A stretch of 56,760 nt of DNA, from contig JACDAL010000106.1 in the NCBI GenBank assembly GCA_013695465.1, positions 1 to 56,760 on the forward strand, in the 5' to 3' direction. Both the position numbers and the translations under genes were made by a program. Position 1 is the stretch's first letter, and every line of letters begins with the position of its first letter. The DNA comes from Actinomycetota bacterium (GTDB taxonomy: Bacteria; Actinomycetota; CADDZG01; WHSQ01). A model generated the notes under the pieces. The model was not told where the DNA came from and searched no databases. It saw nothing but the letters and a program-made list of their open reading frames with translations. Positions 1-56,760 of this stretch are shown one piece after another.

Positions 1-578
1 TCGCGTTCCCGCTTCAGCTCGAAAAAGCCGTCCTGTTCGGCAAAGTAACAGAAGTGATCCCACATTTCGCCGGCGGCCTCACCAACGGGAGCCGTAGAAA
101 TCACCGGCCCGAAGAGGCCGCGACCCGACTCAAGCACGATCGTAGGGACTCCGAAGCAACCTATCCCTTCGACCGCGGCCGCGTGCTCGTCACGTACCTC
201 CTGCATGGTTCGGTCGTCTTCAAGAGCACGCGTTAGCAATTGTGTATCGAGTTCTGCATCGATCAACGACTTTTCGACGACCTCGGGCGTTAGCTTCTCG
301 TCTGCTTCGTGAACACGCCGACCCAAAAAGTCGTACAGAACTCCCACAGCAGCATTCCCTAGTTCACGCCTGGCAAGAGCCAGCGTTCGCAGAGCCGGGG
401 TACCGCGCTCATGCTTGTCCGCTAGAGGGTCTTCCTTGCCTTCGTTGATCAGCTTCAGGCTGAAGAGACGCCACTCGATATCGAGATCTCGAACCTTGAT
501 TACCTCACGCATCCATTTAGAGCCCTGCCACGCCCATGGACAAAGGGGATCGAAGTGAAACTGAATGTGTCGTTTCAT
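1..578 (-). CDS. DsbA-family oxidoreductase, mycothiol-dependent nitroreductase (Rv2466c)-like, C-terminus outside window
   Basis: Manual translation: MKRHIQFHFDPLCPWAWQGSKWMREVIKVRDLDIEWRLFSLKLINEGKEDP...GCFGVPTIVLESGRGLFGPVIS...FFELKRER; FDPLCPW..S.W and GVPT..FGPV motifs of the family. Confidence 0.8.
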   Translation of the reverse strand, partial: MKRHIQFHFDPLCPWAWQGSKWMREVIKVRDLDIEWRLFSLKLINEGKEDPLADKHERGTPALRTLALARRELGNAAVGVLYDFLGRRVHEADEKLTPEVVEKSLIDAELDTQLLTRALEDDRTMQEVRDEHAAAVEGIGCFGVPTIVLESGRGLFGPVISTAPVGEAAGEMWDHFCYFAEQDGFFELKRER

Positions 579-624
579 CAACAAGACATACCCTGTGGCA
601 CGGCCCCAAAACAGGGGGGCACCG

Positions 625-2043
625 TCAGAAGGTTTCCGGTAAGCGCCAGCGGCGCGGTGCAATGAGTCGTTGTCCTGCCTCCGGCCCCCAGCTCTCCTGC
701 TCGTAGAGCTCCACATCCGGGGGGTGCTTGAGGATTGGCTCGACAATCTCCCACGTTCTTTCGAGCCCATCGGCCCTCGTGAACAACGTCCGATCACCGA
801 TGAGGGCATCGAGCAGAAGACGCTCATACGCCTCGATGAGCTCCGAGCCAAACGACCCCTCGTAGTCGAAACTCATACGCGCAGGTGCAAGCTCGATGGA
901 GGTACCCGGAAGCTTGGCCAAGAATGCGACTACGATCCCTTCATTCTCTCCCAGCTCGAGGCTGAGGTAATTCTGCTCCATCCCATCACCCAAGACCTCT
1001 TTGAACATCCGCCGCGGAGGCTCTTTGAAGACGAGGGTCACCGACTGACGGCTTTCTGCCATGCGTTTACCCGTTCTAAGAAAGAAAGGGACGCCCGCCC
1101 ATCGCCAATTGTCGATACAGACTCTAACCGCCGCGTATGTCTCCGTGCCGGAATCCGCCGCCACTCCCGCCTCGTCGCGATAGCCGCGATACTGCCCGTG
1201 GACGACGTCCTCCGGGCGGAGAACGACCATCGACTCGAACACCTTGGCGGACTCGTCCATCAGGGGGTTCGGGGCAAGGCTCGTCGGAGGCTCCATCGCC
1301 ACGAAAGCCAACACTTGGAACAGGTGGGTGACAATCATGTCCCGCAGTGCTCCGGTGGCCTCGTAGAAGGAAGCCCTGCCCCCTATCCCCAATGTCTCGG
1401 GCACGTCGATCTGCACGTGATCGATGTGATGACGATTCCACACCGGCTCGAAGATGCCGTTGGCGAAACGCAGCGCAAGGATGTTCTGCACCGTTTCCTT
1501 GCCCAAGAAGTGATCAATGCGATAGATCTGCGATTCATCCAGAACCTCCGACACCGTGTCCCGGAGCTCCAGGAAGGACTGCAGGTCCCAACCAAAGGGT
1601 TTCTCGATCACCAGACGCGCTCTTGTTGATAGTCCGGTGGCGCCAACAGCCTGGGTGATCGCAGAAAATGCTGCCGGCGGGACCGAGAGGTAGTAGAGGC
1701 GGCGGCAGTCGCTTCCCAGGGCCGCCTCCGCGTTCTGCACCGCGTCTACAACCGGGTGAGCATCGTCCGGAGAGAGATCGTGTGCCACGTAGGTCAGGCG
1801 CTGGGAGAAGCGAGCCCAGACTTCGTCTCGCACCGGTCTGCGGCAAAACTCCCCCGCACTCTCGAGCGCGAAATTACGGAACTCCTCGTCCGACATCTCG
1901 CTGCGCGAGTTGCCGATGATGCGATAGTCCTTCGGCATCAAGCCCTCTTCTTCGAGGTGGTAAAAGGCAGGCAGGAGCTTTCTGCGGGCGAGGTCACCGT
2001 TTGCTCCGAAAATGACGATCACGTGATCTGGTGGTGTGAGCAT
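625..2043 (-). CDS. zwf: glucose-6-phosphate 1-dehydrogenase
   Basis: IFGANGDLARRKLLPAFY and RIDHFLGKETVQN motifs; full length. Confidence 0.95.
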   Translation of the reverse strand: MLTPPDHVIVIFGANGDLARRKLLPAFYHLEEEGLMPKDYRIIGNSRSEMSDEEFRNFALESAGEFCRRPVRDEVWARFSQRLTYVAHDLSPDDAHPVVDAVQNAEAALGSDCRRLYYLSVPPAAFSAITQAVGATGLSTRARLVIEKPFGWDLQSFLELRDTVSEVLDESQIYRIDHFLGKETVQNILALRFANGIFEPVWNRHHIDHVQIDVPETLGIGGRASFYEATGALRDMIVTHLFQVLAFVAMEPPTSLAPNPLMDESAKVFESMVVLRPEDVVHGQYRGYRDEAGVAADSGTETYAAVRVCIDNWRWAGVPFFLRTGKRMAESRQSVTLVFKEPPRRMFKEVLGDGMEQNYLSLELGENEGIVVAFLAKLPGTSIELAPARMSFDYEGSFGSELIEAYERLLLDALIGDRTLFTRADGLERTWEIVEPILKHPPDVELYEQESWGPEAGQRLIAPRRWRLPETF

Positions 2044-2133
2044 GCGACATTGTTACCCGCCGGGAACCCCCCGCGTACCGAATATCATGGGGCATACCCG
2101 CCGTCGATCCGTCTCGGTGGTGACAAGGAGGCA

Positions 2134-4782
2134 ATGATGTCGACCGCTCACAATCCATTCGGCGCCCGAGGAGAGTTCGAGACTGCCTCAGGCCGCCTCG
2201 ACCTCTATCGCCTGGAGGCGCTGGAGGAGGCCGGCGCCGCCCGGCTCGACGACCTTCCCGTCACCGTTCGGGTGCTGCTCGAAAACCTGCTGCGCTCATC
2301 GGGGCGTGGGTTTGCCTCGGAGGAGGACGTTACGGCTCTGGCTGCGTGGGGACAAGAGGCTAGGGGAGGGGGGGAGTTTCCCTACGTGCCGGCGCGCGTG
2401 ATCCTGCAGGACTTCACAGGGGTGCCCGCCGTCGTGGATCTCGCCGCCATGCGCTCCGCCATGCACAAGGAAGGCGGCGATCCAGCCCGGGTCGACCCGC
2501 TGGTTCCAGTCGATCTCGTCATAGACCACTCCGTCCAAGTCGATGCGTTTGGCACGGTGCAGGCGTTCGCCACGAACGTGGATCGGGAGTACGAGCGCAA
2601 CCACGAACGTTATTCGCTGCTGAGATGGGCACAACAGGCTTTCGAAGGTTTCCGGGTCGTTCCCCCGGGACTGGGAATCGTTCACCAGGTCAATCTCGAA
2701 TATCTTGCCGAAGTCGTCGCCACGCTAAGAGATGAGGCCGGCACCGTAGCAGTCCCCGACACGCTGGTCGGAACCGATTCCCACACCACGATGGTCAATG
2801 GACTCGGGGTGCTCGGCTGGGGAGTTGGGGGCATCGAAGCCGAAGCCGCCCTCCTGGGACAGCCGATACCTCTGAGCACTCCCCGTGTCGTGGGCTTTCT
2901 CATGACCGGTGCCCTCAGCACAGGAGTGACCGCTACCGACCTCGTACTGACAATCACTGAGATGCTGAGAGCCCACGGCGTGGTCGGCAAGTTCGTCGAG
3001 TTTTTCGGCAGCGGGCTGTCGAGTCTCAGAGTCGCCGATCGGGCAACGATCTCCAACATGTGCCCGGAGTACGGCGCCACTGCGGCCTTGTTCCCGATCG
3101 ACGATCAGACACTCACCTACCTTCGACTGACAAACCGAGCCGAGGACCACATCGATCTCGTTGAACGCTACGCCAAGGAGCAGGGAATCTTTCGTACCGA
3201 TGAAACCAAAGCCCCCGCCTTCACCGAGCGCCTCGAGCTGGACCTCGCTACGGTCGAGCCCAGCGTTGCGGGGCCCCGCCGGCCACAGGATCGCGTTCCG
3301 TTGGCGCGCGTGTGGGAGAGCTTCAAGGACGTGTATGGGGGCGAGCCGGCCTCCGAAAACGGCCATCAAGTGCGCGACGGCTCGGTCGTGATCGCGGCCA
3401 TCACCAGCTGCACCAACACCTCCAATCCCTCAGTCATGCTCGCGGCCGGACTGCTCGCCAAGAAGGCAGTAGAACGGGGTCTCACCACCAAGCCGTGGGT
3501 GAAAACAAGCCTGGCACCCGGGTCGCGCGTCGTGACCAGGTACCTCGACGCCGCCGGCCTCGCTCCTTATCTTGACAAGCTCGGCTTCCATGTCGTCGGC
3601 TACGGCTGCACGACCTGCATCGGAAACTCTGGACCCCTGCCCGAAGACGTAGCCGCGGTTGTGGATCGCGATGACCTTTCAGTGGTTTCAGTGCTGTCGG
3701 GAAATCGCAATTTCGAGGGACGTATTCACCCGCAGGTCAAGGCCAGCTATCTCGCCTCGCCGCCCCTGGTGGTCGCCTACGCGCTCGCCGGCACAGCCGA
3801 CATCGATCTGACCACCGACGCATTGGGCCGGGATGAGTCCGGAGCGGAAGTACACCTCTCCGACCTATGGCCACAGGCGGAGGAGATAGAAGAAGCCATG
3901 GTATCGGTGAGCGCCGATCTCTTCGCCGACGAGTACGGGGCGATCTTCGATGGTGATGAACGTTGGAGAGATCTGCCTTCACCAGAGGGAGATCTCTACG
4001 AGTGGGATGAGAGCTCTACCTACGTCCGGGAGCCGCCCTTCTTCGAGAGTCTGGGAACGGAGCCGCCGCCTCCGTCCGACATCGTGGGCGCGCGAGTCCT
4101 CGTGAGCGTGGGCGACTCGGTCACCACCGACCACATCTCACCGGCGGGCTCGATCGCGCCAAGCTCACCTGCCGGAAAGTACCTCGTCAAAAAGGGAGTC
4201 AAGCCTCAGGACTTCAACAGCTATGGGTCTCGGCGAGGCAACCACGAGGTCATGATGCGTGGCACGTTCGCCAACATCAGGCTGCGAAACAAGCTTGCCT
4301 CGAAAGAAGGGGGCTGGACCGTCCACCTGCCCGACAACGATTCGATGACCATCTACGATGCGGCCGAGTCCTACCAACAGGACGCTATTCCCCTCATCAT
4401 TATTGCCGGGAAGGAATACGGTTCCGGTAGCTCCCGGGACTGGGCCGCCAAAGGGCCGCTGCTCCAAGGGGTGAAGGCAGTGATTGCGGAGAGCTTTGAA
4501 CGCATCCACCGCAGCAACCTCATCGGCATGGGGATTCTGCCCCTGCAGTTCTCCGGATCGGATAACCCCGAATCCCTCGGGCTCGACGGGAAGGAGATCT
4601 ACTCGATCACCGGCATCTCATCGGGGCTCGAGCCGGGCGCCCAGCTTGAGGTCACAGCCCGAACCGACGGACAAGAGACGAGCTTCATCGTGCAATGTCG
4701 CATCGACTCGCGCGTCGAGCTCGACTATTACCGGCACGGCGGAGTTCTGCAGATGGTGCTACGGCGCATGCTGGCCGAGTAA
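2134..4782 (+). CDS. acnA: aconitate hydratase (AcnA type)
   Basis: GTDSHTTMVNGLGVLGWGVGGIEAE, AITSCTNTSNPSVMLAAGLLAKKA, GKEYGSGSSRDWAAKG; RBS aaggagg just upstream of atgatg at 2134. Confidence 0.95.
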   Translation: MMSTAHNPFGARGEFETASGRLDLYRLEALEEAGAARLDDLPVTVRVLLENLLRSSGRGFASEEDVTALAAWGQEARGGGEFPYVPARVILQDFTGVPAVVDLAAMRSAMHKEGGDPARVDPLVPVDLVIDHSVQVDAFGTVQAFATNVDREYERNHERYSLLRWAQQAFEGFRVVPPGLGIVHQVNLEYLAEVVATLRDEAGTVAVPDTLVGTDSHTTMVNGLGVLGWGVGGIEAEAALLGQPIPLSTPRVVGFLMTGALSTGVTATDLVLTITEMLRAHGVVGKFVEFFGSGLSSLRVADRATISNMCPEYGATAALFPIDDQTLTYLRLTNRAEDHIDLVERYAKEQGIFRTDETKAPAFTERLELDLATVEPSVAGPRRPQDRVPLARVWESFKDVYGGEPASENGHQVRDGSVVIAAITSCTNTSNPSVMLAAGLLAKKAVERGLTTKPWVKTSLAPGSRVVTRYLDAAGLAPYLDKLGFHVVGYGCTTCIGNSGPLPEDVAAVVDRDDLSVVSVLSGNRNFEGRIHPQVKASYLASPPLVVAYALAGTADIDLTTDALGRDESGAEVHLSDLWPQAEEIEEAMVSVSADLFADEYGAIFDGDERWRDLPSPEGDLYEWDESSTYVREPPFFESLGTEPPPPSDIVGARVLVSVGDSVTTDHISPAGSIAPSSPAGKYLVKKGVKPQDFNSYGSRRGNHEVMMRGTFANIRLRNKLASKEGGWTVHLPDNDSMTIYDAAESYQQDAIPLIIIAGKEYGSGSSRDWAAKGPLLQGVKAVIAESFERIHRSNLIGMGILPLQFSGSDNPESLGLDGKEIYSITGISSGLEPGAQLEVTARTDGQETSFIVQCRIDSRVELDYYRHGGVLQMVLRRMLAE

Positions 4783-4832
4783 CGATGCCGAATCGCCCAC
4801 ACCTCGCCTCGGACTTCAGCTCACATGCTTCT

Positions 4833-4871
4833 GAGGAGCTGCACCCACCTCTGACGTGGGTGAATCTCCTC
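4833..4871. terminator. Interrupted hairpin between convergent acnA and rpsI
   Basis: GAGGAG-ctg-CACCCAC-ctctgac-GTGGGTG-aat-CTCCTC; no U-tract. Confidence 0.45.
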
Positions 4872-5068
4872 ACTACGGAATCGTTGGCGATAAGCGGTAA
4901 ATAAGGGGCATGATCGAGTACACAAAACTGCCTCGCCTGATGCTCGTGGCCGGCTAGATCCTCGGCCCACGGTAGCCAATCGCGCTCAACACGCCTCCGG
5001 GTCCGGAATTCGTACCCAGGCGCGGTTTTGCGCGTTTGAGACCATCGGTCGGACCGGAATGAGCGGTC

Positions 5069-5464
5069 CTAGCGCTTGGAGTACTGGGGCGCCTTGCGGG
5101 CCTTCTTGAGGCCGTACTTGCGCCGTTCCTTCTCCCGAGCATCACGCCTCAGAAAACCAGCCCGCTTCAGGGCCGGTCTGAGATCGGGATCGAGATCGGC
5201 CAGAGCGCGAGAGAGCGCATGCCTGAGCGCACCAGCCTGGCCGGCCACGCCGCCCCCGGTGAGCTTCACGGCGATGTCGTAGCGGCCCTCGGTGTTGGTA
5301 AGCCGGAGGGGTTCGGTGATAATCCTGCGGAGGGTGACGCTTGGAAAATAGTCCTCGAGGCTGCGGCCACCGTTGATCGCCCACTGCCCGTTGCCGGGCG
5401 TGAGGCGCGCAGCGCATACCGCTTCTTTGCGCCGGCCGGTGGCGCGGGTCAGGGCCTCAACCAC
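5069..5464 (-). CDS. rpsI: 30S ribosomal protein S9
   Basis: [18 protein letters not shown]...[18 protein letters not shown] start. Confidence 0.95.
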
Positions 5465-5948
5465 CCGTTACCTCCTCGATCGTGTGAGCCTGCTCGGGGT
5501 TGTGTGGAGCGGCCACGCTCCTGAGGTCGAGCGACTTCGGTTTTTGTGCTTGATGGGGATGGTCGCCTTGGGCGTAGACGTTGAGTTTCTTGAGCATGGC
5601 TCGCCCGAGACGGTTGCTCGGAAGCATCCCTTTGACCGCCTTCTCGACTGCGATCTCGGGACGAGTCGCCATGAGCTTGGAGTAAGGGGTTGCGCTTAGA
5701 CCGCCCGGATAGCCGGAATGCCTGTAGTACTGCTTGTCGGTGATCTTGTTCCCGGTCAAAACGATCCTGGAAGCGTTGACCACTACGACATGGTCCCCGC
5801 AGTCGAGATAGGGCGCAAAGTAGGGTTTGTTCTTACCACGGAGAAGCTGGGCGACCTCAGAGGCGAGCCGGCCCAGCACGACACCGTCCGCGTCCACGAC
5901 CCACCAGTCGCGCACTATGTCATGAGGCTTCGTCGCGTGGGTTCTCAT
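5457..5948 (-). CDS. rplM: 50S ribosomal protein L13
   Basis: [45 protein letters not shown]; internal ATG at 5948 fits family start. Confidence 0.95.
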
Positions 5949-6021
5949 ATCTTCCCTTTGGCGGCTACGAACGGCTTGATAGTCGGAGAAGCCGCAGGAT
6001 AACGGCACCTGCGAAGCCGGG

Positions 6022-6780
6022 TCAAATCGGCCTGCTCCAAGTGTCATCATACTCGACCGAAACCAAGCAGAGACCGTGTGGGGGGGCGACGGGGCCTGCC
6101 GTGACTCGGTCCCGGGCCTCGAGTACGCCCGCGGCTTCGTCCGGCCCCCGCTTTCCCTCCCCCACCTGAATGAGTGTGCCGACCAGCGAGCGAACCATCT
6201 GCTGGACGAAGGCGTTGGCGCGCGCCCGGATTCGAACGATAGAGCTGGAGCGTGAGCACGACAACTCGAACAGTGTCCTTTGAGCCGAAGCTCCTGCCGG
6301 AACACGCCCAAACGAACTGAAGTCGTGCTCGCCGATGAGATGGCCCGCCGCCTCGTTCATCGCGTCAAGTGAAAGCTCTTTCCGATGCCACAGAGCCGTT
6401 CTCGCCAGGAACGGATCAGGGACGTCCGACTGCAGGATGGCGTACACGTAGAGGCGAGAGCGAGCGCTGAAGCGTGCGCTGAACGCCGGGTCGGCTCGAT
6501 CGCAGGCACTCACGGCAATGCGGCCGCCGAGCGCAGAATTGAGGGCGGCCCTCAGCTTGTCGAGATCAGTCTCCTCGTCAACCTCGCGCACACTCATCAC
6601 TTGGCCGAGCGCATGCACACCGGCGTCGGTCCTGCCCGCGCCGGTTGATTCCAATTCCTGGGAGCGTAGCAGCCGGGACAACGCTGCGTCGATCTCTCCT
6701 TGCACCGTCGTAACCGACGACTGTGTGGCGAACCCATGAAAATAGGAGCCGTCGTAGGAGATGTCGAGACGAAGGTTCAG
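6022..6780 (-). CDS. truA: tRNA pseudouridine synthase A; start codon uncertain (CTG at 6780 or other)
   Basis: [15 protein letters not shown] motif; in-frame upstream codons give conserved [30 protein letters not shown]-terminus. Confidence 0.85.
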
Positions 6781-6785
6781 GTCAA

Positions 6786-6948
6786 GTGGCCCGTCGCGAA
6801 ATTAGCGCCAACATCGAGGGCGACACTGCGCGTCGAGGGCCAGGCGCGAGGAGTCGAGCGTACCTGGAAGGTACGTGAGCGACAAGAAACGCAGCCATCG
6901 GCCATGCAGGGCCGCTCGAATGTGACGATAATTTCCGCTACGGGGCAC
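6786..6948 (-). repeat. Long-hairpin intergenic element, copy 1 (rplQ-truA)
   Basis: Imperfect palindrome with ends GTGCCCCGTAGCGGAAATTATCG / GGCGCTAATTTCGCGACGGGCCAC and apex GTACCT-TCC-AGGTAC; shares blocks with copies at 13776 and 14558. Confidence 0.85.
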
Positions 6949-7485
6949 CTAAGTGGTCTCCTCGTCGCCGTCGTCGGCGACAGTTTCCTCTTCACTCGGC
7001 TCCGCCTGCTCGCTCGCAGTTGTCACCGCAGCTCCTTCGCCAGGCGCCCCGCCTCTCCTCCGTCCCGGCCGGCGCAGACGACGCCTGCCGGCCGCTTCGG
7101 TCTCGGCGGTGGCGGAGGAGCGCACAACCGCACCCTCCACTAGCTCGACGAACGCCATAGGGGCCCCGTCTCCTTGACGCGGCCCGATCTTGAGCATCCG
7201 TGTATAGCCGCCGTTTCGCTCCGTAAAGCGCGGCCCTATCTCTGCGAACAGCTTGTGCACGAGCTCTCGGTCCTCGATTGCCGACAAGACCTGGCGACGA
7301 TGATGAATACTGCCCTTCTTGGCCTTGGTTATCAAGTGTTCGGCATAGGGACGCAGCAACCTCGCTTTGGCCTCTGTGGTCTTCACCCGCTCGTGCTCGA
7401 ACAAGGAGCGGGCAAGGTTACGAAGCATCAGCCTCTGATGAGAGGGGTTGGATCCGAGTGCAGGTCCCTTTCTAGGCTGTGGCAT
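6949..7485 (-). CDS. rplQ: 50S ribosomal protein L17 with acidic C-terminal extension
   Basis: [41 protein letters not shown]. Confidence 0.95.
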
Positions 7486-7491
7486 AACGGT

Positions 7492-8433
7492 CTAGAACTC
7501 TTTCCGCTTTAGGGACAAGTCCAGCTCCTCGAGCTTGGCCTTGACCTCGTCGATCGACTTCTGGCCGAAGTTTCGGATCTCGAGCAGGTCCTCTTCAGAC
7601 TTCTGCAGCAGTTCGCCCACTGTCGTGACCCCCTCGCGCTTGAGACAGTTGTAGGAGCGCACGGTCAGGTCCAAATCCTCGATCGGCTGCGCCAGCACCC
7701 CCGAGACAACTTCCTCTTCTGGGTCCGGGCCCAGGACCAAGCCTCCCATGCCCTCACCCAGATTGGAGAACAGCTGGAACAGCTCCACCATGGTAGAGCC
7801 GGCAGATGACAACGCCTCCGCTGGAGTGATCGAGCCGTCGGACTCGACATCCAGAATAAGGCGGTCGTAGTTCGTCATTTGCTCGACACGCGTCGGCTCG
7901 ACGTCGTAGGTCACCCTCCGAATTGGAGAGAAAAGTGCATCGATGGGTATCGCCCCGATGGCTTCCTTGGGGGCGCTCGCCGCCGCTACATAACCCCTGC
8001 CCTGCTCGATCCGCAGCTCGGTTGAGAGACTTGCGTTCTTGTTGAGCGTTGCGATGTGATGTTTAGAGTTGAGGATCTCCACACCGGCTGGGAGCTGAAT
8101 GTCGCCCGCCGTTACCTCAGCGGGCCCGTTGACCCGCAGGTGAACCGTCGTGGGCTCGTCGTTCTCGCTGCGAATGACAAGCTCTTTCAGGTTCAGAACG
8201 ACGTCGGTGACATCCTCGGCCACACCTTCGATGGTCGAAAACTCGTGCAAGACGCCGTCGATCTTTAGCTGAGTCACTGCCGCCCCTGGGATGGACGAAA
8301 GCAGCGTACGACGCAGCGAGTTGCCCAGCGTGTAGCCGAAACCCGGCTCCAGCGGCTCGATGATGAATTTGCTTCGTTGTAATGAGATCTCTTCCTCAGA
8401 GACCTGCGGACGTTGGACGACCAACAGATTCAA
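7492..8433 (-). CDS. rpoA: DNA-directed RNA polymerase subunit alpha
   Basis: [30 protein letters not shown]-terminal [18 protein letters not shown]. Confidence 0.97.
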
Positions 8434-8468
8434 TTAAGCTCCTCTCCCGGCGAGCAAAGGGTTTGAAA

Positions 8469-9095
8469 TTACTTCGAGTAGTACTCGACGATGAGCTGCT
8501 CCTGCACCGGCGCATCGATCTGGTTGCGCTCCGGCAAGGCGCGCACTTCAACTGCCATTTCCCTCAGGTTCGAGGATAGCCAGTCGGGTATCACTCGTCC
8601 CTCCGCGTAGGAGGTGTTCTCGATGATCCGGCCGACATTGCGCGAACGGCCTCGAACACTCACGACGTCTCCGGGCTTCACTCGATACGACGCAACGTTG
8701 ACCTTGCGTTCGTTCACCTGGAAGTGGCCGTGGGACACAAGCTGCCGGCCCATGCCGCGGTTCATGGCGAACCCGGCCCGGTAGACAACGTTGTCGAGTC
8801 GAGACTCACAGATCCTCATGAGCACTTCGCCCGTGACTCCCTTCGACCGAGCGGCCTCACGGTAGTAGCTCCGGAACTGCTTCTCGAGCACTCCGTAGAA
8901 GCGTTTGGCCTTCTGCTTTTCACGTAGCTGAAGCAAATACTCGCTCTCTCGGACGCGCCCTCGGCCGTGTTCTCCAGGAGGTGGCCGGCCCTTCTCAATA
9001 GGGCACTTAGGAGACTCACATCGAGTCCCTTTCAAGAACAGCTTGGTCCTTTCACGCCGGCAAAGCCGGCACACAGGCCCGGTATAGCGCGCCAT
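8469..9095 (-). CDS. rpsD: 30S ribosomal protein S4
   Basis: [27 protein letters not shown]4 RNA-binding region GRQLVSHGHFQVNERKVNVASYRVKPGD. Confidence 0.97.
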   Translation of the reverse strand: MARYTGPVCRLCRRERTKLFLKGTRCESPKCPIEKGRPPPGEHGRGRVRESEYLLQLREKQKAKRFYGVLEKQFRSYYREAARSKGVTGEVLMRICESRLDNVVYRAGFAMNRGMGRQLVSHGHFQVNERKVNVASYRVKPGDVVSVRGRSRNVGRIIENTSYAEGRVIPDWLSSNLREMAVEVRALPERNQIDAPVQEQLIVEYYSK

Positions 9096-9490
9096 CAGAC
9101 TCGCCTCCTCTTTCGAGGCCGGCAGCCGTTGTGTGGAACGGGCGTAACGTCTTTGATGCCGATAACCTCCAGACCAGAAGCCTGCAGAGAGCGGATAGCG
9201 GTCTCCCGCCCCGAACCCGGTCCCTTAACCATCACGTCGACTCGCCGAACGCCGTGCTCCTGAGCACGGCGCGATGCCGCCTCGGCTGCCTGCTGTGCCG
9301 CGTAGGGAGTGGATTTGCGAGAGCCCTTGAAGCCCACGTTACCGGCAGATGCCCACGAAATAACGTTTCCCTCAGGATCGGTAATCGAGATGATTGTGTT
9401 GTTAAACGTGGACTTGATGTGTGCGACACCGTGAACGATGTTCTTCTTTTCCCTGCGGCGAGTCTTCCTAGCTCTGCGTGGACCGGCCAA
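9095..9490 (-). CDS. rpsK: 30S ribosomal protein S11
   Basis: [42 protein letters not shown]. Confidence 0.97.
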
Positions 9491-9528
9491 ACTGCTGTCC
9501 TTCCTTCTAGGTTTCTAGGAACTACGGG

Positions 9529-9906
9529 CTACTTCTTTGTCTTTTTCTTGCCGGCGACTGCCTTGCCGGGACCCTTGCGGGTGCGAGCGTTCGTATGGGT
9601 TCTCTGCCCATTCACGGGAAGTCCTCGGCGGTGCCGTAATCCTTGGTAGCAACCGATATCGATCTTGCGCTTGATGTTCTGGTTGATCTCGCGGCGGAGA
9701 TCTCCCTCGACCCCATAGTTATCTCCGATGAAATTGCGCAAGCGGACAACTTCTTCATCGGTCAAATCTCGCACTCGCGTTCCGGCATCCACCCCAGATC
9801 CACCGCAGGTTTCCTGTGCGCGGGTTGGCCCCACCCCAAAGATATAGGTCAAGGCGATATCGAGACGCTTGTCCCGAGGCAGGTCCACACCGGCGATTCG
9901 AGCCAT
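9529..9906 (-). CDS. rpsM: 30S ribosomal protein S13
   Basis: [50 protein letters not shown]. Confidence 0.97.
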
Positions 9907-9916
9907 TAAGGCCTCC

Positions 9917-10030
9917 TTATCCCTGTTTTTGCTTATGCCGGGGATTCGAGCAGATCACCATTACGTTCCCGCGCCTGCGAATAATCTTGCACTTGTCGCA
10001 GATTCTCTTGACGCTGGGATGAACTTTCAT
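9917..10030 (-). CDS. rpmJ: 50S ribosomal protein L36
   Basis: [37 protein letters not shown] inside a longer ORF. Confidence 0.97.
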
Positions 10031-10040
10031 CTTCTTGCTC

Positions 10041-10283
10041 CTATTTGTACCGGTAGACCACACGTCCGCGCGTGAGGTCGTAGGGGGACAGCTCCACCAG
10101 CACTCGATCTCCCGGCAGGATGCGGATGTAGTGCATGCGCATCTTCCCCGAAATGTGAGCCAAGACCTTGTGACCGTTGTCGAGCTCGACTCGGAACATG
10201 GCGTTGGGCAAGGTCTCATTGACCGTGCCCTCGATTTGGATGCCCTCTTCCTTCTGGGCGCCCTTCTCCTTGTTCTTCGCCAT
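10041..10283 (-). CDS. infA: translation initiation factor IF-1
   Basis: [47 protein letters not shown]. Confidence 0.97.
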
Positions 10284-10408
10284 GCGCGCGGTTCCTACTT
10301 TCATCGACTATCGTTTGATCCGGCCGGGGATGCGGACCGCACCGAGAGCGCGCGGAAAGTGCCCTGACCGACCTCTGAGAATAGCAGAAATTCGCTTCCT
10401 AGTCGAAT

Positions 10409-11164
10409 TCAACTTGAATCACGCCTGGTCAGGACCTCGTGACCCTCCTCGGTGATCGCCACGGTGTGCTCAAAATGAGCAGACAGCCCGCCGTCCGCCG
10501 TCACCACCGTCCAGCCGTCGTCGAGAGCTTTGGTGGCCGCCCCGCCGGCGTTGATCATGGGCTCGATTGCCAAAGTCATCCCCGCCCCCAGGATTTCCCG
10601 GCGACCCGGGGGACCGTAGTTGGGAATCTGTGGGTCTTCGTGCAGCGCGCGACCGACTCCATGACCCACGTACTCCCGCACCACGGAGAACCCCGCCTGG
10701 ATGGCAACCTGTTCGACGGCGTGGCCGACGTCGCCCAAGCGCCGACCCGGATAACACTGTTCGATGGCCGCATCGAGAGACCTCTCACCCGCTTCGAGCA
10801 ACCGCTCCGCGTCGTCAGATATTGCTCCCACAGGAAATGTCCAGGCGGAATCGGCGTGAAGACCCTGGTAGAAAGCCCCGACATCCAACGACACGACGTC
10901 GCCCTCCTGTAGTACGTGGTCTGAAGGGATCCCATGAACGATGACGTTGTTGGGCGAGGAGCAGATCGAACCGGGGAAACCCTTGTACCCCTTGAACGAG
11001 GGTTTTCCGCCGGACGAAACAATCGCGCTCTCCGCTATTGCATCGAGGTGGCGCGTGGTCACGCCCGGTCGCAGAGCCTCCTGAAGCCGCAGAAGCGTAT
11101 CGCTCACCATCACACCCGCCTTACGCATGATGACAAGCTCCTCGGGCGACTTCTTGTAAATCAT
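10409..11164 (-). CDS. map: type I methionine aminopeptidase
   Basis: CSSPNNVIVHGIPSDHVLQEGDVVSLDVGAFYQGLHADSA; YVGHGVGRALHEDPQIPNYG. Confidence 0.96.
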   Translation of the reverse strand: MIYKKSPEELVIMRKAGVMVSDTLLRLQEALRPGVTTRHLDAIAESAIVSSGGKPSFKGYKGFPGSICSSPNNVIVHGIPSDHVLQEGDVVSLDVGAFYQGLHADSAWTFPVGAISDDAERLLEAGERSLDAAIEQCYPGRRLGDVGHAVEQVAIQAGFSVVREYVGHGVGRALHEDPQIPNYGPPGRREILGAGMTLAIEPMINAGGAATKALDDGWTVVTADGGLSAHFEHTVAITEEGHEVLTRRDSS

Positions 11165-11790
11165 CTCAGGCTGTCCACGATGCGGGAGAAGACCTCGTCG
11201 GGGGATCCCATCCCATCTATCATGTGCAGCACGCCCTGGTAGTGGGACTTCAAGGGTTCGGTCTGATCATGATAGAGACGCAGCCGCTTCTTGACGTTCT
11301 CCGGAGCGTCGTCCGCACGCCTCTCGACCTGCCCCCCACAGCGGTCGCAAGTCCAGTCTTCCTCCGGCGGGGCGTCCTCATGGTAGTTGCGGCCGCAGTT
11401 CGAGCACACTCTTCGCCCCACGATCCTTTGCAGGGACACTTCTTCCGGCACCTCCAGCGCGAGTACCGCTTCGATCTCGGCCGAGTGTTCGGCAAGCACC
11501 TTGTCAAGAGAATCGGCCTGCGAGATATTACGCGGAAACCCGTCGAGCAGGAAGTCATCGAAATTCTTCGCCTCCAGACGCTCGCTTACCACCGCCAAGG
11601 TCACATCATCGGGTACCAATTTGCCCTCGTCCACGAATTCCTTCGCCTTAATTCCCACGTCGGTCTTCTCGGAGATGGCCCAACGAAACATGTCTCCGGT
11701 GGCGATCGCGTCGAGGCCGAATTCCTCGGCAACGCGCCTCCCTTGCGTTCCTTTGCCTGCCCCTTGAGGGCCAAAGATAAGAAGTCGCAT
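11161..11790 (-). CDS. adk: adenylate kinase with Cys4 lid
   Basis: MRLLIFGPQGAGKGTQGRRVAEEFG; CSNCG...CDRCGG lid. Confidence 0.97.
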   Translation of the reverse strand: MRLLIFGPQGAGKGTQGRRVAEEFGLDAIATGDMFRWAISEKTDVGIKAKEFVDEGKLVPDDVTLAVVSERLEAKNFDDFLLDGFPRNISQADSLDKVLAEHSAEIEAVLALEVPEEVSLQRIVGRRVCSNCGRNYHEDAPPEEDWTCDRCGGQVERRADDAPENVKKRLRLYHDQTEPLKSHYQGVLHMIDGMGSPDEVFSRIVDSLR

Positions 11791-11838
11791 AGGTCTTGTG
11801 CCCCCGCCTAGCCTATGGACCCGTTAGATGATGCTGCA

Positions 11839-13134
11839 TTATCTCAAGAACCCTTCGTAGTGCCTCATCATCAGTTGAGATTCGATCTGCTTCATCGTTT
11901 CGAGCGCCACGCCCACCGTGATCAGGATCGACGTTCCTCCGAAGGGAAGCGCCTGCAGCCCAAAGGCGCGCAATGCAATTGATGGAAGCAAGGCGATCGC
12001 AGCAATGAACAGAGCGCCTGGAAGGGTGATTCGAGTGAGGATTCGATCGAGATGCTCGGCCGTCTGCCGACCCGGACGGATGCCGGGAATGAATCCACCG
12101 TACTTTTTCATGTTGTCCGCAACATCCATCGGGTTGAAGCTGATAGCGGTGTAGAAGTAGGCGAAGAACACCACCATCGTGCCGTATAGGATCATGTACA
12201 CGAAGCTGCTCGAGTTGACGAGATGGTTTGTGATGAAGTCCTGAATCACGTCCACCTGCACCACGTTTTGCAGAAGGCTGGGGATGTAGAGGACACTCGA
12301 TGCGAAGATGATCGGGATCACACCGGCCTGGTTCACCTTCAGGGGGATGTAGGTCGACTGCCCCCCCATCTGGCGCCGGCCGACAATCCGCTTGGCGTAC
12401 TGAACGGCAATCCTTCTTTGGCCCTGCTCCATCATGACGATCGCAAGAATGATCCCGATACCCATCAGCACGATCACGCTGAACAGTACAGGTCCGCCCT
12501 GATCGAGAATTGCCTTCCCCTCGCTGGGGAGAGTCGACACAATCGACGCGAAGATCAAAATTGACATGCCGTTACCGATGCCTCGTTGGGTGATGAGCTC
12601 ACCGAGCCACATGATCAGCGCCGTACCGGCCGTCAGAGACATGACGATGAGCCCTACTCGCGGTCCCGAGAAACGAGGTATGAGATCGATCGGCTGCCCT
12701 CCCGGCCCCTGAATCTGCCCGCTGTGAAACAAGAACGCCAGCCCGGTCGACTGCAAAATTGCCAGTAACACAGTTAGATAACGGGTCCACTGCGTGATCT
12801 TCTTGTAGCCGGCCTCGCCTTCCTTGGACCATGCCTCGAGCTTGGGAATCACGGCCGTCAAGAGCTGCATGATGATGGACGATGTGATGTAGGGCATGAT
12901 TCCCAGGGCGAAGATCGCCATCTGGGTCAGCGCGCCGCCCGAAAACAGATTGATGAAGTCGAATACCCCGCCTTGTGCTCCTCTGGCGAAGGCTTGTGCG
13001 GCTTGGACGTCGATGCCCGGTGTAGGGACGTGGGCGCCAAACCGATACACCCCAATGATCAGCAGAGTGAACAGGATCTTCTTGCGTAGGTCGGGAACTT
13101 TGAAAGCATTGACGAAGGCTCCAAGCAGGTTCAT
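11839..13134 (-). CDS. secY: preprotein translocase subunit SecY
   Basis: Multi-TM protein, GVYRFGAHVPTPGID, GFIPGIRPGRQTAEHLDRILTRIT. Confidence 0.97.
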   Translation of the reverse strand: MNLLGAFVNAFKVPDLRKKILFTLLIIGVYRFGAHVPTPGIDVQAAQAFARGAQGGVFDFINLFSGGALTQMAIFALGIMPYITSSIIMQLLTAVIPKLEAWSKEGEAGYKKITQWTRYLTVLLAILQSTGLAFLFHSGQIQGPGGQPIDLIPRFSGPRVGLIVMSLTAGTALIMWLGELITQRGIGNGMSILIFASIVSTLPSEGKAILDQGGPVLFSVIVLMGIGIILAIVMMEQGQRRIAVQYAKRIVGRRQMGGQSTYIPLKVNQAGVIPIIFASSVLYIPSLLQNVVQVDVIQDFITNHLVNSSSFVYMILYGTMVVFFAYFYTAISFNPMDVADNMKKYGGFIPGIRPGRQTAEHLDRILTRITLPGALFIAAIALLPSIALRAFGLQALPFGGTSILITVGVALETMKQIESQLMMRHYEGFLR

Positions 13135-13137
13135 TCG

Positions 13138-13587
13138 TCAGGACCTCCCACGCGCGACGATCTCGACCTTGCCTCCGGCCGCCTCGATCTTCTGCCTGGC
13201 TGCAGCGCTGAAGGCGTGCGCCTTAACCGTCACGGCCCGATCGATATCTCCCTGGCCCAGGACCTTGATGATCCTGTCTCGCTTGCGGACCAGCCCGGTC
13301 ACCCTGAGCTCGGCCGGTCCGATCTCAGACGACTCGATCCGGGCCAGCTCGGAGACGTTGACCGCCCCGTAGGCGACGCGGTTGATGGGTTTGAACCCTT
13401 TGCGCTTGGGCAGTCGGCGCACGAGTGGCATCTGGCCGCCCTCAAAAAACAGAGGCACACTGCCGCGCGCCCGGGTACCCTTACTTCCGCGACCTGCGGT
13501 TTTTCCGCGGCCCGATCCTTCTCCGCGACCGACCCGCCTGCGCGCTCTACGAGCCCCCTGTGGTGGCTTCAGCTCGTGCAGTTTCAT
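13138..13587 (-). CDS. rplO: 50S ribosomal protein L15
   Basis: MKLHELKPPQGARRARRRVGRGEGSGRGKTAGRGSKGTRAR. Confidence 0.96.
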   Translation of the reverse strand: MKLHELKPPQGARRARRRVGRGEGSGRGKTAGRGSKGTRARGSVPLFFEGGQMPLVRRLPKRKGFKPINRVAYGAVNVSELARIESSEIGPAELRVTGLVRKRDRIIKVLGQGDIDRAVTVKAHAFSAAARQKIEAAGGKVEIVARGRS

Positions 13588-13772
13588 ATCTCCTCGATCT
13601 CCTCAACCGTCACTAGATGCTCCACGGCCTTGATCATGCCCCTAATCTCGGGCTTGTCTTCGTGAACCACGCTGTGGCCGATGCGCCTGATGCCGAGAGC
13701 ACGCAAGGTCCCGCGCTGCCGCGCCCCTCGGTCCAGGGCGGAGCGCACTTGCACCACCTTGAGCCTGATCAT
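13584..13772 (-). CDS. rpmD: 50S ribosomal protein L30
   Basis: IRLKVVQVRSALDRGARQRGTLRALGIRRIGHSVVHED. Confidence 0.94.
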   Translation of the reverse strand: MIRLKVVQVRSALDRGARQRGTLRALGIRRIGHSVVHEDKPEIRGMIKAVEHLVTVEEIEEI

Positions 13773-13775
13773 CTG

Positions 13776-13972
13776 GTGCTCCGAACCGGAAATACGGCGT
13801 GAACCGAGAGGGTCACTGCGCCCCCGATTGAATCCCGATCCCGACCTCGGCGGAGCCGTTTCGCCAGGCGCGAAGAGCGCTGCGTACCTGGAAGGGAGGT
13901 GAGCGACGAAGTAACGCCGCTAGCGGGGATGCAGAGGCGCTCGAATGCCACCGGATTTCGGGCGAGGTGCAC
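13776..13972 (-). repeat. Long-hairpin intergenic element, copy 3 (rpsE-rpmD)
   Basis: Ends GTGCACCTCGCCCGAAATCCGG / CCGTATTTCCGGTTCGGAGCAC; shares GTCGCTCAC..CCTTCCAGGTACGC and GGCTCCGCCGAGGTCGGGATCGGGATTC blocks with the other copies. Confidence 0.85.
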
Positions 13973-14539
13973 TCAGGAAGCCGATGATCCGGCGGGACTT
14001 GCGCCGCGCAGCAGGTACGGGGGGGCGACTTCCTCGGGGAGCTTGCCTCTCTTGCGAGCGATCTCCTCCGCAGTCTTGATTCCCTGCAGCGCCTTAACGG
14101 TAGCGTGCACGATATTGATGGGGTTGCTCGAACCAAGCGATTTCGAGAGTATGTCCCGGATCCCGGCGCACTCGACGACGGCGCGCACGGGACCTCCCGC
14201 GATTACTCCGGTTCCCGGAGAAGCTGGCTTCAAAAGAACAACGGCGGCCGAGTCCTCGCTGATTATTTCATGGATGATCGTTTTACCAATCATGGGAACC
14301 GTGAAGAAGTTCTGCTTCGCTTCCTCGATGCCTTTCTGGATCGCAGCCGGAACCTCCCGTGCCTTGCCATAACCGACGCCGACGCGGCCGGCTCCATCCC
14401 CCACTACCACCAGCGCAGTGAAGGAGAACCGGCGGCCGCCTTTGACCACCTTGGCAACTCGGTTGATCGAGACAACGCGCTCCTCGTACTGGTTGCGATC
14501 GTCGTCCCTTTGGGAACGACCTCCCGAACCTCTTGCCAT
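13973..14539 (-). CDS. rpsE: 30S ribosomal protein S5
   Basis: [50 protein letters not shown]. Confidence 0.97.
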
Positions 14540-14557
14540 TAGCTTTCTCTCCTCCTA

Positions 14558-14737
14558 GTGGTACGTCGCGAAAGTAGCGCGAGTATCAAGGGCGATCCTG
14601 CGCACCAATTTGAATTCCGATTCCGACCTCGGCGGATAAGAATCCCAATTCCGACCTCGGCGGAGCCGTGCCGTGAAACGCAGCCATCGGTGATGCAGGG
14701 CACGACGAATGTGCCGATGATTCCCGTGCAAGGGCAC
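14558..14737 (-). repeat. Long-hairpin intergenic element, copy 2 (rplR-rpsE)
   Basis: Shares CACATTCG..GCCCTGCAT..CCGATGGCTGCGTTTC and GCGCTACTTTCGCGACG with copy 1; contains two tandem CCGCCGAGGTCGGAAT modules. Confidence 0.85.
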
Positions 14738-15087
14738 TAGAAGTCAAGCCCGCCCTCGCGGGCGCCCTCGGCTAGAGACTTGACTCTCCCATGGTAGCGA
14801 AAGCCTCCTCGGTCAAATGTCACCCGCTTGATTCCGGCGTCGGCGGCGCGCGTCGCCACCGCCCGCCCCACCGCTTTCGCCCTGGTCGTCGGGTCGCCGC
14901 CTTCTCGAACTTTTTGGGACGACGCAGACACGAGCGTCCTCCCGGAGGAGTCGTCGATGAGCTGAGCGTAGATCTGCCGGTTGGACCGGTACACCGCGAG
15001 ACGCGGGCGTGCTTCTGTTCCAACCGCCAGCTTTCTCACCCGGCGATGCCGTTTTACCCTGCCCTGCGCCTTCAGGTCCGAAGTCAT
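14737..15087 (-). CDS. rplR: 50S ribosomal protein L18
   Basis: [55 protein letters not shown]. Confidence 0.97.
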
Positions 15088-15089
15088 TC

Positions 15090-15635
15090 TTAGCCCCCCG
15101 CCTTCGCGGCCTTACCGGCCTTGCGCTTTATGTGCTCTCCCTCGTACCGGATGCCCTTGGCCTTGTACGGCTCGGGCTTTCTGATCGCTCGGATCTCCGC
15201 CGCAACCTGGCCCACGAGCTCCTTGTCGATGCCCCTCACCACGATCCTCGTTGGAGTCGGGAGCTCGAACTCGATGCCGGAGGGAGCCTTCTTGACAACA
15301 GAATGCGAGAAACCAATCTGGAACTCGATGTCGTCGCCCCGCTTGGCCGCCCGGTAGCCGACCCCATGAATCTCAAGCCGCCTCTCGTAGCCCTGGGTGA
15401 CTCCCTGAACCATATTGGCGACTAAGCTCCGCACCAACCCGTGCAGCGCACGCACTTCCCGCTCGTCGTTGGCGCGCGTGACCCTAATCTCGCCGTCCGA
15501 GCGCTCCAGCGCTATGCCTTTTGGCACTCTCCTGGAGAGTTCCCCGCGAGGCCCTTTGACGGCCACATCCCCGGAGGAAACCGTGACCTCGACTCCCGAG
15601 GGCACACTGATAGGCGCTTGACCTACACGAGACAT
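15090..15635 (-). CDS. rplF: 50S ribosomal protein L6
   Basis: [58 protein letters not shown]. Confidence 0.97.
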
Positions 15636-15650
15636 CTTTCGACCTTTCCC

Positions 15651-16049
15651 CTACCAGACATGCGCCAGAACCTCTCCCCCGACGCCCACTCGGCGGGCCT
15701 CTCTGTCGGTCATGACCCCCTGAGAGGTCGAGATGATTGCGATGCCGAGACCACCGAGTACACGGGGCAGTTCGCGCGCTCCCTTGTACACACGCCGCCC
15801 GGGCTTTGAAACCCGGCTAATCCCGGCAATTGCAGACTCCCTGTCTACCGAATAGCGCAGGCGGATCTTGATGTTCGCATGCGTCTCCTCGCGCGAAGTC
15901 TCATAGCTCTGCACAAACCCCTCATCGGCCAAAATCCTGGCGATACTCTCCTTGATCTTAGACGCAGGAATTACAACCTCGTCGTGGGCCGCCGACGACG
16001 CATTACGGATACGCGAAAGCATGTCGGCCACGGGATCGGTCATGCTCAT
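15651..16049 (-). CDS. rpsH: 30S ribosomal protein S8
   Basis: [40 protein letters not shown]. Confidence 0.97.
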
Positions 16050-16053
16050 CTAT

Positions 16054-16239
16054 CTACCAGCTCGCTTTCGTGATACCGGGGATCTCCCCGTTGTGGGCCA
16101 TGTGCCGAAAACACAACCGGCAAAGCCCAAAGCGTCGATACACGGCCCGCGGCCGCCCACAGCGCACACATCGAGAGTAGGCTCGCACCCTGTACTTGGG
16201 TTTCCGTTCTGCCTTGTTCCGCAAGGCCTTCTTCGCCAT
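16054..16239 (-). CDS. rpsN: 30S ribosomal protein S14 type Z (zinc ribbon)
   Basis: [45 protein letters not shown]; CxxC-CxxC. Confidence 0.96.
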
Positions 16240-16812
16240 CTATGCCTCCAACCTTCCGCTCCTGAACGGGAAGCCAAGTGCGCTCAAAAGCGCCCTGCCG
16301 CCCTCATCGTCCTGAGCGGTCGTGACGATCGTGATGTCCATTCCACGGGGGACATCGATGTCGTCGTAGTCGATCTCGGGAAAGACAAGCTGCTCGGTCA
16401 GTCCGAAGCTGTAATTGCCCCGGCCGTCAAAAGACTCCGGGTTCAACCCACGGAAGTCGCGAATACGAGGAAGCACGATCGCCATCAACCGGTCGAGAAA
16501 CTCCCACATTCGATCGCCCCTCATGGTCACGGCCGCTCCAATAGGCATGCCGCGGCGGATCTTGAAAGTCGCCAGCGACTTTCGAGCGTTACGCAGAGTC
16601 GGCTTCTGGCCGGTAATCGTGGTGAGGTCCTTGACCGCACCCTCCAAGAGTCGAGCGTCACGCGATGCGTCTCCTACCCCCATGTTCACTACGATCTTCT
16701 CGGGGCGGGGAACCTGCATGACGTTCTTCAGGCCAAGATCCTTTTGAAGCCTGGGAGTTAACTCTTGGCGATAATGCACTTTGAGCCGGGGTGCATAGGT
16801 AGCCTGGGCCAT
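16240..16812 (-). CDS. rplE: 50S ribosomal protein L5
   Basis: [43 protein letters not shown] overlap with rplX. Confidence 0.96.
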
Positions 16813-17135
16813 CACAGCTCCGTCCCGCATTTAACACACACTCGCACTCGCGCCCCCGAGTCATCGACACGATGAGCCACACGCGTAGCTCCGTCGTTGG
16901 GACAGATCAGGGCGACATTCGAAACATCAACCGCGGCCTCCTTGTGTTGAATGCCGCCTTCCTGCCCGCCCCGGCGATTGGGCCGTACCTTCTCGTGCCT
17001 AGTGACGCTGTTCACGCCTTCGACGATCACCTTGCCCCGTTTGGGGAGCACGGCCAGAACACGTCCCTCGGCCCCCAGATCCTTGCCGGAGATCATCCGC
17101 ACCCGGTCGCCCTTCCTGATACTCGCGGATGGCAT
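16812..17135 (-). CDS. rplX: 50S ribosomal protein L24
   Basis: [37 protein letters not shown]. Confidence 0.95.
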
Positions 17136-17503
17136 CAGAGCACCTCCGGAGCAAGGGAAACTATGCGCATGAACCGCCGGTCCCTGAGCTCGCGCGCGAC
17201 GGGGCCGAAGATGCGAGTGCCTCGCGGCTGCATCTGGCCGTCGACGATCACGACCGCGTTGTCGTCGAACTTGATGTAGGACCCGTCGATACGGCGGCGC
17301 TCCTTGGCAGTGCGCACCACTACGGCCTTGACCACATCCGATTTTTTGACGGTACCCCCTGGGATGGCATCTTTGACCGTGCACACGACGATGTCGCCTA
17401 TGCCCGCATAGCGGCGCCGCGTTCCGCCCAAGACCTTTATGACCAAGACCTCACGAGCCCCGGTGTTATCTGCAACACGACATCTGGTTTCCTGCTGGAT
17501 CAC
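17135..17503 (-). CDS. rplN: 50S ribosomal protein L14
   Basis: [46 protein letters not shown]. Confidence 0.97.
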
Positions 17504-17805
17504 TTCGCCTTTTCTACTATCTCGACCACCCGCCAGCGCTTCGTCTTCGACAAAGGCCTCGTTTCGGCGATCCTGACTCGGTCGCCGACTCCTGCCAGGC
17601 TGCTCTCGTCATGCGCCTTCAGACGGGTAGTGCTTCGCACTATTTTTCCGTAGGTGGGGTGCTGGGCGGCGTCTCTAACCTCGACGACAACCGACTTGTC
17701 CATGACATCGGAGACGACGAACCCGGTGCGTACCTTCCGCTTGCCCCGCTCACTGATCTCGCTCGCTTCACTACTCACAAGCTCATTCTCCTTAGTGCTC
17801 CGCAT
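17500..17805 (-). CDS. rpsQ: 30S ribosomal protein S17
   Basis: [42 protein letters not shown]; start uncertain. Confidence 0.93.
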
Positions 17806-18019
17806 TGGAATGCTCCACACCTGCTTCACCGAGCTCGCGCTCTCTCAGAACGGTCTTGATGCGCGCTATCTCTCTACGTAGCTGGCGCAGTCTCCTGTAG
17901 TTCTCGAGCTGCCCGGTGGCGTGCTGGAAACGAAGATTGAAGAGTTCCTCGCCCGTCTCCGCTAGCGCCTGCTCGATCTCTTCGATCGAGAGCTCTCTGA
18001 GCTCGGCTGCCGACGCCAT
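17792..18019 (-). CDS. rpmC: 50S ribosomal protein L29
   Basis: [40 protein letters not shown]. Confidence 0.95.
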
Positions 18020-18021
18020 CG

Positions 18022-18447
18022 CTAGGTAACCTCCAGAGTCTGCTCGCGTGTCACGAACTTGCACTTCACTGGAAGCTTGTGGGCGGCCAGCCGAATGGCC
18101 TCCTTGGCCAATGGCTCCGGCACACCGGCCAGCTCGAACATGACGCGCCCGGGTTTGACCACGGCTACCCAGCTCTCCGGGTTCCCCTTGCCCGACCCCA
18201 TTCTTGTCTCCGCAGGCTTCTTTGTTACCGGCTTGTCGGGGAAGATCGTGATCCAAACCTTGCCGCCACGACGGATATGCCGGGTCATCGCGATACGCGC
18301 CGCCTCGATCTGTCGGTTTGTGATCCAACCAGCTTCCAGAGTCATCAGTCCGTAGTCACCAAACTTGACCGACGTCCAACCCTTGGATTTGCCGCGCCTT
18401 TTCCCGCGCTGGACTTTTCTGTGCTTTACCTTCTTCGGCTGCAGCAT
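18022..18447 (-). CDS. rplP: 50S ribosomal protein L16
   Basis: [51 protein letters not shown]. Confidence 0.97.
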
Positions 18448-18449
18448 GG

Positions 18450-19349
18450 CTACTGCTCCCTCGTTGGGGGCTCGCCGGAAGCGGCCCCGGTAGCAGGCGT
18501 GACGGCCGACTGTGCCTCCGGCGTTTCGGACACGCTAGCGGCCGAGGTCACCTGGGGGGCGGCCGGAGCCGGTGTTTTTTGGGGGTTGGGTGCGCGCGCT
18601 TGCTGCGACCGACGGGCGCGCTCTTCAGCACCACGTCCCACGGTCTCGCCTGCGGCCAGTGCGGCTTCACGCCGTAACCGGGCGGTGTCTCGCGCAGTGG
18701 CATAGATGTCCTGGAACGGACCCTTGTAGATCCATACCTTAACTCCGATGCGACCGAAGGTCGTGCGAGCCTCGTGAAATCCATAGTCGATGTCGGCGCG
18801 AAGCGTATGCAGAGGCATCTGTCCGTCGATGTACCACTCGGAACGGCTCATCTCCGCTCCGCCCAGCCGCCCGGAGCATTGCACCCGCACGCCCTTGGCG
18901 CCGTGGCGCATCGCGGTTCCAACGGCTTTCTTCATCGCTCGTCTGAACGACACTCTGCTGGCGAGTTGCTCTGCGACGCCTTGCGCGATCAGCTTTGCAT
19001 CCAGCTCTGGCTGCTTAACCTCGATGATATTGAGCCTCACGTCCACCGGTCGTCCGTAGAGCTTTGACTCCATCCGCTCGAGCTGAGAGCGCAGGCGCTC
19101 GGCCTCAGTTCCTCTGCGGCCGATCACGATGCCCGGACGCGCGGTGTGAGTGTCAACACGCACGCGTTCTCTGGTTCGCTCGATCTCGATTCGGCTGATG
19201 CCCGCATGGGGGAGCTGGCCCAGCAAATACTCTCGCACCCGCAGATCGGCCTCTAGATAGTCGCGGTACTGCTTCTCGGAGTACCAACGCGACTTCCAGT
19301 CGGTATAGATACCAAGTCTGAAGCCGTACGGGTGGACCTTCTGCCCCAT
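18450..19349 (-). CDS. rpsC: 30S ribosomal protein S3 with Ala/Pro-rich C-terminal extension
   Basis: [25 protein letters not shown]-type region; [32 protein letters not shown]. Confidence 0.97.
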
Positions 19350-19351
19350 GC

Positions 19352-19807
19352 CTATTCGTTCCCTTCATCTTGGCGTCCCCGACTCCGCCTCGTTCTGCGG
19401 CGGGAGGTCGCGGGAGCCGCAACTTCCACTGCCGCACGGACGGCCCCTTCCACGCGGCCCACGACCACGGAGATATGGCACGTTCGCTTGCGCACCCGAG
19501 TTGCCCGTCCCAGCGCGCGAGGTCGAAAACGCCTCAAAGTCGGTCCTTCATCAACCCACGCTCGGACCACGATGAGCTCGTCCGCCGGAAGCTCGTGATT
19601 GTGCTCGGCGTTGGCAACGGCTGAGTCCAGGACCTTTGCGATCGGTGTCGACGCCGCTCGTGTGGAGAACCGCAGCACCCGCCGCGCATCATCGACATGA
19701 CGGCCTCGAACGAGATCTACTACCTGTCGCGCTTTGGTGGGAGAGATTCTGACGTACCTAGCCGTGGCGCGCGCTTCTTGCGCTTCGCCGGCCGTTCTGA
19801 CAGCCAC
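19352..19807 (-). CDS. rplV: 50S ribosomal protein L22
   Basis: [34 protein letters not shown]. Confidence 0.95.
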
Positions 19808-20088
19808 TATCTCATCCTCGCCGAGCGCTCCGAGCCGCCGTGGGTCCGGAAAGCTCGCGTAGGAGCGAACTCACCCAGCTTGTGACCCACCATGGATTCG
19901 GTGACGTAGATCGGGACGTGCTTCCGGCCGTCATGCACCGCGATCGTGTGGCCCACCATCTCTGGAATCACAGTCGATCGCCTCGACCACGTCTTGATAA
20001 CTCTTTTCTGGTTTCTATTGTTCATCTCGACTACCTTCACCAACAGATGGTCGTCGACGAACGGGCCCTTCTTCAGGCTCCGAGGCAC
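19807..20088 (-). CDS. rpsS: 30S ribosomal protein S19
   Basis: [65 protein letters not shown]. Confidence 0.97.
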
Positions 20089-20918
20089 TATCTCCCTCTC
20101 TTCTTACGTCTACGCCGCACGATGAGCGCATCAGACTGCTTCTTCTTTCGAGTACGCCCCTCCTTCTTGCCCCAGGGACTCACCGGGTGCCGGCCCCCCG
20201 ACGCCTTGCCCTCGCCTCCGCCTAGGGGATGGTCGACCGGGTTCATTGCCACTCCCCTGACCGATGGTCGCTTGCCCTTCCACCGAGCACGACCTGCCTT
20301 GCCGATCGAAATGAGCTCGGCCTCCGCGTTTCCCACCTGACCGACGGTGGCCCGGCAGTCCATCGCCACCATTCGCATCTCGCCCGAAGGGAGTCTCAGG
20401 GTCGCACGGGGGCCCTCTTTGGCGACAAGCTGGACCGACGAACCGGCCGAGCGCGCCATCTTTCCTCCACCACCGGGCTTGAGCTCGACGTTGTGTACGA
20501 CGGTTCCGACCGGGATATTCCGCAGCGGAAGAGCGTTTCCCACTTGAATGTCTGCCTTGGCGCCCGATTCAACAGTAGCCCCGACCCGGAGTCGGTGAGG
20601 AAGCAGTATGTAGCGCTTCTCCCCATCCACGTAATGCAACAGGGCGATGCGGGCATTACGGTTGGGATCGTATTCCACATGCGCAACTTTTGCAGGAATT
20701 CCGTCCTTGTCGCGACGGAAGTCCACGATCCGGTAGCGAACCTTGTTGCCACCACCCTGATGGCGCGTGGTAATGCGGCCATAGCTGTTGCGCCCGCCCT
20801 TCGAAGGCTTCGGCTTGAGTAGGGACTTCTCGGGTCTCGAACGCGTCACATCGGCATAGTCGGAGTGACTCTGGAAGCGGCGTCCCGCCGAGGTCGGCTT
20901 GGCTTTACGAATTGGCAT
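20088..20918 (-). CDS. rplB: 50S ribosomal protein L2
   Basis: [53 protein letters not shown]. Confidence 0.97.
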
Positions 20919-20931
20919 CGGTCGGCATCTC

Positions 20932-21234
20932 CTAGGACTGCTCGAAGATCTCTATGCTGTCGCCCTCGGCTAGTTTGACCACAGCGCGCTTGCTATCCGG
21001 CCGTTTCCCCTGGGCGTATCTGAAGCGCTTCACCTTGCCCTTGCGGTTGAGCGTGTTGACCTTGATTACACGCACGTCCCATATCGACTCGACCGCCTGG
21101 CGAATCTCGGTCTTGTTTGCGCCCGGGTGAACCAGAAAGGTGTAGGCGTTGCTATCGATGAGCGAATACGACTTCTCGCTGACGACCGGGGTCAGGATGA
21201 CGCTGCGAGGATCTCCCTTGGTCGAGGGACTCAC
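20932..21234 (-). CDS. rplW: 50S ribosomal protein L23
   Basis: [50 protein letters not shown]. Confidence 0.96.
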
Positions 21235-21878
21235 CGGCTCGCCTCTTTGTTTCCGGCGCGCTCGACAAACAACTCGTAGGCGCTGGATGTGAATACAACT
21301 GCATCCGCCGCCACGACGTCATACGCCGCGAGCGAGCCCTGCAACGAAAAGGCGCTGTGTGCGAGGTTTCGAAAGGCGAGGTCAACCGCCTCGTCCCCCT
21401 CGGATGAGGAGTCCAGGACGATCAAGACCTTGCCCGTGATGCCGGCCTTCACGAGGCACTGATGAGCCGCCTTGGTCTTGGTCTGATCGAAGCCGTCGAG
21501 AATGAAAACCCCCTCGGCCACTGCCTTGTCGGCCAGTGCGGATCGGAGAGCCGCTTGACGAACCTTCTTATTGACTCGCTGAACGTAGCTGCGGGGCTTG
21601 GGCCCAAAAACCGCGCCGCCACCCACCCACATGGGGCTTCGAATGGACCCGTGGCGCGCTCGCCCTGTACCCTTCTGTCGCCACGGTTTGCGTCCGCCAC
21701 CCCGGACCTCTGCCCGAGTTTTTGTCGACGCAGTACCCGATCTCGCCGCCGCGAGCTGAGCGGTGACGACTTGGTGCAGCACCGCAGAGTTTACCCGTCC
21801 ACCGAACAGCCCGTCGTCGAGCGATTGCTCGCCCGTCTTGGCACCGGACGCGTCGATGATGACAGCGATTGCCGACAT
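21231..21878 (-). CDS. rplD: 50S ribosomal protein L4
   Basis: [51 protein letters not shown]; internal ATG at 21878. Confidence 0.95.
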
Positions 21879-22528
21879 TAGATACGCTCCCGTTGACGCA
21901 GGCGAATGGCGGACCGCACCATGACCAGGCCCCCCTTGGGACCCGGCACCGCCCCCTTGACCAGGAGCAGATTGCGCTCGGGATCGGCCTTTACGACCTC
22001 GAGATTCAAGGTGGTGACACGAACGTGGCCCATTTGGCCGGCCATGCGAGTGCCCCTGAAAACGCGCGATGGGGTAGCACAAGCTCCGATCGAGCCCGGC
22101 GAACGATGCTTGGCCTGGGTGCCGTGGGTCCTGGAAAGCCCGGAGAAGTTGTGCCTCTTCATGCCGCCGGCAAAGCCCTTTCCCTTGGTTACGCCGACCA
22201 CGTCGACCCTCTCGCCCGCTTCGAACAGATCGGCTTTGATCTCCGTTCCGAGTTCACGTCCATCTAGATTAGAAAGGCGCAGCTCGACGACATGGCGGCC
22301 CGGCTCAACCCCGGCCTTCGCGAAATGACCCGCTGCGGGTTTGTTTGGCCTCTTAGCTGTGCCGAACGAGAGCTGCACAGCAGCGTATCCATCTGTCTCC
22401 TTCGACTTGATCTGGGTGATCCGGCAAGGACCCGCCTGCAAGACGGTCACAGGCAAGGCTCTACCCATGTCGTCGAACACCTGGGTCATGCCGAGCTTGC
22501 GCCCCAGAATCCCCTTAACCTCTGCCAT
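21878..22528 (-). CDS. rplC: 50S ribosomal protein L3
   Basis: [45 protein letters not shown]. Confidence 0.96.
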
Positions 22529-22552
22529 CGACGTTGGAGTCCCTTCCCCGAC

Positions 22553-22867
22553 CTACAGCTTTAGCTCGATGTCCACACCCGCGGGCAAGTCGAGTCTCTG
22601 GAGAGAGTCGACCGTCTTGGCGGTGGGATTCACAATGTCCAACAATCTCTTGTGCGTGCGCATCTCGAAATGCTCACGCGAATCCTTGTCCTTGTGCGGT
22701 GACCGGACGACCGTGTAAACAGATCGCTCCGTCGGCAGGGGAATTGGACCATTGACACTGGCGCCCGTCCGGGTCACGGTCTCGACGATCTTTCGCGCCG
22801 ATTGATCGATCACCTCGTGGTCGTAGGCTTTGAGCCGGATCCTTATCGTCATTCCGCTGTTTGCCAC
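22553..22867 (-). CDS. rpsJ: 30S ribosomal protein S10
   Basis: [40 protein letters not shown]. Confidence 0.97.
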
Positions 22868-22883
22868 GCTCTAGGACCCCGTC

Positions 22884-24074
<1,191 letters not shown>

Positions 24075-24092
24075 CTCTTCTCCCTCTCTCGA

Positions 24093-26261
<2,169 letters not shown>

Positions 26262-26303
26262 ATCTCTCCTCGGGACTCGTTCCACCGATCGGGGCAGAAA
26301 CGA

Positions 26304-26774
26304 TCACCACCTGTAGTGCGCGAAAGCCTTGTTGGCCTCCGCCATCTTGTGTATGTCTTCGCGACGCTTGGCCGCGCCCCCCGCGCCGCCAGAAGCGTCC
26401 AGAATCTCTCCGGCAAGGCGATCCGCCATGCTGCGTTCGCGCCGACGCCGCGAGAAGCTGACGAGCCAGCGGATCGCAAGCGTCGTTCCTCTGCGGATCG
26501 GCACCTCGACCGGTACCTGATAGGTGGCGCCTCCGACCCGGCGTGAGCGAACCTCGAGCAACGGCTTGACATTGTCGATCGCCTTCTTCAGCACCGGGAG
26601 CGGATCCTTGCCGGTACGGTCTTGCACCTTGCTGAGCGCGTCGTAGACGATGCCCTCCGAGAGGCTCTTCTTGCCGCGCATCATGATTCGGTTCTGAATC
26701 TGGGTGACGAGGATGGAGTCGTACACGGGGTCCGGTGGGATCTGCCGCCTAGGTGCAGGGCCTTTGCGAGGCAT
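26304..26774 (-). CDS. rpsG: 30S ribosomal protein S7
   Basis: [47 protein letters not shown]. Confidence 0.96.
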
Positions 26775-27151
26775 CAGACACTCCCCGCCTTCTTGGCCCC
26801 GTACTTCGAACGGGACTTGGAGCGATCCCGGACCCCGGCTGTATCCAGAGCGGCCCGGATAATCTTGTAGCGAACGCCGGGCAGGTCCTTGACCCTGCCC
26901 CCGCGCACCAACACGATGGAGTGCTCTTGGAGGTTGTGGCCGATCCCGGGAATGTAGGCGGTTACCTCCATACCAGAGGAGAGGCGTACACGGGCGACCT
27001 TGCGCAGGGCGGAGTTGGGCTTCTTGGGCGTGTGCGTATAGACGCGAGTGCACACGCCGCGCCGCTGGGGAGAGCCCTTCAGGGCCGGCGACTTCGTCTT
27101 TTCCTTCTTTATCTCCCGCCCCTGTCGGACGAGCTGTTGAATTGTCGGCAA
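26774..27151 (-). CDS. rpsL: 30S ribosomal protein S12 (TTG start)
   Basis: [42 protein letters not shown]. Confidence 0.97.
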
Positions 27152-27540
27152 CCGTTCCTCCGCTTCGCCTACTGCCTAGTCGTGCCGCCGCGATCCACAC
27201 CCTTTCGAACGTGGAGGCACGACGGAGCCTCACCTCTATGGGCACCCTCAGCCTGGACGGCCTGGCACCATTTTTTGGGCCCGGTGCCGCGGGCCACCGG
27301 CCGCGCCTGCCTCGGGACAAAGATCGGGTGTTCGACCGGCGATTCCTACCCCAGCGGTTCCCGGCGCTCGGAGGTCAGGCGACGCGCCTTCTCCCAGGGA
27401 GCAAAACCGGGCCTCCCGGAGCTCACCGGACTCGGTGTCTCCTAGTCCTGCCAAATCCAGCGCGTTCCAGCGCGCTAACTTACAGAGCTTCCCAGCGCGC
27501 CACGCGCATGTTGCGCGCCTGCTTAGGGACGCGACGGCCA

Positions 27541-27569
27541 AGCTTACGGGATGCGTTGATATCACGCAA
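27541..27569 (-). promoter_or_regulatory. Candidate sigma70-type promoter of the str (rpsL) operon
   Basis: Minus strand TTGCGT-N17-TAAGCT in the 590-bp rpoC-rpsL gap. Confidence 0.5.
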
Positions 27570-27742
27570 ACGGTGGGCAAGCGAGGGCTCCGGTAGCAAA
27601 CGGTCCCTCCGCTTTTGGGAGCCCGTGAGGAGAAGCGACATTGCAGCGGAAACGGTTGGAAACGGACCTTGATCCCTGCGTGGGCTCGGGGGCGAGGCTG
27701 CGGGACCGGCCCAAGAGGGCACCGGCCCCGCAAACAGCCCCT

Positions 27743-30700
27743 TTAAGAAACTTCTTGCTCGGTGCGAGCCGCTCCGTCGCCCACGGGCACCGACTGGAGC
27801 GTGGGAGTGCCGAACAGCTCGCGAGCGGCCTCGGAGACCTCGTCCTCCTCGATCCGCGGCGGGAGCCCGAACATGGCCCTCGCCTCGTCGTCGGACATGG
27901 CCGCTTCGCCGACAGTTTCGACCCGAACCGAGCGGTAACGGGTCATCCCCGTGCCTGCCGGGATGAGCTTGCCGATGATCACGTTCTCCTTGAGGCCCAG
28001 GAGCTGATCGGACTTACCGTTGATCGCGGCCTCAGTGAGCACGCGAGTCGTCTCCTGGAAGGAGGCCGCGGACAGCCACGAGTCCGTAGCCAGAGAGGCC
28101 TTGGTAATGCCCATCAGCACCGGGCGAGCAGTGGCCGCCTCGCCTCCCTGGGACGTCGCTTCCTCGTTGGCGAGCGCAAAGGATCGTGCGTCGACGAGCT
28201 GGCCGGGCAGGTACTCAGTCTCTCCGGGCTCGGCGATCTGCACCTTTCGCAACATCTGCCGCACGATCACCTCGATGTGCTTGTCGTGAATCGGCACGCC
28301 CTGCGAACGGTAAACGGTCTGCACCTCGTTGACGAGGTAGAGCTCAGCGTCGCGCGATCCCAGCACGTCGAGGATCTCTTCGGGATCCCGGGAGCCCTCA
28401 GTCAGGGCGTCTCCTGCAGCCACCTCTGTGCCGGAGCGCACCCTGAGACGAGCGTGGCGGGGCACTTTGTCGTAGGAGATGGTTTCGGAGCCGTCGTCGG
28501 GAATGAGGTCGATCACTCGCTTGCGCTCGTCCTCCTTGATCTCGACCTTCCCCGTAGCCCTGGCGATCTCCGCCTTGCCCTTGGGAGTGCGAGCCTCGAA
28601 CAGCTCAACGACACGAGGCAGACCGTGGGTGATGTCCTCTCCGGCGACACCGCCGGTGTGGAAGGTCCGCATAGTGAGCTGCGTGCCGGGCTCTCCGATT
28701 GACTGCGCCGCAATGATGCCGACCGCCTCTCCGAGCTCGGCAAGCTGCCCGGTCGCCAGCGAAGTGCCGTAGCACCTCTGGCAGACCCCGTAGCGTTCGA
28801 CGCAGGTCAGGGCCGAACGCACGATTACCTCGGGCACGTCGCCCTCGATTATCTGACGCATGATCTCGGGCGTGACCTGATCGTTGGTCTTCGCGACGAC
28901 CTCGTCGTCCTTCGACATAGCGTCCTCGAGCAAGACGCGGCCCAAGAGCTTCTGCTTGAGCAGCGACCGATCCCTGATCAGGTCGAGCCGCAGACCGCGA
29001 TCCGTTCCGCAGTCTTCGCGCCTGATCATTACCTCCTGGGCGACGTCCACCAGCCGCCGGGTCAGATACCCGGAGTCGGCGGTGCGCAGCGCAGTGTCGG
29101 CCAGGCCCTTGCGGGCGCCGTGCGTCGAGATGAAGTACTCGAGCACCGTGAGCCCCTCGCGGAAGTTCGCTCGGATGGGGCGGGGAATGATCTCACCGCG
29201 GGGATTGGCCACCAGTCCGCGCATGCCGGCGATCTGGCGGAGCTGCATGATGTTTCCGCGCGCCCCGGAGTTGGCCATCATCCAGATCGGGTTGAGCTTG
29301 TCGAAGCCTTCGACCATGGCGTCCTTCACCCGGTCTGTCGCTTCGTTCCAGATCTCGATGAGTTCCTGTCGGCGCTCGTCCTCGGTGATAACGCCCTTGC
29401 GGAACTGGCTCTCGATCCGCTCGGCCCGCCTCTCATGCTCCGCCAAAATCTTAGGCTTGGACTCGGGCGTAGTCACATCGCTGAGCGAGATCGTGACGCC
29501 GGCTTTCGTTGCGTACTTGAATCCGACGCTCTTCACAGCGTCGAGGAGCTCGGCGAGCTCCTTCTTGTCGTAGGTGCGAGCGCAGCGGTCGATGAGAGCG
29601 GACATCTCCTTCTTCGTTACCAGAGTGTTCTGGAACGGGAAGTCGTGCATGAACGCCTCGTTGAAAATGACCTTTCCTGCGGTCGTCTCCTTGAGTCGCT
29701 TGGGGTTGGCCTCGTACTCGTCTATAGGCTCTTCTTCGAAGCGCTTGAGCCCGCGAACTTTGACCTTGGCGTGAATGCTGATGACGTTTGCGTCGTAGGC
29801 CTTCAGGACCTCCTCGGCTGATGAGAACACGCGATTCTCACCGGGCTCGCCGTCCCTGTCCGCACTCAGGTAGTAGGCGCCGATGATTATGTCCTGCGTC
29901 GGCGCAACTATGGGGTCACCGTGGGCAGGCGACAAGATGTTGTGTGCCGAAAGCATGAGGATGCGTGCCTCCGCCTGTGCCTCCGAAGACAGGGGAACGT
30001 GAACCGCCATTTGGTCCCCGTCGAAATCTGCGTTGAACGCCACGCACACCAGCGGATGAATCTGGATTGCCTTGCCCTCTACCAGGATCGGCTCGAAGGC
30101 TTGGATGCCTAGGCGGTGAAGCGTAGGCGCGCGATTGAGGAGCACGGGGTGCTCGTGAATGATCTCTTCGAGAACGTCCCACACCTGCGGACGGCTGCGC
30201 TCGACCATGCGCTTGGCGCTCTTGATGTTCTGAGCGTGCTGAAGATCGACGAGACGCTTCATCACGAACGGCTTGAACAGCTCGAGAGCCATCTGCTTGG
30301 GCAGACCGCATTGGTGCAATTTGAGCTTCGGCCCCGACACGATGACGCTTCGACCCGAGTAGTCCACTCGCTTGCCGAGCAGGTTCTGACGGAAGCGCCC
30401 CTGCTTGCCCTTGAGCATGTCCGACAGCGACTTGAGCGGGCGATTGCCCGGCCCCGTCACCGGACGGCCGCGACGGCCGTTATCGAACAGCGCATCGACG
30501 GCCTCCTGAAGCATGCGCTTCTCGTTGTTGACGATGATCTCGGGAGCGCCCAAATCCAGGAGCCTCTTGAGCCGGTTGTTGCGATTGATGACTCGCCTGT
30601 AGAGGTCGTTGAGGTCTGAAGTCGCGAAACGTCCGCCGTCGAGCTGGACCATGGGACGAAGGTCGGGTGGGATGACCGGGACGCTGTCCAGGACCATGCC

Positions 30701-31636
30701 CAACGGAGAGTTTCGCTTTGCCGTGTCGTTGAACGGAGCCACGACCTTGAGGCGCTTGATTGCCCGCTGGCGCTTCTGCCCCTTGGCCGTCTTGATCTGC
30801 TCCCGCAGGTACTCCTCTTCGGATGCGAGGTCGAGCGTGCTAAGCAATTCTTTGATGGACTCGGCCCCCATGCCGCCCTTGAAGTAGTCGCCGAACCTGT
30901 CCTTCAGCTCGCGCCAGATGATCTCGTCGTCGACGATCTGCTTTACGTAAAGGTCCTTGAACGTGTCGAACGTCGCCTTGAGCTCTTCGATCCGGCGCTC
31001 GGCCCGCTCGCGCACTTCCTTACGCTGCCTCTCGGACTGATTCTTGGCCGCAGTCTTCTCGGACGAGCGGGCCTTCCTGCCCTCCATCTCCTCGAGGCGG
31101 GCCTCGGTCTGCTTGAGGATCTCCTCGAGTCTCTGATCGCGCTCGGACTCGATGCGGGCGATCTCGTGCTTGACGTCCTCTTCGAGGCGTGGCAGGTCTT
31201 TGTGCCGCTTGGCATCATCCACCGAAGTGACAATCGATGCCGCGAAATAGATGACCTTCTCGAGATTCTTCGGCGCCAAGTCGAGCAGATAGCCGAGGCG
31301 CGAAGGAACGCCCTTGAAGTACCAGATGTGGGTAACGGGAGCGGCCAGCTCGATGTGGCCCATGCGCTCGCGCCGCACCTTGGCGCGCGTCACCTCGACG
31401 CCACAGCGCTCACAGATGATGCCCTTGAAGCGCACCCGCTTGTACTTGCCGCAGTAGCATTCCCAATCCTTGGTGGGCCCGAAGATCTTCTCGCAGAACA
31501 GGCCGTCCTTCTCGGGCTTGAGCGTGCGGTAGTTAATGGTTTCGGGCTTCTTGACCTCGCCGTTCGACCAGGTACGAATCTGGTCGCCCGATGCCAGGCC
31601 GATCCTCAGCTCGTCAAAGTAGTTGACGTCTAACAA
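27743..31636 (-). CDS. rpoC: DNA-directed RNA polymerase subunit beta'
   Basis: [16 protein letters not shown] metal-binding motif; full length. Confidence 0.98.
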
Positions 31637-34600
31637 CTAAACCTCCTCCACGGACGAGGGCTCACGACGGGACAGATCGATGCCCAACTCTTCCGCGGTG
31701 CGGAAGATGTCCTCGTCGATCTCCTTCATCTCGATCTCTTCCCCCTCCGCCGAGAGAACCTCGACGTTGAGGCACAGGGACTGCATCTCCTTGATAAGCA
31801 CCTTGAACGACTCTGGGATGCCGGGCTCGGGAATGTTCTCTCCCTTGACCACGGCCTCGTAGACCTTGACGCGACCCAGCACATCGTCGGACTTGATCGT
31901 GAGCAGCTCCTGGAGGCAGTAGGCGGCGCCGTAAGCCTCGAGCGCCCACACTTCCATCTCTCCGAAGCGCTGGCCACCGAACTGAGCCTTTCCGCCCAGC
32001 GGTTGCTGGGTGATCATCGAGTAAGGCCCCGTCGAGCGTGCGTGAATCTTGTCGTCGACCATGTGCGAGAGCTTCAACACGTACATGTAGCCCACCGTGA
32101 TCTCGTTGTCGTACGGCTCGCCGCTGCGACCGTCGTAGAGCTGGGCCTTGCCCAACTTGTTCACCAGCGGATACTCGGTCTTGCGTTGGGCAACGGTGTC
32201 GAGCGCGTCGAGGATCTCGTTCTCCCGAGCTCCATCGAACACCGGGGTCGAAACCCAGGTCGGCTCCTGCTCGCGCCACCTCCCGGTGTGGCCGTTGCTC
32301 GGAGCGGCACCGGCGCCGTCCTCCCAGCGCTGCTTGGCGACCCAGCCCAGGTGCGCTTCGAGCACCTGGCCGAGGTTCATTCGGGAGGGGACCCCGAGGG
32401 GGTTCAGGATGATGTCGACGGGCGTGCCGTCGGCGAGGAAGGGCATGTCCTGCTCGGGCAGGATCTTGGAGATGACACCCTTGTTCCCGTGCCGGCCCGC
32501 CAGCTTGTCTCCCTCGGAGATCTTGCGTTTCTGGGCAACGAACACCCGCACCATCTCGTTGACTCCGGGAGATAACTCGTCACCGGCGTCGCGCGAGAAC
32601 TCGTGCACACCGATCACTTTGCCTTCTTCGCCGTGCGGCATCTTCAAAGAGGTGTCGCGCACCTCTCTCGCCTTCTCACCGAAGATTGCCCGCAGGAGCC
32701 GCTCCTCAGGAGTCAGCTCGGTTTCACCCTTGGGCGTGACTTTGCCGACCAAAACATCTCCGGGACCTACGTTCGCCCCGAGACGCACGATCCCCCGCTC
32801 GTCGAGGTCGACGAGGATCTCCTCAGAAACGTTGGGGATGTCACGGGTGATCTCTTCGGGACCCAACTTGGTGTCGCGGGCATCGATCTCGTACTCCTCG
32901 ATGTGGATCGACGTCAGCACATCGTCTTTGACAAGACGCTCGGACACGATGATCGCGTCCTCGAAGTTATAGCCCTCGAAGCTCATGAAGGCGACCATCA
33001 GGTTCGCCCCCAACGCAAGCTCCCCGTTGTCGGTAGAGGCGCCATCCGCCAGAACTTGGCCCTTAACGACCTTGGCGCCCTCTTTGATGACGGGACGCTG
33101 GTTCATACAGGTGGACTGATTCGAGCGCCGGAACTTGTCGAGCTTGTAGACGTGACGCTGTTTGCCGTGCCCGACGACGATTCTCTCCGCCGAGACTTCT
33201 TCGACGATTCCGTCCTCCTGAGCGATGACCACATCCCCAGCGTCGACCGCAGCCCGGTGCTCAAGACCCGTTCCTACGATGGGTGCCACAGGCTTTATCA
33301 GGGGCACCGCCTGCCGCTGCATGTTGGCCCCCATCAGAGCGCGGTTGGCGTCGTCGTGCTCGAGAAACGGAATACAAGCTGCCGACACCGACACAATCTG
33401 CTTGGGCGAGACGTCGATGTAGTCGACCTCTGCCGGGGAGACGTAGTCGATCTCGTTGTGGCGCGCTCGAACCAGGACGCGGCTCCCCACGAAGCTACCG
33501 TTGTCCGAAACCTCGGCGTTGGCCTGGGCGATGACCGCTTTGTCTTCCTCGTCAGCCGTGAGGTAGACGGTGTCGCTGGTCACTTTTCCCTTCGATACCT
33601 TTTGGTAGGGCGTCTCGATGAACCCGTAGCGGTTGAGGCGGGCATAGGTCGACAGGGACGCGATCAGGCCGATGTTGGGGCCTTCCGGCGTCTCGATCGG
33701 ACACATACGGCCGTAGTGGCTTGGGTGGACGTCGCGCACCTCGAAACCGGCGCGCTCACGCGACAGGCCGCCCGGGCCCAGCGCCGACAGCCGACGGCGA
33801 TGAGTCAAGCCGGCGAGGGGGTTGGTCTGATCCATGAACTGGCTGAGCTGACTCGACCCGAAGAACTCTTTGATCGAGGCAACGACCGGGCGGATGTTGA
33901 TAAGCGTCTGAGGCGTGATTGCCTCGACGTCCTGGGTCGTCATACGCTCCTTGACCACGCGCTCCATACGAGAGAGCCCTACGCGAATCTGGTTCTGCAG
34001 AAGCTCGCCCACCGGACGCACCCGCCGGTTGCCGAAATGGTCGATGTCGTCTGTCTCGTACTCGGGATTGTTCGCGTGCAGCTGAACCAGATAGCGGATT
34101 GTGCCGAGCAGGTCCTCCTTGCGGAGCACCGTGCCCATGTCGGCGATAGTGCCCTCGTCGTAGCCGAAGCCGAGCTTCTTGTTGGCCTTGTAGCGCCCCA
34201 CCCTCGCAAGGTCGTAGCGCTTCGGGTTGAAGAAGAGGTTGTCGAGCAAGCTGCGGGCGCTCTCAACGGTGGGAGGCTCGCCCGGACGCAGCTTTCGGTA
34301 GACGTCGATCAGAGCCTCTTCCTGCGTCTCGATCGTGTCTCGTTCGAGCGTCAACCGAATCGACTCGGCCCCCTCGAAGAGATCGAGTATTTCTTGCTCG
34401 GATCCATAACCGAGGGCCTTGAGCAGCACCGTGACGTACTGGCGGCGCTTGCGGTCGATGCGAACGCCCACGGTGTCTCGCTTATCAGTCTCGAACTCGA
34501 GCCAGGCCCCCCGCGCGGGGATGATCTTGCATGAGTAGAGGTCCTTGTCGGAGGTCTTGTCGACGCTCCGGTCGAAGTAGACGCCAGGCGAGCGCACAAG

Positions 34601-34996
34601 CTGAGACACGACGACACGCTCGGTGCCGTTGATGATGAAGGTCCCCTTGGAGGTCATCATCGGGAAGTCCCCCATGAAGACCGTCTGCTCCTTGATCTCG
34701 CCGGTCTCCTTGTTGATAAAGGCGGCGGTCACGAACAGGGGCCTGGAGAAGTCGAGATCCTTCTCCCGACACTCCTCCTCTGAGAACTTCGAGGGCTTGA
34801 ACTCGTGGGCGAGGAACTGGAGGGCGAGGTTGCCTGTGAAATCCTCGATCGGGGAGATATCGGACAAGATCTCCTGCAGGCCCTCGTTCAGGAACCAGTC
34901 GAAGGAGTTCCTCTGCACCGACACGAGGTTCGGCGGGGGCAGGGACTCCTTGAGCTTGGCAAAGGTGCGGCGTTCGCGCAGGGCGTTGAACGTCAA
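31637..34996 (-). CDS. rpoB: DNA-directed RNA polymerase subunit beta
   Basis: [65 protein letters not shown]. Confidence 0.98.
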
Positions 34997-35156
34997 GCGG
35001 TCCTCCTCAGATGGCTGGACGGCTTCCTGACCGAAGACCCGGGAGGGAGGCCGTCCTCGTCCCCCGCGGAGCCCACCCCAACCGGAGCCACTGGGCGGTT
35101 CTTAGCCGCGCGACAGGTGCCTGAAGCGGTTGAGAAAGTTTGCACAGCAGAAAGCC

Positions 35157-35186
35157 AGTATAGGCGACGACCTATACCGGCGTCAA
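35157..35186 (-). promoter_or_regulatory. Candidate proximal rpoBC promoter
   Basis: Minus strand TTGACG-N18-TATACT. Confidence 0.65.
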
Positions 35187-35249
35187 GCACGTCGCTTGAA
35201 CAACTTCTTGCCTATATACGACTCCTACCTCGGAGCGGCTTGTGACGAC

Positions 35250-35278
35250 ACTTTAGCCGCTGGGCCGTTGCAGGTCAA
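35250..35278 (-). promoter_or_regulatory. Candidate distal rpoBC promoter
   Basis: Minus strand TTGACC-N17-TAAAGT. Confidence 0.6.
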
Positions 35279-35507
35279 TACTTGTTTCGCGTTTCCACAG
35301 GTTGTGGGCGACTGCCGGGGGGAGAGGCCGCTGCAGTCTGCGCCGGAGGGGGGCCGCGGGGACCGGATTCGGAGGGCTGCTGGGGCGTGGTGGCAGAGCG
35401 AACCGTGGACATTTCCTCGTCGGGCCGGGGGGCCTGGGAACGGGCGGGCCGGGCTGGCTAATTCGCGCCCGGCCCGCCTCGCTACCGGGGTAGCGCGGGG
35501 CGGTGGT

Positions 35508-35888
35508 TCAGCGCAGCTCTACGGAGGCCCCCACGCCCTCGAGCTTGCCCTTGGCCTCCTCGGCCTGCTCCTTGGTGACCTTCTCCAGCACCGGCTTGGG
35601 GGCCGAGTCGACAAGGTCCTTGGCTTCCTTCAGACCCAGCGAGGTGAGCGATCGCACCTCCTTGATGACCTGAATCTTCTTGTCACCGGCGCCCGTGAGC
35701 ACCACGTCGAACTCATCCTTCTCCTCTTCGACCTCGGCCGGGGCCGCTACGCCGCCCCCGGCGGCCATCGCCACCGGCGCTGCTGCGGTCACTCCGAACT
35801 TCTCCTCGAACGCCTTGACGAACTCCGACAGTTCCAGCACCGTCCAGTTCGATATCGCGTCCAGCACCTCTTCCTGCGTTGCAGCCAT
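35508..35888 (-). CDS. rplL: 50S ribosomal protein L7/L12
   Basis: KTEFDVVL-type core [37 protein letters not shown]. Confidence 0.97.
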
Positions 35889-35939
35889 CCTTCTCTCCTT
35901 TTCCCTACTTGCCTTTGCGTCTCTTGCCTGCCGCTTGGT

Positions 35940-36473
35940 CTAGCCTTCGGCCGGTTCGGTCTCCTTCTGGGTGATCATCTGCGCCAGCATCGACCCCAGA
36001 TCCCTCAGCAGAGCCGAAAGCACGTTGGCCGTCTGTTGCAGAGGTGAATTCACCATCATCACGATCTTTGCGAGCTGAACCTCACGAGGTTCGAGCCGGC
36101 CCAGTTCCTGAGCTTGATCCGCCCGAACCACCTTGCCCGCGAGGACTCCCCCCTTGATGACCAAGACGGGAAACTTCTTGATGGAGTCGTCGAGCGCCTT
36201 AGCCGCCGCCGAGGCGTCGCCGTGACAGAAGGCGATTGCAGTAGGTCCTTGGAGGTCGGCTACGAGCGCGTCGTAACCGGCCTCTCGCACGGCAATGCGC
36301 GCCAGCGTGTTCTTGTAGATCTTGAGGTCGGCGTCTGCCTCTCGTAAAGCCGAGCGAACCTCGGCCATCTGCGCAACCGTCAACCCCCGGTATTCGGTGA
36401 GCAGTGCAGCCTCCGAATCCGCCAACCGGCGCGTGAGCTCCTGGACTGCCGCCTCCTTCTCCGGCCTCGCCAT
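35940..36473 (-). CDS. rplJ: 50S ribosomal protein L10
   Basis: TEYRGLTVAQMAEVRSALREADADLKIYKNTLARIA. Confidence 0.95.
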   Translation of the reverse strand: MARPEKEAAVQELTRRLADSEAALLTEYRGLTVAQMAEVRSALREADADLKIYKNTLARIAVREAGYDALVADLQGPTAIAFCHGDASAAAKALDDSIKKFPVLVIKGGVLAGKVVRADQAQELGRLEPREVQLAKIVMMVNSPLQQTANVLSALLRDLGSMLAQMITQKETEPAEG

Positions 36474-36584
36474 ACCCGCTGCTCCCTTCATCGCCTTCGC
36501 GTAGTCGCTAGTGCGTCATCGCTTCGAGTCATCTCTTTCGAGTCATCTCTTTCGAAGTCAAAGACTGACTCGAAATCCTCCACA

Positions 36585-36730
36585 ACAAAAAACGGTCGCC
36601 CCGTCAGGCGACCGCGAGAAGCTCGCATATGTCTTCGCCTGCGCCGGATGCCAACCCTTCTGCGAGATCTCGCAAATGGGAGTAGGCGATTAAGAGCCGA
36701 AGCTCACCGGCGGTCTGGGGCCTTGCTTCT
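36585..36730 (-). ncRNA. Ribosomal protein L10 leader (autoregulatory leader of rplJ-rplL)
   Basis: Between rplA and rplJ; CCAGACCGCCGGTGAGCTTCGGCTCTTAATCGCCT block followed by hairpin CGGTCGCC-tgacgg-GGCGACCG and TTTTTT. Confidence 0.75.
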
Positions 36731-36791
36731 TGAAGTCTAGCTTAGACCGTTTGTGTCATTTCCCTTCTGCGCGATCGCCGAGTCGATCGCC

Positions 36792-37499
36792 CTATGCCTC
36801 CTCGACGTCCTTGGCCCTTTGGGGGTCAACCCTGACCCCTGGCCCCATAGTCGGCGCAAGCGTCACGCTCTTCAGGTAGCGGCCTTTCGCCGCGGCCGGC
36901 TTGGCCCTGATGACCTCGTCGATGGCGGTCAGATAGTTCGCAACGAGATCACTCTCGGCGAACGACTTCTTTCCGATTATGAGGTGAAGGTTGCCGTGAC
37001 GATCCGTGCGGTACTCGACGAGTCCGCCCTTGAGGTCTCGCACCGCCTTGGCGACGTCCTCGGTCACGGTTCCGGACTTCGGGTTAGGCATCAAACCGCG
37101 GGGGCCGAGAATGCGGCCGAGCCGGCCGACCACGGGCATCATGTCGGGCGTGGCGACTGCGGCGTCGAACTCGAGCCACCCACCCTGGATGCGCTCCGAC
37201 AGGTCTTCGTCACCGACGACATCGGCGCCAGCCTCGATCGCCTCGTTCGCCTTGGGGCCCTTGGCAAAGGCTGCGACCCTCACGGTCTTGCCCGTCCCCT
37301 TGGGCAGGGACACGGCACCTCTGACCATCTGGTCCGCCTTGCGGGGGTCTACCCCCAGGCGCATAGACAGCTCGATGGTCTCGTCGAACTTGCGGTCGGG
37401 TAACCCCTTCAGAGTGCGAATGGCCTCGCCCGCCGAGTGCATCCGCTCTCGATCTACTGCCTGGAGGGCTTCTCTGTATCGTTTGCCTTTGCCTGCCAT
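36792..37499 (-). CDS. rplA: 50S ribosomal protein L1
   Basis: [47 protein letters not shown] at 37499. Confidence 0.96.
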
Positions 37500-37587
37500 G
37501 GTTACTCGATCCTCCTCAGTGGTCCCGACGACGGCCTCAGAACCGTCTCCCACCCTCGTCCGGCGCTTCAGCGCCTCGATCAATCGC

Positions 37588-38028
37588 CTATGCGACCGTT
37601 ATCCCCATACTGCGTGCCGTGCCTTCCACGATCTTCATCGCCGCCTCTACGTCGTTCGCGTTGAGATCCGGCATCTTGATCTCGGCGATCTCCCTGACCT
37701 GGTCTCTTGTCACCCGGCCCACCTTGTTACGGTTGGGCTCGGCAGAGCCCTTGTCGAGCCCCGCCCGCTGCTTGAGGAGAACTGCAGCCGGAGGAGTCTT
37801 TGTTACGAACGTGAAAGAACGATCCTCGTAGACCGTAATCTCAACCGGCACGATGGTGCCCGTCTGCGCCTGCGTTTCCGCGTTGTACTGCTTGCAGAAC
37901 TCCATGATGTTGACGCCCGCCTGGCCCAAAGCCGGACCGATGGGGGGAGCCGGAGTCGCCTGGCCGGCCGGGATCTGGAGCTTCAGGATCTGGGACACCC
38001 TGCGTCGGCGTCCGCCGCCTGCTGTCAC
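37588..38028 (-). CDS. rplK: 50S ribosomal protein L11
   Basis: [36 protein letters not shown]. Confidence 0.97.
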
Positions 38029-38064
38029 GTTGCTTCCTCCTCTAATTGCAACTGGATCGACTCT

Positions 38065-39012
38065 CTAGAGCTTGGCTACCTGGTCGAAGGACAGCTCGAC
38101 CGGGGTCTCTCGACCGAAGATGTTGACCAGCACCTTGAGCTTTGACTGATCTACGTTGATCTCAGAGATCGTGCCAGTGAAGTTGGCAAAGGGCCCGGAG
38201 ATAACTCGCACACTCTCCTGCTCTTCGAACTCGAGGCGAGGGCGAAGCTTCTTCTTGTCCTGAGGCTTCACCTGCAGAATGCGATCGACCTCGCGATCGG
38301 ACAGAGACGTGGGCTTGGCGCCGGAGCCGACGAACCCGGTAACCCCGGGGGTGTTGCGAACCACATACCAGGAGTCATCGTCGAGATACATACGGCACAG
38401 GAGGTAGCCGGGAAACACCTTCTTCTGCACGATCTGCTTCTTGCCCTGCTTGATCTCCATGACGTCTTCCATCGGGATGACGACCTCGAAGATGCGGTCC
38501 TCGACGTTCATCGAGGAGATACGTGACTGCAGGTTTGCCTTGACCCTGTTCTCGTAGCCCGCATAGGTGTGAACGACGAACCAGTCGCCCGGCCTCTCAT
38601 TGGGCGGGATCGAAGCCTCGTACTCCTCGAGCTCGGAGTCGCCCTCATCGGAGGACGTGGCCTCGGTTGGCGCCTTCGGGGCGCGGGTCTTCTTCTTCCG
38701 GGATTCGGTTGGAGGAGCCTCGGTCGGGGCCGGAGCATCGGGTGCCTGGGCCTCGGTCGGTGCCTGGGCATCGGGTGCCTGGGCCTCGGTCGGTGCCGGA
38801 GCATCGGGTGCTTGGGCCTCGGTCGGTGCCTGGGCCTCGGGTGCCTGGGCATCGGGTGCTTGGGCATCGGGTGCTTGGGCATCGGGTGCTTGGGCCTCGG
38901 GTGCCTGGGGTGCCTCGGGGTTTGGGGCCTCCTCAGTCAGCAGGACGCCCGGTTCCTTCCCCTCGGGGGTCGCCTGACCTTGCTCCCCGACTTCGGCTCC
39001 CCGCTCGCTCAT
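38065..39012 (-). CDS. nusG: Transcription termination/antitermination protein NusG with ~150-aa repetitive N-terminal extension
   Basis: [23 protein letters not shown]...[31 protein letters not shown]...KOW region; N-terminal [10 protein letters not shown] repeats. Confidence 0.96.
38718..38923 (-). repeat. In-frame degenerate 15-30 bp tandem repeats encoding (P)(T)[15 protein letters not shown]
   Basis: Repeating units ggtgcctgggc(c/a)tcgg(gtc). Confidence 0.9.
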
Positions 39013-39302
39013 GACTCGACTCCGAACAGCGCAAGCACGGCCCTCGTAAACACGAAGTCCATCCCAAAGATGACGGCCGCAATCACCAACACGCTCACAA
39101 GCACCACCATCGAGTAGGCAATGACCTCCTCACGCGTCGGCCACGCAACCTTGCGCAGCTCTGCGATTACCTCACGCAGGAACTGGCGAGGCTTGGTTCT
39201 CTGCTTTCGCGCAGGGGAGCCGGCCCCTTTGGGCTGGGGGCGGGGTGCGGTCGTCTTGCGCTGCTGGTCCTTCTTCATCATGCGCTTGTACTGCCTGTTC
39301 AC
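39009..39302 (-). CDS. secE: preprotein translocase subunit SecE
   Basis: [49 protein letters not shown]. Confidence 0.95.
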
Positions 39303-39479
39303 GACAAACCCTTTCGCATTCGCCGCGGACGCGCTTCAGAGGATTCGGTGCCGCGGGGAGGGATATGGACCATTAAGCGTAGCACGCCTGGGTAAGGTCG
39401 CTCCTTCTGCGTAGAGACGACCTCGCAGCGGCCTATTAGGCTTCTTCCATCACCGAACAGCAAAAAGCGAGGGGAAACC

Positions 39480-39620
39480 ATGGGGGAGAACCAGATCGAT
39501 CTGGAGCGTACGGACTTCGTCGAAGCCTACATCGACCTCGACCGTGCGGAGCTGATCGAGATCCTGCACGATCTTCAGGAGCGATCGAGCGAACGATACA
39601 GTCACAAGTACATCACCTAG
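39480..39620 (+). CDS. Small ORF, 46 aa, unknown function
   Basis: MGENQIDLERTDFVEAYIDLDRAELIEILHDLQERSSERYSHKYIT with gagggg RBS upstream; below the ORF-track length cutoff. Confidence 0.45.
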   Translation: MGENQIDLERTDFVEAYIDLDRAELIEILHDLQERSSERYSHKYIT

Positions 39621-39732
39621 GCGCTGCGATGTGCCGGTGACGGGCCGTTCCGGGGACGGAATGGACGGTGGCGGGGAGTGAGGGGCCCGGGCCAATGGAG
39701 CCGGACTGCCGAGGTAGTCGATCGAGCGTCAC

Positions 39733-40320
39733 GTGCTCTCAAGTACGGAATCCGTAGTCCGGAGCGCGTTGCGCGCGTTTGAGCACTTGGACGACCGACC
39801 GGGCAGGCGAGGCGGAATGGGGGCCGGGGTGAAGCTGCAAAGCATGACGGGCGCCCAATTGAACGGTCTCTTTCGCGGCGCCTCGGCCCCCCATCTCCTG
39901 CCCGAGGGTTTCCTGCGCGGCCGCATTCTGACCGCCGTCGTCGATCCCTACGGGACGTTCATCGGCGGGGTGTGCCGGTTCTGGCTCGGGAAGCGCTTCC
40001 GGGGCGGCGCCGGGATGAACGTGGTGACGCCCGGAGCGCGGCCGCTGCTGCGGACGCTGGCTTACTCCCAGCCTCTGGAGCGAGCGGCGGACGGCAACCT
40101 GGAGGGGTTCCCGTTTGCGGTCCGGGTGGACAAGGGCTGGGCTGACCCCGACATCGAGGTGGTGGCTCTGGACTACGGGGTCGAATCGAATCCAAGCCCT
40201 CTCCTGCGCCGCCTCCGCGACGAGCTCGTCCACGTCGAGGACGGTCTCTACCTCGGCAAAATCCTGTATCGAGTCGAAGAGGCGTACCGGCCAGTGGGCT
40301 TCTTCTCGTTGGAGGTCTAA
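39733..40320 (+). CDS. Conserved-looking hypothetical protein
   Basis: 195-aa ORF with no competing long ORF of known family; no family recognised. Confidence 0.55.
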   Translation: MLSSTESVVRSALRAFEHLDDRPGRRGGMGAGVKLQSMTGAQLNGLFRGASAPHLLPEGFLRGRILTAVVDPYGTFIGGVCRFWLGKRFRGGAGMNVVTPGARPLLRTLAYSQPLERAADGNLEGFPFAVRVDKGWADPDIEVVALDYGVESNPSPLLRRLRDELVHVEDGLYLGKILYRVEEAYRPVGFFSLEV

Positions 40321-40843
40321 ACCGGCAGGGAGCAGCAGGCGGCATCCTGCAGCCTCCGTATTGTGTCACAAGCCCTTTGGCGATCGAACGCGTGTTCGAG
40401 ACGGCGCGGCCGCAAGGCTCTCTGTGCCGGACGAGTGGCGAACACGGGGGCGGAGGCCCGACATGCTCTCCTTGTCGACATCTCCAGCAGCACTTCCCTG
40501 AGCTCGGTCGGGGTGTTGCCGCCGAGAATGATCTAGAGGTGGCTTTTAAGTGGAGCAGTTCCCGGGTCGGGGCCACAGCTCTTTCTTCTGAGGCAGAAGG
40601 TCACGACTCGATCCGCAGGAGCCGCCGTCTGCTCCATTGGAGGCCGGCAGACGGGCTTTGTCCCAGTTTCTGCCGCAGACGCGCACCTCCTGAGTGGACC
40701 GGCTTCCCCCGGGCCGACTGACGGGATTCGCGGGTCCTTTTAGCCCCTCAGGGTGGGAGCGGCCGAAATCCCCGGGCACGCATTGGAGCCTCGACAAGCA
40801 GGCAACCCGTTTCGATTTCCTAAGTTCGCCTTTCTGGTAACCG

Positions 40844-43198
40844 ATGTTACGTGGCATGAGACCCAAGTCCGGCCTCCGCTCCTCAGTCACGCTCGCGCAA
40901 GCAGGGCAAGGTGTGGCACTACCGGGCGCGCGTTCCATGAACGGCTTACCGCAATGGGCGCTCCTGGCCTTTGCGGCACTTCTGGCGATTGGTGTCTCGA
41001 TAATATTTGTTGCCTTAAGGATTACCGGCGACGATCAGCTCCGAGCCGCGCACCTCCTTGCCCAATTCAGGGCCAGTGTGACCCTTGAGAGTGCTAAGGG
41101 GTGGCAGAGTCTCGCGGAGAAAGGCTCGAGCGATGATACCCGCCTAGAGTTGGAGACGGCTCGCGTCCGATCAGTCGGGATTCTCAGGCAACTGCTCAGA
41201 TTGGAGCCAGAGAACCGGACTTTCAAGCAACTTGCACAGACCCATCGTGGTTACACAAGGGCCGTAGACGATGAGCTCGCTCTCCGCGCACAAGGAAAGC
41301 TGCGGGAGGCAGAAGAAGTCAATGAGAAACGTGTTGTCCCCTACTTTGGAAAGCTACACGGACTGGGGTTGCGCACAGATTTTCGTGCCAAGGACGACGC
41401 CCTGCATGCCAGCAACCTGTTGAGTTGGGCATCCACCGCGCTCATCTTCTTGACCGTCGCGGTGGTCGTCGTCATGTTCAGGATCCACTCACGGCAGGAG
41501 CAAAGGACTTTACGAGAGAGCGAAGAGCGATTCAGGGCGCTTATCCACAACTCGTCCGATGTCATCGAGTTGCTCGACAGCGAGGGCCGCATTGCCTTTG
41601 TGACGCAATCGGTAAAGCGGATTCTCGGCTACAAGCAAGAAGAACGGGTGGGCAAAGACGTTTTCGATTTGGTGCATCCTAGTGACCTTGGCCCTGCCCA
41701 GGAGGAGCTCTCGGACCTCCTGAAGGAGCCCGGTGGGATGAGAACTATCGCAATCCGAGCTCGGCACAAGGATGGTACTTGGCGATGGATCGAGGCGACG
41801 GTTACCAACCTGTTGCACGAGTCTCTCGTCGGGTTCCTGGTTGTGAACTACCGTGACGTAAGCGAGCGCAAGGCTCTTGAAAGCGAGCTGTCTCACCAGG
41901 CTTTCCACGACTCGTTGACGAAGCTTCCAAACCGCCTCCTGTTCAAGGATCGCGTTCAACACGCCCTCGCTCGCAGAAACGAGCAAGGTCGGTGTCTCGC
42001 GGTGCTGTTCATCGACCTCGATAACTTCAAGGCGGTGAATGACAGCCTAGGCCATGACGTTGGAGATCAGTTGCTTGTGGCGGTGACAAAACGCCTTCAG
42101 GAATGCTTGCGTCCATCGGACACGCTGGCACGTCTCGGGGGAGATGAGTTCGCGATCTTGCTTGAGGACATGCAGCATGTGGCAGGCGCAGTCCTTATCT
42201 CCGAACGAATTGGCGAGATTCTGCGGGCACCCTTCGACCTCGAGAACAAGCACCTGTTCGCTCGCGCCAGCATTGGCATCGTGACCGACATTTCTCCTGA
42301 TACCGATACAGATCAACTTCTTCGTAAGGCAGACACCGCTATGTATGTGGCCAAGAGCAAGGGCAAGGCTACTTACGAGATATTCGAGCCTCACATGGAA
42401 GACGCCATAAACCGACGAATACGGCTTGAGGCCGACCTACAGCTGGCAATTGAGGAGTCCCAGTTCACTCTCCGTTACCAACCTATCGTTGAGCTTGCAC
42501 GCGGCACGATCTATGGTATGGAGGCCCTCCTGCGCTGGGAGCATCCCCAACGCGGCTTGGTTCTGCCCCTGGAGTTCATCCCTATCACAGAGGAAACGGG
42601 CCTCATCGTGCCGATTGGGAGGTGGGTGTTGCGAGAAGCTTGTCGGCAAGCGAGGCAATGGCAGATTGAACACGGCCTGCGCAGGCTATCAGTCAACGTC
42701 AACGTCTCTGCGATCCAACTCCAGGACGCTCAGCTGGCGGAGGATGTAGCGCAGGCATTGCTGGATTCTGAGTTGGCCCCCAGAGATTTGATTCTGGAGA
42801 TTACAGAAAGCGCGTTGATGCTAGACACGGAGGTGCTCGCAAGCAACCTAAAGGGATTCAAAGAAAACGGGGTGCGCCTGGCCATCGACGACTTTGGCTC
42901 GGCCTATTCGTCCCTGGGATATCTGAGCCGTTTCGCCTTTGACATCATCAAGATCGACAAGAGCTTCATAGACGGGGTTGGGACAGGTCCTCGAGGGTCC
43001 GTCCTCGCCGGGGGCATCGTCAAGCTCTGTCAATCTCTCGGGTTACAGGCATGCGCCGAGGGGATCGAATCGGATGTGCAGCTCGAGGAGCTGAGTTCTC
43101 TTGGTTGCGAGCTGGGTCAAGGGTACTATTTAGCCAAGCCGATGGAGACGCAGGCAGTGCCATCCCTTCTGTCCGAAGAGCGACTGGCCCGAATCTAG
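40844..43198 (+). CDS. Membrane-anchored PAS-GGDEF-EAL protein (c-di-GMP turnover); start may be 40937
   Basis: Two TM segments, PAS region, [57 protein letters not shown]. Confidence 0.92.
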
Positions 43199-43299
43199 TT
43201 GAGTTCGGTGAACTATTGGTTGGGACCCCTGCTTTCGGTGTCTCCTCGCGCGGCCCAAGCGCCGGTGACATAGAACCCCGGGTGGCGCGGCCCGGTGCG

Positions 43300-43575
43300 G
43301 CACCGAGGGGGACTGAGTAGCGCCCCCCAATCTGGCTTTGTGTCAAGAATCGGGCGGAATCCGCCCCCAATCTGGCAAAGAGCCAGCTCAGGGGCGCGTG
43401 GCGCGGATTGAGCCTTGAGCCTCGGGTTACAGGGATGCGCTTTGAGGCCCTCGATGCCGATGGCCGTGAACTCGTCGTGCCACGCTTGCGGCCCGTATGC
43501 TTCGGCACAGCTCACCGGGCTTCCCCTCCGGGGAGGGCGCCAGCGTAGCCGACGCTCTGGCCTGGGTTTCAGTAG
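43300..43575 (-). pseudogene. Decayed IS fragment (transposase orfA relic plus possible IS terminus)
   Basis: Minus-strand AEAYGPQAWHDEFTAIGIEGLKAHPCNP aligns with VEAHRLQAWRDEFVTGGIEGLKARPLQP of orfA at 56038-56418. Confidence 0.7.
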
Positions 43576-43589
43576 CACGACTCTAGGGG

Positions 43590-43662
43590 CAGGGCGGGAG
43601 GGACTCGAACCCCCGACCACTGGTTTTGGAGACCAGCGCTCTACCAACTGAGCTACCGCCCT
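43590..43662 (-). tRNA. tRNA-Trp (CCA)
   Basis: AGGGCGGTAGCTCAGTTGGTAGAGCGCTGGTCTCCAAAACCAGTGGTCGGGGGTTCGAGTCCCTCCCGCCCTG; complete cloverleaf. Confidence 0.95.
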
Positions 43663-43690
43663 AGGCTATTCAGCCGGGTCATCAGTCTAG

Positions 43691-43737
43691 GCGACCGACC
43701 CTCCTCGGGCGACCGACCCTCCTCGGGCGACCGACCC
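43691..43737. repeat. 18-bp direct tandem repeat, 2.6 copies
   Basis: gcgaccgaccctcctcgg x2 then gcgaccgaccc. Confidence 0.9.
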
Positions 43738-43753
43738 GACCGGACGGACGGCG

Positions 43754-44107
43754 CTAGGCGGCCTCGAGCCGGCGGGAGCGTGTAGCCCAGGTGGCGGCAC
43801 CCGCCGTAAGGGCCAGCGCCACGCCCGAGGCGTAGCTGCGACGATTGCGCCTCAGGTGAGTAACAACTACCGCGGCCCGGAGGCGCGGGCGCGCCGCCGA
43901 GGGGATGGCGATCAGGGCCGCCTCGAGTGCAGCGGGAACCATGACGACCTGGGAGCTCAACTCCTCGAGAGACTCCGCGAGAAGGCCGTAGCGAGCCATC
44001 TCCTGAGCGCACTCCTTGCATCTCGAAAGGTGCCGCACCTCCCGGCGCGTCGGCTCGGCCCCCGATTCGTAACTCGCCATCCGCCCCCGCAGATCGCCGC
44101 AATTCAT
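43754..44107 (-). CDS. Putative anti-sigma factor (zf-HC2 type)
   Basis: HLSRCKECAQEM (HxxxCxxC) and a C-terminal hydrophobic segment; directly downstream of ECF sigma gene. Confidence 0.75.
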   Translation of the reverse strand: MNCGDLRGRMASYESGAEPTRREVRHLSRCKECAQEMARYGLLAESLEELSSQVVMVPAALEAALIAIPSAARPRLRAAVVVTHLRRNRRSYASGVALALTAGAATWATRSRRLEAA

Positions 44108-44115
44108 GCTCTCTC

Positions 44116-44715
44116 CTATGACTTGGTCCCGTTAGCCGGGAACACCATTTCCTTCAGCTTCTTGCGGCCCCGGTGCACTCTCACCTTGGCCGCCGATTCG
44201 GAGATCGCCAGCTGTCCGGCTATCTCGTCGATCGACATCCCGTAAACATCTCGTAGCACGACCGCCGCCCGGTAATGCTCGGGCAACGCCCGCAGCGCCC
44301 GCTCGAGCGTCTCGAGCTCCGCTCGAACATCCGCCCGGCCCTCGGTCGACTCCCCCGACGGAAGCGAGGCGAGCATTTCGTCGTCGCTCGAGACCTCATG
44401 TTCACGGCTTCGCTTGCGGCTACGCTGCTTCGAGATCGCCGCATTGGACGCCACTCGGTACAGCCATGTGGTGAACGACGCTTCGCCTCGGAAACTCTTC
44501 AGTCCCTTCCATGCCCGCACGTAAGCGTCTTGAGATGCTTCGGCGGCATCATCCGGGTTCCGCAGAATCCGAAGGCATAGCGTGTACACCTCCCGTTGCG
44601 TGGCCCGCACGAGCTCCGCCCACGCGCTCTCGTCGCCTCTGCGACAGCGTTCGAGAAGCTCTGCAGAGACAGATTCGCGCACACCTTCGCCTCGGTTATC
44701 TGTGGGACGCCTCAC
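44116..44715 (-). CDS. RNA polymerase ECF sigma factor
   Basis: Sigma region 2 and region 4 (ALPEHYRAAVVLRDVYGMSIDEIAGQLAISESAAKVRVHRGRKKLKE). Confidence 0.92.
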   Translation of the reverse strand: MRRPTDNRGEGVRESVSAELLERCRRGDESAWAELVRATQREVYTLCLRILRNPDDAAEASQDAYVRAWKGLKSFRGEASFTTWLYRVASNAAISKQRSRKRSREHEVSSDDEMLASLPSGESTEGRADVRAELETLERALRALPEHYRAAVVLRDVYGMSIDEIAGQLAISESAAKVRVHRGRKKLKEMVFPANGTKS

Positions 44716-44776
44716 GGGGCGAAAGGTTACCGGCGAGCGAAGCTAGAAGACAAAGCCAGATCCCTCGAGCCGAAGC

Positions 44777-45049
44777 TCAACCCCCCGCCACCGCGGGGAT
44801 GATCGATAACTTGGCGCCGCCGGGCACCTCGGTCCCAACGCCGTCCAGGAACCTGACGTCCTCGTCATTGACATAGACGTTGACGAACCTGCGGAGCTTG
44901 CCGGAGTCGTCCATGAGCCGCTCCTTCAGACCCGGGTAGCGAGCCTCCAAGTCGTCGACTATCTCGGATACTGTGCCTCCCTGTGCCTCCACCTCGGGGG
45001 CATCCCCGGTCAGCGAGCGGAGCTGGGTTGGGATCCTTACCCGGTTCAT
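44777..45049 (-). CDS. MoaD/ThiS-family sulfur carrier, CysO-like
   Basis: RFVNVYVNDEDVRFLDG...LSIIPAVAGG with C-terminal GG. Confidence 0.9.
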   Translation of the reverse strand: MNRVRIPTQLRSLTGDAPEVEAQGGTVSEIVDDLEARYPGLKERLMDDSGKLRRFVNVYVNDEDVRFLDGVGTEVPGGAKLSIIPAVAGG

Positions 45050-45054
45050 GACGC

Positions 45055-46314
45055 CTAGGCCTCCACCTGCTCGGGGATCTGAACAACCACCGGCGCCTCG
45101 AAGATGCGATCGACCTCTTCGACCGAGGGATAGATGCGATGGGTGGGCTGGGGCTTGCCCAATACTTCGAGCGTCTTGAGCCCTATCCCTGTGATCAGCA
45201 CCACGGCCTCGTCCGTAGGAGCGATCGACCCTTGCGCCACCAGTTGCTCGAGCGCAGATACGGCCACCCCCCCGGCCGTCTCGGTGAAGACCCCCTCGGT
45301 GCGAGCCAGCAACTTCATCCCATCAATGATGCGACGCTCCGACACCGAGCTGATGCTTCCGTTGGTAGCGCGCGCGGTGTCGAGCGCATAGACGCCATCG
45401 GCGGGGTTCCCGATCGCAAGCGACCGCGCAACCGTGCGCGGCCGCACAGGCGCCACATCATCCAGCCCCGCCGCGAACGCAGCAGCAATAGGCGAACAGC
45501 CCTCGGGTTGAGCTCCATAGAGTGCAGTATGTGGAGCCTCGGGGAGCAAACCGACCCGGTGCAGTTCTGTGAGCCCCTTCGAAACCTTGGTGTAGAGGGA
45601 GCCCGATGCAAGCGGCACGACGATCGCATCGGGGCAGCGCCAACCCAGCTGCTCGGCGATCTCAAACCCAAGCGTCTTCGAGCCCTCTGAGTAGTACGGC
45701 CGCACGTTGACGTTGACGAACGCCCACGGCCGGCTTCCGGCGAGCTCGGCGCAGAGCCGGTTGGCGTCGTCGTAGGTTCCCTCGACGGCCACGACCTTGC
45801 CCCCGTAGACGGTAGTGGCCCCGATCTTTCCCGCCTCGAGGTCCGAGGGGATGAAGACAACGCTTGTCATCCCGGTGGCGCTGGCGTGCGCGGCCACCGC
45901 GTTCGCGAGGTTGCCGGTCGAGGCACACGCGGCCACCTCGTAGCCGAAGAAGCGAGCGGCGCTAAGAGCAACCGCGACGACTCGGTCCTTGAAGGAGTGC
46001 GTGGGATTTCCGCCGTCGAGCTTCAACCACAGCTTCTTGAGACCGATCTCGGCGGCCAGCCGCGGAGCCTCACGCAGGTGCGTGAAGCCCGCGCCGATGT
46101 CCACGCGCTGCTGTTCGGGTGCGGGCAACAACGACGCGTAGCGCCAGATCGTGTGCGGGCCCGCCTCGATCTCGGCCCGGGTTACCGCTGAGGCCAGCGC
46201 GTCGTAGTCGTAGGTCACCTCGAGAGGGCCGAAACAGAGCTCGCAGACGTGTTGGGCGGCTATCGGATAGGCGCGACGACACTCTTTGCAGGAAAGCCCC
46301 TCGACGTACTTCAT
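45055..46314 (-). CDS. thrC: Threonine synthase (N-terminal zinc-ribbon type)
   Basis: CKEC..CELC, LWLKLDGGNPTHSFKDRVVAVALS (PLP Lys), CASTGNLANAVAAHA. Confidence 0.88.
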   Translation of the reverse strand: MKYVEGLSCKECRRAYPIAAQHVCELCFGPLEVTYDYDALASAVTRAEIEAGPHTIWRYASLLPAPEQQRVDIGAGFTHLREAPRLAAEIGLKKLWLKLDGGNPTHSFKDRVVAVALSAARFFGYEVAACASTGNLANAVAAHASATGMTSVVFIPSDLEAGKIGATTVYGGKVVAVEGTYDDANRLCAELAGSRPWAFVNVNVRPYYSEGSKTLGFEIAEQLGWRCPDAIVVPLASGSLYTKVSKGLTELHRVGLLPEAPHTALYGAQPEGCSPIAAAFAAGLDDVAPVRPRTVARSLAIGNPADGVYALDTARATNGSISSVSERRIIDGMKLLARTEGVFTETAGGVAVSALEQLVAQGSIAPTDEAVVLITGIGLKTLEVLGKPQPTHRIYPSVEEVDRIFEAPVVVQIPEQVEA

Positions 46315-46359
46315 CTCGCTTGAATAGCACAGGCGAGCGAGTGGCCGAGACGCTCAGCG

Positions 46360-47622
46360 TCAGCTTCGAGGCTCGAGCTCCTCCTCTCTAGATCCGGGGC
46401 CATCTCGAGCGCCGGGTCCCCCTTCCGGGGGCGCCGCCGAAGTCTCGGCCCTGCGGCCGGAATGAGGAGTGACTTCGGCCCCCAGCACGCGCGTGCTCCA
46501 AAGATGGGAGAGCAAGACCTTCATCACCGCCACCGCGGGCACCCCCAGAAGCACACCCCAGAATCCGGCCAGGGCACCACCGGAGAGCAAAGCCAGAATC
46601 ACGGTGACCGGATGCAGGTTGACGGTACGCCTCATGACGTTTGGGCTGATGAAGTGGTTGTCGACCTGCTGGACGATCAGCTCGACCAGGGCCGCTCTGA
46701 GGCCCAGAGAGAGGCCGCCCCCGCTGACGATCCCCACGAGGAAGCCGAGGGCACCTCCGATGTAGGGGCCGATCAGAGGGACGAGGTTGAAGAAGCCGGC
46801 AATGCCCCCGATCACGAACCAAAACGGCAATCCTATGAAATAGAAGCCTAGGGCCGACAGAAAGCCCACAATCAACGCCACCAGGAGCTGGCCCCTAAAG
46901 AACCCGCCGATCGCATGAGAGATCTTTCCGCCGAGATCTACGAACTCGTCGCGATGGCTCGGAGGAATCACGTTCTTGAGGTCGCGGCTCAAGTGCGGAA
47001 GATCGATGAGCAGATAGAGGGCAATGAGGGGGCCGATAACGAAGATCACCAGAATCTCGATGATCGAGGAGCCGATATCGGTGATCCTTCCCGCATGGGC
47101 GACGATCTGGTTGCGCAGGTCTTCGGTAACCTCGTCGCAGCGCGCCCGCGAGGGAACCTCGGTCAGGCTATTGCCGGGGGAGCCCAAGAGACATGAGATC
47201 TGGGTCGTGTCTATCTCCGTGTTGAGGGTCTCCTCGAGCCGGGCGACGTTTTCGTCGGTAAAAGCGATCGCCTGATCTCTGAACTCGGGAAGCCGGTCGC
47301 TGAGCTCCCGAACCTGCTGGGACAGGATCGGGATCAACGCCAGAACCGCCAGCGCCAGCCCGCCCAAGACGACGACGTAGCTGGCCAGAGCGGCGGCCGC
47401 ACGTGGAACTCGCCATCTCTCCAAACGAGTGACCAGGGGGTTCAATACGAACAGGATCAAGATCGCCAGCACCAGCGGCGGGAACACGATCCTGACTTTC
47501 AGAAAGGCCCAAACGAAGATCGCGCTGAGCACCAGGATGCCGATGATCGACCACGCCGCCACTCCCGCCCGGCGTAGGCGCTCGCCGGCGGACGGCCGCG
47601 AGTAACCAGGGCTCATCACCAA
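46360..47622 (-). CDS. AI-2E family transporter (PerM-like)
   Basis: Multi-TM; GFYFIGLPFWFVIGGIAGFFNLVPLIGPYIGG; HPVTVILALLSGGALAGFWGVLLGVPAVAVMKV. Confidence 0.9.
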   Translation of the reverse strand: MVMSPGYSRPSAGERLRRAGVAAWSIIGILVLSAIFVWAFLKVRIVFPPLVLAILILFVLNPLVTRLERWRVPRAAAALASYVVVLGGLALAVLALIPILSQQVRELSDRLPEFRDQAIAFTDENVARLEETLNTEIDTTQISCLLGSPGNSLTEVPSRARCDEVTEDLRNQIVAHAGRITDIGSSIIEILVIFVIGPLIALYLLIDLPHLSRDLKNVIPPSHRDEFVDLGGKISHAIGGFFRGQLLVALIVGFLSALGFYFIGLPFWFVIGGIAGFFNLVPLIGPYIGGALGFLVGIVSGGGLSLGLRAALVELIVQQVDNHFISPNVMRRTVNLHPVTVILALLSGGALAGFWGVLLGVPAVAVMKVLLSHLWSTRVLGAEVTPHSGRRAETSAAPPEGGPGARDGPGSREEELEPRS

Positions 47623-47714
47623 ACAAGTATCCCCTCGGCATGTGACGTTGGCTCACCAGCCGGCGAGCCAATGCACCTCCCGAAAGGCGGGGTCAGCCGT
47701 GTCCGGGGCGTCGG

Positions 47715-48833
47715 TTATCGATGTAGATAGCGGCTGAGCAGGGCGGCGACGGTATCGGCGACGGCCGCAGCGGGTTCGTCGAGCGCCCGGCGCTCGCCGC
47801 TCGCCGATACCAGGTCGCTCGCCTCGCTCACCCCCACTTCGGCAAGCCTCGACGGCTCTAAAGCGACCCGACCGGCTACCGCAAGGCAGGGCACTCCGGC
47901 TTCGGCAGCCATACGGGAGACGCCGATCGGGGCCTTGCCTGCCAGGCTTTGCAGATCAAGACTGCCTTCGCCGGTGAGCACGAGGTCGGCGCGGCCGAGT
48001 GCCGCCGCCAAGTCCACCGCGGCTGCTATGGCTTCGAAACCCGGCTCCAACACACCGCCGAAGAAGGCTACGAGGCCGGCGCCCATCCCTCCGGCCGCGC
48101 CTCCGCCGTCAATCGACCCGACGTCGATGCCGAGATCCTGGGCGATGCGCTCGGCGAGGGCACATAGCCCCCGTTCCAGCAGCTCGACCTCGGCCGCTGA
48201 AGCCCCCTTCTGAGGGCCGAACACGCGTGCCGCCCCAGTGGGTCCGAGCAACGGGTTGTCGACATCAGAGACGCCCGTGATCGTGGCGCCGTGAGTCTGC
48301 TCGGGGGGCTCGATCGCAACCAGGCTCACGAGCGCTCCGCCTCCCGGCTCGAGGTCGCGGCCCGCACCATCCAGAAACCGCCATCCCCGGGCACGGGCCG
48401 CACCAGTGCCGCCGTCGGTGGATGCGCTGCCGCCGATCGCTACGAGGACCTCGCCATCTTCCGAGACCTGTTCGAGGGCGGCGCCGAGGAGCTCGCCGGT
48501 CCCGAACGAGCTCGCTCGCAGGGGGTCCCGCTCGCCCCCGAGGAGCGCCAGCCCCGAAGCCTGAGCCATCTCGATCACCACGCGCCCATCGTCGAGTAGA
48601 TATAGCGGCGCGTCGACTTGGGCTCCCAGGGGGCCGCTCACGACGACGGATGAGCGAGTCCCGCCCAGCGCCTCGCACAGCGTCTCGGCGGTACCGTCTC
48701 CGCCGTCGGCGACCGGGCACAGCTCGACCGAAGCGTCCGGCTGTGCCCTCAAAACCCCCCTATGCATGGCGCGCGCCGCCTCTACCGCGGTGAGAGTCCC
48801 CTTGAACTTGTCGGGCGCGATCAGGACGCGCAT
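47715..48833 (-). CDS. Glycerate kinase (GarK/GlxK family)
   Basis: MRVLIAPDKFKGTLTAVEAARAMHRGV; VADGGDGTAETL; TGEGSLDLQSLAGKAPIGVSRMA. Confidence 0.92.
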   Translation of the reverse strand: MRVLIAPDKFKGTLTAVEAARAMHRGVLRAQPDASVELCPVADGGDGTAETLCEALGGTRSSVVVSGPLGAQVDAPLYLLDDGRVVIEMAQASGLALLGGERDPLRASSFGTGELLGAALEQVSEDGEVLVAIGGSASTDGGTGAARARGWRFLDGAGRDLEPGGGALVSLVAIEPPEQTHGATITGVSDVDNPLLGPTGAARVFGPQKGASAAEVELLERGLCALAERIAQDLGIDVGSIDGGGAAGGMGAGLVAFFGGVLEPGFEAIAAAVDLAAALGRADLVLTGEGSLDLQSLAGKAPIGVSRMAAEAGVPCLAVAGRVALEPSRLAEVGVSEASDLVSASGERRALDEPAAAVADTVAALLSRYLHR

Positions 48834-48907
48834 GCAACACCGTCCACTGTTCGAACAACCACGATCCGGCACGCGGTGCTTTTCGACTGCACCCCTAGGA
48901 TAGGGAC

Positions 48908-50374
48908 GTGGACGAAAACCTGAGCGTAGTGCTCGTATCCAACCGCGGCCCGATCTCGTTTCGCGAAGAAGGCGATCACTACGGCATCTCGCGCGGCGCC
49001 GGCGGAATGGCGGGAGCGCTCGACCCGGTGGCCCGGCGGCTCGGGGACAGGGCGACTTGGATCGCAGCCGCTACCTCGGAGACCGACAAAGAAGCGCTGG
49101 AGGAAGGCGCCGCGGACCGCCTCGAGGAGGAGCTCGGATACTCCCTGCATCTGTTAGATCTCGACCACGACGTCTACTCGCGCTATTACGACGACTCCTC
49201 CAACCGCATGCTGTGGTTTGCGGTCCACTGCCTGTGGGACGAGCTCGGCATCAAGGACTTCGGAGAGCACGAGCTGAGGGCCTGGACCACGGGATACGAA
49301 CCCGTCAACGCCCGCTTTGCCGAGGCCGCGCTCTCCCTCGCCGAACCCGAGACGCTGGTCCTGTTTCAGGACTACCACCTGACCATGGCGCCCGGATTCG
49401 TGCGAAGAGCTCGCCCGCAGCAGACCATCTTCCACTTCACCCACTCGTCGTGGTGCGGGCCCGAGGGCTTCGAACGCCTGCCCGACCCGATCCCTCGGAA
49501 TGTCGTTGAGGGCATGCTCGGGGCCGACCTCATCGGCTTTCACGTCACCCCCTGGGTGCAGGGCTTTCTCCGCTCGTGCGAAAGCATCGGGGCTGAGGTC
49601 GACCGAGCCTCAGGGTCGGTGCTCCACGAGGGAAGACGCTCGTGGGTGCGCGCCTATCCCATCCCGACCGACCCGACGGACCTCAAGGAGAGGGCTCAGA
49701 GCGAGGCCGTCCGGAATTGGGCAAAGGGCTTCCGCTCCGGCGGCGAGGGCCCTCTTGTCGTGCGCGCCGATCGCACCGAGCCATCCAAAAACATCGTGCG
49801 GGGCTTTCAGGCCTTCGGCCGTCTCCTGGACAAGCGCGACGACCTGCGCGGCAACGCGCGCTTCATCGCCTGCCTCTATGCATCGCGTCACTCGATGCCC
49901 GAGTACCGCCGCTACACCGAGAACATCGAGGCAACGGTTGAGAAGGTCAACCGGGAGCACCCGGACTCGGTCGAGCTGTTCCTGGAGGACAACTACGACC
50001 GAGCCATAGGCGCGCTGCTCGAGTACGACGCGCTATTGGTCAACCCGATCATGGACGGCATGAACCTGGTCTCCAAGGAGGGACCGGCGGTGAACACCAG
50101 GGACGGGGCACTGGTGCTGAGCAAGGGCGCGGGCTCGTTCGAGGAGCTCGGAGATGCTGCCGTGACCATCGAGGACTCCCTCGATATCGAGTCAACGGCC
50201 GAGGCCCTCGGCAGAGCGATCGACATGCCTTCGGCCGAGCGCGCCCGGCGGGCGGGCGTCCTGCGCGACCGGGCCGAGGGCCGCACGCCGGCGCAATGGA
50301 TCGAGACACAGATCGACGACCTCGTTCGCGTTCAGTCAGGCGACGAGCCCCACACTCCCGCCTGCGATCTGTAG
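48908..50374 (+). CDS. otsA: alpha,alpha-trehalose-phosphate synthase (GT20)
   Basis: VLVSNRGPISF; FQDYHLTMAPGFVRRARPQQTIFHFTHSSWCGPE; NPIMDGMNLVSKEGPAVNTRDGALVLSKGAGS. Confidence 0.92.
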   Translation: MDENLSVVLVSNRGPISFREEGDHYGISRGAGGMAGALDPVARRLGDRATWIAAATSETDKEALEEGAADRLEEELGYSLHLLDLDHDVYSRYYDDSSNRMLWFAVHCLWDELGIKDFGEHELRAWTTGYEPVNARFAEAALSLAEPETLVLFQDYHLTMAPGFVRRARPQQTIFHFTHSSWCGPEGFERLPDPIPRNVVEGMLGADLIGFHVTPWVQGFLRSCESIGAEVDRASGSVLHEGRRSWVRAYPIPTDPTDLKERAQSEAVRNWAKGFRSGGEGPLVVRADRTEPSKNIVRGFQAFGRLLDKRDDLRGNARFIACLYASRHSMPEYRRYTENIEATVEKVNREHPDSVELFLEDNYDRAIGALLEYDALLVNPIMDGMNLVSKEGPAVNTRDGALVLSKGAGSFEELGDAAVTIEDSLDIESTAEALGRAIDMPSAERARRAGVLRDRAEGRTPAQWIETQIDDLVRVQSGDEPHTPACDL

Positions 50375-50441
50375 CGTGGGCGCCGACTAGGGTGTAGAGG
50401 CTCATTAGAGCCAGAGAATGCACGAGAGTCGCTCAAAACGC

Positions 50442-50463
50442 AGGCCCCCGGTTCTAGGGGCCT
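50442..50463 (-). terminator. Candidate otsB terminator hairpin (minus strand)
   Basis: AGGCCCC-tagaaccg-GGGGCCT then GCGTTTTGAG on the minus strand. Confidence 0.5.
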
Positions 50464-50467
50464 CAGA

Positions 50468-50483
50468 GTGCCCATATGGGCAC
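50468..50483. repeat. Perfect 16-bp palindrome GTGCCCATATGGGCAC between otsA and otsB
   Basis: Direct reading. Confidence 0.9.
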
Positions 50484-50503
50484 CGGCAGACGCTCAAAAC
50501 ACT

Positions 50504-51274
50504 TCACCCGGCGAGGGTGCGCAGCAACTCGACGACCTCCACGGGTCCCTGCAGCACGAGGTCGGCTCTACGAAGAAGCTCGTCCGGAGCCTCATCGGAG
50601 TCCACCGCCACTCGAAGAGTGTCCATGTTCCCGCCGTCGAGGGCATCGAGGGCGTCGAAGGCGGGCAAGTCCCCGAGGTCGTCGCCGATGAAGCAGGCTG
50701 CAGACAGCTCGAGCTGCCGTGCGCGCTGCTCGACCACCGTGCGCTTGGAAAGCTCGATCGGCGGCCTCAGCTCGAACGAAGCCTTACCGGAGACCAGAAC
50801 CAGCCCATGGCGCTCGGCGAGCTCCCGGGCGATACGCTCGAGCTCCATTTGCGCGCTCCCCCTGTCCGCAGCCATCCGGTAGTGAAGACCCAGCACAACG
50901 CGCTTGTCCTCGACCACCACTCCATCGAGCTCCGCAGCATCGACCCGGGCGGCCGCCTCCACCGCGACGTCCGTTATTAGTTGCTCGAAGGGAGCCGCCT
51001 GCTCGGACAGCACGACCTCACCGCCTTGGGTGCGCTCGACCCCATGAGTGCCCCAAATTTCGATGTTGGGCCCAAGCCACTCCAGCAGCTCTGTGGCGGA
51101 CCGACCGGACACCACCACGACCGCACGGTAGCGACCGGCGAGCTCTGCGAGCAGGTTGGTCACGCCGGCGAGAGGCCGCGCTTCACTCGGGACGCGGACT
51201 ATCTCCGACAGAGTGCCGTCGAAATCGGTGAACAGGCCCGCGGTCTGGGGTGAAGACAGAAAGGGAGCGAGCAG
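50504..51274 (-). CDS. otsB: Trehalose-phosphatase (HAD); start codon uncertain
   Basis: In-frame extension upstream of listed ORF restores LFTDFDGTLSEIVRVPSEARP (HAD motif I); GDDLGDLPAFDAL motif IV-like. Confidence 0.88.
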   Translation of the reverse strand: MLAPFLSSPQTAGLFTDFDGTLSEIVRVPSEARPLAGVTNLLAELAGRYRAVVVVSGRSATELLEWLGPNIEIWGTHGVERTQGGEVVLSEQAAPFEQLITDVAVEAAARVDAAELDGVVVEDKRVVLGLHYRMAADRGSAQMELERIARELAERHGLVLVSGKASFELRPPIELSKRTVVEQRARQLELSAACFIGDDLGDLPAFDALDALDGGNMDTLRVAVDSDEAPDELLRRADLVLQGPVEVVELLRTLAG

Positions 51275-51287
51275 CTCGCCGCCGGTC

Positions 51288-51896
51288 TCAGGCTTCGTCT
51301 GCGCCCACTACCACATGAAGGTCCACGGACGGGGACAGGTTGGCTGGTTTTCGAGCCGAGCGCCAGGAGAAGCGAGCGGCCAGGGCCTTCGCCGCCGGTT
51401 TCGCCTCCCGGCTCGACCACAGCACTGTGGTGTTGTCGTAGGGGGTCGACGGAAATGCGACCACTACATCGAAGCCGAGCCGGGTGAGACGCGAGGTCAT
51501 GGCCCTGCCGGCCGCGCTCGAGCTCGTGCCGTTGAGTACCTGCACCGAGACGCCCTCGGTTATCAGCTCGGGTTTCGGCTTGTTCGCGGGCTCGTCCTGC
51601 TTGGGCTCATCTGGTTGCACGGGTTCCTGCGTCTGCTCGGGCTCGGGCGTGGCCGACTGAGACGGGCTCGGCGTCCCGGAAGGCTCGGATGGGGTCGCGG
51701 TCGTCCCGCTACCAGGCTCTTCCGGCCCCTGCGCCGCCGCGCCCGGGGCCTGTGTGTCGAGGTCATCGCGGCCCAGCGCCCCGATCGCAATCCAAACCGC
51801 GGTGAGAGCCACGACCCCGACGAGCGCCCACGGTAGGAACCACCCGACCACCGATTGGTAATAGCGGAACTGCTCGTTCGACGAATGCCGCCCCAC
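51288..51896 (-). CDS. Membrane-anchored LytR C-terminal-domain protein
   Basis: One TM, Pro/Glu/Gln-rich linker, VSVQVLNGTSSSAAGRAMTSRLTRLGFDVV. Confidence 0.82.
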   Translation of the reverse strand: MGRHSSNEQFRYYQSVVGWFLPWALVGVVALTAVWIAIGALGRDDLDTQAPGAAAQGPEEPGSGTTATPSEPSGTPSPSQSATPEPEQTQEPVQPDEPKQDEPANKPKPELITEGVSVQVLNGTSSSAAGRAMTSRLTRLGFDVVVAFPSTPYDNTTVLWSSREAKPAAKALAARFSWRSARKPANLSPSVDLHVVVGADEA

Positions 51897-51906
51897 GGGG
51901 CGGACC

Positions 51907-52179
51907 CTATCTTCTCGCCGGCTGGTAGCGAGTACCCAGAAGTCGAGCCGTCCTCTGGCGCTGCCGCGAGATGCGGAGCCGCTGCAGGCGCTTTACGAGG
52001 ATCGGGTCGTATTCCAGGGCCGCCGGGTTTTCGAGCAGCTCGTTCAGGACCTGGTAGTAGCGGGTCGCCGACATGTCGAAGCGGTCCTTGATCGCTCGTT
52101 CCTTGACGCCCTCATGCTTCCACCACGACCTCTCGAAGTCGAGGATGTCTATGTCTCTCTGTTCGAGCTCAATTTCCAT
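51907..52179 (-). CDS. DUF3263-like protein
   Basis: RDIDILDFERSWWKHEGVKERAIKDRFDMSATRYYQVLNELLENPAALEYDPILVKRLQRLR. Confidence 0.85.
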   Translation of the reverse strand: MEIELEQRDIDILDFERSWWKHEGVKERAIKDRFDMSATRYYQVLNELLENPAALEYDPILVKRLQRLRISRQRQRTARLLGTRYQPARR

Positions 52180-52358
52180 GGGTCTACCGTAGCCCGCTGC
52201 CCCCAGGGGGGCGCGGATTTGCAGATGACGGACGCCCAGGCGCCGCCCAGATCCGACGCCAATGTCGCTCTGAACGAAGAAGAGTCGGACTCCGTACCCA
52301 GTGCAGCACAAAGCCACTTTGGGGGTCGGCGCAAGGGCCGCAGACGGCCGCAAAACCT

Positions 52359-53642
52359 TTAGGGAAACAGGCCTCTCGTCAGGTGCGCCTCGGCCACCCG
52401 GCCGACCCCGATCCAGTGCGCCGCCTGACGCATCGTGAGACCCTTGTCCTCGGCCATCTGATAGACCTCGACAAAAGCGCGCTCCATGATTTGTCGCAGG
52501 CGCTCGTTCACGTCCTCCTCGGACCAGAAGTACGCCTGGATGTCCTGCACCCACTCGAAGTAGGAAACCGTGACGCCGCCCGAGTTGGCGAGGATGTCCG
52601 GCACCACGAAGACCCCTCTTTCCGAGAGGATCTTGTCCCCCTCGAAGGTGATCGGGCCGTTGGCCGCCTCACACACGACGCGCGCCTTGACCTTGTCCGC
52701 GTTCTTGACCGAGATGACTCCCTCGACCGCGGCCGGCACGAGCACATCGCAGTCAATCTCCAGCAGCTCGGCGTTGGTCACGGGCTCCGCTCCGGGGCAC
52801 CCGGACACGCTGCCCCCGAGCTTCTTGTGACGGTTGATCGCCTCGGGATCGAGGCCCCGGTCCCGGTAGAGCCCGCCGTCGACGTCTGAGACCGCAACCA
52901 CCCGGCAGCCGGCATCGTGCAGCAATTGGGCGGCGTGCCCTCCGACCTTGCCATAGCCCTGGATGGCGACCGAGACCTCCTCGATGCCGATCCCCAAGCT
53001 CTTGAGGGTCGAGAAGATCGTGTACATGACTCCGCGCGACGTCGCCCCCGCCCGTCCCCGGGAGCCTCCGATAGACACCGGTTTCCCGGTGACGACCCCC
53101 GGTACCGAATAGCCATGGTTCATGGAATAGGTGTCCATGATCCACGACATGATGTCCTCGTCGGTGTTCATGTCGGGGGCGGGGATGTCTCGCTCGGGGC
53201 CGATGAAGGGGAGGATCTCGGAGGCGTAGCGGCGGGTCATGCGCTCGAGCTCGGATCGGCTCAGGGCCTTGGGATCTACGGCCACACCGCCCTTGGCGCC
53301 GCCGAATGGAATTTGGGCGACGGCGCACTTCCAGGTCATCCACATTGCGAGGGCCTTGACCTCGTCGAGATCGACGCTGGAGTGATAGCGGAGCCCCCCC
53401 TTGGCCGGACCGCGCGTCACGTTGTGGTGCACACGATAGCCCTGACAAACACGCGTCGAGCCATCGTCGAGCCGGAATGGCACCGACACCGACAACGAAC
53501 GTTTTGGAGCGCGCAGTATCTCGTGAACGCCGGGCGCAAGCCCCATCAGCTCGGCCGCTTCATCGAGTTGTGCCAGGGCGGTTTCCCAGGCGGAGTCCCC
53601 GGAGGGATCGGCCGGGAGGTGTGGTTCGTTTAGCTGTGTCAA
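52359..53642 (-). CDS. Glu/Leu/Phe/Val dehydrogenase (glutamate dehydrogenase-like)
   Basis: GPAKGGLRYHSSVDLDEVKALAMWMTWKCAVAQIPFGGAKGGVAVDP; ANSGGVTVSYFEWVQ. Confidence 0.93.
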   Translation of the reverse strand: MTQLNEPHLPADPSGDSAWETALAQLDEAAELMGLAPGVHEILRAPKRSLSVSVPFRLDDGSTRVCQGYRVHHNVTRGPAKGGLRYHSSVDLDEVKALAMWMTWKCAVAQIPFGGAKGGVAVDPKALSRSELERMTRRYASEILPFIGPERDIPAPDMNTDEDIMSWIMDTYSMNHGYSVPGVVTGKPVSIGGSRGRAGATSRGVMYTIFSTLKSLGIGIEEVSVAIQGYGKVGGHAAQLLHDAGCRVVAVSDVDGGLYRDRGLDPEAINRHKKLGGSVSGCPGAEPVTNAELLEIDCDVLVPAAVEGVISVKNADKVKARVVCEAANGPITFEGDKILSERGVFVVPDILANSGGVTVSYFEWVQDIQAYFWSEEDVNERLRQIMERAFVEVYQMAEDKGLTMRQAAHWIGVGRVAEAHLTRGLFP

Positions 53643-53676
53643 GGCGTCTCCATTGACGTCTCGGTTGCAGGCGAAG

Positions 53677-53750
53677 AGCTGGAGACAGGATTCGAACCTG
53701 CGACCGGCCGCTTACAAGGCGGCTGCTCTACCGGGCTGAGCTACTCCAGC
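53677..53750 (-). tRNA. tRNA-Thr (TGT)
   Basis: GCTGGAGTAGCTCAGCCCGGTAGAGCAGCCGCCTTGTAAGGCGGCCGGTCGCAGGTTCGAATCCTGTCTCCAGCT. Confidence 0.93.
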
Positions 53751-54301
53751 CAGGAGCCCACCCTACTCCCGACGGTGCGGCTCCCGTTGCTTCGTAGAGC
53801 TGCTGGGTTCCATGAAGTTGCGGCCCACTTCGGGCATCGCTACGGCGAGGCTCCCGGTGCTTCGTTCAGGTTACATTTAGGTTCTTGAGTCGTCGCGCCA
53901 CTTCGAACATGGCGATCGCCCCGGCAGTTGCACGGAGGTGTCCGATGAAAGCTACGTATTTAGAGCAATTGGGAGGAATTGGGCCCATAGGGGCTTGACG
54001 CCCTCCCAACATGGACGTAATTTCAGAGATGTTCTTCCCCGTCACAGAAAGATTCCCATGAAGGCTCTCACAGACGACGCTCGCGGTCAAGCATTTTTTG
54101 AGAGCAGATTAGCCCAGGGCCTTCCCGAAACCATTATCGAGCCAGCCGTCCTCGCCGCTGTAGTGGCGCTATTGGTTCAACCCAAACAGATTTCACCGCG
54201 GGCACGAGAATCCCGCCCACGTTAGAACCGCAGTCGTTCGAAGAGGGTCCACCGGATAGCGCATCCATCGAAGGGCCGAGAGGAGCGGGCGGCGCAGCTA
54301 C

Positions 54302-54340
54302 GTGGTGGCCGGGGGCTTGGACGGAGCCCCCGGTTGCCAC
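54302..54340. other. Strong GC hairpin in accessory segment
   Basis: cgtgg-tgg-CCGGGGGCT-tggacgg-AGCCCCCGG-tt-gccacg. Confidence 0.8.
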
Positions 54341-54387
54341 GGCCCTACCGACCGTTCGAGTAGCCCCGTCCAGGAAGGTTCCGTCCA

Positions 54388-55077
54388 ATGGCGTACTCCC
54401 AAATACCGCTTCATATCTGGACCCCCGAGTTCAGATCATTGAGTCTGGAAGCCAAAGTGCTATGGCTTCACATGCGAGCTAACACGATGCGCAACTCCGA
54501 AGGGCTGTTCACCTGGCCCCCCGGTCACGCCATGGCAGACACCGGACTCTCCCCTGAGCGTTACTCGAGGGCACGCGGGGAGCTTGTAGAGGCTGGGTTC
54601 ATCTCGTATGACTCAACGACTGAAGCTGTGCTGGACCGTCACGCGCTCGTCCACTACCAGCCGACAGGGCCGAAGCAGCTGGCAGGAGCCCTGCGCGTAT
54701 TGAAGAGCGTGCCGGACACTCCTTTACTGGATGAACTCCTCGAGGTCGCGCGGGAACTCGCCCCCGATCTAGCGTTGATTCTGACGGGGAAATACGAAAG
54801 GGACGTGACCAACCCTCAGACAGGGGAGGTTCGGCGAGTCCGTCACCAGGGGCACCCCAGGTGGGACCTATCGAACATACGTTCGGAACTATACCCTATC
54901 GATAGGGTATTTTCAACTCCAGATACCCTGAGTAGAGTAGAGCTAGAGCAAGAGCTACGCAGTAGAGAAGGGTTTAGAGAAGAGCTCGTTTCTGAAAGGG
55001 AGACGGAAGGAAACGGCTTAAGGGTATCTCCACCTAATTCTGGTGCCGGCCACTACGCACACAAGGACGCGCCGTGA
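54388..55077 (+). CDS. Phage/plasmid-replication-like protein (winged-helix type N-terminus)
   Basis: LSLEAKVLWLHMRANTMRNSEGLFTWPPGHAMADTGLSPERYSRARGELVEAGFISYD; GTGA overlap with next gene. Confidence 0.6.
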   Translation: MAYSQIPLHIWTPEFRSLSLEAKVLWLHMRANTMRNSEGLFTWPPGHAMADTGLSPERYSRARGELVEAGFISYDSTTEAVLDRHALVHYQPTGPKQLAGALRVLKSVPDTPLLDELLEVARELAPDLALILTGKYERDVTNPQTGEVRRVRHQGHPRWDLSNIRSELYPIDRVFSTPDTLSRVELEQELRSREGFREELVSERETEGNGLRVSPPNSGAGHYAHKDAP

Positions 55078-55634
55078 CTCCGGTGGAGATCGTGCTGGAC
55101 CGGCTGACAGGAGTCCGTCGCTCGGGTAAGGAGTGGACGGCGCGCTGCCCAGCGCACGAGGATCGGGCGCCCAGCCTTCGCGTGCGAGAGGGACGGAACG
55201 GGCAAGCCGTGTTGCATTGCTTTGCCGGCTGTTCTACACCTTGCGTGGTCTCTGCCCTCGGGTTCGAGATGCGTGACCTGTTCGTGCGCGACAATGACTG
55301 GAAGCCCGAGCCAAGACGAAAGCCCGAACCACTCCCGGCAGAGTTTGACGACTTCCTAGAGACGCTCCGCAACCGACCTACGTGGCCGTTCGAGTGGGAG
55401 TCTGCGAAGTTGCTAGCGGGGCTTCCGATTGAGCTAGCCCGTCAGGACGCGCGGCAGAATTGGGACTGTCTCTCCGCGCGGGGAAACATCAAGCTCATAC
55501 TTCTAGCGGCTGACATGATCCGTGGGAAGGAGCACATCTTCCACTACAGCGATGAATCCGCTGGATTCGGGGCCGTGCCACATTGTCCGTTATGCGATTC
55601 CGAATGGTGCTCCCATATTGGGGAAGCATCGTGA
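55074..55634 (+). CDS. CHC2 zinc-finger primase-like protein
   Basis: WTARCPAHEDRAPSLRVREGRNGQAVLHCFAGC plus C-terminal CPLCDSEWCSH. Confidence 0.75.
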   Translation: MTPVEIVLDRLTGVRRSGKEWTARCPAHEDRAPSLRVREGRNGQAVLHCFAGCSTPCVVSALGFEMRDLFVRDNDWKPEPRRKPEPLPAEFDDFLETLRNRPTWPFEWESAKLLAGLPIELARQDARQNWDCLSARGNIKLILLAADMIRGKEHIFHYSDESAGFGAVPHCPLCDSEWCSHIGEAS

Positions 55635-55855
55635 ACGACGATTTCCTCGATAAGCCTATCGAGCAGGGCGGATTCCACATCAAGGGGCCATCCACCCGAA
55701 GCCTGCGCTGCCCCCGGTGCGAAACGTTCCGAGAGCCGCGGGACATGCTTACGGATCGGAATTAATGCCGGCCATGTCATAAGGCTCAAGTGAGAGCGCG
55801 ACAGAAAGCCCGAGAGGTCGAGCTCCAGGAAGCCGAACGTGAACGGGGCACGTAG
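55631..55855 (+). pseudogene. Zinc-ribbon protein interrupted by an in-frame TAA
   Basis: MNDDFLDKPIEQGGFHIKGPSTRSLRCPRCETFREPRDMLTDRN-[TAA]-CRPCHKAQVRARQKAREVELQEAERERGT in one frame. Confidence 0.6.
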
Positions 55856-56063
55856 CGAGCTAGCCCTACAGGCGATGGTGTCGGCACTCAAGCGGTCGGA
55901 ACCCGAGCTTAGGGCCGCGTTCTACACCTACCTCGAGGAAGAGATTACCGAGCTAACCTCATCCTCCACTTGGGCGCAGAGTGTCCGCGACACGCTCTCC
56001 ACCGCACCCAATTTCCCTGGACACCCGATAAGCGGACATGATGATGGTCCGCGGAGGAGGTAG
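55839..56063 (+). CDS. Small phage-like hypothetical protein
   Basis: MNGARSELALQAMVSALKRSEPELRAAFYTYLEEEITELTSSSTWAQSVRDTL; overlaps preceding frame. Confidence 0.4.
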   Translation: MNGARSELALQAMVSALKRSEPELRAAFYTYLEEEITELTSSSTWAQSVRDTLSTAPNFPGHPISGHDDGPRRR

Positions 56064-56418
56064 TCCGTGGGAACAGGGAGGTCGGCAGTGGCCAAAGCGG
56101 GACCCCGAGGAGCAACCGAATGGATCGCGTTGGTCGGCGCGAAAGAAGGCAGACGTAGTCGTTCGGCTGCTGCGCGGCGAGAGCCTCGACGAGCTGTCAC
56201 GGGAGCTGCGCGTGGAAGCTCACCGGCTGCAGGCATGGCGGGACGAGTTCGTGACCGGCGGCATCGAGGGACTCAAGGCAAGACCGTTGCAACCGGAGGA
56301 GCGGCGTCTAAGAGACGCCGAGCGCAAGATCGGTGAGCTCACGATGGACAACGAGATCCTCCGGGCGGCGGCCCGAGAAAGGGGGCTCCAGATCCCGCCC
56401 AGGAAGCGGCCGAGATAG
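56038..56418 (+). mobile_element. IS3-like transposase orfA (helix-turn-helix), orfB not seen; start uncertain
   Basis: ARKKADVVVRLLRGESLDELSRELRVEAHRLQAWRDEFVTGGIEGLKARP...AERKIGELTMDNEILRAAARERG. Confidence 0.75.
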
Positions 56419-56579
56419 CCATGGAGCTCGATCTTGCTCGCAAACGCGCGTAGACGTCGGACGTGAATCCCATCGCCCTCCTCCTAGAGACCCGCGGCGT
56501 CGAGCAGCAGCTTGGCATCTTCGGCGGGCGAGTCGAGCACGCCGTCTAGACTGTACTGACCCCAAGATGTGGCGACGCA

Positions 56580-56760
56580 TCACTTCGGCTTGCTCCACAT
56601 CTTCGCCTTTCCGATGACCGCTTCGGGCGTCCTACCTTTGGTGAGCCGCCCGGTGTGAGCGCGGTCCGAGTTGTAGTAGTTGAGATAACGATCGAGATCA
56701 AGCCGGAGACCGGTGATCTTGGGGATGAGGTAACGAGCGAAGGCGGGTCTCCAGCACTCT
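56580..56760 (-). mobile_element. Integrase-core transposase C-terminus (IS3/IS481-like), continues past window
   Basis: Manual translation ECWRPAFARYLIPKITGLRLDLDRYLNYYNSDRAHTGRLTKGRTPEAVIGKAKMWSKPK; YNSDRAHTG.L..RTP motif. Confidence 0.8.

Follow-up and report, generated by a model that had tools for sequence, protein, structure and literature searches.

Putative IS630-type miniature elements with a conserved, probably RNA-constrained hairpin, secondarily invaded by an SDR-like repeat, in an Actinomycetota genome

The RUP element of Streptococcus pneumoniae, a MITE of IS630-Spn1, is an intergenic, geneless sequence of about 107 bp with a TA target and IS630-like ends, dispersed in about 108 copies (PMC2229807). 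The Correia/NEMIS and ERIC elements are likewise miniature and flanked by TA, with inverted repeats and transcripts that form stem-loops, and NEMIS exists in forms of 107 and 155 bp that differ by an internal 50-bp sequence (PMC2229807). BrickBuilt of Porphyromonas gingivalis is a MITE with short tandem units (PMC4596501). The usual view is that the interior of a MITE drifts once its ends are kept. The cyanobacterial SDR families of Elhai et al. in 2008 are reportedly repeats of 21-27 nt that often lie inside minitransposons, some of them self-nested. One such family, SDR5, enters HIP1 at one exact point (PMC4390886).

The window analyzed here, the whole stretch of 56,760 nucleotides, contains three copies of a hairpin family that resembles RUP in being intergenic, geneless and dispersed and in having a TA target and IS630-like ends. 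The inverted repeats of RUP are 9 bp long and no functional motif has been reported for it, whereas here the whole 162 bp is a hairpin with covarying pairs; also unlike RUP, the family has a near-fixed length and is placed at stop codons, and its G-U excess is strand-specific in several families. The likeness to Correia/NEMIS and ERIC is one of description, and the hosts differ. We found no earlier description of the hairpin family in the literature searched, which left out most subscription journals. The explanation that we favor, with good confidence, is that these are IS630/Tc1-mariner MITEs whose conserved hairpin is probably constrained as RNA and which were secondarily invaded by an SDR-like micro-element.

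The three copies lie on the minus strand inside the spc/alpha operons, within 8 kb of one another. Copy 1 (positions 6786 to 6948; 163 bp, subfamily A, intact) occupies the rplQ-truA gap, starting immediately after the rplQ stop TAG (6949-6951) and ending before truA. Copy 2 (13776 to 13972; 197 bp, subfamily B) occupies the rpsE-rpmD gap between the rpsE stop TGA (13973-13975) and the rpmD ATG (13770-13772), and its right arm supplies a GGAG at 13779-13782 that, judging from its spacing, may act as a Shine-Dalgarno-like motif. Copy 3 (14558 to 14737; 180 bp, subfamily A) lies in the rplR-rpsE gap; its first G is the final base of the rplR stop TAG and its flanks read CTA/GTG...CAC/TAG. The initial annotation had placed related elements of 163-197 bp here in one orientation, and a covariance model trained on 40 canonical copies, with copy 1 in the training set and copies 2 and 3 outside it, bore this out with matches at E = 5.5e-36, 3.7e-11 and 1.9e-6 for copies 1, 2 and 3, respectively. 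Copy 1, described there as a long palindrome, indeed folds as a single long hairpin (-75.1 kcal/mol, z -4.8); the fold of copy 2 is weaker (z -1.35), and that of copy 3 is no better than shuffles (z 0.02) because repeat units replace its apical hairpin. The arms, said to pair within a copy while differing between copies, do pair within each subfamily though the subfamilies differ. The curated Rfam models at gathering score returned tRNAs only across the window, and two of the copies gave no Rfam match up to E = 1. Damage to the truA start by copy 1 was considered and rejected, since the relative L166 likewise starts CTG AAC CTT. Three observations go beyond the initial annotation: the better-folding strand is the opposite of the one it quoted, the elements are inserted at stop codons, and a block that it listed as shared is a nested second repeat.

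In this genome the hairpin family occupies about 37 places, beside unrelated genes too. Of 24 genomes from the class, 15 have relatives of the element, and so do Actinomycetota families further away. The elements span about 40-300 bp, with no transposase gene inside and no coding signal. Canonical copies measure exactly 162 bp, including those whose arms cannot be aligned; this length is exact in 28 of the 37 full copies outside this genome and likewise in G127 and G107, from another family. The apical sequence also persists where the arms are unalignable. The terminal pattern of the family is CTA/GTG...CAC/TAG, that is, a TA duplication within CTAG, with terminal inverted repeats and a terminal helix that is paired in 94.8% of cells; the GTG...CAC ends of the initial annotation stand, but they are better given with these CTA and TAG flanks. 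TA is found at both flanks in 24 of 73 copies, CTA and TAG being the commonest flanks (17/73), and many copies have TA on one side. A clean TA duplication is missing in many elements, including copies 1 and 2, and is present in copy 3. At the rpsE-rpmD site, the one site of this kind, the gap is filled in G014 and empty in its congener G008.

IS630 transposases (PF13358) were detected in 7 of 16 family genomes, this one included; the same search gave no match in element-carrying genomes such as G012 and G008, the MAGs being incomplete. When the ends of IS elements were compared jointly with those of the hairpin elements, 4 of the 5 IS elements with both ends known matched at p <=0.003 (0.003 in G000, 0.0014 in G014, <5e-5 in G004 and 1.5e-4 in G002), while the ends of the fifth, the IS630 element G015 L306, did not match. 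The ends, the TA duplication in CTAG and the IS630 match support the reading as MITEs that had been offered from the first. A phage or plasmid origin was rejected, as copy 1 had no blastn match in either the phage or the plasmid collections and the 26-nt core of the nested repeat unit described below was found in no viral contig.

In 53 of 66 copies (80%) the element lies <=3 nt from the stop of an ORF of >=100 codons, compared by the same measure with 43% of the remaining CTAG sites and 3.6% of positions drawn at random, and the stop codon is preserved upon insertion. Elements that lie within stop codons leave the gene unbroken, which explains their entry even into ribosomal operons. We propose from these sequence patterns that an IS630-family transposase, the putative partner, would recognize the GTG...CAC ends in trans and that transposition would place the element at the TA within CTAG or a similar site. 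Most often this site would be a gene's stop codon, and the element's first G would restore TAG there. Between the ends would lie a hairpin of near-fixed length (162 bp), presumably transcribed, whose pairing is maintained, probably at the RNA level on the reverse strand. Later, in this genome, a repeat of 28-33 bp would have entered some of the hairpin copies, as well as copies of itself.

Changes on both sides were found in 19 of 31 pairs with 95.4% of cells paired, a level reached by 0 of 500 shuffles and with slid controls at 20-53%. Among 33 dereplicated sequences drawn from four families, 54 of 63 pairs covary. Related copies are not independent of each other. Further copies and conserved pairing of the arms, whose absence the initial annotation had named as refuting its reading, were both found. 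We call forward the strand quoted in the initial annotation and reverse its opposite, which for the three copies is the plus strand of the window. The reverse strand gives the better fold in 71 of 72 copies. Single mismatches within helices, read on the reverse strand, comprise 128 G-U and 17 A-C; counted as distinct sites per clade they are 72 and 13, where base composition predicts about 1:1, and with the same pairs taken for both strands they are 48 and 11. The excess of G-U over A-C on strand-neutral pair sets makes an RNA-level constraint likely, and the hairpin is probably constrained on the strand opposite the quoted one. The initial suggestion of a structured intergenic RNA thus gains from both the covariation and the strand asymmetry. 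The same asymmetry might instead arise from selection on the forward strand, where weak mRNA hairpins would persist, A-C mismatches would limit harm to the operon and the reverse RNA would be idle. This would agree with the upstream gene reading the forward, weaker strand more often (40 vs 19 pooled, p 0.009; 28 vs 17 in the first set, p 0.14). We nevertheless hold it to be unlikely: even the forward strand folds much better than shuffled sequences, and weakening alone leaves unexplained the purine-rich apical loops of the reverse strand, whose sequence is conserved across families.

It is also improbable, in our judgment, that these are ordinary IS630 MITEs whose palindrome is a DNA relic or acts at the DNA level, in transposase binding or as a cruciform, the RNA having no role. 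Such a palindrome would fold on either strand, the terminal parts of the arms do pair best, and the ends match those of IS630. It predicts equal numbers of G-U and A-C, which disagrees with the three counts above (128:17, 72:13 and 48:11), and the persistence of the apex and of the exact length despite unalignable arms also speaks against it. A near-even count, 54 G-U vs 45 A-C, was obtained on alignments A2/A3 for the pairs common to both ribosum-derived structures; this favors a DNA-level palindrome and indicates that how strong the strand effect is varies with the pairs counted.

The presence of three copies within so short a part of the spc/alpha operons could suggest a cis-regulatory RNA specific to ribosomal operons, such as an attenuator or a ribosomal-protein binding site. 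We consider this very unlikely, given the many other places beside unrelated genes and the comparison with sister genomes that the initial annotation had proposed: the rplR-rpsE gap is short in 15 of 15 relatives and the rpsE-rpmD gap in 14 of 15, the sole filled rpsE-rpmD gap carries an element in the opposite orientation, and the absence of orthologous elements from these gaps in most sister species had already disfavored it. Least credible, and also already disfavored, is a 54-codon ORF (162 = 3 x 54, with a GTG start overlapping the upstream stop) for a small protein, where 40 of 48 canonical copies keep forward frame 0 open against 33% expected from shuffles, but substitutions are spread evenly over codon positions (1487/1554/1442) and amino-acid identity in frame 0 is no higher than in other frames.

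Within the MITE explanation, the nested repeat deserves separate treatment. The blocks that the initial annotation listed as shared do reflect related elements, but GGCTCCGCCGAGGTCGGAATYGGGATTC is absent from copy 1 and represents an independent repeat of 28-33 bp, present in copies 2 and 3. This repeat, to which the shared block GGCTCCGCCGAGG also belongs, lies inside hairpins, inside its own copies and alone at gene ends, the solo units C45 and C50 lying outside hairpin elements at two unrelated gene ends. The unit occurs at 30 places in this genome, 20 of them perfect. One 32-bp unit is nested in copy 2 (13828 to 13859, minus strand), and a self-nested pair in copy 3 (14610 to 14674, minus strand), with the arrangement ACGGC [ACGGCTCCGCCGAGGTCGGAATTGGGATTCTTA] TCCGCCGAGGTCGGAATCGGAATTCAA, takes the place of the usual apical hairpin. 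ACGGC prefixes and units are equal in number in four arrays (2/2, 3/3, 2/2 and 2/2), with one exception (4/2), and the 33-bp unit appears to insert into itself. No unit was found in 15 other family members, nor, allowing <=3 mismatches, in 396 other Actinomycetota genomes. By description the unit behaves like the cyanobacterial SDRs; it differs from them in sequence, in its slightly greater length, in its actinomycete host and in its location before TC(C)G. The units of BrickBuilt form a 23-nt head-to-tail minisatellite, whereas here the units lie at several sites, in each other and alone outside MITEs. We suggest, tentatively and with somewhat less than even confidence, that the 33-bp unit is itself mobile. 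It would then be the first such element outside cyanobacteria and one of the smallest on record. Its left end would be fixed (ACGGC), and it would enter before TC(C)G, and time and again into itself, by a mechanism separate from that of the IS630-type hairpin it colonizes, possibly via an RNA copy.

The self-nesting unit offers a countable record of insertion for very small mobile repeats. Across several Actinomycetota families the hairpin keeps its length, pairing and apex, and its signature is specific to one strand. This suggests a role for the interior of the element, which can be tested on a hairpin family of well over 100 copies.

The rplQ-truA, rpsE-rpmD and rplR-rpsE gaps of the ribosomal operons hold related elements in one orientation, as the initial annotation had described. 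Copy 1 (6786-6948) lies immediately 3' of the rplQ stop codon and copy 2 (13776-13972) immediately 3' of that of rpsE; the final G of the rplR stop codon is also the first base of copy 3 (14558-14737). All three are on the minus strand of the window. The right arm of copy 2 ends in GGAG at Shine-Dalgarno distance from the rpmD start and is the predicted ribosome site of that gene. Near 6770, the truA N-terminus is without an ATG, GTG or TTG ahead of its YDG motif, which is conserved. Conservation begins at a CTG codon, likewise in a relative (L166), and a CTG start may be in use. The window also carries 33- and 15-bp direct repeats of the GGTGCCTGGGCATCG type at 38693-38931, which are in phase and probably form a repetitive stretch of coding region.

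We searched the 2.55-Mb metagenome-assembled genome (186 contigs; G000) with each copy as query and obtained 23, 35 and 56 matching pieces with copies 1, 2 and 3, which, together with short forms located via their ends, collapse to about 37 places, so that the further copies the initial annotation proposed to look for do exist. Arm sequence defines three subfamilies, A (copies 1 and 3), B (copy 2) and C, and arms that differ between subfamilies were found to pair inside each of them, as had been claimed. Relatives of the element were detected by DNA query in 11 of 16 genomes from the source's own family, and a covariance model built from 40 canonical copies matched 15 of 24 genomes of the class, spanning two families, and 13 of 120 genomes sampled phylum-wide, including three genomes of one family (f24) with 15, 19 and 24 copies. 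The nearest named kin of the source are Actinomycetota MAGs, e.g. JACCZU010000162.1. Outside G000, 28 of 37 full copies are exactly 162 bp, as are most copies in genomes G127 and G107 and in the f3 genomes, and this length is kept even between genomes whose arms share no resemblance any more, for example G002 and G011. Forms shortened to 95 bp and to 54-62 bp, which keep the ends and have lost the hairpin centre, occur in two genera (G000 C182:200-294, C142:7684, C143:17628, C142:27155 and C185:56947; G012 C153:4415-4509).

The flanks of 73 mapped copies follow the pattern CTA|GTG...CAC|TAG, with TA on both sides in 24 copies and CTA|..|TAG as the commonest combination. IS630/Tc1-mariner elements duplicate a TA (PMC2170065) and would be expected to show such flanks. 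Genes for IS630-family transposases (PF13358) are present in 7 of the 16 family genomes, G000 among them, and most of these IS630 elements with recognisable ends follow the CTA|GTG...CAC|TAG pattern too. Scored jointly at both ends against 4000 random 22-mers starting GTG, the IS630 ends resemble the element ends in G000 (p = 0.003), G014 (p = 0.0014), G004 (p < 5e-5) and G002 (p = 1.5e-4); the G015 IS630 element gave no match in this comparison. The rpsE-rpmD gap of G014 holds an element oriented opposite to copy 2, the site is uninterrupted in its congener G008, and the gap is short in the remaining relatives too; all 15 relatives have a short rplR-rpsE gap. Separately, the stretch from rpsE to rplO yielded no rpmD (L30) in three relatives (L139 in G015, L141 in G011 and L145 in G012), where rplO lies about 60-70 bp past rpsE.

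Among 66 testable copies, 53 have the stop codon of an ORF of 100 codons or more no farther than 3 nt away. The same holds for 3.6% of positions drawn at random from these loci and for 43% of other CTAG sites; the excess over random is therefore due partly to the frequency of CTAG as a stop-codon context and partly to preference or survival. Insertion into CTAG keeps TAG whole on both sides.

Standard pairs make up 95.4% of the cells at predicted pairs when the 40 copies are aligned, and 19 of 31 pairs show both-sided changes; these values were matched by none of 500 shuffles, and control structures slid by 1-3 columns give 20-53% pairing. The tool's caveat on relatedness holds for these figures. 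In a second set of 33 sequences from four families, dereplicated to less than 88% identity, double changes occur in 54 of 63 pairs (at most 43 in shuffles) and 87.5% of cells pair (at most 71.5% in shuffles). Some hairpins carry nested inserts: 54 bp after CCCCTGCATC is common to G014:C167 (L296) and G008:C189 (L297), giving 216-bp forms in two species of one genus, and another insert, of 30 bp, is found in G015.

The reverse strand, complementary to the coding strand of the ribosomal operon and hence antisense to it in the window, is the better-folding strand in 71 of 72 copies, with an advantage beyond composition in 19 of 20 copies tested. The comparison given most weight was strand-neutral: we forbade G-U in folding and tallied single mismatches between Watson-Crick pairs. 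Read on the reverse strand, these were G-U in 128 cases versus A-C in 17, with the same outcome when the forward strand was folded instead (129 versus 21). Distinct sites per clade gave 72 versus 13, where base composition predicts about 1:1, and a pair set identical on both strands gave 48 versus 11; an earlier count on pairs common to two ribosum structures gave only 54 versus 45, so the effect size depends on the pair set. T is rarer than A on the reverse strand (14.4% and 19.5%), a composition that speaks against simple C-to-T mutational bias there. These sequence patterns make RNA-level constraint on the reverse strand likely, though not proven. The upstream gene reads the weaker strand more often (40 versus 19 pooled, p = 0.009; 28 versus 17 in the first set alone, p = 0.14), a bias that also fits a rival reading, an element evolved to do less harm within mRNA.

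The block GGCTCCGCCGAGGTCGGAATYGGGATTC, listed by the initial annotation among the shared hairpin blocks, is present but belongs to a separate 28-33-bp repeat unit rather than to the hairpin. G000 has 30 occurrences of its 29-nt core, 20 of them perfect; the core was absent from the reversed control, all 15 family genomes and all 396 other Actinomycetota genomes. The unit occupies several positions inside hairpins, adjoining TCG or TCCG; where a hairpin lacks the unit, the sequence at those sites is uninterrupted. Five arrays look self-nested, with repeats of the 5-nt prefix ACGGC on the left and of the 28-nt remainder on the right. Prefix and remainder counts are equal in four (2/2 in copy 3, then 3/3, 2/2 and 2/2), as they would be if each incoming unit split an older one between ACGGC and TCCG. 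The fifth (G000:C92:3933-4124, L026), with four prefixes and two 28-nt units, is the sole break in the nesting count. Two more arrays are plain head-to-tail. Slippage or recombination between hairpins could have produced some arrays, but does not explain the two solo units, neither of which is in a hairpin: one is at the end of a putative AAA+ ATPase gene, the other between putative metG and tatD (names from reading the translations).

The set is best read as one of IS630-type MITEs that sit at the stop codons of ribosomal-operon genes. RNA-level constraint probably acts on their interior, and two of the three copies have been colonised by a micro-element that behaves like the small dispersed repeats of cyanobacteria. 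In kind they vary on MITEs already described; their fixed length, cross-family conservation, strand signature and self-nesting unit are worth pursuing.
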